Source of the DNA: Loxodes magnus
Taxonomy: Eukaryota > Ciliophora > Karyorelictea > Loxodida > Loxodidae
Length of the DNA: 64,000 nt
Direction: 5' to 3'
Assembly: GCA_946699065.1 (NCBI GenBank)
Contig: CAMPDV010000955.1
Location: 1-64,000 of the forward strand
Shown here piece by piece: positions 1 to 64,000 of this stretch. The notes beneath the pieces were generated by a model. It ran no database searches. It was given only the letters and a program-made list of their open reading frames with translations, and was not told the origin of the DNA. How positions within the stretch are numbered: the first letter of the stretch is position 1; every line of letters begins with the position of its first letter. A program made the translations under genes and the position numbers.

Positions 1-288
1 CTGCACTAAATTTTGAAAACACTATTATAATTCTCGGTGTTTTTCAATAGTAGAATCATTTTTCTACTGAGAAATTGCTTACCCACCAAATTTACTATTT
101 CTTCAATTACTCATTTTACAGCCTCAAAAAGAGCAATTTTAAGCTAAAAGTATCATTGATACTTGATGCTTTTTTAATTCATTAGTAAATATAAAAAATG
201 AACTGAAACCTAATTAAGTTAAGGAATGTTTTCCTTTGAATAGCTGCTTCTCTAAATATCTTTTTTAGCTTTTCACTTTTGCTATTTA

Positions 289-603
289 TCAGCTTTTAAC
301 TTTAGTCTTCAGGTTGGCTTCTTAATTATAAATTTACATCCAATAAGTTTAAGATCTCGTAAATTTCTCATCATTCTATTTTTACTTCGCTTTTTTTAGA
401 TTTATCTTATATTTCCCTTAAAACTTACTCTCTTTTGAATCTTAATTCTCAATCTTGATATTCTTTGCCTTTCTTAATCTAGATTCTGGTTATACTTATT
501 AGGCATCTTTATATACTTCTTCTTCAAGAAACATAGCAGATTCTAGTATTTAAGTATGGCTTAATGTTAAACCTTGCTACGAAACTTCTTAGATTCTTAG
601 ATA
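289..603 (-). CDS. unassigned ORF fragment, charged
   Basis: I do not recognise this protein. Read with TAA/TAG as Gln, the reverse strand is open for 105 codons between a TGA at 604-606 and a TGA at 289-291. The first Met is at 534-532 and opens with MFLEEEVYKDAQQ, followed by a Lys/Glu/Gln-rich stretch. No domain, signal peptide or membrane segment is visible. The forward strand here carries only short standard-code frames, which I take as shadows. Open frames of this length are only mildly unusual in this composition, so it may be chance or a decayed piece of a mobile element. Confidence 0.22.
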
Positions 604-1307
604 TCACCAGCTTAAATTACGTTCTTATATTATACTTTTCCTATTTAAATTACCAAAATATTGTAAAGAAGTATTTTAAGAATCCAATAGTACTTTTGGT
701 GCTAAATATCCTGAGGAATAGTTTTTCTAAAGTAGGAAGAACTGGTTATTCTAACCTATTCTAATTTGGCTACATATTCTACTTTCAATAGTTGATGTAT
801 CGCCTGCAATTTAGCTTGCAAGTTTAAGACAAAAGTAATCAAACGTCTTTAAATATTGGTTCTGTTAATCTTTTCTTATACTGAAACAGTTCTTTAAATA
901 AGCACATTTATTAAATTACCTAGACTAAATCTTATTAGAACCTCTTAAATAATCTGTCATAATAACTAGTTAGAGATATCTTAGATATTAAAGTATTTCT
1001 AAAATAAATAATATCTCTTATGAATAATTAAACTTATAATGTATTTTGCTACTTCTCTTTTATTAGATTTAGATTTACTATTACTTAGCTTTCTTCTTTA
1101 TTGGATCTATATTTTATTTTACCCTCCAAATATTTTTGTTCTAATACTTGAATTGCTTATAATTATCTACCTTATGTATGTTAAATTTCTATATTTAAGG
1201 ATAATTAAAGTATTTTCTACTTATTGGATATTAACAGTCTAATCCTCATTATTTATTTTCCTTTTCATTTAATCCTTTTTTAATTTCCTTCATTTAAAAA
1301 CAATATA

Positions 1308-1869
1308 ATTAATTTATAGTTTTAGCTTAATTAAGAAGACAAATCTAACTATCTAGTTTAGTAAGATAGTTAGATATAAAAGGATAACCATAAGTATAAT
1401 AAAGAAAAGTGATTTAATAAAATATACTATCAATGATACTACTGCAGCTTATCAAATGCTAAGCAGTTTATATCTTTAGTTTATATTTGATAGAAATGAA
1501 GCTACCCAATATTTAAATATCAAAATATAATTAAAAATAATAACAAAAAGAGATATAGGAGCATGCATTAGACTATAGAGTCTAAATACAAGTCATCCAC
1601 TCATTAATTAAAACTAAGAAAAGATCAAGTAGAAAAATTAGATTTAAATACAGAAACTTATTCTTATAGAAGCCTTAAGAGTAGAAGGTTTGTTAAGCTC
1701 AACAATACTAATAGAAGAAGTTTCTAAAGATAGTTCCTAAGCAATTTTTATTTAAATAGTCGTAATATAAGACAACATTAACTTGATTTCCCTTTAGCTA
1801 GTTAAATAAGCAAGTAGAAAAGATTTATCTTAATTAGTTATTTATTTTAGAAACTTGAACTATCAGTGA
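1308..1869 (+). CDS. unassigned ORF, about 185 codons
   Basis: An open frame in the ciliate code runs to a TGA at 1867-1869 with no internal TGA. It reads like protein rather than low-complexity sequence, for example KRDIGACIRLQSLNTSHP around 1543-1596, and is rich in Ile, Leu, Gln and Lys. No catalytic motif was found. I considered a tyrosine recombinase, but the Arg and His-x-x-Arg signatures are not there. The start is undefined because no in-frame ATG with upstream stop was settled. It lies between reverse-strand open frames, so it may be part of a rearranged mobile element or noise. Confidence 0.24.
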
Positions 1870-2500
1870 GCATATACGTTAGCAGTAATTTAAATTTGCA
1901 CAAGTATACATAATTAGTCCAGCATCTTCTGATAAGCTTGACTTTGTGTCTTTAAGGTTAGTTTTAGTTAGTTACATTTAATATCTGGAAAATGGTTAGG
2001 TAATAAAGCAGTTATTATTATAATGAAGATAAACTTTACTTGATTCAATTTTAAAGCTGCTTAGTCTAGTTTCTATTTTTCTTAATCTTCTTTTCAATTA
2101 TATTAGCTATTTTATCATATTGTTAAGTTAGATCTTTTCATTAGTAAGTAAACTGGCAGATTTTTTATTAGCGAAAGTCTTAAGATATTAAAGATACCAA
2201 GAAGAATAATTAGTAATAAGATCAAGCAGCCAACATAGTCTGTTATAGCTTAAGCCAAGGATCTTATTAATAGATATAAAGCAGATAGCTCAGAAAGAAG
2301 ATTTATAAAAGGACTAAAAAGAATAATGAAATTATATATTAAAGAAGCATTATGAAATCCATATTCAGCTAAGAATTTAGATTAAACATAATAAGAGAGA
2401 AAAAGGCAGATTCATCTTAATATTGCAAGATTTTACGTACATTAGAGAAAAATCTACCTTTATATTATTTAAGTTCAGCTACTAAGAGAAAGAATATAGA

Positions 2501-3511
2501 TCAAAATAATAAATTGTAAAGAAGAAAATTAGATATTAAAAAGGGGATAGATTTGCGTTAATAACTAAGTATTAGTTTTAGTATTATAATATTGTAAAAT
2601 TAATACTCTTATAAAAATAGATTTAAGCAAAGAATGATTTAAAGATATTAATTTAATTTAATTTTTATAAAGTTATAAATTACTGTTTTGCTAAAATTAA
2701 TTATTAACATCTAAGAGCTTACATTAAGTCTTAGCTTTAAAATTAATTATGAGTTATAGCAAAAACCTTTTTCAAAACTGTTTATTTTACCAGCTTTCTT
2801 ATTTCTACTTTTAATTACCATATAATAGTAGGATCCATGAATAATAGATACCCATTCTCTCCCTCCTTACTTCAAATGATACTTTATGAATAAATTTTGG
2901 TCACAATCTAATTACCAACTGAGTAGGTTGTTTTTATTACTACTTCATTTGAATGTATTAGAATTAACTTTTTTCTTCTATAATTATAAATAACCCTATC
3001 TTCAATTTTTCATAGTCTAATCTTACTATCTTATTTAGATTCTTTAGCTAGACAACTTTCAATAGCATTCATATATTCTTTTTAATTCCTTTATAGCGAA
3101 GTCATTATATGCAACAATTAACTTAACCTAAATAGGATTTAGAAATACATTCTAATCATTTAGCAATTTAATATTGCATCTCTTAAACTTACTTAAACTG
3201 CTGAGATTGCACAATATTAATCTTTGTTTTTTAAATTTGTCTCCACTAATTCTTCTTAATTATGTTTCTATTAGATTAACTTTTTGGTGCTCATCTTGTT
3301 ACTTACAACTCCTAGTATTGATATCTCTTATCATGATCGTATCTTTGTCCTATATAATATCTGGAACAGCACTGGAAGTTATTTACCACACTTAATTAAC
3401 CTAAAGCAATTTTTAAAACTTATTTACGCATATCCTATTTCTCCTTTCCTAAAATCTCAATTATAATTTTGAGCCAGAATATACCGCCTGAAGCTTAAAT
3501 CTAACAGCAAC
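2501..3511 (-). CDS. unassigned ORF with three in-frame TGA
   Basis: The reverse strand holds one frame of 336 codons from just after a TGA (3512-3514) to a TGA at 2501-2503, interrupted by TGA at 3059-3061, 3002-3004 and 2945-2947. The stretch around 3400-3100 is strikingly protein-like (for example VWQITSSAVPDIIQDKD, then an Arg/Lys-rich run), with Trp, Cys and His used as in a real protein. I cannot assign a family; a transposase is one possibility but no DDE triad was identified. Three TGA in 336 codons is not clearly fewer than chance. A forward frame (about 2090-2637) overlaps its end and looks weaker. Confidence 0.28.
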
Positions 3512-5138
3512 TCAAAAAATGTAATGAAAGCTAAGCTAAAAATGAAATAAAAAGTTTTATTACTTTAAATTTAAGATTGAGATTAGAAAGGAAAGTAAAA
3601 TAGCCATCAATAGTAGATAGGATAAACATATGAGTGACTGCTAAGAGAAGATATATATGATTTAACTTCTTAAATATCTTTATAGTATCAACTTTAAATT
3701 AAAAATCAAGAGCAAGACTATAGAAGAAAAAGTAGAATCAATAACAGGCTTTTCTTATTATAAGCCTTATAAAGTGTCAATCAAATATTTTATATTTAAA
3801 TATAGTTAAATTAAAATAGACTTAAAAAAGGCTAAAATAGGAATTATTTTTAATATCATAACAGATATCAAAAGAAGAGTGCTGAACTAATAAAGGAGAA
3901 AAGTTAGTTTCAGGTTACTCTTTATTTATTTTACTTGAAAGACAAAAAGAAACTATCTTAACCTCATATAAAACTGAATGAAAAAAGAAAGTATAAGTAA
4001 ACTGAAGGAAGATTAATAGATAAGCCTTAATAAAGTGACAAATAAATTAGTAGCTTAAGATTAAAATTAAACTCAAAGAATTTAAGAAAAACTAACAGAC
4101 CTAAGAGGGTAAGTTTTCTTATTTAGGATTATTTTTTAAACCAAACATCTAGAATTATCTTCTGTCTAGATTAGGACTAAGATCAGCTTGTTAAAATTAA
4201 TAAAATAAAATCATAGAAAATAAATAAGTTCGCTAGGTGAACACTGAATCAGCTTTGAAAATGTTTTACTATAGAAGTGAAATGAAGAATAAATAATAAA
4301 TAAATATAATATCTTATATTAGTTAGACTTTACTCTATTATTACATAGATACCTAATATTTGTTTTTTGCTAAATATGCTTTTAATATAAAAGGTTTTTG
4401 AAAACTTCTATGAATCATTATTAATGTTTTTTATACCAACATCATAAATTATATGCTACTTACTTTTTCTTCTACTAAAGAATTTGGAGAAAGGATTATT
4501 TGCTTGCTATCATGATTATTAAAAAAGCATACTTTTATAAATAAAGAAGTTTAAGATTATATGTTACCAATCTAAATAGCCAAGATTTTATGCCTTATTA
4601 GTTTTTTCTTTTTAGATATATTAACTTCTTAAAAAAGGCTTCATATCTCTGGCTTCTGTCTTTTTTATTTGCATTTTTAAGTTTTAAAGGCAATTTCCTT
4701 TTATTTTAGAATTAAAGCTCTCCTTTATAAAAATCTTGGTTGAATTAAGCAGTATTATTAATTAAGGAAAGGGAATGATGATTAGGTATTAATGAATATA
4801 ATAATAGGAATATGACTTACTAGAATCTAAATAATAATAAGAATATTTATTTGAAATGCTAGTTAAAGTTAATAGATTAATTAAGATTATTAAAGCTTCT
4901 AAATAAAATAGTAGAAATATTAATGAGATTAACTAAAATCATATTCTAATTGTATCATCTTTCTTTAACTTTATTTTAAATCTCTAATTTTAACTTTTCA
5001 TTACTAAATAAAACAGGCTGCTTTTTATATTTCTGGACCATCTATTTACATTTTATTTACTTTAATATTGTAAATTTACCCACTATTATCCTTTTCATTA
5101 TGCCTTTTAATTATATTGGTAAATATTATTAAAGGCTT

Positions 5139-5640
5139 TCACACTAAAACCAATATCTTTAAGATCTTCTTTTTTGCAAGGATAAAACTTAATTTTTGGC
5201 ACCATCTTAGATTTATTTAAAATCTACTTTGATTTTGTAATGCTTTTGTTTATAAGTTTTACACTTTTTCCCCTATAAATACAAAATACAAAATTTCTTT
5301 AGATAGCATTAGATTAATTATCTCATTTTGCTTTATTTATATCTGCTCTTTTTTTAGAATTTTCGCCTTTGCTTTCTTGGTTCTTTCATAAATAACTTTT
5401 TCTATATTTTTCAAGTTATAGGAAAGCCTACTTTAAGGTTTTGCAATTGAAATTTTGTTTTTCTTTATTTGCTTATAGCATCTTAAAATTTTATTGAACA
5501 AATCCAAAAGGATTTTCTTAAGTTTTTTGCTTTCCTCTAATAAAAATACAAAATGATATAAGAACTATCTTTAATTTTTCCTGATTGCTTTGACTGGCTT
5601 TTTTCTGAATATTGTGTGTCTAATATATCTATGAAAGTTG
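5139..5640 (-). CDS. unassigned basic coiled-coil ORF
   Basis: A reverse-strand frame of about 165 codons has no internal TGA and stops at TGA 5139-5141. It contains LEESKKLKKILLDLFNKIL (near 5540-5485) and a Lys/Ala-rich helix (ERTKKAKAKILKKEQ, near 5375-5330), suggesting coiled coil and nucleic-acid binding. A segment of similar layout occurs on the reverse strand near 37.3-37.6 kb, so this may be one more copy of an unidentified mobile-element protein; that link rests on composition and order, not on an alignment. The start is not defined. Confidence 0.33.
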
Positions 5641-5649
5641 ATATGGTTT

Positions 5650-6640
5650 ACACTAAATTGATTTGATTAGTGTTGTGTAAGTTTTGTATTTGTAAATAGT
5701 ATTTTTGATTAGTGAATTTAAAGTGAAATAAGTAAGTTTGACTAATGATAATGAATATATTGAATTAGTAGTTACTATAGCATTATTAAGGATTACTAAA
5801 GAATTAAAGCTTTTTTAATTAAATAGCCTTCTACTATTGATTATTATGCTTTAGTTCTAATTTTTTAATAGATCTCTTTAATTAAAGGTTAGCCTCATTA
5901 TTTATGTTTCTTAATTACATTTAACTATTACATTATTAAAGAAACTAACTTTTGCTTCTTAATTTTAATATTATACTGTTGTTAGTTACTAAAAGAGAGA
6001 TATAGAAACATATGATAATCTTCTGAGTTAATTAAAATATTATAAAATAGAGCTTCCTATAAGAGTTTAAAGGAATAGATTTACTAATTTAACTAAATAG
6101 ATAGCCAACATTGTTTCTTCTTTTATATCTTTCCAACCTTTTTATTTTACTACCTCTATTCATTATTTCAAGCTTGATAGATCTGAAGTTTGACTTATGA
6201 AAGTTTCTGGAATTTAAATTTCCAGTTACTGCCACAAGAATTTGAATGGTTTGAGATGTTTTGTATGAATCTAAGTTGTAACTTGATTATATTTTGCTCT
6301 AATTAATTAGTGGATGCTAAACAATATAAATATAAAAGGAGTTAACTTGAGGCTTGCTATTAATAAACTCCTGTTTCTTATAAGTGCAAAGGTTAAAGAT
6401 TTGAAGCAATTGTTTAGTTTGTTTCCAGATAATGTTTTATAATTAGTTTCTTAAAATTTAGGTAGTAGAGTCTTTTTGTAGGAGTAAGATAATTTAGGTT
6501 GTAGTAATTTAGAATAATGGATTTAACTAGATAGTATTATTCTCTTAAGATAATGATAGCTAAATATCTCTTTTAATAGTATTAATTAATCTAAAAATAA
6601 ATTAGTATAGTTGCTATTTATTTATACTTTAAACTCTTAT
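5650..6640. other. AT-rich stretch, no gene seen
   Basis: No supported coding sequence, RNA or repeat was found. The first 150 bases are T/G-rich on the plus strand, the opposite skew to the C/A-rich block at 6640-6860. Confidence 0.5.
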
Positions 6641-6860
6641 ATTCCATATTTTACTATATCAAACTAACAGATTAAATCAACTATATAATACCAAAATACT
6701 TAAAACTACCATCCACAAGTAACACTCAACAACACTACCAGATACAATACACTACAAACAAATATACCAATAATCAAACTATTCATAACATTGTTATATG
6801 CTAACCAATCAATACCTAACCTTAAACATATTCAACTATTAGTCCAAGACTATTATCAGA
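6640..6860. other. nearly G-free, C/A-rich block
   Basis: Between 6661 and 6840 the plus strand has about 43 C but only 5 G, whereas flanking DNA has similar numbers of each. It is not a simple repeat. No open frame with protein-like sequence was found on either strand. The strong strand skew could mark a transcribed, replicated or recently inserted segment. Confidence 0.6.
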
Positions 6861-9130
6861 AAAGCAAACCACTTTTATATCTTTATAATTTAAGACAATA
6901 AGATTGTTGGGTGAAACCATTTATCAATTAGAGATATAATTATTACTACTACTACATTAGAATTAAAAGGCTCGTATTAATGAAGGGTTCCTAAACTGTA
7001 CTATAATAAAAAAGTGATATTAGATATCTAGCTTTAATTATAGTAGTATTAAATGAAAGAATGTTCTATGTAGATCTTTAAACACATTAATAACTAATTA
7101 CATTTCCCTATATAGAAAACATTTATTTTCAAGTGAAATACCAAAAAAACAAAAATGGCTTCTTTAAGCTCCTAAAAATATAGGGAAAATGATTTAAAGT
7201 TTGGTATGATAATTTTAAAGAAATTTAGGAAATTGATACTTATAGATTGATTAAATTTAAATTAGTTAGAAAAATTTCATAGATTTAAAAGCTAGAAGTT
7301 AAATTCATCCTAATCATAATAAGAATTTATAATTTTAATAGGTGCTAGAAATGAATAAAAATCGGTAATTTGAATCTTTAAATTAAGCATAAAATTGTAT
7401 TACTTCTAAAGCTAGCAATTTACTTCTATTTTAAAGCAAAAATAAAACGTTAATTTTTCACAAAAATTCAACAAGAAAAATAAATAATTATTTTATAAAT
7501 AAAAATAAAATAGAATAAAGTTTTAAGAAGAGAGTCAAGAATTTTGAGAGGTGTTGTTAAAATTAGAAGAGAGAAGAAATTATGAGATAAAAGAGTATTA
7601 TATTAATAAACCTAACTAAAAAAATATGATCTAATTTGAAAGTTTCATACAATAAAGTCTTTTATTAAATTTTGCTATTTTTTAATTAAAAATTATTAAT
7701 TTAAAAAATATAAATTTAACTTTCCTTATTTTAGTTTTTATTTTAAGACTTTATTTCTTTCCTCCAAAATAACATTAATGCAATTTAAAAATTAAAAAAA
7801 TCGTAATAAAAATGAAATAGAAATATGCCAGAGTAAAGACTAATTTTTATTATTTCTATAGTTAAAAAATTAAAATTTCAATAAATATAAATTTTATTAT
7901 ATAAGAGAAGGTTTTAATAGGTAAACATTTTATGAATATATTTTAAAATATTAAAAAAAGCTAAATAATTAAAAAAAAACTATTTTTTCTTAATAATATT
8001 TACTCCCGTTATTTAAATATCTATCAGATTTTATGTTTACAATTTTTCTTTTGCTTCTTAAATTCCTTTATAAGAAAAATGATGATTTTAAAATAATTGA
8101 TTAAGTTATAAAAATTAAACAAAGTTGTATTACTGTATCAATTAAAATCTTATTTTTTAAATGAAGACATAGCTCCTTACGATTTTTATATAGACTCTCA
8201 TTTGATTCATTTATATGCTTTCTTAAATTTTGGTGAAATAATAAATCTTTTATTTCGCCACTGACGAGACAGAACTCCAAAAATAATTTAGCCTAATTAA
8301 AACTTTATTCTATTTCGATATTTTTTAAGTGAATAGATTTGCAAATAATGATTGGTACAATTGTTTGTAAAAGTAATAGTGTATTTAAATTTACTTAATC
8401 TACTGAAAAATAAATATAACTATTTAGCTTTGCTTTTAATCTTTACTAGTTTATTCTTTTATCTATAGTAATTAATTAATGCTTATATAATTTATAATCT
8501 AAATAATATTTTACATACTTTTAGTATTCTACCAAATTAATATAAATAGATTATAACATCTAATATATTTCTATAAGGTAATTCTTAAAATTAAATTTAT
8601 ACATTACAGCTTATCAAGAGTTGCCCAGAAATAGAGTTATCAACATTTTATAAAATGATAATTTGAAGAATGAAAGCAAAAATAGTTAAGTTTTGTATAA
8701 AAATCAAATAAAATTACTAAAATTTATGCAACATTTAAAATGAGATTGAAGTTGCAAATAAATCAAAGATTTTTACATAAAAAGATTAATTTTTATTTAT
8801 ATTTTAATATTTTTACTTCTTTAGCTAATCCACTTTAAAATATAAGATAATTAAAATTAAAATTTATAATTATCAAAATTAAAATTAAAAACATTTACTA
8901 TAGTAAAAATATCATATAATATATAATAAATATGATCAATAATTTAAAAAAATTATCTCTAATTTAAAAAATACATTTTTACTTCTCAGCTTGCTTGAAT
9001 ATGTCAAAATAATTTACGTTTAATTGATATCTAAACAAATCATAACTTTAATTTAGATAAATTTACTTACAGATATTAAATTCATTTAAAATAGTAGACC
9101 AACTGTAAAAGGACTAGTCATTATTAAAGC
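6860..9130. other. AT-rich spacer, no gene seen
   Basis: More than 80% A+T with homopolymer runs and frequent stops in all frames even in the ciliate code. I see nothing that can be supported here. Confidence 0.5.
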
Positions 9131-9433
9131 TCAGTATTTTATAAATTCCTTTATATGTAAATCATAGTTTGGATATCTTCGGTCTGGATTTTGTTATTTA
9201 CTTCTAAAATATATTGCTTATATTAACTTGAATTTTTTAATCTGTAGGAATGTCTCATTAGGTTGCATTTTCAATATACAAAAGTTATATCTCTTCTTGG
9301 TAAAAGCACTACTTGATTTTGTTTGACGATAGAATTTTATTTTATCTATTTTAAGTTAAACATTATAAAATTAGATCAATTTTTTCTATTACTTTGATAC
9401 TAATTTAATAACGATTAGATATTGGAGATGGAA
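9131..9433 (-). CDS. unassigned C-terminal ORF fragment
   Basis: About 100 reverse-strand codons are open to a TGA at 9131-9133. The sequence is protein-like, including KSSSAFTKKRYNFCILK and, at the end, NPDRRYPNYDLHIKEF followed by IKY and the stop. Frame was checked at four positions. No family is recognised and no start was located; upstream DNA falls back to AT-rich spacer. It could be the 3' exon or relic of a gene, or the tail of a mobile-element protein. Confidence 0.33.
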
Positions 9434-9439
9434 AAAAAT

Positions 9440-12200
9440 AATTAAAGCATATATTTATTTACTCTATTAACTATTTTTTTATTGGTATCTCTTTTAAAGA
9501 TATAATTTAATATAATCTTCAAGATAATTTAGCCAAATATTTTTAAAGTTAATATATAAATTAAAATATACACTTTGTAAATAGTTATTTTATCAGAGTT
9601 AAATTAAGTTTCATAATGTAACATAATTTATAGCATTAGGGAAATATGACCTAATTTTTTTAATTTTTAAGCAAATGTTGTAAGAAATAAAAAATCTTAT
9701 ATTTTATTATATATAATAAAAATTGATTACAACTCTTCTTTAAAAAATAAAAAAATTAGCAATTAATTACTAAAAGAAAATATAGCAAATTTTCTAGGAG
9801 AATCATATCATAAAATTTAAGTCTCGGAATTAAACGAAAAAATTAGGACCGTGTTAAGAACCACAGTGAAGATTCAACAAGAAAATAACTAATTAAATAA
9901 GAAAATTAGCAGAAAGTCGGAAACGTAAAAAGAACTTTCAACTAAAATAAGTAGAAAAAGGACTAAACTAATTTATTTTATAAGCACAACCAATAAGTTA
10001 TAAAAACTAAAATAATAGAGACCATAAGAATATTTAGAAATATAAAAAATCTGACTAGTTCTATAGGCAGAAAAATCTATAAAGATGCTGATTCTGCAAG
10101 AGAAAAGGACATCTAGTGTGACAATGTTAAAAATTTAAAATAAAGTAAAGAATAGATGAAAAATATTTTGGAGAAAACGACCTTAATATATCACATGTGA
10201 GATGATAAAATTTACTCGGAAAAATAGTATCAAGTAATTTAATTACAAGAATCAATAACGGAAGCAAAAAACATAATAATGAGGAAAATGCTTAAAGTAA
10301 CTATTGGAAGTGTAGTAATAAAAGAAGAAGACTGAAATTTTGAACAATTTTAAAACTGAGGTAAAGAAAAAGAAAAATGAGAAGACAATGAGCAATTTCA
10401 AAAGAAAAAAACAGAAATATTATTTAAAAAAAAATTATCTTAAAAGTGGTTAACTTTACAAAGCTAGATCCTCTAAATTTATAACGTTTAATGTATATAT
10501 TATAATAATTATAAATTTGTAAATTTCTTAAGATTTTTTTAAATGAAATTAATAAAATTTCGTTATATAATTTAAAATATGTAGCAAATAATATATAATA
10601 CTTTTTATTTATATTATTAAATATTTTATTACAAATTTAACCTTTTTCATTCTAATACACAAGCATGTAATAACTTATCATATTTATTATCATTTAAAAA
10701 CACTTAATAGTTAAAAAGGCTTAAATAATTTCATACACTCTAAGCCCCAAAATTTCTTTAATATCTTTTCTCTAATTATTTCCAGTTAAACTTATCTGAA
10801 ATTAGATATATAATTAAGAATATTGTATAGGAAATAATGAGATTCGATAGGAAGAGCAATTTATGTTAATTAATCAAAAGATATTTAAGTAAAGAATGGA
10901 ATTTAGGATTATCTTATAATTACTTAAGAAATAATATCTTTAAACAAGATTAAAATTGTAAAAAATTAGGAAAACATGCGGAAATAACTTAAAAAAAGTA
11001 ACTTAGTTTATAAAGCGAAAAACTGTATATAAATTAGATTTTAATGAAATTTTATAATTGAATTTATTATATTTCTACAGCGTATAAAATAAAAATAACT
11101 AAATAATTTAAATTTAAAACTTTATTGTTATATTAATTTTATTTTGAAATTTTTCTATTATTTTATAAATAAATTTTTCTTTAACTATATTGATTATTAT
11201 TAGTTTTTAGATTTTTTATCGAATTTAACTTTTTAACTTTATAAGAATACTTTTATATATTTTATTTTCAGTATTTCATAGAAATATGTGAACTTTTATT
11301 TTTTATTTAAAAAACTAATTATTTAAAATGATTTTTGAAGGCCTTAATTATTTAATAATAGAGTATTTTTTTTAATTTCTTTCAAAATCTTATTTAACTT
11401 AATTTTAGTCGTTCTTTTTCTTGATTTAAATAAGATAGAAAAATAAGTAAGCATTATAAATCTCATTTTATAACTGTCAAATTATTCATTAGTTTAAATA
11501 GTAAAATAAGTATATAGTTTAATTTTTATCTAAATAAATTAAACATAAAAAATTTAATTTCAATTTATTTAATTTTTATACTTTTTTCCATTTTTTATTG
11601 TAACTCTCAAGTTTATATTGCTTAATAATTATTTATATTTCAACATTTTAATAGCCTTTTTATTTCTCGCCTAGATATAGAATTTCATATAAATTTAAAA
11701 AAATCTATTTTTTTAAATGCTAAATTTACGTTTTTTACGATAATAATTAAATTTAATAAAATTTGTTGTAAATAATAAAAAGAAAAAAGTGTTATCCTAA
11801 CCATTATTTACTTTCTAGTCTTTTTATTAAAAAGTATAATAAAAAAATAATATTAATATTACTATGATAAATATACCTAAGTTTGCTTTAATTAACTCTA
11901 TCTTTAAATAGTTAATTAATATATGCATCCAAATTACATAACATAATTTAAATTATTCTAATAGGAAATTTATTTAATTATAAATATATAAATATTATAA
12001 TTTTATTCTTAATATTAATTTTATTATAAAAATAGTTAATTTTTTAAGTTACAATATTAAATTAGCTTAAATATGTTCAAGCCATATAGTAAAATATTCA
12101 ATTACTATATAATTATTTATTGTATCAATAAATACCTCAGTTTAAATAAATAGAATTTTTGCCATTCAAAGATAGGTTAAATTTTTTAATATGAATTACC
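9440..12200. other. AT-rich spacer, no gene seen
   Basis: Mostly A/T runs. The block 9830-10440 is purine-rich on the plus strand and gives Lys/Glu/Asn-rich open frames, but none has a motif or a repeat copy elsewhere, so I do not call a gene. Confidence 0.45.
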
Positions 12201-12204
12201 TAAT

Positions 12205-12239
12205 TTACGTGGTTTCACCATAGTATGTTGACCACAAAT
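12205..12239 (-). repeat. retroposon 3' end, GTGG...CCAC type
   Basis: Reverse strand reads TTTGTGGTCAACATACTATG, then GTGAAACCACGTAAA. It matches the other terminal copies (best against 63557-63593) at GTGG, AAC, GGTGA and CCACGT. The 4-bp inverted GTGG/CCAC could form a hairpin. It is followed on the reverse strand by AT-rich sequence. Only a short piece of the element remains, and its protein frame is shifted by one base relative to the other copies. Confidence 0.6.
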
Positions 12240-12659
12240 ATATTATTTTAGCATATAAAGAATGAAATATCTATCATCCTAACAAAATTATATTAATTTA
12301 GTTCAATTTTCCTCTTAAACTTTTCAAATATAAAAAGCTGCTAAAATAATCTATTAATTTTATAAAAAAGATTATAGATTTTATTTTATTTAAAATTTAT
12401 ATTTTGCTAATTTAATTGCTTATCCCATTCCATTATTTAGTTAATTGTTAATTACAATAATATTATAATTTTTAATAAGACTATATATCTATTAAAATAA
12501 ATAAGCTAATAAAATTTTAATTTTACTATTATAAGCTATAATTATATTTTGTTTTTTTATTTAATTTTGTACTGTTATTGGTTCATTTAAAGGGGATATC
12601 AGGATTCAAACAAGAATTCTTTGTGGCTCCAAAAAATCAAGAGTTAATGACATCCTTGA

Positions 12660-13079
12660 AAGCTAGGACCAGGAAAGAGTATCAAAAAAGATATTTATTA
12701 GGATTGGTCGACCACCTATGAAGAAAAGCCTAGGAAATAGGCTAAAAATATAATGCGCTCGGAAGTCTCGAACCTCACCACTAAATAGTACAAAAGCTAT
12801 GAATAGCTGATTAAAATGTTGGATTTCCAGGAAGAGGTCAAAAAGTTGAAGAAAGACAATAAGAATTTAATGAAAAAGCTTGAACTTGCAGAGGAAATAG
12901 AATCAAGACTAGAGAAGTTAATCTCAAAACTAGAAATATAAGATGAAAGAAATGATCCACAACTTAGAAAAAACAGATGAAAATTAGCCAAAATTGAGCG
13001 TTAAATGAAATTTAAAGAATAAAAAAATGATCCGATGTTATTTGAAGGCGAAAAAAACTCAATATTTCAATCTAAATGA
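12660..13079 (+). pseudogene. LINE-like ORF1 N-terminal region (coiled coil)
   Basis: One frame of 140 codons in the ciliate code with a single internal TGA (12978-12980). Residues 45-85 form a heptad-rich coiled coil including QEEVKKLKKDNKNLMKKLEL, closely matching QEEIKKLKKDNEKLMQQFNL of the reverse-strand element at 25.55-26.2 kb, so the two are copies of one protein family. The downstream part (AKIERQMKFKEQKNDPML) matches the region just before the zinc knuckle of that other copy (EKIEGQLQRK...SDPMV). The knuckle itself is missing here. ORF1 proteins of non-LTR elements coat the element RNA; that role is inferred from coiled coil plus knuckle in the family. Confidence 0.62.
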
Positions 13080-13299
13080 CAATAAAAAATATGTTAGTAT
13101 TGTAACTCTCAAAAGCATCTGTGGAAAAGCCTCTAGAAGTTTTCAATTTCAAGTAAGAATATTAAAACTAGTAGAAGTAGTTGGAGAACAAAAATTCGTG
13201 ACAATAACAACTAAAATTATCGAGAGAAAGATTATATTTTAACAAATTTGGGGAAATTTTCAAGAAAAATATATCTAGTATCTTGGTGAAAGAAGAATT

Positions 13300-13440
13300 T
13301 AAGGACAACATGCATGATTAGGAGAAGAGTTGTAGAGATTTTCATATTTTTATATTTAATCTCTAGAGAAATCTTAAAATTGGCGGATAAGAAGTTGAAA
13401 TACCTCCGAGAACGTCAAACATTTTTTTTAAATTTAATTT
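13300..13440 (+). pseudogene. LINE-like ORF1 internal segment
   Basis: The frame around 13345-13425 encodes SREILKLADKKLKYLRERQ, homologous to SRIIWRQDENRLKYLQKGQ at 15.6 kb and SREI(TGA)KQSSNRSKYIQEGQ at 43.7 kb (both reverse strand). The pattern R-x-I-L...A...L-x-Y...G/R-Q loosely resembles the RNA-binding region of L1-type ORF1 proteins; that assignment is a guess. It lies downstream of the coiled-coil part (12660-13079), the order expected for one decayed element. Confidence 0.5.
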
Positions 13441-13534
13441 TATATATTTATTTCACAGCTAAATATATATTTTAAAGAATTAAGAATTAGCATTCTTAAA
13501 TTTTATTTATAATAATTTGATTTAAATAGAGTGA

Positions 13535-13835
13535 ACCTTGCCACTAAAGGTTACGAGAAGAATTCCCCAAAGATGAATCGACTCAGAAGCAAACCTTTTA
13601 AATGTTAGACCAGACTAATCTCTTCATCATAGAATGGAAACTTATCTGAAATAGCCTGTTGGCGTCAAATTTTTTAGAGAATTAGAATATCAACCTTGCC
13701 CACAATTAGAAGAAAAGATACAAAAGGAATATTGGGAATTTAAAAACTTTAAAATTGACTTCTTATAGTACTGCCCACCATTGAGGTGCTACGCGCACTT
13801 TAATCAAAGTTTTTTATTTATATAATTTTAATTTC
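13535..13835 (+). pseudogene. mobile-element ORF with CxPLRxYA motif
   Basis: A frame opened by TGA at 13532-13534 has one internal TGA (13574-13576) and reads like a globular protein, for example KVTRRIPQR, then LEYQPCPQLEEKIQKEYWEF. It ends in YCPPLRCYAHFNQSFLF at 13768-13818. That tail is shared with 29.4 kb (SCAPLRFYALYNPSSFL) and, more degenerate, 53.4 kb, so it is a repeated protein and not chance. The family is unknown; it probably belongs to the same LINE-like elements. After 13835 the DNA returns to AT-rich spacer. Confidence 0.5.
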
Positions 13836-13839
13836 AAAG

Positions 13840-15590
13840 TAAACTTTAAATAAAATTTAGATTTAAAGGTTTTTATTTATGAATGTTTATTAAATATTAT
13901 GATAAAAGTTTAGATATGTAAAATCATTTTTGGTTAAAATATTAATTATTTTTATTAAAAAAAAATTTAATTTCTTTAAAATTAAATTAACTAATATAAA
14001 ATAGAATTTATATTAAATATTATGTCTAATTAATTCCCTTAATCTTAATTTAAATAAAAATTAGATCTATTAAATCAAAGAGTTTTCTAATTTATATTAA
14101 TATTTATGAAATGTATAATCTTTTTAATTAATAGAATGCATTCATATAATATTTTTTTGTTTTGAAATGTATTTAAAAAATACTGATAAATAGCATTGAA
14201 CCTATTTTTATTAGTTTAGCATTTATTTTTATTCTTTCATTTATTTAAAAAATGCAATTTATTTTAAACGAAAAAACTATCTCAATAATTATAATTTTCT
14301 TCCTATAAGAAGTGTATTAGAATAAAATAATTCTGATTCGTAAAATTGAGTTTGCTTTCGAATAATATCTAGCAATACAATAATTCCAATAATAATAATT
14401 AAATTTAATAAAAAAATTATCGTATAATACTTCTGAATTAATTTCGTTACCTTATTTTATATAAGTTTAAATTTATTAACGTCAAATTTCTCTTCTCATT
14501 TAGTTTCTTACATCTTCTTTCTTTTCTTCATCGCTTCTATAACTTTTTTATTCTGCCTACAGTTCTGTTTGATTTGGTGTGCTTTTTCTATAATAATTGT
14601 CTTTTACTTTGTAGATTTCTGTGAAAATTTTTAATTTTAAGATCTAATTCTGATTATTGATTAAAAAGCAATATGTTAAGTTAAGTAGACTTAATTTTAT
14701 GTTATAAACTTTACAAATTTTTATCAGAAAGATTTTTAAGCAAGTCCAAATAATAGACACATTCGATTATATTTCTAAACACGTCTTTTTCTTCATATGC
14801 AGAGATAATTTTTCACAGGATAATGACATAAATGTAAATTTAATTAAAAAATATAAGAAAGAGTTCGTAACTTAAAAATTGAGATTATTTCTTGCTTATA
14901 TTCCTTGTTAAATTAAGTATGATTTATTTTGGATATTTCTAAAGTTCTTCAAATTTCTCTCTGAATATCTGTGTTGTGAGTATATTTTCTAGCGTAAAGT
15001 TTCTTCTTAATAAAATTTGCTTTCTATTATTCCTTCTTTACAGTTCTCAATAGAAAATTAATTGGAAATAATGATTTGATCATCTTTATTTTTTCCATAA
15101 AGTAAAGTATCTTTTTAACTTACTAAAAGTATAAATATTTTAATTCTAAAAACATTCAAAGAGTTTTCCTATATCATATTCTGTATAATTCATAGCTTCT
15201 TTCTGTATTTTAAAGTAAAAACGAAAAAAAATTTTGCCATAACATATTCATATCTAAGCCAGTTAAAGTCTATGTAACAGGGTTCATTAAAAATAATTAT
15301 AGGCTAATGTAAAGCCTTTCTTGTTATTATAGGCATACTCAGGTTTTTTTTTCTTTTACACTTTATATTCCTCTCATTACATTTAAAATATTAGTTCATC
15401 TTAATTTTAGCCTTAGGAAGAGTAAACATGCGACAAAACATTTGAAACTGTCGGAAGAAACATTCTTATAATAGATTAGAGTATAACTTAATTTCTTCAT
15501 CAACTATAAATAACTTGAGTCCTCTATTAATAGTGATTAATCAAATTACCTTTTTTATTAAAGATTACTTCAAAGCATTCTAATTTTCCC
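13840..15590. other. AT-rich spacer, no gene seen
   Basis: No supported feature. Reverse-strand frames near 14.5-15.5 kb are open in places but have no motif or repeat copy. Confidence 0.45.
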
Positions 15591-15599
15591 TATGATTAT

Positions 15600-15715
15600 G
15601 AATAAAAGTGTTTGACCTTTTTGTAGGTATTTCAACCTATTTTCATCCTACCTCCAGATTATTCTAGAGGCTAAAATTAAATGTTCGCACTCCTCCACCC
15701 ATTTATATAGCTTAA
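15600..15715 (-). pseudogene. LINE-like ORF1 fragment
   Basis: About 35 reverse-strand codons (EECEHLILASRIIWRQDENR, then LKYLQKGQTLLF) match the copy at 43715-43815 in both DNA and protein. Here Trp is TGG (15654-15656) where the 43.7-kb copy has TGA (43763-43765). Homology fades on both sides, so this is a short relic. Confidence 0.6.
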
Positions 15716-15719
15716 GGAA

Positions 15720-18700
15720 ATAAGATTTTTAGGAAAAAACATGGGATTTTTGTGTTTTGAAGTATTTTAAGCTCTTATCTATAATATATAAATTTAAGAA
15801 TAAAATATATAACTTTTAATCTATCTAAGCAATTAGAAAGGTAATTACACATTTTATTATCTTATCTAGAAAATTAACTATCTTAGAGTAGTTGCAGAAG
15901 AATAGGCTTAAAATTAAAACTAATTAATTTTGTCTATTAATTAAATGACTAAGAGCAGATAGATCCTTAATTTAATCACTAAACATAGCAATAAAACTAT
16001 CAAATATTTCTTCTAAGAATCGATAAACTAGAAAAGATAAATAATCTTAAGAAAAACTATTTAAAAGGTTTAAAAAATGCTAATTCTATAAATCAACCCT
16101 GTAATTAGTAAATCATAAAGCTTTAATTTATTACAGAAATAAGAGAATGATAAAGTTTACAAAATATTTAAGATTTCCTAAATCAATAGTGAGAGCATAA
16201 TGAAAAATATTAGTTAATCAGCAAGGAATACATAATTTAAGATAGAATCAACTTGGAAGCCTAACTTTATTATACTAACTGCTTATCAATAGCATGAATA
16301 AAAACATTCTCTAATACAAAAAAATAACTGGAAGATGTCTTATTTTGGAAATTAAAACAAAGAAATGATTCTGAATAATATCTTTATTATTTAATTCCTT
16401 ACTAATTAAAAGACTTCTAATAAATATTTAATATTACTTAATTAACTACCAAACTATTATATTTTTCTCACTTCTAAATAATTGAAATGCTTATACTGTT
16501 TCCAATGCTAATATTTCATAATTCTAATTTACAAATTTTTTTATAAATTAAAGGAAATTTAAATTTTATAATATCTTTAAAGCAAAAAGTAAGATGTATA
16601 ACAAGATAGATGGAACAAAAAGGAAAAATTTCCAAAAGAACTCTGAATACTAAGCAAACTATTTAGATCAGATTATAATGTTCAAATTTAAGAAACAGTT
16701 TGCTAAAAATGATTCTTGAAGATTTTAAATACTTAATCTTAGATTAAAAACTAGCAGCAATAAGATGATATCAAAAATTTTTAGTTATCTATTATTTTAC
16801 AAAATCTTTGTTTTTTCACTCAATAGAAAAAGATTAGATAAGTAACTTAAAATATAAAAAATCAAAAGATAGAATCTTTTTAAGAATTAAATAATTTAAA
16901 ATTTTACTTTTATTCATTAGTTATTATCCTAATTTCAATAAGAATACATTTATAAACTTAACAATTTTTGCATTTAATTTCCTATTATAAATAATATTTA
17001 ACGTTGCAAAATAAAAAAGAAGGAGTTAAAATTAAAATAATAATTTTATATTTAAATTATTTTATTTTTTATGCTTATTTTGTATTTTAAATAATAAACT
17101 TAATTAACATTTTTTTAATTAAAATTTAAAATATAATTACTCTAATATTTTATTTATTTAAAGAAAAATCTATTACTTTTTTCAATAGAGAAACTGGTAG
17201 ATAGTTTAATCAAGTTGCATATTCAAAAATTAAATATAGCAATTTTAGTATTAAATTTTTAATTTTTTGTAGACCTAAACTCTAGCAAAATTATAAGATC
17301 TTATATATTGAATTTCACTTAGTTTCTTAACCAAATATTATTCTATTTATTAATTCTTGAGTTATAGAACTTCTTCCTATATATGAATCCTGTCCTTGCT
17401 GATAAAAAGCAGAAAGTTTCTTCTAATATTACTCCAGTTTTCTATTTTTATTCTTTAAATTAATTTTATATATTACTCATTCTTTGCTAGACAGATAGAT
17501 TAAGCTAAAGATTCTTGAGTTTTTTAGTATTAATTCAATAAAGGTAATAGTTCATGTAGTTTGCTTTATTATTCTTATTTTGATAACAATTCGTTAATAA
17601 AAGTCTGCTATTTCTTAGATACCATTTTTATATATAAAAATAGTCTATAAGGTTATTCTTTTGCTACATAACTATGTTTTTATTTGATTAATAATCACTG
17701 AAAAAATATCTATTTCTTTTATTAGCTCATCATTTAATATTCTAATTTTTTCGCTTTTTCTATTGAATATAAAACAAAAAAATATTAAAAATTAATATAT
17801 TTTTTATTTAAAGTAAGTGATTTCATTTTTTATATTTAAAGAATTCTATTTCTAATATAGAATCAAAAAGATTAAAGATATATAAAAATCCTATAAAAAT
17901 AGATAGAACAGGATGTATTTTAGAGAAATTAAAATAAAATAAATAAATGTAAATTTAGAAGAAATAGTATGTTTATTGTATAATTTAATTTATATATGAT
18001 ATTTATACTTAAAATACTTAGAAATTTAATATCTCTTATACAATATATTCAAATATTCTCTATTATATTAATTCATATATTGCTTCATATTGGTTTTTAA
18101 TCTCACTAAAATAGAAATAAAAATCTAATTAAAAACTTAGAAATCAATAATGCTTTAATATACATTTCTTTGCTTTTTATTATGTAAAATACTCTAAAAT
18201 TAATTATGAAAAATTTTCTTTCTAATGAAAAAACTAAATGAAATATTTTTCTATCTTTGCAAGATATTATCTTAAAACTATAATTATTATTTGATTGTTA
18301 TTGTAAAATATATTTTAATTTTTTAATGTTACATAATTTTTCATATCTTTCAGCTAATCTCCTTAGAATATCTATATTTAATAGTCTATCCAATAATAGA
18401 AAATTAAATTTATTATCTTTACTAAAATATAAATTTTATCATAATTAAATATTTTCTTTGAAAATACTCTTATTATAATTTAACTATTCTTTTTAAAGCA
18501 ATCTTCTTACATTATGCTTTTTTTTACCGTTTCGCATTTATAGGTGGAAAAGATAAAAATTATATTAGACCAAGATTTGAAATACAAAGAATACTCAAAA
18601 TAAAATTAAGAATTTTTATTAAAATTAAAAAATAAATTTCTGTTTTAAAGGATATATCTTTTTTTCTTTTTAATTCCTACTAAAATTTAAATATTTTTGT

Positions 18701-19230
18701 TAATTTAATTATTATAAATAAATGTATGTAAAAATGATTAAAAATAATAATAATAATGTAATTTAATATAATATTTGGTTTAATTAGATTAATTTAAAAA
18801 TCTATATACTATTATAGAGAAATGCTAATTTAAATTATTTAGATTCTTATGAATAAATTATAATGTAAATAATTAAAATTACTTTGATTAAGATCAACTA
18901 TGTAATATTTTAGTTTTGCTAATCTTTAATTACTTTATTTTATTTCTTTGAGCTTTACTTTTAACAAAAAATCTTTTTATGATTTTACTTTAATCAAGAG
19001 TTTATCAAGAGAATTTAGGAAATGGAAATTCAAAATGAAATTATTAACTTTTATTTGTAACTAATTCTATGTAAAAAGGGTTAATATATAAACCCAAATG
19101 AGACTAAATTCAAGACTAGTGGAGTAGTCAACTTCTTGGAAAAAAATCAGTCAGGGATTAAAAAGGTTGAGAATCCTCAAAAGCCCCAAAAAATTTATTA
19201 ATTTAAATTTATAGCTTATTATTAACATTT
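15720..19230. other. AT-rich desert
   Basis: A/T runs and scattered stops in all frames. The slightly more GC-rich patch at 19080-19200 precedes a repeat box but holds no recognisable gene. Confidence 0.45.
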
Positions 19231-19262
19231 ATTTTCTCAGCGTTTTACATTAAAAGAAATCC
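19230..19262 (+). repeat. CTCAGCGTTTTACA box, outlying copy
   Basis: TTTTCTCAGCGTTTTACATT followed by AAAAGAAATCC matches the boxes at 58941-58980 and 59370-59412 for 14-16 bases at its core, then diverges. Its function is unknown. Confidence 0.5.
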
Positions 19263-19269
19263 TAAATGC

Positions 19270-21550
19270 TTAGCAAATTTTTAAGAAAATGAACTATTAA
19301 GTTTTTGAAAATTTTAACAATCCATTAAATCAAACTTTTTCTTATGTTTATGAAAAGAGAATCTTATTTATTTTTAAGTGCTAATGTAGAAAAATATTTA
19401 TCATTCTAGTAATTAGATATTACATGTGATTTTCATCTTTTAATGAAGATGATAAAAAAAAGAATTTCTTCAAAAATATTTTGATGAATTTAATCTTTAA
19501 ATTTACAAGAATATTATTAAAAATTAAACTATAGAAACTAATTTACTAATTAAATAAAAGAACTTAACTTCATCATATAAAATTATACAGTATAAAATAA
19601 CAATTTTAGCAATAGTTAGAAAAATTATGTTGAGTTTTAAAATATTCTTAAGAATGATATTAAACATTAATTATAGAGCAAGACAATTAAACTTAATTCT
19701 ATATTTCAAATAGTTCAATTAAAAATGAAAAAGTGTAATAAAATGATAAAGTTATGGTTATTAGAATATTTGCTAAAAACAAAATAATAAAAAGTTTCAA
19801 TTGAACAATAAAGAATAGGTAACAAAAATAGTTATTTATTAAATGTAAACATAATATATATTAGAATATAAAAAGGAAATCTATGAAATTTAGTAGAAAT
19901 CAATTTAAACTAGTATAAACTCTAAAGATAATGGTTAATATACCTTAATTATGAAATAATAGAAACATTGTGTAAATAGATCATGTTTAGAACTAAAACT
20001 ACAAAATATAAAATTATAAGCTTAACTTGATGCTTTTAAAAGATAATATAAAAGAAAATTAAATAAATTTAAAATTAAGATTAAATGTTAAAGTTTGATT
20101 TAAAGTATTAAAAATAAAGGAAGAGTTTAGTTAGTAAAATTGCAACATAAGCAGACCTATCTTTAATTAAAATATATTAATTATAATTCTATAATCATTT
20201 TCTTATTTAAATCCATTCATTAAATATGGAAGAATAAACTATATTTCGTGAGAAACTAGCTAAATTAATCCAACACTCTAGATTATAAAATTAGGTAATT
20301 TTTGATTATCAGCAATAAAACTTAATCTTAATAAACAATTTAAAATCATAAATTAAATGTTCTTAAGATTAAATGAATTAACGCAACTTAAAATAAAGTT
20401 ACACTTTACCATCTCTTTGAGCTGGAAGTTATCAACTAAAAATGGTTAAAGAAAAAGAAATTTTAAGTTTTAATTAAAAATTACACAATGAATAACAAAT
20501 ATCTATTTAAGTAACTTCCACTTAAGCATTTCAGATAAATCATAAGTTAGAAATCAAGTTTACTTATACTGTTTCTCTACATTAAGGACAGGAAGCTTAA
20601 CTATATTTTAAAGTTTAGAAATCTCAATTAATGCAAACGAAATTTAAATGTGATAGTAATCTTGTTAATCAGATACTTTATTAACATTTTTCAAAACTTT
20701 ACTAGCAGTCAGTTGAAATTCTATAATATGAACAATCTTGCTTATTGGATATACTAAATACAACTTCTAATTGCTTTAATAGGTGAACAATTAACTTAAC
20801 GTGACTTATATATAAAACATTGAAAATATATAAAAATAATAAATAAAATGAAAATAAATGATAAATACAAAATAAAAACTAATAAAGGATTTATTTTGCT
20901 ATTAATTAAAGATTGTTTGAAAGATTAATAAAAAGAATTTATTTATTTTAATTGATATTTAAGTTGAAACTTCAATAAGTTTTAGTAATTCTTTAAAAGA
21001 TAACATGTAGAAGATAATTTAGATCCTCCAATCAAAGAAGAAATAAAATTAAAAACAAAAATTATAGGAATATAATTAAATAATAAGTTATTTCGATTTT
21101 TTCCCTTATTTTAGAAATTTATTAGATAAGGCTCTTGAAGATAATCTCAATAAGAAATGAGTAATATTAAAAAAAGCTATACTACAATAGATTAAGAATT
21201 AGAATAACGCACAGTTGGTGGTTGTAAAAAGAAATTTCTATTGATAGAAAATTATTGAATAAATATACACATCAAGTTATTTATATACTTATTTAAATTT
21301 ATCACTTAAATTATGAACTTGGGAAGAAACTTTTACATGTCACATATGATAATCAGGAAAATAAAAAAATTGCAAATATGAAATTGGAATATTTGCAGAA
21401 TCCAAGAATTTGTTAAGAGAATAAAAGATAAGAAAAATTAAGTTTTAGTATGTTGATATTAATGATACTAATAATAAAAAATTAATGATTGAAGAATTTA
21501 TTATAGGTAACAACTTAGATATATTTTCAATAAATAAAACGTTACAAAAG
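19270..21550. other. AT-rich desert
   Basis: No supported coding or RNA feature. Confidence 0.4.
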
Positions 21551-21559
21551 TTTAAATTT

Positions 21560-22565
21560 TGTCTTATTATAATAAAAGTATACAGTATTTACTTTTGAAA
21601 TTCGGTTAAAGGTGCATAGTATGTCATATTGTAAAATATGAAATTAATAGTAGTGAAATATCTAGTATTAATTTAGAATATTCTTAACGATTTATCACAA
21701 TTAAGATTGATAATTTGTTGATAACATCTTATTATATGCTGGATAATAAAAAAGAGCAGATATAAAAAGGTTAAGCATATTATTATATTAACACTTTCTT
21801 TAATTTCCAAATAATCCACAAATACTTATCAGAGGTTTCAATGTTCTTCTTCAAAATTTTGGAAATAATCCTTTAATTGATTATGATAACACTTTAAGAT
21901 TTCAAAAATTCTTGTAGCAGAACAATCTTAAGATAGTTAATAATGTGAAAAGCAACACGATAATACACAAAAGTACAGGTTAAATGTTCTACAATTATTA
22001 TATTGTAATAAGTAATCATTTAAATATAAATTAATTTGTCTAATTTTTAGGTTCATAATAGTTACTTTATATCTGATCATATTTAGATGAAAGTAGATTT
22101 TATATTCAATATATTTTTATATGATGAAAAAATATATCAAGAAAACTTCAAAATTTGGTAGACTTTAGGATTCAATTGACAGATAAAGGGCTCAAAATTT
22201 TTTTATAATCTTGCTTTGAGTTTTTAAATAGATTAGGATAATTTAGAGGATTAATACGAATTCATAAGAATAAAAATTGAATAAAATGCAGATTAAGAAT
22301 TTTGGATCATTTATTCCTGATCCTTATTATAACTAATTTCCTCAAGAGATAACAAGAAAGTAATTGATGATAAAAAACCAATGAAGCTTATAAAGAAGCC
22401 CGTTTTTATTTTGTAAGAGTTAATTAAAAAGTCATTGATCTTCGATTATGGCGAATAAGTATTAAAAAAATTATAAATACCATCTTTGAAAATTTTGAAA
22501 GACTAAAGTAAAAAAGAAATTTCTTATCAACGAAATCTAAAAGTAATGTTCTCATAGCTAAGAAA
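21560..22565 (+). pseudogene. protein-like region in several frames, unassigned
   Basis: Successive forward frames give protein-like segments: one near 21600-21950 (CIVCHIVKYEINSSEI), one near 21800-22060 (NPQILIRGFNVLLQNFGNN) and one near 22230-22563 (KKPMKLIKKPVFILQELI). Two in-frame TGA and at least two frame changes separate them. Trp, Cys, Gly and Pro are used more than in the surrounding desert. I do not recognise the protein. It may be a decayed host gene or an element ORF; introns could account for some frame changes, but I found no convincing GT-AG pair. Confidence 0.3.
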
Positions 22566-22972
22566 TTACTGAATCCTAAATAAAAAATATAATAAATTTC
22601 AATTTATAACTAAAAAAATATTTATTAATTAATGAGAAAATTCAGTGATCCAGTAAGCCTGATATAAACATCAGAGGAATGACATACTTTTTAAAATTTT
22701 TATTAATATTTGTATTTAATAAATGATGAAAATTTAAAAAAAATTTAAGCGAAAAAAGTTAAAACAAAACTAAATAAAATATACATTTTGTAAAAATATA
22801 TATTACATCATAAATGCTCTAATTTGTTAATAAAATAATAAATTCTTTAAATAATTTTAGAAATCAAATAAAAAAAATAGATAACCTTTTAAATAAAAAT
22901 ATTTTAAAAAAATAATTTTTATATGCTAATAAAAAGAAAAGTAATATAAATAATTTAATTAATTAATTAAAT

Positions 22973-23195
22973 TAGCGTGGTACCACCATTGTTGATTCAC
23001 TACTAAAAAAATAAAGAAACCGAATTTAATTGTTAATAATAGGATAGAAATGTTTCTAGCTTCATCTGGTTTCTTCTATTTTCTCGTGCTACTTCCAGTT
23101 CCTCTTCTAGTATATCTAATACCTAATAATTTGAAATTCTCGGATCAATTTCTTCTAGCAGACCTTCTTAAAAATTGTATGTTGATTAATATCTA
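22973..23195 (-). pseudogene. LINE-like ORF1 C-terminal fragment with 3' end
   Basis: Reverse-strand codons give GLLEEIDPRISNYQVLDILE followed by a Glu/Arg-rich helix, then a TGA and the conserved retroposon 3' end (22973-23004, reverse TGGTGGTACCACGCTAA). The EEIDP motif matches EEIDPDKEI in the right-arm LINE (near 51.95 kb) and EEINPDKQI in the left arm. After the 3' end comes (TTAA)n-like sequence, a plausible target-primed tail. The fragment is cut at its upstream end, next to an oppositely oriented LINE piece (23280-23730). Confidence 0.55.
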
Positions 23196-23279
23196 TTGAA
23201 TTCAAAATTTGTCTTATTTTCCAGAAATAACTTATTCAAAATTTAATAAAAATTACACAAGTGAATATAATAGCATATA

Positions 23280-23730
23280 TAAAATGAGAATCTAATCTTG
23301 CAATATTCGAAGGAATTAAAAGAAAGCCATTTCCCTATCGACAATTCAAAAGTAAATGCGGAGAATATAACGTATTTGAATTTATTATGATATGCATTCA
23401 TTTTTTACACTTAAGAGACCGATTTTAATAAAAGATTGGGAATCATTATATTAGAAGACTAATATTTTATGATAGATAGATGTCAATTAATTCCCTAGAA
23501 AATAATAAGGATATTTAGATCTTTAGTCAAAAGTTTTTCATAGAAAGCTTCTATCTTTAAGAGTTTAATTCTTGGATGTATTAGATGTGGTCGGAAGATC
23601 AAAAATCAAGTAAAATGAACTGAAGAAGAGAGATTGCTGAGTTGTGTTTTTCAAAGACTTTAAAATGTAATTGATTGAAAGAAGCAATTCTTACAATTAA
23701 AGATGTTCATATACTCTTAAAGTTAAACTA
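23280..23730 (+). pseudogene. LINE ORF2 C-terminal zinc segment, decayed
   Basis: This 430-bp stretch is homologous to the reverse strand at 61910-62420 at DNA and protein level (shared KCGEY, FIMIC, LR-x-x-F, I-G-N...IR-x-LI). Such C-x-C...H...C segments lie near the C terminus of many LINE polyproteins. Here the first Cys has become Ser (AGT at 23351-23353) and the His has become Phe, and a frameshift separates the upstream part, so the zinc site is lost. Similarity ends near AAAGATGTTCATA (about 23700), as in the other copy. Confidence 0.6.
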
Positions 23731-23734
23731 AATA

Positions 23735-25550
23735 AATTATAAAAGTAATATATTTATAAATTGCTTAATACATAATATAACTAAAATTTTACAGATAGGA
23801 TAATATAAATGCATAAGAAATAATATATTTTATGGAATTTTAAAATTAAAAGCTGACTATTATAAAATGATTTAAAAGAAAAAGTCAATGTAATTTAAAA
23901 TTTAATATCTCAATAAGCATAAAAATAATATGTAAACATTTATATTTAAAAAGCACATAAAATGCATCTAATTAATACCTAAATGAATTTACACTTTTGA
24001 ATAAATATATAATTTTCTTGATTTATAAGCGATGAAAAATATAAACTTTATAAAGAAATCGAATTAATAATTAAATAATCGTTGTTAACTATTAGAAAAG
24101 TCCTAAATTGAAAAAATAAATTATTCTTCTTAAATAAAATAGTTGGGAAAAATAAACGATAAAATAAATCTATATGACTATGAAAATTACTAGTAATCAA
24201 TATCTTAAAAATTCTAAATCTAAATTTATTGCTATATCGAACAATCTTAAGGCTAAAATTCTTTATTTAATAAAATCTCTAAATGGTAGGAAAATCTAAC
24301 TAAGAAAGACATAAATTTTAAAATTTTATAATATTTTGTAAAGTTTTTGTATAAAAAGCTATAAATTATGCCTTATTTTTCTAAAGAAATGATTTTAAAA
24401 ATTTTATTAATATTAGTAAATAAGAAAATATTATATTTTATAGAAATTAACGAATTTACAATTTATTTAGGCTATAATGAGATAATATTTGAATGTTTTG
24501 TAAGAATATTAAGCATTAAAATCCTATAATCCTTTTTTATTTAATTAGAAAATAATTTTATCATCATATTTAAAATTACGGAAACTTCTTAATACATTAA
24601 TTTTATTTTTAATTTGAACTATAATAATATGATGAAAAGTACTAGAGTGAACTGAAGTATATATAAGTATAAACGATTGTAAAAGCTTCATTTATCACTT
24701 ATATATTAAAAATAATTTCTAAGTTTAAAGTATTAAATAATTCGAATATTACAAAAATTAGATTTACAATATATTATAGTATAATATCAAAATAGAAATT
24801 ATTTATTATTTTTCCTTGTTTTTCTATCCTCTTCATCAAATATTTTTAGGAATCATATTCTATATTAATAAGGAATAGAAGAATTGTATCACTAATTGAA
24901 ACATTCAAATAGGAATATAAGAGAAGAAAAAGCAGCGAAAGTTAATGAAATATGATTATTGAGTTTATAGTTTCTAAACTTATTATTACCTATATGAAAT
25001 GTTTCAAAGAATATTAAATAATATTAATATTTTATATCAATTTAAATAAATTTTAAGCTTATTCAATTCTTAGATTTTTAATCCTTTACAATAAAAATAT
25101 TTAACACCAATTATATTTCAAATTTTCTTAAATAATATCATCCTTATAAGATTGGTATAAGTAATGAATCTCTTTAAGTTAACTTTTTTAATTTTAACTT
25201 GTTTGCATTTTTTTCTGAAATTAAATTGCTTCTTCAAATAACTTTTTTAATCTTATAATATCTAATTCTATTTAAAAGTTAAATATTTACACATTTTAGA
25301 AGATATTTAATTTTAGGAAGCAAATAGAAGTTATTGATTTAGTAAGTATATTTCTACTAACTAATTAATTCCTGAAAATTTATTCAATTATCGAGCTGCA
25401 GTGGAGCATCATTAACTTAATATGAAAGACATCTATTAAATAACGAAATATGCAATTTTTGCAATAGGGAAAGAAAAGATGTTAATTACATCATAAATAT
25501 ATGTTAAGAATATGACGAAGAAAATAACAAATAATAATAATAAAATTAAA
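23735..25550. other. AT-rich spacer, no gene seen
   Basis: Nothing recognisable. Composition changes sharply to more GC-rich DNA at about 25555. Confidence 0.45.
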
Positions 25551-25554
25551 TTTG

Positions 25555-26217
25555 ACAATCTTGGAGGAATTTCACCTCTTCCTGCCGATCGCCGGATTGC
25601 TCCGGGATTATATAAAAATGTTTAAAAATTTGATATCTTCTCTCTCTCATTTGGTCATATTGTCTTCAGTTTCATCTTTCATTCTGTTCTGATTTCTTTC
25701 TGTAGATCTTGCCAAACTCATTCATATAAAGTCTTTCTCTATCTCTTCTCTATTGTAGTTGATGTTTTTTCCTTTATTGTGCTTGTAGTTTTCTTTGCTT
25801 TGTTCAGTATTAATTCTTGAAACTTAGGAATTTCTTGCATCTTCTTCATAAATGTTCTCCCGAATTACAATAATAACATCTTTTATGAATTCTTTTAGGT
25901 TTTCTTGTTTCTTCCTTCTCAATCACCATTGGATCACTTCTTCGCTCATTTTACTCTATTTTTCGTTGCAGTTGCCCTTCTATTTTTTCAAGTCTATTGT
26001 TCAGTTCTGTCTGTTTCTGAAGCTAATTTTGGGATTAGCTACTCTAATCTTGTGATATGTTCCAGAAAGCGCTTAGTTCTCTTTCCTAGGACATGAGTCT
26101 TGATTCTATTCCTTCTGCTAGGTTAAACTGTTGCATTAGCTTCTCATTGTCCTTCTTTAGCTTCTTGATCTCTTCCTGGAGATTTAGTATTACTTTTCTG
26201 AGTTATTCCATGCTCAT
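25555..26217 (-). pseudogene. LINE-like ORF1 with coiled coil and CCHC zinc knuckle
   Basis: From ATG at 26217 (second Met 26211) the reverse strand reads in one frame for over 210 codons in the ciliate code. It begins MSMEQLRKVILNLQEEIKKL and continues as coiled coil. Codons 114-127 (25878-25837) form a knuckle, CYYCNSGEHL-TGA-RRC, with exact C-x2-C-x4-H-x4-C spacing. The tail is Arg/Gln/Tyr-rich. In-frame TGA occur at 25846-25848 (inside the knuckle) and further downstream, but no frameshift was found up to the knuckle. The family is an RNA-binding ORF1/Gag-like protein of a non-LTR element; the match to 12660-13079 and 43715-44060 supports this. Either the TGA are nonsense mutations or they are read as an amino acid. 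Confidence 0.7.
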
Positions 26218-26470
26218 CTGGCCAGAAGGATTAAATTCTCATACCTCCTGGTGCAAAGCAGACGAAGTCTACTTTCTGGGTTTCTCCTGAGATGTTGGGG
26301 TGATTGTATGGGTAATTTTCTTAGATTACTTCTGTTCTTCTTGAACCTATGTTCCGGATTATTAAGAAAAAGGTTAGGGTTAAGTAAAAGAAGACTGGTT
26401 GAGAGTGGTTTTTGGTTTTCTCTCCTTCTTAAAGGTGTGTAGAAACCTTTTTTGAAGGCTTCCATTTTTT
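26218..26470 (-). pseudogene. upstream part of the same element
   Basis: In the frame of the ORF1 start the reverse strand gives QTSSALHQEV, a TGA, then EFNPSGQ before the Met at 26217, so coding may extend upstream. A standard-code frame of 83 codons also crosses this region in another register. GC content is higher than the surroundings, as in the ORF1 body. Which register is real cannot be decided from one copy. Confidence 0.35.
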
Positions 26471-26479
26471 AATTTTATT

Positions 26480-27133
26480 AAGAAAATAACAAATTACACA
26501 GAATTTAGATAATCTTAACCTCAGCAATATAAAAGATAAAATCACATTCCTAAATCTTGGTTTGGTAGAAATAATCTGAAGTAGCCACATATTTGAAAAC
26601 TTAGTGTGGTCTTTACAAGGAAGGAAAAGAGAAGAAATTGATAAGGGCATTAAGATTTTATAAAAGGTATATTGTCAAAAACGAAGCATGATATATAAAA
26701 GATACTTCCATACTAAAGTCAATTGGAAAAGATTAAAAAGCCAGAATCAAAATAACACACATAGATCTATATTTAATTAACAAGACTTGAAAAATTAGAC
26801 TAGACAATGTTGGATTAATTTTAAAATAATATTGAGCATAAATTGAGACATTCTCAAAGAAGATTAACAGACTCATCAGCTTAGTAAAGAAAAATATAAA
26901 AGCAAATAAAGATACTAATTGAAAGTAGATTGTTTCTGATATAAAAAAATGTAATAAAATAATTAGACTCACATATCTCAAGTGAAGAGTGAATGGAATT
27001 GATGAAAGAATAATCAATACAGCAAAGAAATCGAAAGAAAATGTAATAAGAATGATATCTCTCCAAGATTTCCTATGAAACATCAAAACTTTTCTGATTT
27101 GTGGCAAATAAAATAAAGACGACGCCACATTAA
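26480..27133 (+). pseudogene. retroposon C-terminal region ending in conserved 3' end
   Basis: The forward strand is open in the ciliate code with several TGA, and is basic and Trp-containing (EENLVWSLQGRKREEIDKGI-like around 26600). It ends at the conserved terminus 27101-27133 (GTGGCAAATAAAATAAAGAC then GACGCCACATTAA). In the frame shared with 60.6 kb and 63.6 kb the tail reads LICGKQNKDDATL, against LIHGQPNKNDATL and LIRGKPNKGDSTL. The 131-codon standard-code frame on the opposite strand is a shadow. Confidence 0.5.
27101..27133 (+). repeat. retroposon 3' end, GTGG...CCAC type
   Basis: GTGG at 27101 and CCAC at 27125 can pair; the conserved end is CCACATTAA. It abuts AT-rich DNA. Confidence 0.65.
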
Positions 27134-27139
27134 TAAGTT

Positions 27140-28500
27140 ATGATATGTTAGATATGTTATTTGATTAAAAATTGTTATTTATATTAATGATATTCTATAA
27201 TATATTACATTTTATAATTTCTTTGTATTTTAAAAGTTTAATTTTTATTAGTGTAAAAAGAGATTTTAAAAAGGCTATAGTAGTAATAGATTAATTACTG
27301 ATAGTAAAATAAGTTTATAAGTTTAGTTATTCTATATAATTTAGAAAATTGAAGAACATTATAATTTGCATTAAGTTATTTTATAAATATAGAGATTAAG
27401 TATCTTAATTATAAAGCTTAACCTTTGTAATTATTAATTTAATGCTTTAATAAGCTATAGTTTTCCAATAAATAGCAACTTTTAATAATATGTAAAAATA
27501 TTTAAAAGTTATTATTATTGAATTTGCTACTAAATATTGGAGTTAATCTTCTTAATTAAGGAAATATAGAAAATTATATTAAAACTAAATTTAAAGTTTA
27601 TGAATCTAATTAATTCTAAACTTAAAAATATACATTTTTTAAATGATTAAAAATAGTAAAATAAATATACATATTTTAACTATTTTTATACTTTACATAA
27701 AAGAAAATATTAATTATTAAACATTTATCAAATAATTACAACAAAAGAATCCTAACAAATTATAATTTCTAGTATAGTAATAACATAACTAATTTTATTT
27801 AAAATATTAATCAAAATATCAAATAAAACAACAGAAGGGATCCGTTTAATTAAAGAATCAAAGATAAAAATAAATTTATATCTAAATACTAAAAAAATAT
27901 TTAAAACAAATTTATTACTCATTTAATTATACGATGTTTCTGAGTTGAAAGAAGCAAAAAGATTAAGACTTATGAAGAACTATATCAAGATTATATTACA
28001 ATAGCTCAATTGATATAGAAGAAGTTTATATCTAATTATGCGCCCTAATGAATGATGGATGGAAAGCCAGTAAATACCTTTAAAAGATTTGCTTCGATAA
28101 AAAACGGGAGAGGTAGAGAGCTTTCAAGCATTATTTGATTTTAAGTATCTTATTAACTTATTAATAACCTTAAGATTACTTAAATCTTACAATCAGAAAG
28201 GAGTAAAAAATATCTAAAATAATTTTTTGATTTTCAAATATCAAATATAAATACATATTTTTTTATTCTTATAGATTAAATACTAAGAATAATTACCTAT
28301 TTTGCTATTTCTAACATATTTAAATTTATATATTCTTTTTAATTATAATTAAAAGTTCCAATATTAGATTGTATCATTTGATTTTACTTTTTAATTTTAA
28401 CGCTTAAAGCAAGAACATTTTAAAGTTAGTTTGATTTAAAATTTATAAACAGAAATTAAAAATTGATAATTTTATAAAATATCATTATCAATTTTAATAA
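27140..28500. other. AT-rich spacer, no gene seen
   Basis: No supported feature. Confidence 0.45.
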
Positions 28501-28504
28501 AAAT

Positions 28505-28790
28505 AAAAGAGAATAATAAGAATATTATGCTAAGCTCTTTTTAAAATGTTCTGCACAAAAGAAGCTTTACTTTATAGAAAAAAATCAAACTAAGCAAGGA
28601 AGCTTCCTATGACTAATAAGCAGTTAATGAAGTCAATAGAAAATGATAGAGATTTTACCTATTGAAAAAAAAATCTTAAATTATCAAGACTCATGACAAG
28701 GAAGAGCAAGTAAGTATGCGATAAACGCTTATAATTATCATTAAAATTTTTTATTCGTGAAAAGCATAATAATGGTTACGTCACATTAAT
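28505..28790 (+). pseudogene. retroposon fragment with shortened 3' end
   Basis: Weakly coding forward sequence ends at 28755-28789 with TTCGTGAAAAGCATAATAAT, then GGTTACGTCACATTAATC. Translated in the shared frame it gives FIREKHNNGYVTLI, comparable with LIRGKPNKGDSTLI at 63.6 kb. GTGG is degenerate and CCAC is reduced to TCAC. This is a seventh, more diverged copy of the terminus. Confidence 0.4.
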
Positions 28791-29399
28791 CTAAAATGTT
28801 ATGCTATATTATGTTATAATACTTGTCTTTTTAAATCAATAAGATTTAACAGCATCAAGTCTTTTTCTTATATAATTAAAAATATAGAACTTATTATAAA
28901 AATTGTGATGAAACTCAAAGAGCTGATGGAATCTGCTTGCTTATTTAAAAAAATCTAGATTCGATGTAAACAAAGATATATTTCAAAGAATAAAATGATT
29001 AATTTCTACTAGTAAAAATAGGCAATTTTCATTTCATAACATGCTATATTCCAAATGACGAAAAACCTATAATAGTTAAGAATAATCATATTAAACTTAG
29101 ATCTTTTTCTTAATGTAGTAGGAAACTATCCTGTTATATTAATGGGAGTTTCCAATGCTCTTTTATAAGGTTATGGAAGTAATAATAGATATAAATTATA
29201 AGATAATGCTTTTAATTATTAATTTTCATTGATGTATATAATTTTCAAATAATAAATGATTAAAGCTTTAATAATTTAGGTGCAAATTTAAAGACTTATT
29301 AGGTTTGCAATTTAGCTATACAAAAAGTAAATAACACTAAATTTGAAGGATTCTTAAATAATTTTGAATTAATAAAGAAGAAATTTCGGAAGTTTAATA

Positions 29400-29445
29400 T
29401 AAAGAGCTGCGCACCATTGAGGTTCTACGCACTCTATAATCCAAG
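29400..29445 (+). repeat. CxPLRxYA-coding box
   Basis: Codes for SCAPLRFYALYNPSSFL before a TGA. Related boxes lie at 13768-13818 (+), 52741-52780 (-) and 53391-53425 (+). The DNA also has short inverted GCGC/GCACC-GGT(T/G)C elements that could form a hairpin. Confidence 0.5.
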
Positions 29446-29699
29446 TTCTTTTTTATGATTATATTCTTCTAATTTTAAATCAAAATGCTCATTAAATACA
29501 AGGTAAAATTCGCTAAAAATCTAAACAAAACTGACTACCTTGAAGAATATTATAATTAGCAGAACATAGACTAATAAAATTCTCTCATTGAAATATACTC
29601 CCTAGAAACGGAAAGTAAAAAGATGTAATAGTCATTGCTTGACCTGAATTAACGGATTGAATCTTTGATTTTTACTGTGCAATAATTATAAAGTGAAAA

Positions 29700-30515
29700 T
29701 CAATGACTGAAACAGAAATAAGAAACAAAGCCTCAATCTTTCAACTCAGCGATGAACGGAAAAAACGGAGTTTAAACTAAAATAAAATAATAGGCAAAAT
29801 AATTAGTAATAACTTCTTTTCCTTCATAATAATCCTATGATTGTGGAATAAAAAAATTATAAATTTTTTTTCTAGCAAAAAAATTTTTTTTAAATCAGGA
29901 CATTATACGAAAAACTGCAATTCAAGATGTTTCTACTGCTTTAAAATATGACATTATATAAAAACTGCAGACAATTCAAATTTAAATAAAAATTGGAAAA
30001 ATTGGAAAAAACTGAATAAAATTTACTGCACTTCAAATGGAAAAATATTTAGAAGAAAATAGTACAATGGAGACCAGCTTCTTGAAGACATTGCTAATGC
30101 ATAGGAGAGAAGAACCAGACTAATATTTGGCAAAGACTGAGATTTGAATAAGATTCCAATCGTAAAGAAGGGCTAAATCGCACCAGAAAGTATGTAATAG
30201 AAGAAATTAATCCTGACAAATAAATTCAAGAATATGGAGATAACTACCAATAATTTTTTAATCAACCGTGATTATTTTATTGAAGGCAGTTATCACGTTA
30301 ATTAACTTATCTTATCTTATATAATTTTTATGCTTCCAAATAAGAACAAATAGTTTATATTAAAACTCTAGTTTAGATTGGAAAAAGTTAGCTTGAAAGT
30401 TATCTAATTAGCATTAGAAAAACTAGAAAATTTAATAAATATAAATATAAATATAAATATAATTATTGAAAATACAAGATAAGACAAACCAAATAAGATA
30501 TAGAAAAAATGAACT
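29700..30515 (+). pseudogene. ORF1/Gag-like gene of left LINE copy
   Basis: Forward frames encode KSGHYTKNC, then CFYCFKI-TGA-H (knuckle start at 29928), then YNGDQLLEDIANAQERRTRL and a long tail with FMLPNKNKQF. Relative to the right copy a base is missing inside the knuckle (CATTATATA against CATTTATATA), so the zinc site is frameshifted here; the TGA at 29949-29951 is TAA (Gln) in the right copy. Another TGA follows FGKD in both copies. The tail ends in Asn/Ile codons from an (ATAAAT)n run. The product would be an RNA-binding ORF1 protein; this copy is dead. Confidence 0.6.
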
Positions 30516-30544
30516 AATCATTTCTAAATGTTTTTATAGACAAG

Positions 30545-30563
30545 AAAATTCCTAAATCCATGA
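30545..30563 (+). repeat. 19-bp target-site duplication, left
   Basis: AAAATTCCTAAATCCATGA, identical to 30872-30890 and flanking the 308-bp insertion. Confidence 0.9.
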
Positions 30564-30871
30564 TAATTAAAAAGATGGTGGGAGCTGAGATTGACCTTCT
30601 GAATCATACTTTCTGGTTTTATGGCTAGGAACAAGTTCCTTTCCTGTCGCTGAGAAAGTACCTGGTCAAAGTCAACATTTGCAAGGGAACGCCTTCCTTT
30701 TGATTATCCACTCCTGGTAGGGGCTTGAAGCCTGGCTGCCCATAGCGATGGAGCTCCCTGGCAGCTGCTTTTCGAAAGCAGCAGGATATCCCTGTTATCT
30801 CATGAAGGGAGTGTTGGGGTCGTTAAACTGCAAGAAGTTGCAGTCCAAAACTCTTTAAGTTGAAATTAATT
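30564..30871 (+). mobile_element. SINE-like insertion, structured and GC-richer
   Basis: A 308-bp block of about 45% GC interrupts the LINE and is bounded by the 19-bp direct repeats. The right LINE copy (near 51625-51645) has the uninterrupted site, so this is a real insertion. It has no ORF of note but many potential stems, for example AGGAACAAGTTCCT, CTGCTTTTCGAAAGCAG and ACTGCAAGAAGTTGCAGT. TGGCTAGGAAC (near 30620) and GGTCAAAGTC (near 30652) resemble tRNA-type A and B boxes at plausible spacing, hinting at Pol III transcription. A diverged relative lies at 44770-44860. It was probably mobilised by a LINE of the host genome; the RNA of origin is not identified. Confidence 0.75.
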
Positions 30872-30890
30872 AAAATTCCTAAATCCATGA
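30872..30890 (+). repeat. 19-bp target-site duplication, right
   Basis: Second copy of AAAATTCCTAAATCCATGA. Confidence 0.9.
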
Positions 30891-31345
30891 AAATGCAAAA
30901 TGTATTTGGATTCTGAATTTTCTTTATTTATAAACAACTGAGAAGACAATGTTTTTATTAAAAATAATAAAATTTATGAAGAAGAGTCGAAGAATGTAAC
31001 TTAAAAATTGAAAATATTTTTAAAAATTTTGATTTTTTAGAAAAATATAAAACTACTTATAAGTAAGAATTTAGTTTTATAAACTCAAAAGAAACTAAAA
31101 AAATAATCAGAAAATTGGCAAATAATAAAGAGCATGAAGCAGATGTTATCAAAACTGAGCTCATCAAATATGCTAATAACAAATTTAATAAAATACTTTA
31201 GATATTTATGAATAATCTTAAAAAAACACAAAATTCCAAACTAACTCTAACAATTTAGAATCCTTCTAATTGTAAAATAGGATCAGGGATTAATTGATAG
31301 AACTGGGGATAAATCACACTTATAAATGTTATCCTCAAATTATTT

Positions 31346-32020
31346 CATCTTCTTTTAATGTAAAATATCAAAAAGAAGTAAAAATAAATATTTATTCTAA
31401 TAAAATTTATATTTAATGTTCGTTAAGAATCTTTAAGTTATAAGATAAGCTATGCAAATACATTTAATTTTTATAAATTGTTTGAAATGTTCAAGCGTTT
31501 TCACTATTTTTTAATGATTTTGAAACTTTTAAAATTGCAAATGATTTCGCATAAAAATTAGAAAAATCTAGAAATATTACTATCTAGAAATATAAAGTTG
31601 CTTTATTAATAAAAAATCATACTTAAAGATGTTTCAAATTTTATAATATTAATATAAAATTACAAATTAATAGAATAAATAATTAATGAAAACAAAAAGT
31701 AAATAAGATAATAAATAATTTATAGCCAATTTGATAAAAACTTATATAATAATTTTATGTATAACTAAAAAAATATTTTTTAGTTAAAATTAATAAAAGT
31801 GTATATCTTATTTAAATTTAAAATCCGCATGTGAAAATAATAAAGTTTAAAATAGCGAGAATGAAATTCTATATAATTAGATCGAATTAATATAATTTTA
31901 AATATGAATTAAGTTAAGGTGTATATCTATTAATATAAAAGTTATAAATTGTCAAAGAAAATAATAAAATTTGAATAAAAATAATTTTAGTTAAGATAAT
32001 TAAAGTGATATTTCTATTAT
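31346..32020. other. AT-rich spacer, no gene seen
   Basis: No supported feature. The reverse strand is open for a long way simply because TGA is rare in T-rich DNA. Confidence 0.4.
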
Positions 32021-32059
32021 TAGGTTTAACACTGATATGTTTACAAGTTGTTTTATGAG

Positions 32060-32451
32060 ATGATAGGATTGTTTTATGCGATCATAGAATAATTGCAGTT
32101 TTCTTTAGATTTCACTTCTTCTGTTGCGTAACAGCTTGCACAATTTTAACATTCTTATCACAGGAATCTTGCCTCAATCTCATTTTAGCACAAACATTTT
32201 TTTTCTTCTTTTTTTAGCATTTACTATCTAATAGTAATTAATCTTCACTGTATATATTTTTCTTTTAGATCTTTCTTTCTGGATAGCAATATGATTTAAT
32301 TATATTATTTCATATCTTTTGGGTATTTAATTATTGCTTCTTCTAAAAATATACCCAATCTTCTAACAGTATAAACGTATTGTTCTACAAACTTTGAGTC
32401 ACAACCTATTTTTAGACATTTTTTGACGTTTTCAAAGTTTTAGAACCCCAT
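32060..32451 (-). CDS. unassigned Cys-rich ORF with two in-frame TGA
   Basis: From Met at 32451 the reverse strand gives MGFQNFENVKKCLKIGCDSK, then EQYVYTVRRLGIFLEEAI, and a Cys-rich end with CLCQNEIEARFL, TGA, QECQNCASCYATEE. The spaced Cys pairs (C-x-C...C-x2-C-x2-C) suggest a metal-binding site. TGA occur at 32245-32247 and 32158-32160. Just upstream another frame gives a related coiled-coil stretch (NNDSLAIEEQNEKLFQN), so a frameshift is likely. No family recognised; element-derived or a decayed gene. Confidence 0.33.
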
Positions 32452-33620
32452 TTGTTTTGAAATAGTTTTTCATTCTGTTCTTCAATTGCTAAGGAATCAT
32501 TATTAGGACAGTGATGGGAAATGAGCTATACATAGTTGCTTATTTCATTAATTTTTTCTATTTTTTTCTTATTTTTGCTCTTTTTTCAGTTCTTAATTAA
32601 CTCGCGATATTGAAGCCAAAGTATTAATTTCAGTTTTTAATTATTTATTTTCATTTAATATTTGTTGTATAGTATAGGTTAGAGAATTGATTCATTAATT
32701 TAAGTCTTTGAATTTTTGCTAATTTTTTTATTTTCTTCAAGGAAATAAATTTCAATGAACAATTTAAATTAGTTGATATACTTTTAAAATTAATTTTTTA
32801 ATAACAAAAATTAATAATTATAATTATTTAAACAATATATTCTAATAAAAATAAATATAGGATAAATGAAGAATTTTTAATTATAAAATCGTTAAAATTT
32901 TCTTAATTTTTTAAGAAACTTCTAAACTTTTAGCTGAAATTAGTCTTGAATCTTAAAAATTATTAAAAGAAAGAAAAAAGATATTTCACTTAGTTTTGAG
33001 ATATTTAAAATTATAAATTTTAGATTATTTTAGAGTGCTTTACTTTGAATTGATTTGATTTTTTTATTAAATAAATCTTATTTAAAAACTTTGTGTTTTT
33101 TTTTGATTAAAATACTTTTCATTTTAAATTTTTTTTAAAACTTATTTAAGATATCTTATAATAAGTTAGAAAGATTTTTTTATGTTCATCAAATAATAGA
33201 CTGATTTTCTATCTTTGAGATATATTTTTTACAACTTTATAAAAGAATATATTTACTTATGAAATCAATTTTTTCAGCAATATATTGTAATTAAAACTAA
33301 ATTACTTGCAATTATAATATTTCTTTACCTTTTTAAATTTTCAAATTTTCAAAGTTTTTTCTTTCTTATAGCTTTATATTTATTCTTCTATAAGTTTTTA
33401 TAAAAAAAAAAACTTTTTTTATCTTTTCTTTTAACTCTACGTTTTTTAAATATTATTCAATTAAGATAATTTTATTCCTTTTTTCGTTTCTTGATTTTAA
33501 ATCTGTTTTAATTTGTAAATTTGTAAATTTTTACTTTTTATCTTTGTAGGGTTACTTAATATTTTAAAAATTATTAAGGAATTTAAGCTTTACTAAATTA
33601 AAATTAAATTCAACAAAAAG
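32452..33620. other. AT-rich, possible decayed coding at 32.5-32.7 kb
   Basis: A short coiled-coil frame (reverse, near 32640-32560, QILNENKQLKTEINTLAS) may be the N-terminal part of the preceding ORF in another register. The remainder is T-rich spacer. Confidence 0.35.
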
Positions 33621-33627
33621 TTTAAGT

Positions 33628-33950
33628 TCAACTTAAAAAACAATTTATTAGGATTTTTATGTGATTTTCTATCCACAAATACAATCCGAGATTTAAAAAT
33701 GTTTCTTATATTCTAATTAAATTATCTTCTGAGAGATCCAACTTCTTCCGGTAGTAAGTTTTAACATTATTGAGAGTTAACTACTCCCTCCAACTTGGAT
33801 CGAATACAACAGAAAAATTATTTTCTAAATTTTTCCATAAAGATATTCTAAGGGCCCACTTTAGCTCAATATGAAATTTGAAAACTTAAATAAATGAAGT
33901 TATATGTTTAATAGAAGGAGTTTTAATATCATAATTTTAATTTCTAATTC
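33628..33950 (-). CDS. unassigned ORF with Trp-rich segment
   Basis: About 105 reverse-strand codons are open with no TGA, ending at TGA 33628-33630. The sequence is convincingly protein-like: IELKWALRISLWKNLENNF, then VVFDPSWREQL and LGLYLWIEN. Four Trp codons are all TGG. The frame was checked at six positions. GC content is higher than in the flanks. No family could be named and no start was fixed. It may be a C-terminal exon or relic. It is the best-preserved unassigned frame in the window. Confidence 0.42.
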
Positions 33951-33959
33951 TTAAAATTT

Positions 33960-35640
33960 ATATTATATTTGGAGATAAAAAAATAGCTAATTCTGTAAAT
34001 TTTATATCTTTTACTTAAAGCCAAAATAAATGCTAATTATATTTGTAAAATATTTTAAATTTATGAAGTTTTACCTAATACTTTAGTATTTAAATAAAAA
34101 AATAAAAAAATCAGTTAATCTATCAAAAAAAGAGATTAAAATTAAAATAGAAAATAATATGAAAATTAAGATTACTTATTTGCTTTCTCTTAATATGAAA
34201 GTCTAAATTTTTTTTAAATAATTTGTTAACAAAAGGAATAAAAATTAAACATATAAAGAGTATTAGATTTATAATCTATTAATTAAAATAATAAATAGAG
34301 CATTGAAAATATATTTAAAAAATTAACTTTTAATCGCAATCAGAAAATTTATAAAAATTTATAAGTCATAAAGTAGAACTAGAAGATGCATTATCTAAAC
34401 TGGAAGATCTAATCTTTCTAAATGGATTTAAATTTCTGATAGGGTGATGCTAGATCTATTGAAATTTTCAAGAGCATACACATTATCAAAATACTGAACT
34501 CAAGATTGTTGCTTTGGAAGAAAATTCATTAGAAAAATCGTTTAAAATAGTAAGCGATTTAAATAATTTTCAAACAATTTTTACTTATTTAAGTATATGA
34601 TAATAAATTAATGGAAATATATAAATAAGAAATTTATGAGCATAAGCAAATTTTGTGTATGCTAAAAGATATTACCAAATTTAATTAAATAAATATATAT
34701 AAAATTTAATTTTGATTTATACTATATAAAAATTGTTTTTTAATTTTTTCTTTTAATTCAGTTTTTATGTCTAATAAATTTTTTATATACGAATATTTTC
34801 TATATTTTAGTATTATGAATTTATAATAAATTGGAATTTTAATTTTTTTTAATATAATGGATACTTAAACAATATACTAAATATCATTACATTATACTCT
34901 TTTGGTATTTAATTAAATTAATAAAAATTTAAATATATTTTAGATTAAATCTTCTTTTACTTTAATAATTTTTGCTTCTAATTAAATTTCCTATTTTTTG
35001 ATTTTTTGATTTTATAATAAAATAATTTAATAGTAAATAACATTTGACACCTCTTATTAATAAAGAAAATTTAAGATTTAAAAAAAGTAATTTTATAATT
35101 ATATGCATATTTTCCATTTTGGTATTTTAGTAGGTCTGCTATAATTTTTTAATTATTTGTATCTTAATTATATTTTTATGAAATTTTTTTGTAATAAAAA
35201 TTCTTTTTAGAAGATGAAGTAGGATGAAATAAGATGCAGGAGAAAATTCAAATTTTTAAGATTAAAGTATCAACAAGTAAGAAATTTTAGTATTTGTAAT
35301 CCATAAAACGACTTATTACATCTAATTTCCTCTTTTTATTCTATTTTCTCACTTCCGAGAAAAAACCTCTTAAAAAGTTGGATATCATTCTCCTAAAATA
35401 GTTTAATATTATTTTGTATCTTCTGACGCATTACCTTCTAAAATGACTAATGTTGTTAAAAAAAGGTAATTAAGAAAAGAAAAAAAGATAATATTCTAGT
35501 TTCTTTGAATATAAAAAGAAAATCCTCATCCAATGGTAAATTTTATTTAATAGACATAATTTATTAATAATAATAATAATATACTTAAAGTTAGTAGAGT
35601 TTTGCATTCTCTGGAATTGCAACCAGTTCCTGCGGACAGT
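33960..35640. other. AT-rich spacer, no gene seen
   Basis: No supported feature. Confidence 0.45.
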
Positions 35641-35644
35641 TTTT

Positions 35645-35668
35645 TTAACGTGGGTGTGATCCACGACC
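35645..35668 (-). repeat. retroposon 3' end, GTGG...CCAC type
   Basis: Reverse strand GGTCGTGGATCACACCCACG followed by TTAA. CGTGG and CCACG form a perfect 5-bp inverted pair. It closes the ORF1 fragment that lies upstream (35812-36345) in the same orientation. Confidence 0.65.
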
Positions 35669-35811
35669 TTTTTATTAAGTGGAAGGTTACCACTGTAACC
35701 GTTCAAGTGGTCTTGCAAAAAGCTTTTATTTGTAGATCCCTGTTGGAGTTATTCATAGTTTATTGAGTTGTCTCCATGTTCTTTTCTGCTCTTATTCGTT
35801 TATTTTCTTTC

Positions 35812-36345
35812 ATTATCGACAGTTTTTTAAAATATGTTGATTTGATTTGCAACATCAACAAAGTTTGTATTATTGTCTTTATTTCGTTCTTTTTTATGAT
35901 AATTTATTTTCTATATTTTCTAATCTTTTAATGAAACTTGTAGCAATCATTTCTTTTTCTGGATTCAATTCTGTTTTTAATTCTATTGGTATTTTTTCTA
36001 TTTCCATTTTTGTGTCATATTTAAAATTTTATTATGATTAAGTTCAGAGTTATTCTTCCGTTATTAATTTGCTACAAATAAGTTATCTTCTAAGTATTAG
36101 TAATTCGTTGTTCTAATCTTCTATGTTACTCATTAGTTCCCGTATTTTTTCGCCTAAGTTGTAAGTTGTTTCTTCATAATTTGAGATTACTTTTTACATT
36201 TGGTCTAATTAAATTTAAAGTTTTTGATTAGTTTCGTTTTTAGGTTAACTTATCTCTATTTATCCTACCATAACTTTACCTTCTGAAGAAGAGCTTGATT
36301 CCTCCTATTGTTATTATTTTTTCTAAATCTCTTTTGCCGCTTTTC
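35812..36345 (-). pseudogene. LINE-like ORF1 with coiled coil and CCHC knuckle
   Basis: One reverse-strand frame of about 178 codons. It starts with a Gln/Glu/Ser-rich stretch (QQQQEESSSSSEGKVMVGQI), followed by coiled coil (SNYEETTYNLGEKIRELMSN) and ends at a knuckle C-TGA-CC-KSNQ-H-ILKN-C (35860-35819) with exact C-x2-C-x4-H-x4-C spacing. TGA at 36044-36046 and 35855-35857; the latter sits where other copies have Tyr or Phe. The frame was checked at five positions and has no frameshift. The coiled coil and zinc knuckle mark it as an RNA-binding ORF1. Its 3' end is at 35645. Confidence 0.66.
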
Positions 36346-36980
36346 TCTTTTGGTTTCTAAGTTAATTTTTTGAGAGTCGAAGAGATTAATCCATTTTTTT
36401 TCTTTTTTACATAATTTATTTTCATTATTATTTTTAGCTATATTAATAAAATTATTATTTCTGTTTCTTTTTTTAGATCTAAAGGAGCAATAATGCTACT
36501 TTGATTTTATTTGAGACTCTAAATTTAATATTTCTAGTTTTTAGAACAAATATTTATTAATTTTTGAATTATTATTTTTTCTTTGAGTTTTAGAAAATCA
36601 ATTTGAAGTGCAAATGATACTTCTTTATATTAATATGTTTATTACCTTGTCAATAGTAACAGTTGGCTAACTCAATAATATCAGATTTCATTTTCTGTTT
36701 GCAACGAAATCTATCTTTATATTTTTAATTTTTTTTTATATTTTTTTTATGTTGAATAAAATGAATTTTAATATTCCTATAACAGATTAAACCATTTTAA
36801 ATAAAATAGTTGCTATTTTTTTAAGAATTTTTTATTTAAAATGAAAGTTAAAAACAATTAATTAAAAAGATCGTATATATTCTTTTATATTAAGAAACAT
36901 ACAGACAATATAAAATAGATAAATAATTAAAATAATAATTAAGTTATATATTTCAAATTAAAAATTTGTTTTCTAAATAT
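36346..36980. other. AT-rich spacer, no gene seen
   Basis: Nothing beyond the start of the ORF1 fragment is recognisable. Confidence 0.4.
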
Positions 36981-37309
36981 TAAACTTGACTACTTTTTTT
37001 TAAATTCTCATAATTTTTAAATCTTTTTTATAAAAATATAATTTAATTTCTTAAATATATTTTGTCTTTTAATTTTTTTAATATATCTAATTATTATGTT
37101 AACTAGACTTTAATTTCTTTCAGCCCATCAAGTCTATTTTATGAGATCCATTTTGTGTTAGCTGCTTATTTTTTATGATGGCTACTTATATTCACAGAAA
37201 TTCTTATATAATAGCTTAAGATATAAAAATCTGCAAAGCAACTTTAGATTGGTTTGCCTTTTTAGATATGCAAAGAATAATTTCCAAATTTTTTCTTATC
37301 ATTTTAAAT

Positions 37310-38140
37310 TTTCTTCTTTAAGTAATTTATTTTTTCTCTTAGCTCTTTTCTATTCAGTTTAGGTATTCCAATTCTCCTATTACGATTTATTATTTTTTGA
37401 ATCTATTCTACACTTCACTTATATAGCTCGTTTATATTTTTCTTTTATAAATAATAGTAATGCTTTGTATGTCTCAAGCAACAAGCTAAACTTAATAATT
37501 GATTCTTAGCTACTTTAAAGTATTCCTGGTATGCCTACAGTTTATTGATATAGAATTTAATTTACCAGCATGATTTTCTTAAGTTTATTACAAACAAATT
37601 TTCTTTTTAATTAATGAGTTAATTTTTGAACCAATTCATATTAAAGCTGTTCTATTGGGGTTTTACTTTTATTGTTTGTTCATGTTTAAGGCTTAAATCT
37701 TTCCTTTTTTAAAAACTAACTTATCTTAATGAGATTTTTAAGCTGTAATTTTTCTTTCTTCTGCAATCACCTGAGCCCGAAATTGCACCAATAATAACTT
37801 TTTTCTAAACCATAATTTTTAATTTTTTACCATCTTAAGAATATTTTAAACTAACCGTCTCAATTTTCTAGTATAATGTCTTAACAGAGTACTTTTAGCA
37901 ATTATTTTTATATATTTTAATCTCTTACTAATTTCTTAAGGTAACTTTTAAGATGCTTCTTTTTTCCAAGAGCTTTTACCCTGATTTACTTTATTAATTA
38001 CTAAAAGACTTATTTTTGATAAATTGTCTATAAGAAAATCACCTATTTGGCAAACCTTTCCTACTTGAACTCTATGAGTTGTAGTTTTTGGTTCTAAAAT
38101 GTAGTAAAAATGAATAGATTAAGTTTCTAAGTAGTGTCAA
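37310..38140 (-). pseudogene. unassigned basic protein, frameshifted
   Basis: Reverse-strand frame ending at TGA 37636-37638 reads EPKTTTHRVQVGKVCQIGDF from 38094, then a long Lys/Arg-rich helical part (KRLKYIKIIAKSTLLRHY, EERKITAQKSHQDKLVFKK). A second frame continues from about 37640 to 37310 (SLLLETYKALLLFIKEKYKR, then EQKRAKRKNKLLKEEN), suggesting a frameshifted single protein. A third frame is also open over most of the region, which shows how little openness means here. The basic helices suggest DNA or RNA binding. It may be related to the ORF at 5139-5640. Confidence 0.33.
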
Positions 38141-38149
38141 GCAGAAACT

Positions 38150-39060
38150 CATTTAAAAAAATTTGCTGTATTAGTTATTCTTTAAGTGAACATAATAGAA
38201 CATTTATTAGGGTAATTCTCTTTTTATGTAGATTTAGAGTCCTCTTAGTTGATTGTTTAAACTTAGAATTTTTAGTCTTATATTAGAATGAAAGCTAGAA
38301 ATACTATTTTTAAAACTAAAATAATTCTACAAATTTATGTAAGTATTATATGAGAAAAAAGCAATTTATAAGGATCTACGACCCGGAAACGCAAGATGAA
38401 TAAATGAATATAAAATTGCAAATTTCTGATAAGGAAAATTTTGTAAACTCTAATATGTGATAAACCAAACAAGTATGACACTACAATAATAAAATATTTT
38501 ATTATTGCTATAAATAAATAAAATTATTTTATAATTAAATCTAATTTTAGTTGTTCAGATAATATAATTATATTATTATATTCTCACTTTTTTATTTCAT
38601 TTTTTTTAATTAAAATACCAGAAAAGAGAAAAATCGAAAGTTAATTTGAGTTATAATAATTTTTTTGAATGAAAATTTTGAAAAAAATAGTAATATTTTA
38701 AAACAGATTAAAGTATAAAAAGAAGATTAAAAAGCATTAAATTAAAGTAATATAAATATTCTTTACATTTTAACCAAAGAATGAATAGTTTATATATTAC
38801 CTACTTAAAAAATGTAAATTATATTTATTAAAAAGGATTTTAATTTTTTAAATACTAAAATATAATTACAGCAAATATTATAAAACTATAGTAATAATTA
38901 AATAAGTTATTAAAGTTATTGCGTAATAATTCTAATAGCAAAAATAAATATTTATATTTTAAAATAAAATACCAATAATAGAAACATAAATTTATATCTA
39001 TTTTTATTAATTTTAATAATTTAGAATATTTAAGAAGAAATAATAATATAATAAATTTTT
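38150..39060. other. AT-rich spacer, no gene seen
   Basis: Reverse-strand frames remain open to about 38.5 kb but are not protein-like enough to call. Confidence 0.35.
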
Positions 39061-39063
39061 ATT

Positions 39064-39252
39064 GTGCCGAACAAAGGAATAAAGGGACTCAAGAGTAAAA
39101 GAGAAGAAATAAGAAGAAGCATGATTGAATTGAACGTGTTGAAACTTAACAATAAAATTTTAAAAATAAAGAAAGAAGCGATAACGACCAAGACAGGTAA
39201 AAAGAGGAAAAGAAATCTGAAAAAGTCCAAATTTCAAATTTCGAAAAAATAG
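39064..39252 (+). CDS. small Lys/Arg-rich ORF fragment
   Basis: A frame open in both the standard and ciliate codes encodes a strongly basic segment (SKREEIRRSMIELNVLKLNN, then TTKTGKKRKRNLKKSKF), continuing through TAG as Gln to about 39318. GC content rises locally to about 33%. The first in-frame codons follow GTGCCG, and no good start is visible. It resembles the basic parts of the ORF1 fragments, so a mobile-element relic is likely. The opposite-strand frame is a shadow. Confidence 0.33.
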   Translation: MPNKGIKGLKSKREEIRRSMIELNVLKLNNKILKIKKEAITTKTGKKRKRNLKKSKFQISKK

Positions 39253-39329
39253 TATGTCTTATACATTTTTATTCAACTGCAGAAAGCTGAAACTACTGTC
39301 TTCCAGAATGGTTGATATACCTCATGATG

Positions 39330-42300
39330 TAAAATTTTAATTTTAATATCATATTATTATTATAAATTTTATTATGAATATAAAAAATTCTAATACCAAT
39401 AAAATGAAATATCTTATTTTAATTAAAATTAAAAAAACTTAGGTAGTAATCATATAATTAAATATAAAAGTTATTTATTATAAACATTTATTTATATAGA
39501 AAAAATGAATTAAATATATGAATGAATTTAGTAAATTTCTAATTTAAATTTTTTCCTTATATAAATCTTAATTTAATTACATAGATATAATTATATTTAG
39601 TAAAAATCAAAATTTTATTGAAAAATATAGTCATTTTCAACTAAAAAGATTCAAAGAAAGAATTTAGACTAGTTATGAAAAAAATATTATTAAAATATAA
39701 ATTATTTAATTAGTATCAATTTATTAAAACTAATTATTTCATTGGAATTTACTATAAGCACAATCAAGGTATTCTAAAAATAGAGTTTATCAATCTAGGT
39801 ATTTATAATTATAACAATAAAGCATCTTTATAAATTTTACTGTCTCTGAAATAAAATTAATCACGCTTTAAAAAGTTTAGTTGAGTCGAAAGAAAAGTTC
39901 ATTCTATTATTTACAAATTAATAGAATAAAGAATTAGCTTTTCTTTGAATAAAAAAGAGCTAAAATCCTTAATTTTAATTTTTTAATTAAAAAGAAATAT
40001 AAATTAACTAAAGTTTGAATTTGGAAACTAATTAAGGATTTTACATATTAATAAAGTTAAATTTTTAATGAAAATTTTAAGATAAAAATAAGTTTAGATA
40101 ATTAAAAAATAATATTTTTGTATAAACTTAAGTATAATTAAGAATGAAAAAAGAATCTGCTTAAATTTGTAAATTTATTCAAAAAAATGTTTTATATAAA
40201 TATTAAATTAAAAATTGATTTAATTTTTTATCGTAAAAGAATTACTTCTAATTTTCGAAAGGAATTAAATAAAGAAAATTAAAATAAATTATTAATATAA
40301 AGCAATGATAAAATTAACTAATAGAAAAAATTGAGTAAAAGATACGCAGAAAAAATTAAAAAATACTAAAAAAAATCTAAAACTAAAGATTTCGATAAAA
40401 TTACAAATAAAATATAGAATTTAATTTAAAATATAATATCTAATTAACTATTTGAAAGTTAAATATATTTTTAGTTTAAATACACTTTAAATTTTTTGAA
40501 TATAACTGTAAATTTTTTTATTAAAAGCTTTATTATAAATGAAATTATTTTAAGATATGAAATATACAAATAGTAAAAATTTTGATAATAATAATTTTTA
40601 CCAAATAATGCAAAAAAAATAATTTCTAATTTAATAAATTTTTAGAGAATTTTCTTGTAACCTTAACTATTAAATTATATTTTAATAATTTTATTTACGC
40701 TTTACAAATTAAGAAAATGTGGACTGGAAAATTTTTATTTAAGATACTTTATAAAAATAAATTTTTTACTCAACAAATTTAATAATATAACAGTAAAATT
40801 ATTAAAATAAAATTTTATTTTAAATTGCAATAACTCTCATAAGTAAAAATTATAAATAAATTTCTATTAATGTATATAAGTATTTAGACTCTAAAAATAT
40901 ATCTCAAAAATATATTATAACGCTTTTAATTTCCGTTACAACAATTTTAAATGAAATTTTAATCACTCAAATAAAAATAAAAAGGCAATTATTTTTTAAT
41001 ATCATTTTATAATATAAATAAACTAAGAACTGGTTTAGAAATGCATCTATAAATTGATAAGAAATACTAAAAAGACAAAATGTAAATGATTAAAAAATAT
41101 GATCAGTTTGATTTGAAAAAAGGAAAAATTTAAGATTAACAAAAGCTAGCAAATAGATTGCATTTTAAGAGAAAAAATCAAAATAACATTAAAAAATTAT
41201 ATTTATTGATACTTTATATAGGAATATTTATTGCAAAAATCTGTGCCTCATATTATTAATTAGTATCTTTAAGATTGATGAAATAAATTTCGAATTAAAG
41301 CAATTAAAATAAAAAATCCTTGATATGATGCTCTAAGATGAAAGTAAATTCACTTTCCATCGAATAGTTCATCGTATCATATAAATATTTTTAATTTTTT
41401 ACTTAGAATCTAGTAGTTTCGTAATAATTAGAATATTTTACATTTCACTTCGCTTATCCAACTTAAAATTAATTTATAAAAAGTTATTTATGCCATAATT
41501 TTTTTAGATATATAAAATCAGAAAATAATCCCTCTAATCAGATTCTTAATTGTGTTATGAGGTTAATAATCTTATTATTAAATTTCATTTTTTAAATTTA
41601 TATAAAAAATTATTTCCATTTATATTATCATCTTCTACTCTCTTAAAGTCTTAGCACTTTTTGTTTTTTTTTCTTTAATTTATCAATCAATTTAAATCCA
41701 AAATGAAGATATGATTTTCTTAATTATTTATTTTTATATTATTTACTATAATTATATTATCTTTAAATTAAAAATCAAGCAATTCATCTTAATATAATTA
41801 AATAATCTCTTAATTAATAATTTTAAATATATATTTTTATTTATATTTCTTTGCAAATATATAAAATAAAAACTGATTAAATTTTTTAATTTAGTACAAA
41901 TAAATTAAAATTAATAAATTCAAAGCTTAATTATTTATTTATATATCTAATTGCTTTTTTGAGTAAAAAATTAATCCTTTTATAAAATTATTTTGTCTTA
42001 TCTTTTCTATTTTTAGATAAATATATTAGTTTCTATTAATGAAATTTCTTAATAATTTTTAAATTCTATTTAGTTTTATTTAAATTTATTTACTTCTTAG
42101 TTAATTATCAGAATTTATATTAAAAAAGCATTTAAAATATAAATTATTTACTTTTACTATATTTTTATTCATAATATAATTGATTCACTTAAAGATAAAA
42201 ATAAATTATAATCTTCTATTATTGCCTTTTCTTTAATATTAATTTGTAAATAAAATAATTCATTATAATTTAGATTTTTTTGAAATCATTTTTAATAGGA

Positions 42301-43710
42301 CTTGATCAGTTCATATAAATTTGAAACATATGCTTTTTTATTTATTAGAAATTTTCTAATTAAACCAAAATAATTATAAATTAGAAAAATATTTTACTAT
42401 CGTTAATAAATTAAGGAAATGGAAAATCTTAACAATTTAGTTTATTTATAATTTTTTATCTTTTAAGTTTTAAAATTATATAATCTTTAAATTTCATTAA
42501 TGCAAATTAATTCATAATTGATAAAAATAATTTAGAAAATCTCTTTTTTCTAGCAGTAAATTTATTTAAAATATATAATTAAAAGAAAGACAGGAGCAAG
42601 ATTTTAAACTGTTAATTATACCTACAATCCTTAGGGAATTTTTTAATTGAATCTAATATCTTGAATAGAATACATCTGGAAATTATTAAATTTTAGAAGT
42701 AGCTTGAAATATATAATCATAGATTATGCATTTATTACACATTGTAGTCTCTGTTTGCAGAAATGATCAGCAGAATATCCCTTATATTAGTAAAAAGGTT
42801 GTTAAGTGTATTCAACAAGACGAAAGTTAGATTTTCTTTAATCTCTAAAAGTTAATAATCAATTAATTTAAATAAATATTAAAAACTCGGAAAAATTAGT
42901 TGTATAACTTAAATTGCTTCATCTGATTAATTGCTCTAATTTTTACAAATTTTGCTTATTTGTTTTTAATAGGTTACTTTAATGTTTTTAAAAATTATAT
43001 AACTCCTTTTGATGAAATTTCATATTTAATTTTATAAATTGCTATTTAAAATTTCGAAAAAGTGAAAAATATAGATTAATTTGCATTTAAACTATTATTA
43101 GAAATTTACTATCAAAAATATATAAATTTCAATTTTAGGAATTTTCTTTTTCAATTGTTTCTTTTTTAGTATTTTTTCAGCAATTATTTTATATTTGTAT
43201 AGATTTATAGTTTTCAAATTGTTATAACCATATTTATCTTGATGCAGTTAACTTTATAAAAAATTTAATCTTTTAGTTCTATCAATCTAGGATTGATAAT
43301 TAGTAAAGTCTACATTATTTAATTTTTTAATCTTTTATGTTATTTTTTTAAGACAGTATATTAGCGACCAACTAATTGTCAATATCTTAATATGAATTAC
43401 CACAGTTAATTAAATTTATGTTAATACTTATAACAATTTATTAAAAATGGACTTTAAATAACTTATTTAAAGAATATTTGTATAAAACGAAGTATATTAT
43501 CTAATCTAAATTTATCGCATACTATTTATTTTATTTATTTTTCTAAATTTTATTATAGGAAGTAATAAATCCTTTATATTAAAAAATAATTTTAACTATT
43601 TTAATTTTTTATTTATTTTGCTTTATAAGCACCTAACCTGTTTCTTACACTAAGAAAATATTTAAGGTAGTTTTTATTTCAAATTATTAACAAACAGAAT
43701 TAGAATTATT
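39330..43710. other. AT-rich desert
   Basis: Over 4 kb of A/T-rich DNA with no supported coding sequence. The slightly richer patch at 42590-42850 shows no gene. Confidence 0.45.
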
Positions 43711-43714
43711 AAAA

Positions 43715-44060
43715 AAGCATTTGACCTTCTTGTATGTATTTCGACCTATTACTAGACTGTTTTCAGATTTCTCTGGAGTCTAAAATTAAATTTTCGTACA
43801 CTACCCGTTGTCCTGTCTTGCTTGTTCTTAATGTCTCTATTTTCTCTTCCATTACTAGTTGCCTTTTTTCTTGTATGTATTCCCAAGAGCTCATCCACAA
43901 CTATTCTCTATTCCTTCATAGTTTGATATGTTGCTACTATTTCCTTTTTTCCTACTATTATTTTCGCTTTTGCCAGTAACTCTGTTTGAAATTTAAGAAT
44001 TCCTACACTTCCTTCACAAGTGTTCTCTTGAGCCACAGCAGTAGCAAAATTTAACTTCTC
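43715..44060 (-). pseudogene. LINE-like ORF1 fragment with CCHC knuckle
   Basis: Reverse strand 44046-44005 encodes FCYCCGSREHL-TGA-RKC, an exact C-x2-C-x4-H-x4-C knuckle. The TGA (44014-44016) is at the same position as in the 25.8-kb copy although surrounding residues differ. Downstream, in another frame, comes EYIQEKRQLVMEEKIETLRT and ENLILDSREI-TGA-KQSSNR, homologous to 15600-15715. A frameshift therefore lies between knuckle and downstream part. The 81-codon standard-code frame on the plus strand is a shadow. Confidence 0.64.
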
Positions 44061-44765
44061 GCTTATTAAAAAGCAGAATGATAAAAATTAAAGTTAATAT
44101 TGTTTGATTTTTATAAAGAAACTATTTTATAATGCTATTTATTATTAGAAAAGCTTACTATTTTCTTAAATTTTTAAATTTTTAAGCTTCTATAATTCAA
44201 GCTTAAAGATATACTAATTAGTATAATAGTAAAGGAAATTATCATCAATAAAGATTTTAAAACTAAATAGAACAAATGAAGTCAAAAATTTAGAATACCG
44301 AAGAAACTAATTATAGTCATAATTTGTAAATAAGAGGAATAATGAAAAATATTGATTTGCAGAATAATGAATTAACGATTTAAAGAAAATAACTCATATA
44401 TAATCAATTAGTAAATGAAAAATAACAATCAAGATAATCAAACTTTACCAATGATAGATCAGTGGAATAAGAAAAAATTCTAAACTTAGATAAAAAATAA
44501 GAAATCCCAAATTTATAAATTTAAGATCAGAATTTAGATAAATTAATAGAAAAAATACAAAAATATATTTGAAAAAAACAAAGATAAGAAATCAAGCAAT
44601 GCTTATGCTGTAAATCAATATTTTATTTATTAAGAAGTGAATTGCCAGAAGAAAACCGAATTAAATCTAGCAAAAAGAACATGAATCTAGATTATCAAAT
44701 TATGCATTATATCCACAGGAATTTATTAGAGAATAAAACTTGCTGGATCAACTAATAACAAATAG
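44060..44765. other. A-rich stretch, no assigned gene
   Basis: The plus strand is Lys/Asn/Gln-rich when translated, but has no motif and no repeat partner. Confidence 0.35.
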
Positions 44766-44769
44766 TAGT

Positions 44770-44860
44770 AATCTCCCACTTAATCAAGAAGGTCCTGGTA
44801 TCCATCCTTGTTGAGAAAATGGCAGCCAGTACCTGGTTAAAATCATGGAAAAAGATAAAT
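44770..44860 (+). mobile_element. degenerate SINE-like fragment
   Basis: A GC-richer patch shares AGTACCTGGT(C/T)AAA(G/A)TCA and the preceding GAGAAA with the insertion at 30564-30871 (near 30645-30670), and also contains a similar GAAGGTC/CTCCCAC environment. It has no clear target-site duplication. Read as an old, partial relative of the same SINE-like family. Confidence 0.4.
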
Positions 44861-44869
44861 CATATTTTA

Positions 44870-45630
44870 CATTTAGTTTATAATAATAATAATTCGCAAA
44901 AGCTTAATAAATATAAAAATAAACTAGGACAACTATATAAATTATACGAGTTGTAGATCAGTAATAAATTTTAATAATTGAATAATTAAGATTTTGCAAC
45001 AAAGCTTATTATATATTTTTATATTTTCAAATTTTCCAAAAATCAAAAATAATGAAATTCTTAAGTTTTTTCTTCAATATTGAACTAAATATTTTTATAT
45101 TTCATAATTTTATCAATTTTTAATTTAAAAAATTAATAGTATTTTTCATTTTTTTTTAATCTAAGCAATTAACTTTGTTATAGAAAAAAAATTTTGATTT
45201 GAATAATATTAATGACTAATTTCTTATATTGAATCAAGCATAGGAGATAAAATGTTCCTAAATAATTAAATAAAAAGTTCCTCTTACACTATTAATTCTG
45301 CTAGAATATCATTCTATCTCTCTAACTACTTACAAATTTTGTATTCAATTTCAATCAATCAAGAGTATAAATGCACAAAATTAATTATATTAATCTAAAC
45401 CTAATCTAATCTGATAATTTAAAATAAAAAGATTAAGATTTAATTTTTACATTTTAAACTATTAACTTTTTATTTTTTATATTTATAAATAAATCATTGT
45501 TTCTTTCAAAATTTAATAGGATTTTTATCTTTTAAGTTGGAGCAATTTTTAAATTTTTTATAATTTTTTATATATAACTTATATCACATTACCTAATAAA
45601 ATAAAGTCAAATAAAATATTAATTGCGGAT
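44870..45630. other. AT-rich spacer, no gene seen
   Basis: No supported feature. Confidence 0.45.
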
Positions 45631-45636
45631 TTTCTA

Positions 45637-46131
45637 TCATTTTTTTTAATTTTTTAAAGTTATATTTTTTAGATTTAATAAATTTAACTTATTAATTTAA
45701 TGTTTTTACACAAAATCTAATTTAGTTTTTATCTTTTACTAGTAATCTTAATAAATATTTTTTTTAATATCTTTCTTACTTTTTCTTATCTGGAATTATG
45801 CATTTGTGTAAGTTGCATTGAAAAAAAAATTTTATATTTTCTTCTTCTTATATTTCTTTTTTCTGACTCGACTAATCTCCAAGTTTTAATTTTTGTGCTT
45901 TTCATTTGTATCTTTCACCTTTTATAGCAATTCCATGCTTTAAAATTGCTTTCTTCTATAAAGTTTACTATCGGTCACACAATAAATTTTGCATAAAGAT
46001 TAATCTACTTTGATTTCTTGAAACTGTACTTTTTATTAATAAATCGCGATTTCTTAATAAGTATCCAATTTTCTTGCTGTACCAGCATATCTTAATTCTC
46101 TTCGGTTTTTATTGCATGCTATAATTTAAGT
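45637..46131 (-). CDS. unassigned basic ORF, 165 codons
   Basis: The reverse strand is open between TGA 46132-46134 and TGA 45637-45639 without interruption. It begins TQIIACNKNRRELRYAGTAR and includes LCKIYCVTDSKLYRRKQF and a Lys/Arg-rich run (RVRKKKYKKKK). Coding quality is good to about 45790 and poor after that, so the real end may be earlier or lost. Upstream of 46134 the same frame is open again with further TGA. The basic composition suggests nucleic-acid binding. No family recognised; probably element-derived like its reverse-strand neighbours. Confidence 0.36.
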
Positions 46132-46259
46132 TCAATATCCATAAGAGCAATAAGAAAATTTTAAGGCTAAAGTTATTCTCTTACTTTTTTTATGAGTTTT
46201 ATCCTACTAGTGATCAGGCAAGATATTTCATTATAAAATTTTTGAATTCTTTCAAAAGA

Positions 46260-47560
46260 TTGTAATTTTCGAGCTATATTTTTGGTTCTCAAATTGCATT
46301 CTAATAAATTTGCTTTAGGATATTTAATCAGATTTTTTCTGAGATTCGAGAAATATAGCTTGACTAAGATCTTCCAAAAATTATATATAATGTTGCATTT
46401 TTAGCTGAAATAACTTGCTTCCTCTTTTAAAAATTTTATTACTATTCTATTAATTTTACATAAATTATGTAACTTTAATATTTTAATATTTTAATATCTA
46501 AATTAATTCCCTGTTTATTAGAAATATGGTAATACTTAATTATGTTCATTAATTAAAAACTTCTAATATCTTTTTATAGCATTGATTCTATTATTTCTAT
46601 AATTAATTTACTTTTATTTAGTTTTTTACTTAATAACTTATAAATAAGATATTATAGAAGCTTAAATCTATTAAAACAATATAATAAATTTTGGAATTAG
46701 TTATAAAGCATTATAAAGATATAACTTTTTTAATAAAAGGATTTACTTTATTAGTATAATTTTAAGTTATTAATCTAGTTTTATTTGTTTATTTAGTTTT
46801 CTAGTATTTTTTATTAAATTCCTGCATAATTTAAACTTTTATTATTTTGTTCTTTTCTTCTAAGTTATTATCAGAAAAGCTTTTCGATCAAAGCAAGAAT
46901 CTATTTATCTGATAAAACTTTGATTATAATAAACTTCGTTTTTAGTCTTCAATAAAATTACAAAGCGTTGATTGTATTATAAAGGAAATAGAATTAAGAA
47001 CTAGAGAAAAAAGATAAATTTTTTAATTTAAGTCTAATTATAAACTCTGAGAATATTATTAACTATTAGTAAACTAAAGAAGCTAGCATTCTCTATTTTA
47101 AATACTATAATTCTATAAGAAATTAGCATTTTAATATTTTTTGGACATATTTTGTTATTAAGGAGTTTCTAAAATAAATTGACTAAATTTACCAATTTAA
47201 GTATAATTTTGATTTTTAAATAGAGATCACTTTAATGATAGATTGAGTGAATGATTTATTATATAACATTTATTTAAGTTATTATACCATATTATCAGTA
47301 AAAATAATAAATAGATATCATATAATTAGATGGCACAAAAATAAATCCTAAAAATATTATTATTTTATCTGATTAATTATTAGCAAATAATAAAATTATA
47401 CTAAAATTATTCTGACTGATTAGGCTAAGAATTATTAAAATTTTGATGATAGGAAGCTTAATATAAGCAATTAGATATTCAGATCTGAAGACATTAAATT
47501 TAATATAAAATAAAAATTTTCACTCTTTTTTAAATTTTCTTTGATTAAATTAGAAGATTA
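46260..47560. other. AT-rich spacer, no gene seen
   Basis: No supported feature. Confidence 0.45.
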
Positions 47561-47595
47561 GAAATTCATGAACGCTAACCTTCAGAAGAAGTTTA

Positions 47596-47880
47596 AAAGC
47601 TAAAATATCTTAACAGAAGTTCATAGAAAAACTGGAAGAGAAAAATCAACAGGATGCAACCAGAATCGAGAACTAAGTATGTCAAATAGATTCTTTCCTT
47701 AATATTTAGAAATATAAAATAACGTTTCAAACCAACTAAAAGGAAGGAAAACTTGGAGAAGCCCGAGTTCATAATCTCGCCAAAATTGGATGTTCCAAAC
47801 ATTTATTTTAAACTTCAAAGAACATGAATGATATTCTCCAGTTTGGATTTAGATTCCTTTTATTAGAAAAATTTTTTAAG
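47596..47880 (+). pseudogene. ORF1-like coiled-coil fragment
   Basis: Forward codons read QKFIEKLEEKNQQDATRIEN (coiled coil), then KEGKLGEARVHNLAKIGC and a hydrophobic end. The style matches the ORF1 family of this window, but no direct alignment with another copy was found. No TGA for about 90 codons. The 69-codon standard-code frame on the opposite strand is a shadow. AT-rich DNA follows. Confidence 0.4.
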
Positions 47881-47889
47881 TTAAAAAAA

Positions 47890-50140
47890 TAGAAATTAAT
47901 GAAAAGAAATATTAATAAAATTTTACAAATGTGTTTACATAATGAAAAATATATAGAGAATTTATTGAATAAAAATATTTAAATTTTATTAATCTAATAA
48001 AATTTAAATATTTATAATGCTAATAGTTAAATAGATAAATAAATATAAAAATATTTTATAAGAAATTTATTATCAGGAAATTAAATTATGGTAAGAATTA
48101 TAAAATTAAATGCTTATAAAATTAAAATATATTTATTTTTCAATTAATTAAAAAGCAGAAAATAAAAAGAGATTAATAATCTTTATATAAATTAAAAAAG
48201 TAAAAAATATTATATTAAATTAATTAAAAGCTAAAGAAACTAATTCCTTGTAATTTCAATTTATAAAACTGTTCATAAAAACTAACTTTTTGAAGCATTT
48301 TTAATAAAAAATAGAAAAAATAGTTAATTTAATCAACTTTAATTTACTAAAGAAAAATCTTATTTATTTCATACTTAAGATTTATAAATTAAATTACATA
48401 TTTTTTACGAAAACTATGATTCTAATGTGAGTTTCTGTATTTAAATTAATATAAATTATATAATTTTTTTAATTTTAGTAAAGCATTTAGTTTCTTATTT
48501 TAATTATACAATTTTTTTATTATTATAAATAAATTTTATTTCAATTAATTTTAACAAAATTTTTTTGATAATTTTTGTATATATTTTTAGTTGTTTATGA
48601 TTTGAAAAATTTAATTAAAATTTTTTTGTATTATTTATTTTTTCAAATTAAATCCATTCAAAATTTTATTAATCCAAAATTAATTTAATAAAGATATAAA
48701 ATAGATTAAAAATTGTTACTTACTTCCTATAAAGTATATTGATAATGTTTATTAAATTACTGCTAATAAATCTAAATATATTGTTATTTATGAATGCTTT
48801 AATTAAATTATTTGCTATCTAAACTTTTTTTAACACAATTTACATTTTTTCAGCAGTTTGCTTCCATTTTTATTATTTTTTTAATTATTTGTTTGATAAT
48901 TAATTTAAATAATATTTCATAACTATCGCAATTATTGAAATTTCAGAATTAGAAAAAGGAAAAATTTTTGGAAATTCACATTTAATGGTAAAAATACTTG
49001 ATACATTGGATTAATTATAAATAATACCTTTAACTGAGGTATAAAAGTCTCAATTTTATAAATAAATAAATATAAAATAAATGAAATTAATTCTAAACTA
49101 ATTAGAAATAGATCTCATTCATAATTATATTTAATTAACTATGAATAATTAAATATATAATAGTTTAACTATATTAAATCTTTAAAAGAGAGATTTTTAA
49201 GTTTATAATACTAATCAATATTCATAAAGTTTCTAGAAATATTACTAACAAAATGTGAATGTAATTTTCATAGTTTAAGTAAAAAATTTGATACACTATC
49301 ATCTTAGCAAGAGTAATAATGATAAAATTTGATTATAATATATTCAGTATAGATATAAGTTTTAATAAGACTAAACATTTATTTTCGAATTATCTTAATT
49401 GATGCTTTAAGTTAATTATAATTTCAAAAGTTTGAATAAAAATATTAAATAATTAAAATAAAAGACTCTTTATACTTTAATTTGTTTATTATGCAATTAA
49501 TATATTTGTAAGATTTTTCTGTTTCTATGATTGAAATTTCATTTTTTTCAGTTGATATAAAACTTATCAAATAAATTAAATAATTATTAACTTAAAAATT
49601 GAATTTATTCTTTGAAGCCAAAGAACTAACTATGTTTATGATTAATTAATTAAATATCTATCAAGTAAGATTATTTTTGCTTGATTTCCTTTAATTAATG
49701 ATTGCAAACTTTTTTCTTAGCAAATAATTTTTACTTTAGATAATTTCCTATATTGTTTTTATTATAAAAAACTAGATATTAATCTATTTATCTTATCTTA
49801 TTTGGTCCATCTTTTTAATAAATATATTATAAAAATAATATTTTTATATGTATTTCTATTTTTAATTTAATTCTTATTATATTTTTCACTTAAATAGTCT
49901 TGTTTATTTAATATTAATTTTCACTATGAAAAAGTATTTCTAAATAATATACACTAATAAATTGACTAAACTTTTAGATTTTTTTTGTTTTAAATAATTT
50001 TATTAAATTTGATGTTTCCTCAAATTTCTATCTTATTTTATTCTAAATATCAAAAAGTATATTTATTTTTGATTTATAACTAAAATTTAATTCAAATTTA
50101 ATATGTTTTTATCATATTTCATATAGTATTAAAATTGTAT
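47890..50140. other. AT-rich desert
   Basis: No supported feature. Confidence 0.45.
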
Positions 50141-50379
50141 TGTAATTTCCATCTCAATAATCTTGGTTCAATTTTCTTTAATCATTTTCTTTTCACATGT
50201 TCTTTACCAAATTGCTCCAATAGTTATTTCATTTTTTCATCATTTTGCTCTTAAATTAAATTCTTCTAAGAAACAAATTTGATTGAAAACGATTATTTTT
50301 AAATCAATTTTTTAAAGTTGTCTCCGAGTAGGGAAGAAGACTTTTTTAATTTTAGTTGTAGGTTAAAAATGTAAGTAAA

Positions 50380-51245
50380 TTATAATTCCTGAAGTCTTTA
50401 ATCTCTTCAACTAAATCTTGCAGAGTTTTAAATTAAGAATAATGTTAATATGTGTCTTATTTCCCGCAAATGCAAATTTCAGAGTTTTTTATCCAATAGT
50501 GACTTTATTTCAAATATTACCTAATTATTTTTTAAGTCTAAATTTTTGTGTTTTGGGTTCTTACTTCTAAAGCAGATATATTCACATTTTCATCATTAAT
50601 ACTCAATTTAAAATATCTAAATACTTCACATGTTGCCCAATTTAATAGATTCTTAATATCTTCATCAGACGGTAATGTTAAGTCATCTACCTTAATTTTA
50701 GAAATGATTAAATTTCTACAAATTGAAAAGAAAAATTACTTCCAATTAGTTTCCAAATTTCTGATAGCAATGTCTTTATGGTATTGGCAAGAACGGACCA
50801 TGTGAACTTCCTTGAAAAACTTCATTGTTACAATCAAATTTTTCGATAATTTTACGTCTAAAAATGGTTATTCACGTTAGGATGATAATAAAATTATTGA
50901 GACAATTTATCGGAGCAAGCGGTAACTTATAGTTAAGTAAGTATCCAAGCGTTTAATCCCTGATAATAGTATCGAAAATTTTATCAAAAACTTCAAGAGA
51001 GATAAAAAGGCGTTTTTCTCATCCAATACTTATGTGTAAGTAAATAATTGATTATAAAATCAAATTTGATACATTGTTTTTCTCTTCTTTAAAAATCCTT
51101 GTTACGAGTGGTTTATAAACTTTCTTTCTAATGTATTCATAATTTTTTAAAGTAATTATTTTATCAAATAATTTGAGGATAACATTTATAAATGTGATTT
51201 ATCCCCAGTTCTATCAATTAATCTCTTATCCTATTTTACAATTAG
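50380..51245 (-). pseudogene. LINE reverse transcriptase domain
   Basis: Reverse-strand translation gives, in order: NWGQITFINVILKLFDKII (51210 onward), equivalent to the N-W-R-P-I-x-L block of LINE RTs; FISLEVFDKIFDT (51006-50971), motif A with its Asp; EVFQGSSHGPFLPI (about 50817-50785), motif B, like QGSPLSPLLF; and VDDLTLPSDEDIKNLL (about 50694), motif C, the x-x-D-D box, followed by FRYFKLSIN, the K-L-x-x-N block. Spacing between motifs fits an RT palm. The residue before VDD is Lys instead of Tyr/Phe/Ala. In-frame TGA occur in EIN-TGA-QNWG, SIG-TGA-EKR and ILT-TGA-ITIF, and a frameshift separates motif B from motif C. The enzyme would have copied the element RNA at the target site. Confidence 0.75.
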
Positions 51246-52936
51246 AAGGATTCTAAATTGTTAGAGTTAGTTTGGAATTTTGTGTTTTTTTAAGATTATT
51301 CATAAATATCTAAAGTATTTTATTAAATTTGTTATTAGCATATTTGATGAGCTCAGTTTTGATAACATCTGCTTCATGCTCTTTATTGTTTGCCAATTTC
51401 CTGATTATTTTTTTAGTTTCTTTTGAGTTTATAAAACTAAATTCTTACTTATAAGTAGTTTTATATTTTTCTAAAAATCAAAATTTTTTAAAATATTTTC
51501 AATTTTTAAGTTACATTCTTAGACTCTTCTTCATCAATTTTATTATTTTTAATAAAAACATTTCTTCTCAGTTGCTTATAAATAAAGAAAACTCAGAATC
51601 CAAATAAATTTTGCATTTTCAAGGATTTATGAATTTTCTTGTCTATAAAACATTTAGAAATGATTAGTTCATTTTTTCTATATCTTTTTTGGTTTGTCTT
51701 ATCTTGTATTTTCAATAATTATATTTATATTTATTAAATTTTCTAGTTTTTCTAATGCTAATTAGATATCTTTCAAGCTAACTTTTCCAATCTAAACTAG
51801 AGCTTTAATATATACTATTTGTTCTTATTTAGAAGCATAAAAATTATATAAGATAAGATAAGTCAATTAACGTGATAACTGCCTTCAATAAAATGATCAC
51901 GGTTGATTAAAAAATTATTGGTAGTTATCCCCATATTCTAGAATTTCTTTGTCAGGATCAATTTCTTCTATTGCATACCTTCTGGTGCGATTTAGCCCTT
52001 CTTTACGATTGGAATCTTATTCAAATCTCAGTCTTTGCCAAATATTAGTCTGGTTCTTTTCTCCTATGCATTAGCAATGTCTTCCAGAAGCTGGTCTCCA
52101 TTGTACAATATTCTTCTAAATATTTTTCCATTTGAAGTGCAGTAAATTTTATTCAGTTTTTTCAAATTTTCCAATTTTTATTTAAATTTGAATTGTCTGC
52201 AGTTTTTATATAAATGTTATATTTTAAAGCAGTAGAAACATCTTGAATTGTAGTTTTTTGTATCATGTCCTGATTTTTTTAATTTTTTCGCATTTAAATT
52301 TTTTTTTCCGATTAGAAAAAAATGATAATTTTTTATTCCACAATCATAGGATTATTATGAAGGAAAAGAAGTTATTACTAATTATTTGCCTATTATTTTA
52401 TTTTAGTTTAAACTCCGTTTTTTCCAGTTCTTCGCTGAGTTGAAAGTTGAGGCTTTGTTTCTTATTTCTGTTTCAGTCATTGATTTTCACTTTATAATTA
52501 TTGAACAGTAAAAATCAAAGATTCAATCCGTTAATTCAGGTCAAGTAATGACTATTACATCTTTTTACTTTCTGTTTCTAGGGAGTATATTTCAATGAGA
52601 GAATTTTATTAGTCTATGTTCTGCTAATTATAATATCCTTCAAGGTAGTCAGTTTTGTTTACATTTTTAGTGAATTTTACCTTCTATTTAATGAGCATTT
52701 TGATTTAAAATTAGAAGAATATAATCATAAAAAAGAACTTGGATTATAGAGTGCGTAGAACCTCAATGGTGCGCAGCTCTTTATATTAAACTTCCAAAAT
52801 TTCTTCTTTATTAATTCAAAATTATTTAAGAATCCTTCAAATTTAGTGTTATTTACTTTTTGTATAGCTAAATTGCAAACCTAATAAGTCTTTAAATTTG
52901 CATCTAAATTATTAAAGCTTTAATCATTTATTATTT
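51166..52936 (-). repeat. 1771-bp inverted repeat, right arm
   Basis: Reverse complement matches 29248-31345 apart from the 308-bp insertion plus 19-bp duplication there and scattered substitutions and small indels. The arms are 19.8 kb apart. Confidence 0.85.
51700..52345 (-). pseudogene. ORF1/Gag-like gene of right LINE copy
   Basis: Reverse strand has KSGHDTKNYNSRCFYCFKIQ, an intact knuckle C-x2-C-x4-H-x4-C at 52240-52199 (CFYC-FKIQ-H-LYKN-C), then, in another frame, RRYAIEEIDPDKEI and EYGDNYQQFF, and a helical tail (LEKLENLINI). The IDPDK motif recurs at 63.6 kb (FDPDKSKF) and 23.1 kb (IDPRIS). A degenerate first knuckle (GHDTKNY) has lost its last Cys; the left copy keeps GHYTKNC. So each copy preserves what the other lost, implying an ancestor with two knuckles. 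Confidence 0.62.
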
Positions 52937-52945
52937 ATTTTTAAA

Positions 52946-53235
52946 ACCGCCATAGTTGTTCGAAGGTGAACAACAAGGTCGTCTTCATCAGAGGTTGGGG
53001 AAGTTAAGTACTCATAATCGACTTTATGTCTTCCTCTGCTTTGGTTTGGCCTCGAGACATAAGATTCTTAGACCTTCGGCACTGGTTTCGTTTATTTTTA
53101 ATTCTGGAACGAAAAAGAAATAATATTGCGAGCTTCATCAGAGGTGGGGAATTTAAGTACCCATAATTGACACATGTCGTCCTCTGCATTGGTGATGCAA
53201 TGAGACACAATCCTGCCATGTCCTTGGACCTCCAG
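52946..53235 (+). repeat. two tandem units resembling 5S rRNA
   Basis: Two units about 150 bp apart (52983-53074 and 53133-53231) share CTTCATCAGAGGT, GGGGAA(G/T)TTAAGTAC, CATAAT(C/T)GAC, TC(T/G)TCCTCTGC and GACCT. CATCAGA...GGAAGTTAAG is the hallmark of the 5S rRNA core; upstream GCCATA and AGGTGAACAACA also fit the 5S 5' part. The remainder does not fold into a normal 5S as far as I can judge. It is a 5S pseudogene, a 5S-derived SINE, or coincidence in a GC-rich island. Confidence 0.45.
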
Positions 53236-53264
53236 CAAGTATTAAAGATTACGAGTATTCTAAA

Positions 53265-53385
53265 ATTATATCGGTATTGAACATTTTTATCAGTACTGAA
53301 TAATTATACCAGTATTGAACAAGGTCCACCAGTATCTGATAATTTTATCAGTAATAAACATTCTTGTCAGTATGAAACATTTTTT
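53265..53385 (+). repeat. degenerate 19-20-bp tandem repeat
   Basis: About six units of TATCAGTATTGAACATTTT-like sequence (for example TATCGGTATTGAACA, TATCAGTACTGAATA, TACCAGTATTGAACA, TGTCAGTATGAAACA). It directly follows the 5S-like units. Confidence 0.75.
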
Positions 53386-53390
53386 TTAAA

Positions 53391-53425
53391 GAGCTGCGCA
53401 CCAACGAGAGTGCTACGCGCCCTAT
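53391..53425 (+). repeat. CxPLRxYA-coding box, diverged
   Basis: AAGAGCTGCGCACCAACGAG then AGTGCTACGCGCCC. It shares GAGCTGCGCACC and CTACGC with the boxes at 29400 (+) and 52741-52780 (-), the latter only 600 bp away in opposite orientation. Confidence 0.5.
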
Positions 53426-53584
53426 AATCAAATTTATTTATTTATTTAAACGTTTAAATAATGTTAATTATATCTCTCTAGAGTAAGTATTAATTATTAT
53501 ACAATTGAAGTTTAAGCAAAACTGATTTTATTATTATCTTTTACCTTTTAATTCTCTAATTGATACACTTTTCTTTCTATCTTT

Positions 53585-54080
53585 CAATGAGGCATAAATG
53601 TAAGAATTGGAGTAAAAAGAAATTTAAATCCGAGACTAAATCAAAATAAACTGTTATGATTAATTAAGAGATGAAGCTATTTGGAATTTGTAAGTTACTA
53701 TTGAAAAGGAAAAAGTGAAACAAAAAGGAAAATAATCAAAAATCTTTATTAAGAAAGAAAAGAAAAAATAAAACAGAGCTGTAAATTTCAACCACTCCAA
53801 TCATAAACTTTCAGAGAAAACTGAATCCACAGCTTGGATTGTAGTGATATTTTAGAGTTAATAGTAAAATAATAGTAAAGAGACAACTTAGATATCTGAA
53901 TAACTGATTTTCAAAGGTTTAAATTTGATAAATATCTAATACAAAAACAAAGCAAGAAAGCTAATGAAATAAAGAAAACCCATTTAAATAATGATAATGG
54001 ATTTTCAAATTAAGATTTATAAGCTTAGGAGATCATTAGTGAAATAAAAATCAAATCTTAAATTTATAAACAATTAATTA
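53585..54080 (+). pseudogene. weak unassigned coding segment
   Basis: Forward frames include MRHKCKNWSKKKFKSETKSK at 53588 and, later, HLNNDNGFSNQDLQAQEIIS ending at TGA near 54087. A GTAAGT at 53691 could be an intron donor joining these frames with an AAG acceptor near 53755, which would give an open product with two TGA; this is speculative. Overlapping open frames on both strands lower confidence. It may be the coding part of another element copy whose 5' box is at 53391. Confidence 0.25.
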
Positions 54081-54081
54081 A

Positions 54082-55014
54082 TCAATGAGTATAAATCTTA
54101 ATTTTAGTTAAATAGATAAAATATTCTAATATTAATGAATATCGTAAATAAGTAATCCTGCATCTTACATAATAGAAGATACTTTCGTAGTTCAATTTTA
54201 AATAGATCTTAAAAAAATATTTTGAGACGTTGTTAAATTAGTTAGCTATAAATTGAATTAACTACTATATCTATTATTTTTGAGTTATTTCTTCCTTTTA
54301 AACATAAAATATAAGAATTTTCCTTATCTTTATCAAAATTACGCATTATTTGTTTTTCTTTCTTTCTATTTTGCTTTAGCTCAGCTGGATAAGCATTTTA
54401 TCCTTTTCTCTTAATACTATACTTTAATTAGTTCTTGTATAGATTTTAGGTTAATTATTTAAGGAGCTGAAATCAGATAGTTATTTCTTTTCTAATTATT
54501 CCATGCTTTCCATCAGTTAATTGAACTTGCCTTTAGTTGAATTATTCCTCCTAGAAGTCTTTTTACTTTCTTACTTTTCTTTATTTTGCTGATATTTCTC
54601 CTTCATCTTAGACGTGAAATAGTTGAAAAATTAATTAATAGGAATTAATCTTGGCTAATTTATTTCTAATTAATAGCATAATTTAGAGTTATTTTATCTA
54701 GCTCCTGTTAAAAAATAGTATAATGTCTAATATATTTTATTTATCTTACAGAAAGGCTAAGTACTTTAGAAGAGATTAAGTAAGTAATATAGTTCAAATT
54801 TTATATAACTAGTTAGGTAAAAAGAATTAATCTTAAGATCATCAAAGTACTTGCTTTTAGAAGATACTTCTCTCATTTAAATAAAATCTCTATGTGTTAA
54901 ATTACTCCATTATATATTTACTATTATCCTTAGTTTATTAATAAATAGTAATAAATGTTTATTATATAATTCATCTTTACTATCTGTTCTGCTTTAATTA
55001 AAAATTATAATATA
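54082..55014 (-). CDS. unassigned ORF, divergent to the kelch gene
   Basis: The reverse strand is open for 310 codons between TGA 55015-55017 and TGA 54082-54084; the first Met is at 54876. It includes PRLIPINQFFNYFTSKM and then a Lys/Gln/Ser-rich part (NKEKQESKKTSRRNNSTKG, NQLMESMEQLEKKQLSDF). The last 100 codons are Tyr/Ile/Leu-rich and less convincing. The frame was verified at seven positions. No family recognised. It points away from the kelch gene, so the two could share the AT-rich interval 55020-55455 as a promoter region. Confidence 0.38.
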
Positions 55015-55455
55015 TCATCTATTTTATCTTTTTATCTTAAAATAGCACATTTGCTTTATATGTTTACTATAATTTGAAAAAGCTTTTCATTAAATCAATT
55101 TTATATAAGCTTGGTTAGATACCTATTTATATCTATATTTAGTTTATATAATGTTTACTTAATAAAATTAGAATGATATAGTTATATCTAATTTTAAAAG
55201 CATCTACTGTTTCTTTTCTGTCTGTTCTTTTTATTAGTTTCATCTATTTCTAAGTATTTAGTTTTATAAGTAATATATTCCTTTTATAGGTTATTTTATT
55301 CCATTTTATGTAATAATTTTAAAAGTAGTTAATTTTTCTATTTAATTTAATAACTATTTTCATTCAATTAGTTTAATTTAAATTATTTTCTTAAGTTATT
55401 TCAATCCAATCAAATATTAAGTATCATTTTTATTTTTTACTTAATAAAAAATTAA

Positions 55456-57825
55456 ATGTCAGCGGCCAAGTGTGAAGCATGTGTGAAAGATTTCAACTAA
55501 GAGCTTAGAAAGCCTAGGTAGTTGGACTGTGGATGCATTCTCTGTGAGAGATGTTTGAAAACTGTCTACAACATATAAAAAAAAATTACTTGCAACGTTC
55601 ACAACATCACCATAACAAGACCAATTGAGTCATTACCAATTATGAACTGAGTAAGGCAATAGGCATAGAACCTTATCAATCCTTAGGACATATGCTAGAT
55701 TCATAGATAATATTCCTTATCTCTATATTGCGTATAGGACAGCATAAGAATATGTGTATAATGTTAATTGATATCGCATTAAGGACATAGATGTATCGCT
55801 ACGTAGGATGCAATTTAGCATTTAAAGAGTTACTTGGAATCCACTTTTAGAGCTATCAAGTAGAGACTAATCTAATATAAATCTACATTGAATCAAGGGC
55901 ACAGATAGTTAAGTTAGTAGTGGAAATCGAGAATAGACAATAAGGTTTAAATATTGCTGTATATATAAAATATCTAGTAAGAATGTTAGAAGATGGTGAA
56001 TAACTAATAAAACTAAATAAAGAAGTAAATGTAGTTACTTAAAGAAACATCTGATTACTATCAGATGATAGAAAGCTAGATAGATGCTATCTCAAATAGT
56101 TCTTAGGATAATATCAATCAGTGTGAGAATAAAAGGAACTAGTTGAATCAATTTGAGTTAACAATCTAGGATAGGTTCTAGAGTATCTCCTAATCATCTT
56201 CTGTTGTATGTCAAGAGAATTTAAGTCAATAGGCACTCTAGAACTAAATAGTTTTTCATCTAACGCAGTAGCTTTAGCCTAACCAAGTATACTAGAGTTA
56301 AATGGCCTAAGCAAGCTAGATCAAGCAACTATAGTTAGCTATAAAGCGTTTATACTAAGACATGCAGAAATAGCACCTCTAATACGAAAATAAAGAATTA
56401 GCATATCGCAATCAAATCACCTCCTTAGAGCAATAGATTTCCTATTATTTTAGTCAGATCAATTATCCAAATACTTAGATCAGCAGGCAGAATAAGACAA
56501 TTTAGGATCTAACTGATTAGCTAGCAAGGACTAAATAGGAAAATGCTCAAGTCATCTAGCAAAATGCATATGAATATCAGCTTTAGTTGAAGAATAAGGA
56601 CAACTACTATCAGGCCTAATAACTATAATATGCTTAAGAGATATAAGAGCTTCAACAGCAAAAAACCGTTCTTCAATAGGAATTAACTCTTAGTAGATAA
56701 TCTATCAATCAGTTATAAGTTTAATTATCTAAATTATAATAAGAGAACTTGAATTACTAAGAGTAGACAAAGATCTTATTGAAGGAGTAAGAGGTTCTAA
56801 AATCAGCTAATAAGTAATTGGAAGCTGATAATAAAATCCATTCTTAATAGCTAAGGTAAAAAGAACAATAATTAAAAGACTTACCATTGGCTTTGGAATA
56901 GTCTAAATCTTAGACTAAATAGATAACAGTTTATAGGAGAGTATTCTGCAATACCAATAAGATCTAAAGTTACAAGTTGGACAGTATCAATGGTTCCTGT
57001 GTTTACAATGTGGTAGCATCAATGACTCCAATATATACAAATTGATCCTCGACACATTAGATCACTGATGAGTTACTAATCTAGGTGGGTGGTTACGATA
57101 CTAAATCATATCTGGATAAGATCTTATAGATAAATTTTGGTAGTGTAGGTAGCGATTCAGTGATAAAAGCATAAGCTTCTTTGATCTAGCCAAGAGTAAT
57201 TAGATAAATGGGATATGACAATGACAGATTGTTGTATATATTAGGAGGAAGTGATCCGTAATCTTATTCTGCATCATCTCATCCTTATTGAAATTACCTT
57301 AATTCATTGGAGGTGTACGACATAGTTTTGAATGAATCTGTGTCATTGTTGAGTAATAAGGATTGTATCGCTGGTAATGGAATATGGGTATCATATGAGA
57401 GAGTCTGGATAGTGGGTGGTCTAATATAAAGTTCAGATTTATCTAATAATTTCCATAGATCAAGTTTGGTATCATCATATGACGTGATGTTGAGTGTGTA
57501 TTAGTAGTATGGGATGGAGTTACCTAAGCCGGCAGCTTCTTTGGCAAGTGTGTGAGTGAATGATACTGAGTGTGCCTATATTTGGGACAAAAATAATCAT
57601 CTTTAGTAAACCTGTGTGTTTGACACTAGGTCTATGATAAGGGATGGTAGTTAATACCCATAATAATCATATCCTTTCTGATACAATGGTCAATATGTGA
57701 ATAATGTTATATGGATGTGGAGTAGTAATTATAAAGCTTAGGCAAATGTGATATACTATTACGACGTAAAAGTTGGTTCTTTGAAGGATAGAGAGTGGAA
57801 ATCTATGCAATTGGGTGTGAGTTGA
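55456..57825 (+). CDS. RING / B-box / coiled-coil / kelch protein, five in-frame TGA
   Basis: ATG at 55456 follows an A-rich leader; one frame runs 790 codons to TGA 57823-57825 with no indel, using TAA/TAG as Gln throughout. Codons 6-49: RING-type cysteines (CEAC, DCGCILCERC, C46, H49). Codons 80-111: B-box with C80, H83, C92, D95, C100, C103, H108, H111. Codons about 115-505: Gln-rich coiled coil. Codons about 505-790: kelch-like repeats (QVGGYDTKSYLDK, LYILGGSDPQ, VWIVGGLIQ). TRIM-like RING plus B-box proteins are usually E3 ubiquitin ligases and kelch repeats bind substrates or cytoskeleton, so such a role is inferred. TGA at codons 65, 530, 612, 700 and 742 (55648, 57043, 57289, 57553, 57679) either encode an amino acid (Trp fits; TGG also occurs seven times) or make this a pseudogene. 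Confidence 0.85.
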
Positions 57826-57877
57826 TTTTCTCTTAATGAGGACAGTTATAAGTAATTATATTCTAAGTTATTAAGTT

Positions 57878-58048
57878 ATTAAAGTATTTAAAGTATATTT
57901 AAAGTATATTATAAAGTATTATAAAATATTTAAAATATTTAAAGTATTATAAAGTATTATAAAGTATTATAAAGTATTATAAAATATTATAAAGTATTTA
58001 AAATATATAAAGTATTTAAAATATTTAAAATATTTAATATAAAGTATG
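57878..58048 (+). repeat. AAAGTATTAT microsatellite
   Basis: Decamer AAAGTATTAT repeats cleanly about five times (57941-57990) within a longer degenerate run of AAAGTATT/AAATATT. It begins 50 bp after the kelch gene's last TGA, so it lies in the presumed 3' UTR or just beyond. Confidence 0.85.
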
Positions 58049-58940
58049 GATATAATTGGATATGTATATATATATTATAAATTGAGTATATGTAATAGTA
58101 TACGTATAGTATATGTATAGAAGTATGTATTTATAGTATGTATACAAAATTATAGATGTAATATTTTGTTGAGTATGTGGTAACTGATAATTATGTGACA
58201 ATTATGTAAAAGTGTAAAATAGTTTTGAATTAATTATTATATTTTATGAATAAGTGAATGAATTTAATTTTGTTTTTGAGAAGTGAGTATTAAATAGTGT
58301 GTTTAATGAGTTGTGTGAAATGGATATTAAGCAAGCTAAGAGAGTTAGAGAGAAGCAATTTATGAATTTAGTAGTGAGTAATTGAGTGATGGAATAACTA
58401 AATTTTTGTAAGGTTAAATATTATGTTGGTAGTGTGGATAATAAGAAAGTAAAGTTTGAGAGAGTAGAGTGAATTGTATTAAGTTTGAGAGTAGAGTAAG
58501 TTTAGATTAAAGTATGAGGGAGTGAGTATTTAAGTTTTAAAAGTAAGTAAAATATTTTGTTGTTATAAGAAGAGTGTATGAGGCGAGTGAGTTAAATGAA
58601 GTAAGAAAGAACAGAGAAAAGTAAGAAAGAAAAGTAAAAAAGAAAAAAGCAAGAAAAAAGAAAAGTAAGAAAGAAAAGAACAAAGAAAAGAACAAAGAAA
58701 AGAAAAGAAAAATAAAAAAAAAATTTTGTAAGAGAAAAAATGTAAGTAAGAAAGGGAAAAAATTTTAAAGTAAAAAAGAAAAGAAGAAATAGAAAGGAAA
58801 AAAATTGAAAGAAGGGAGAAGGAGTGTGAAATAAATGAGTACGGAGAAAGAGTGAGTGGAGTTAAAGGAAGAAAAGTAGAAGAATAAAAAGGGTGCAATT
58901 TAGTGTATAGAATTAGTTGAAAATTCTGTGAAAAATAAAA

Positions 58941-58980
58941 AAGCCTGTTTTGCTCAGCGTTTTACACTACAAGAGATTTT
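58941..58980 (+). repeat. CTCAGCGTTTTACAC box, copy 1
   Basis: AAGCCTGTTTTGCTCAGCGT then TTTACACTACAAGAGATTTT; 36 of about 40 bases match copy 2. Confidence 0.8.
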
Positions 58981-59369
58981 CGGGAAGGACAAGAGGAGGG
59001 TTAGAAAGTGGATAGGGGGTGGGTTGGAATGAATTATGGGTAAAAAAAAATACTTGTATTGGATATTTTTTGAAAAAGGTAAAAAATTTAAGAAAGGGAC
59101 AAATTTGTTGGTTTAATGAAAATAGAGTTAGGAATAAAAAATTTGAAATTTATTTTCCTAAAAAATTTTGTGAATGAGCGAGAATACATTTTTTTTGAAT
59201 GAAAGGTATTATAAAATTTATTTTGATTTTTAAAAATGAGTAAAAAGTAATTTGTGATAAGAGTAAGAGAAGGTGAAAGGAAAGATTAATGGAGTGTTTT
59301 TGGGATGAATCGGGTGTTAGAAGGAATTTTTTTTAGAAAATGAGAAGTGTTATAAAAGCGAAAAATGGT

Positions 59370-59412
59370 GAAAGCCTTTTTTTTCTCAGCGTTTTACACT
59401 GCAAGAGATTTT
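59370..59412 (+). repeat. CTCAGCGTTTTACAC box, copy 2
   Basis: GAAAGCCTTTTTTTTCTCAG then CGTTTTACACTGCAAGAGAT and TTT, 432 bp after copy 1. A weaker third copy (GATTTACACTATAGAAGAATTTT) lies at 59780-59802. Confidence 0.8.
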
Positions 59413-59479
59413 TTGTGATGGTCTAAAAATTTTGGAACGGACTAAAAAATTTTGAAAAATTAAGTAAAAGGGGTAAAAC

Positions 59480-59890
59480 GTAAATATATTAAATAAAAAA
59501 ATAAAAGAATCATGAATGATGAAAAAATAATTTAGAAAATAGAATAAAGTAAGTTCCGATATAATAAAAATATTAAAATATTTATAAATTTAATTATTTA
59601 GACTTATTGATAAGAAAAACTAAGTTAAAGAAGAATTATCTTATAAACTATTTATAGAAGTATAAATAATTTGAATATAAGAATAGATAATGATGAAAAG
59701 AGATAACTAACTAAATAAGTAAAAGAAACCAAAAAAAAATATAATTAAGAGAGAAAGGAAAAGTGTAGAGTTTTTTTTTTGGAAGATTTACACTATAGAA
59801 GAATTTTAGGATGGACTAATCTTGGATGGTTTGTTTTTAATTGATTAAAAATAATAATAAATTTGTTATATAATTTAATTTAATTTAATA
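59480..59890. other. AT-rich, weak third box only
   Basis: Contains the diverged box at 59780-59802 and otherwise AT-rich spacer. Confidence 0.45.
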
Positions 59891-59894
59891 TAAA

Positions 59895-60705
59895 ATAGCA
59901 TCTAAGAAATAATAGAATTCTCCAACAAAATCTAATAATTGATCAACTTTGCTAACGATTTCTATTGTTACAATTGGATAATTATAAGCTAGCAAAAAAA
60001 ATTTAAGACTTTAAATAAATAATTTAATCTCTCATGCTAACCATTAACTAATTTGTAAATTAATAGGACTCTAAGCAAGAAATTAAATAATAGACTATTT
60101 CCTTAGAAATAGATAGAAAGGTAGAATGGTCAAATCGAATGAAATTTAAGATAAAATTTTTTCCAGAGGATCAGTTAACTGGAGCATATCAAGCTCAGTT
60201 AACTATCAAATTCAGAATCATAAGGAGAAGAATCAGAATTAAAACTTATTCTATTAGAAAAGAAAAATTAAATGTTGATATTGCTATAAGTATGGACACA
60301 AGTTTAATTAGTGTTAACGATTTAAGAAGAAACAAACTTAAGTAACTGAAAGAGAAATCTAAAATTTATTCATAATCTTATGCTTCCAAACAGAAGACTT
60401 TACAAGAAAATCATTTTCACCACTCTTAGAAACTCCAAAAATCTAAAATACATTGAGAGATACAATATGGATTCTACTTACAAGAATTAGCAAGAGGAGA
60501 AAATAAAAATGTTATAAGAATTTGCGAACAAAAAATCCAGAAGTTCACGATCTCGAGATCTATTGATTACTAAAAAACTCTATAAACTATTAATTCATGG
60601 TTAGCCAAATAAAAATGACGCCACATTAAATATTATTATATTAATTTAAAGTAAAAAAGGAAAATAAAATTTGAAAGACAACGAAGTAAACGTAAATTAA
60701 AGTGT
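59895..60705 (+). pseudogene. retroposon ORF with coiled coil and 3' end
   Basis: 59895-60140 reads in one frame as coiled coil (LDNYKLAKKIQDFKQIIQSL). After a frame change near 60145 a second frame gives FFQRISQLEHIKLSQLSNSE, a TGA, then KFIHNLMLPNRRLYKKIIFT, ERYNMDSTYKNQQEEKIKML and SRSSRSRDLLITKKLYKLL, ending at the conserved LIHGQPNKNDATL over the 3' terminus (60594-60629). The MLPN motif recurs in the left LINE arm (FMLPNKNKQF). The Met-initiated 68-codon frame at 60139 is the same segment in a third register. Decayed, with one frameshift and two TGA. Confidence 0.52.
60594..60629 (+). repeat. retroposon 3' end, GTGG...CCAC type
   Basis: TTCATGGTTAGCCAAATAAA then AATGACGCCACATTAA, followed by ATATTATTATATTAAT, a tail like that of the 63.6-kb copy. 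Confidence 0.65.
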
Positions 60706-60709
60706 AATG

Positions 60710-61120
60710 TGAAGAGAATAATAGGATTTTTAAGGAGTTTAATAGTAAAAGAGAATAAGAGAAACGTAAGAAGACAAGAAGCATTAAAATTAAAAAAATT
60801 GCAAAGACAAAAGTATTGAATATTAGCTAAATATAAAATTAAATAAAAAATTAATGATTAAAAAGATATCTTTATGAAAGAGAAGAGATGAAAAGAAGAT
60901 AAAGACAATAATCTTTTAACTTTTCAATTTAAAAAAGAGAAAAGATAATAAGATAGATTGAAACATCATAAAATGGATTTTTAATAAATAGAAGATAAAA
61001 TTTAATCAATTTATATAAAATATATAAAGAAAAATAAAAGGATGAGTTTTATCTGACTAGAACTCATCAGCTGTAGTTCTTTCCTAGTATTTAAAACATT
61101 TCTTAGACATACTAATAAAA
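60710..61120. other. AT-rich spacer, no gene seen
   Basis: No supported feature. Confidence 0.4.
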
Positions 61121-61123
61121 ATA

Positions 61124-61320
61124 AAATGGTGACTAAGAAATAATAGACTTCACAAAATAAACTTATTAAAACTTAATAGGATATAATCAATGATCTCAAC
61201 CAGTATTAGAATAGAGAATTATAAAATATAAAAGAAAATAAAGATCTTTAAAAACTAACTTATGAAATGTAACATCAAAAGAAATTTAAAAGAAAAAAAT
61301 AACACTACGATAGGAATTGA
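61124..61320 (+). CDS. small coiled-coil ORF
   Basis: ATG at 61125 opens a 65-codon ciliate-code frame ending at TGA 61317-61319: MVTKKQQTSQNKLIKTQQDI, then NDLNQYQNRELQNIKENKD and a basic end (KKFKRKKQHYDRN). It is hydrophilic, helical and Gln-rich. This layout resembles the start of an ORF1, so it may be the 5' end of another retroposon; no second copy was found to confirm. Confidence 0.36.
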
Positions 61321-61329
61321 ACAAAACAA

Positions 61330-61905
61330 ACAAATACATCAAATTTAAGTTGAAAATATAAAGAAAGAATAAAAAGTAAAAGAAATTAAAAATAATAAAA
61401 GCTAAAAAGAAAAACTTGAAAAAAGTGTCTAATTTGAAAAAACATAACAAACTTTAAAAAAATATATTCCCAATCGGAAAAAAATAAAATCTTGAAATTT
61501 TGAAATTTTGCAAGCTTTAATTAAATAAAGTAAAAAATTGTAATATATTAATAAAAAAATAAAATAAAATAAAATATCTTAATCAAATAAAATTGCATGA
61601 TGTGCTATAAAAAAGTAAAATAATTAAAATGTACTTTATCTGAAAAAAACACAAACAAAGCAAAAAGCTCATTAAATATAAAAAAAAATAAAAAATTCAA
61701 TGAAAACTATTGTGTCTTGGTCTATCGAAAAATTAAAAAAAAAGACCTTAAAAAAAGATACAAACAAGAAAAATTTTAATTCAAATGAAGTAAAATTATA
61801 TCTAATTTTAAAAAAAATATATAAACAAAAAAAATGTTATGCCATTTATTAAAGATCAAGAAGAAGAAAAGAAGACGAGATTCAGTAATAAAGGAAGTTA
61901 TAGTA
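61330..61905. other. A-rich stretch, no assigned gene
   Basis: Plus strand is extremely Lys/Asn-rich in translation. No motif or repeat partner. Confidence 0.4.
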
Positions 61906-61909
61906 GTTT

Positions 61910-62425
61910 AGAGTAATTAATTAATTTTAACTATAAGTGCTTATGGACATCTTTAATTGTAAGAATTAATTCTTTCAATCAAAGACATTTTTAAAGTCTT
62001 TAAAAAACAAATCATCATTCTCTCTTCTTCAATTTGTTCAACTTTAATTCTACTCTTCCAATCCCATCTATTACATCCAAGAATTGCACTCTGAAAGGAA
62101 GAAGTTTTCTGTGAAAAATTTTAATCTAAAGATCTAAATAATCTAATTACTTTCTAGGAAATTAATTAATATATGTCTAATCGTAAATTATTAATTTCCT
62201 AATATCAAGATTCCCAACCTGTTATAAAAATCAGTTCCTTAAGTGTTTATAATATATACATATCATTATATGATTGAAAGTGTCATATTCTCCACATTTA
62301 CAATAAGTATTATCAATAGGATAATGACGGTCTTATAATTCCTTGCGAAAATTGTAAGACTGGGTTCTCATTTTATAAATGCTATTAATTTCTCTTACGT
62401 AATGCTTATTAAGTTTTGTATATGT
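61910..62425 (-). pseudogene. LINE ORF2 C-terminal zinc segment
   Basis: Reverse strand encodes NFRKELQDRHYPIDNTY, then the zinc site CKCGEYDTFNHIMIC (62302-62258, C-x-C-x7-H-x3-C), LRN, TGA, FLQQVGNLDIRKLI and FRVQFLDVIDGIGRVELKL. This C-terminal Cys/His segment after the RT is typical of LINE ORF2 proteins. It matches 23280-23730, where the zinc ligands are lost, and the tandem copy upstream at 62430-62660. Where this copy has TGA after LRN, the 23-kb copy has CGA (Arg). The 3' limit near AGATGTCCATAAGC is shared with the 23-kb copy. Confidence 0.64.
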
Positions 62426-62429
62426 TATT

Positions 62430-62660
62430 TCTGAAATATTTTTATTTGTAATTCTACCTATATTTCTTAACTTCTAGGAAATGCGTTTATATAGACTCGA
62501 TCATTAAGAATCAAATTTTTTTATTTAAAAACTCCTAATTTTATACTATAGTCATTTCCTTATATCTAATTACTAGTTACATTCCATTATACGGTCGAAA
62601 GTATCATAATCTACTCATATGCAAAGGGGGCTATCATATTTTAATGTGAGCTTCTCTGCT
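62430..62660 (-). pseudogene. tandem partial copy of the LINE zinc segment
   Basis: 321 bp upstream of the zinc site above, the reverse strand (62623-62579) reads CI-TGA-VDYDTFDRIMEC, aligning with CKCGEYDTFNHIMIC. The second Cys (TGT) is TGA and the His is Arg. Further similarity follows, with ATTTCCTAGAA in both units. It is a local duplication of about 320 bp that has decayed. Confidence 0.55.
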
Positions 62661-62664
62661 TAAT

Positions 62665-63550
62665 TCCATTGTTATATTAAAATTGACTATAATTCTAAAT
62701 AAATAATGAACTAAGGTTTTTATAGTATGATTAAAATGTTTATATTAATTTAATTCTTCACAGATAATTTAATAATAATATATTCTCTATGTAATTAAAT
62801 ATTATTTCAAAATATATTAAAATTGATATTAAATTAGATTTATTTAAGATTATTTGGAAAGATATCTATATTTATTAGATGACTCATATCTATTAATTGT
62901 TTATTAATTTTATATTTCTTTAGATAATTATACCTAATAGAGGATTATTTTAAAAAGAAAATTTACCATAATTGGTATCTGATCAGTCAATAATCTTATA
63001 TTAGAATTAAGAGAAATTGTTTTAAACAAGTTTTGATGATTGAAAAATGCCAAAACTATTTTCTCTTATAAATATTTCAATTAAATATAATTTATTGCTA
63101 TTCCATTTATATTGACATGCCCAATCCTAATCTGATTTAAGCTATTTATTTTATGATAATTTTTACGACTGAGCAAGTATTTTTTTTCATATATACTTGA
63201 ATTTATGTAAATGTGTCATGTTTTTCAATTCTTTTTGCTTTAAATATTAAAGATAAAACTAAATATATGTCATAGAAATGATAAATCATTTAGTCTCTTA
63301 ATTATATCTTTGAGTATTGCTTAATCTATAATATTATTAGATTAAAAATAGATTAAACTTCTTTTATATAGCCTAAAGATTTTTAATCTAAAATGAATAT
63401 TAAATAAATAATTTTACATGATGATGAATATAGTATTTGTAATTTTTTATTTATTTGATGGATAGATTTCATCAATTTTGCTTTAATAATACAACTAATT
63501 TTCATTTTTTCATTTTACTAAAGTAAAATTTTATAATAATATAATAATAA
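62665..63550. other. AT-rich spacer, no gene seen
   Basis: No supported feature. Confidence 0.45.
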
Positions 63551-63556
63551 TAATTG

Positions 63557-64000
63557 ATTAACGTGGAGTCACCTTTATTTGGTTTTCCACGAATTAATAG
63601 TTTTTTTTAACAAAAAGAAATTTCGATTTGTCTGGGTCAAATCTAGCATAAGTCCTCATGATTTTCAATTTTTTATTTTCTAATGGTTTCCGATAGGTCT
63701 ATTCACATTCATTTCTTATTGAACTCATTAAATGCATGTTAAATATGCGGAGCTTCTCTATTTAGTTGGAGTATTTTCTTCTATCAAATTTTTATTTCAA
63801 AATTGCAGTAGATTCTCATAATTTTCCTTTAGGGAATATAAGTTATTGGGATATGCTATTCTACGTCCATTGGATCATTCATCGAAAGCTTTGTTAGAAG
63901 TATTCTTCCCGTCAATTCTACGAATTGATTGAATTTAGTTTCTGATTATTCTATTTTAACATTTTCTTCTTATTTATTTCCAATTTTTTTATCTTACACA
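63557..64000 (-). pseudogene. retroposon C-terminal region with 3' end, runs off the window
   Basis: Reverse strand gives FDRRKYSNQIEKLRIFNMHL and MRTYARFDPDKSKFLFVKK, then the conserved terminus at 63593-63557 (GTGGAAAACCAAATAAAGGT then GACTCCACGTTAA). The Y-A...DPDK motif matches the right-arm LINE (RRYAIEEIDPDKEI). The end is followed by (ATT)n-like repeats, a likely tail. TGA occur upstream. The element continues past the right edge of the window. Confidence 0.58.

Follow-up and report, generated by a model that had tools for sequence, protein, structure and literature searches.

The stretch of DNA analysed here, referred to below as the window, comprises the first 64,000 nucleotides of contig CAMPDV010000955.1 of the karyorelict ciliate Loxodes magnus. 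On its forward strand, positions 55456 to 57825 hold a gene that was delimited by translation, Pfam and a search of the organism's own genome: a single frame of 790 codons that begins with ATG and carries TGA exactly at codons 65, 530, 612, 700, 742 and 790, as given in a preliminary description. The five internal TGA codons occupy 55648..55650, 57043..57045, 57289..57291, 57553..57555 and 57679..57681, and the terminal one (57823..57825) is read as the stop on account of its position. Directly 3' of the gene lies an AT-rich microsatellite on the same strand (57880..58034, 15.9 copies of a 10-bp unit), in agreement with the earlier remark that the last TGA adjoins an AT repeat. Also 3' of the gene, positions 58000-60000 show a very strong GC skew of 0.68 over 2 kb and are purine-rich and apparently non-coding.

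The encoded protein consists of four parts, all on the forward strand: a RING-type zinc finger (codons 6-49, 55471..55602), a B-box zinc finger (codons 76-114, 55681..55797), a Gln-rich region (codons 115-490, 55798..56925) recognized in the translation, for which a coiled coil is inferred rather than computed, and a kelch-like propeller region (codons 491-789, 56926..57822). In a Pfam scan run with TGA translated as tryptophan, the B-box exceeded its cut-off (34.3 versus 24.1 bits), and the RING (16.2 versus 25.2) and the best kelch match (17.1 versus 25.3) remained under theirs. The closest PDB sequence matches are designed kelch propellers, one of them at 8.6e-10, and TRIM proteins; these structures are too distant to decide from their alignments which residue stands at the TGA sites. 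The RING ligands C6, C9, C25, C27, C30, C33, C46 and H49 are invariant in 22/22 copies of the gene, as are all 15 Cys/His positions of the RING and B-box fingers up to codon 111; beyond it, a single one of the 22 copies departs at C113 and a single one at H122. The arrangement of RING, B-box, long middle region and kelch-like C-terminus is shared with TRIM/RBCC proteins that carry a C-terminal propeller, the difference being that RING and kelch stay below the Pfam cut-offs here and that a ligase role is suggested by the domains. On this basis, the product is probably a TRIM-like E3 ubiquitin ligase.

The gene stands out from its surroundings by composition, with a GC content of about 31-35% by region compared to 21.5% for the window (base counts). 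In genetic code table 27, UAA and UAG specify glutamine. The sense use of both triplets is seen in the gene frame, which contains 94 TAA and TAG codons compared to 37 and 51 in the two other frames. TGA is depleted in the gene frame, with five internal occurrences against 44 in the alternative frames (24 and 20; two-sided binomial p 0.0004). A codon-usage scan scored about 0.02-0.21 per codon in windows sampled within the gene and no higher than 0.02 beyond its limits, whichever strand was read, a contrast that is partly circular because the scan was trained on the gene itself.

A search of the genome with the window protein returned 122 match rows and unveiled a family of at least 57 copies, counting the best-scoring candidates only. 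Nearly the full query length is matched in one frame by 22 of the 57 (L009-L030), which carry three to six TGAs each; one further copy (L031) matches codons 100-787 and the other 34 match in pieces. No relatives were found by a scan in viral contigs. A second copy lies on the same contig (about C955:92847-102261) and shares with window positions 53433..61829 several aligned pieces, the main ones 75-89% identical. Convincing terminal inverted repeats around this duplicated unit were absent among the 25 longest of 140 pairs, which are AT-rich and imperfect.

The codons found at the TGA columns were compared in an alignment of all 57 kelch regions minus three exact duplicates, i.e. 54 distinct sequences; as the copies are related, the counts are not independent. 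TGA occupies both codon 700 and codon 742 in 54/54, and TGG never does. Codon 530 is TGA in 38, Phe in 9, Thr in 3, Cys in 2 and Ala in 2, and codon 612 is Tyr in 35, TGA in 9, Cys in 4, Arg in 4 and Phe in 2. At codon 65, TGA occurs in the window copy alone and Leu (TTA/CTA) stands in the other 21 copies aligned there. At the five sites, homologues thus show TGA itself, always at 700 and 742 and mostly at 530, or else Phe, Tyr or Leu, with a few Cys, Arg, Thr or Ala. Since TGG is missing from all five sites in every paralogue aligned, tryptophan at these sites follows from the code.

The constancy of 700 and 742 could also be taken to mean that certain UGAs, notably these two, are retained because they are read inefficiently, so that regulated shorter products lacking the last kelch blades arise. 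Columns that keep a single codon are, however, common in this young family (among invariant kelch columns 6/8 Trp, 5/13 Gln and 2/4 Lys), and the Trp codons 710, 755 and 781 are just as uniform in being TGG in 54/54. Such a regulatory role is given only a slim chance; if it were true, the ambiguous code would act as a regulator of the kelch family via partial termination.

Under the preferred reading, in which internal UGA is simply a tryptophan codon, the frame of the family should be maintained, and this could be examined in several ways. The fairest one is provided by the split copies, since their two parts were free to lie in any frame: the N-terminal and kelch parts fall in the same frame in 34/34. 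In the copies that match in one frame, gaps within the coding sequence relative to the window copy are multiples of three in 21/21 alignments, compared to mostly 1-nt gaps in a 740-bp upstream flank in the same copies, a result favoured by the way these 21 were found. In the first alignment, which comprised 27 copies, pairwise dN/dS, calculated with TGA as Trp, has a median of 0.35 ahead of the kelch region (319/351 pairs) and of 0.56 within it (335/351 pairs). The coding sequence diverges by about 0.10-0.12 in 20/21 comparisons and the upstream 740 bp by about 0.05-0.08 in the same 20; as the coding part is the more diverged, protein constraint is moderate. The divergence of this upstream flank (window 54716-55455 and the matching flank in L010-L029) also lies below that of 4-fold sites with base composition matched. 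The gene frame is, to judge from these comparisons, under selection, although it is fast-evolving.

These data bear on the possibility that UGA is always a stop and that the window copy decayed into a pseudogene through nonsense changes alone. The TGA at codon 65, private to the window copy, would fit a decaying gene, and any single copy may be dead. Against this, neither frameshifts nor lost constraint characterize the family, whose dN/dS is moderate; the shared frame of the split copies, the gaps in threes, the invariant zinc ligands, the TGAs fixed at 700 and 742 and frequent at 530, and the TGAs at Trp columns of actin described below all contradict it. For the family as a whole, the sequence evidence speaks strongly against decay, and for the window copy a pseudogene is even less probable than the short forms considered above. 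Two further statements of the preliminary description concern the setting of the gene. That all mobile elements of the window carry indels was not confirmed; no transposon domain came up in those parts of the window that were scanned with Pfam. That the copy is a germline one is probably wrong: the assembly of 705,730,643 bases corresponds in size to the published MAC assembly (706 Mbp) and not to the MIC assembly (848 Mbp), both of which are repeat-rich according to the genome report (PMC11441545). Elsewhere in the window, a repeat is present as two copies in opposite orientation (29247-31348 and 51163-52936; 94-98% complementary in the three longest blocks), and Pfam on six frames of 29000-31500, which covers one copy, gave no match.

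That UGA stands for tryptophan is suggested by columns other than the five of the window gene. Codon 753 is TGG in 49 and TGA in 5 of the 54 kelch regions, codons 651 and 644 are each TGG in 53 and TGA in one, and codon 148 is TGG in 17, TGA in one, GGG in 4 and CGG in one of 23 copies. This alternation of UGA and UGG at Trp positions is what table 27 predicts and is seen in actin as well. Other columns count against a Trp reading: codon 397 is Gln in 21/23 copies and TGA in the remaining two, and TGA occurs in one to seven copies at the variable non-Trp columns 499, 527, 547, 668, 695 and 787.

Actin relatives provided independent genes. From 96 family places listed, 18 were fetched, mostly chosen for a listed TGA, and 17 of them were compared to the remaining one (L059) as reference, which itself carries 7 TAG and 2 TAA and in this way shows the same sense use of UAA and UAG as the window gene. 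Two TGAs at the reference's own terminal TGA were left out. Among the 22 aligned internal TGAs, eight coincide with the four Trp columns found in the reference and the other 14 with non-Trp columns (Phe three times, Gly and Val twice each, and seven further residues once each); none coincides with a Cys column. With Trp at 4 of about 375 columns, the probability of such an overlap by chance is about 5e-11, a value to be read with caution given the near-identity of several loci and the damage in some. About 40 actin places (on C266, C711, C437 and other contigs), many of them along the same contigs, have nearly equal scores and no listed TGA, while TGA does occur in several of the divergent relatives. 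This distribution is consistent with an avoidance of UGA in probably highly expressed actin.

The least probable alternative, that UGA encodes another residue such as Cys or selenocysteine, can draw on the few Cys codons at 612 (4/54) and 530 (2/54) and is contradicted by the exchange of TGA with TGG at the otherwise fixed Trp columns 644, 651 and 753 and by the actin TGAs, which favour Trp columns and spare Cys. Tryptophan remains the preferred meaning of internal UGA.

Counted back from the stop of the window gene, the first TAG is reached at 28 codons, the first internal TGA at 48 and the first TAA at 53, and the nearest internal TGA in any of 27 copies lies at 37 codons. The final 20 codons of these copies contain TGG 27 times and no TGA, TAA or TAG, the TGGs representing one Trp column of one family; the final 36 codons, a limit chosen after the fact, contain 68 TGG, no TGA, 3 TAA and 25 TAG. 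In Loxodes magnus, UGA and UAA, in contrast to UAG, are reported to be depleted for about 20 codons before stops (PMC11441545). The lack of UGA and UAA before the stop in the family agrees with this pattern as weak evidence; the contrast to UAG does not show in this one family. Some copies would terminate three codons sooner, at a TGA in a column otherwise occupied by Gly, Ser or Asp.

The decoding machinery was searched for in the same genome. A tRNA-Trp with a UCA anticodon was sought with one pattern, by which tRNAs of another shape would be missed: it gave 8 matches compared to 22 in a reversed control, and ARAGORN recognized no tRNA in 8/8. The pattern for tRNA-Trp with the CCA anticodon matched 132 places, of which 100 were listed, compared to 18 in the control; when the topmost pair of the anticodon stem had to be mismatched, there were 124 matches compared to none. 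Within 5/7 fetched stretches, ARAGORN identified 7 tRNA-Trp genes, six with a 4-bp anticodon stem (C67 and C148) and one with a 5-bp stem (C110). The organism's own genome thus contains tRNA-Trp(CCA) genes whose anticodon stem is mismatched in its top pair. The suggested tRNA able to read UGA was not found by the one pattern as a UCA-anticodon species and was found, as a candidate, in the 4-bp-stem tRNA-Trp(CCA), which according to PMC13092985 and PMC12005148 had already been reported in Loxodes by Swart et al.

Many of these genes are organized in tandem (loci L105, L106, L110 and L111). The array at C67:482313-491186 contains 48 copies of the 4-bp-stem tRNA-Trp(CCA) with a spacing of about 187 bp and an A.C top mismatch. 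A second array, at C148:155454-169431 and perhaps beyond, contains at least 51 copies at about 241 bp with a T.C mismatch, among the 100 of 124 matches listed. A literature search that did not cover Swart et al. returned no published description of such tRNA-Trp arrays. The amplification is not special to Trp, as tRNA-Lys(UUU) is also present in many copies. An Rfam tRNA search in which 63 of 42,786 candidates were scored is silent on Trp, since all 7 fetched places turned out to be tRNA-Lys(UUU).

Two places matching eRF1 (L120) were located at C196:19713-20081 and C196:54613-54981; in the one that was read, Ala takes the place of human Ser70. A further eRF1-family match (L119) presumably represents Pelota and was not used.

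Comparable systems have been described. In Blastocrithidia, the eRF1 change is Ser70Gly (PMC12153298). The likeness to Loxodes lies in a tRNA-Trp(CCA) in which the top pair is left unpaired and an eRF1 altered at human Ser70, and the difference in the residue, Gly rather than Ala, and in the use of UAA as stop. Condylostoma magnum and Parduczia (PMC4967479) resemble the present case in that the stop meaning is confined to the vicinity of the transcript end and that a nuclear UCA-anticodon tRNA-Trp was not detected, here with one pattern; unlike here, UAA and UAG serve as stops too in Condylostoma (PMC4967479). The closest system is the karyorelict code of table 27, with UAA and UAG as Gln, as used by Loxodes magnus. 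The genome report (PMC11441545) gives UGA as the sole stop, yet Trp far upstream of the poly-A tail, coding sequences at 33.5% GC, and a depletion of in-frame UGA and UAA close before the stop. The window gene, GC-richer than its AT-rich flank, appears alike in these respects, in the last of them on weak evidence, and no difference from the table 27 system was found.

With high confidence, the locus can be interpreted as a working member of a RING/B-box/kelch family in which UGA would mean Trp inside the gene and stop at its end. UAA and UAG would encode Gln, and UGA would encode Trp far from the transcript end, probably by means of the tRNA-Trp(CCA) with the 4-bp anticodon stem and helped, probably, by an eRF1 with Ala at the UGA-recognition position, human Ser70. 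At codon 790, just before the AT-rich 3' end, UGA would stop translation by virtue of its context. The preliminary description had offered both an amino acid reading of UGA, with Trp as the fitting residue, and a context-dependent stop at the last codon. Both draw support from the paralogues, the relatives of actin, the tRNA-Trp genes and the code published for Loxodes; the rival idea of a copy with nonsense changes only was not sustained. What the DNA itself displays is the upkeep of the family frame, the alternation of TGA and TGG, the TGAs at actin Trp columns, the 4-bp-stem tRNA and the eRF1 residue; the translation of the five internal TGA codons as Trp is the most likely reading of these features.

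The dual meaning of UGA in Loxodes and other karyorelict ciliates is already known biology. Because Loxodes is known to read UGA as Trp, the window gene is most likely intact, with normal codons in its five internal UGAs; and because the dual code has been published, the gene is ordinary for Loxodes, an illustration rather than a discovery. For ciliate genes in general, in-frame stops without a frameshift call for a check of the genetic code before a pseudogene is diagnosed. With its at least 57 copies, the family lends itself naturally to testing at which sites UGA is tolerated.
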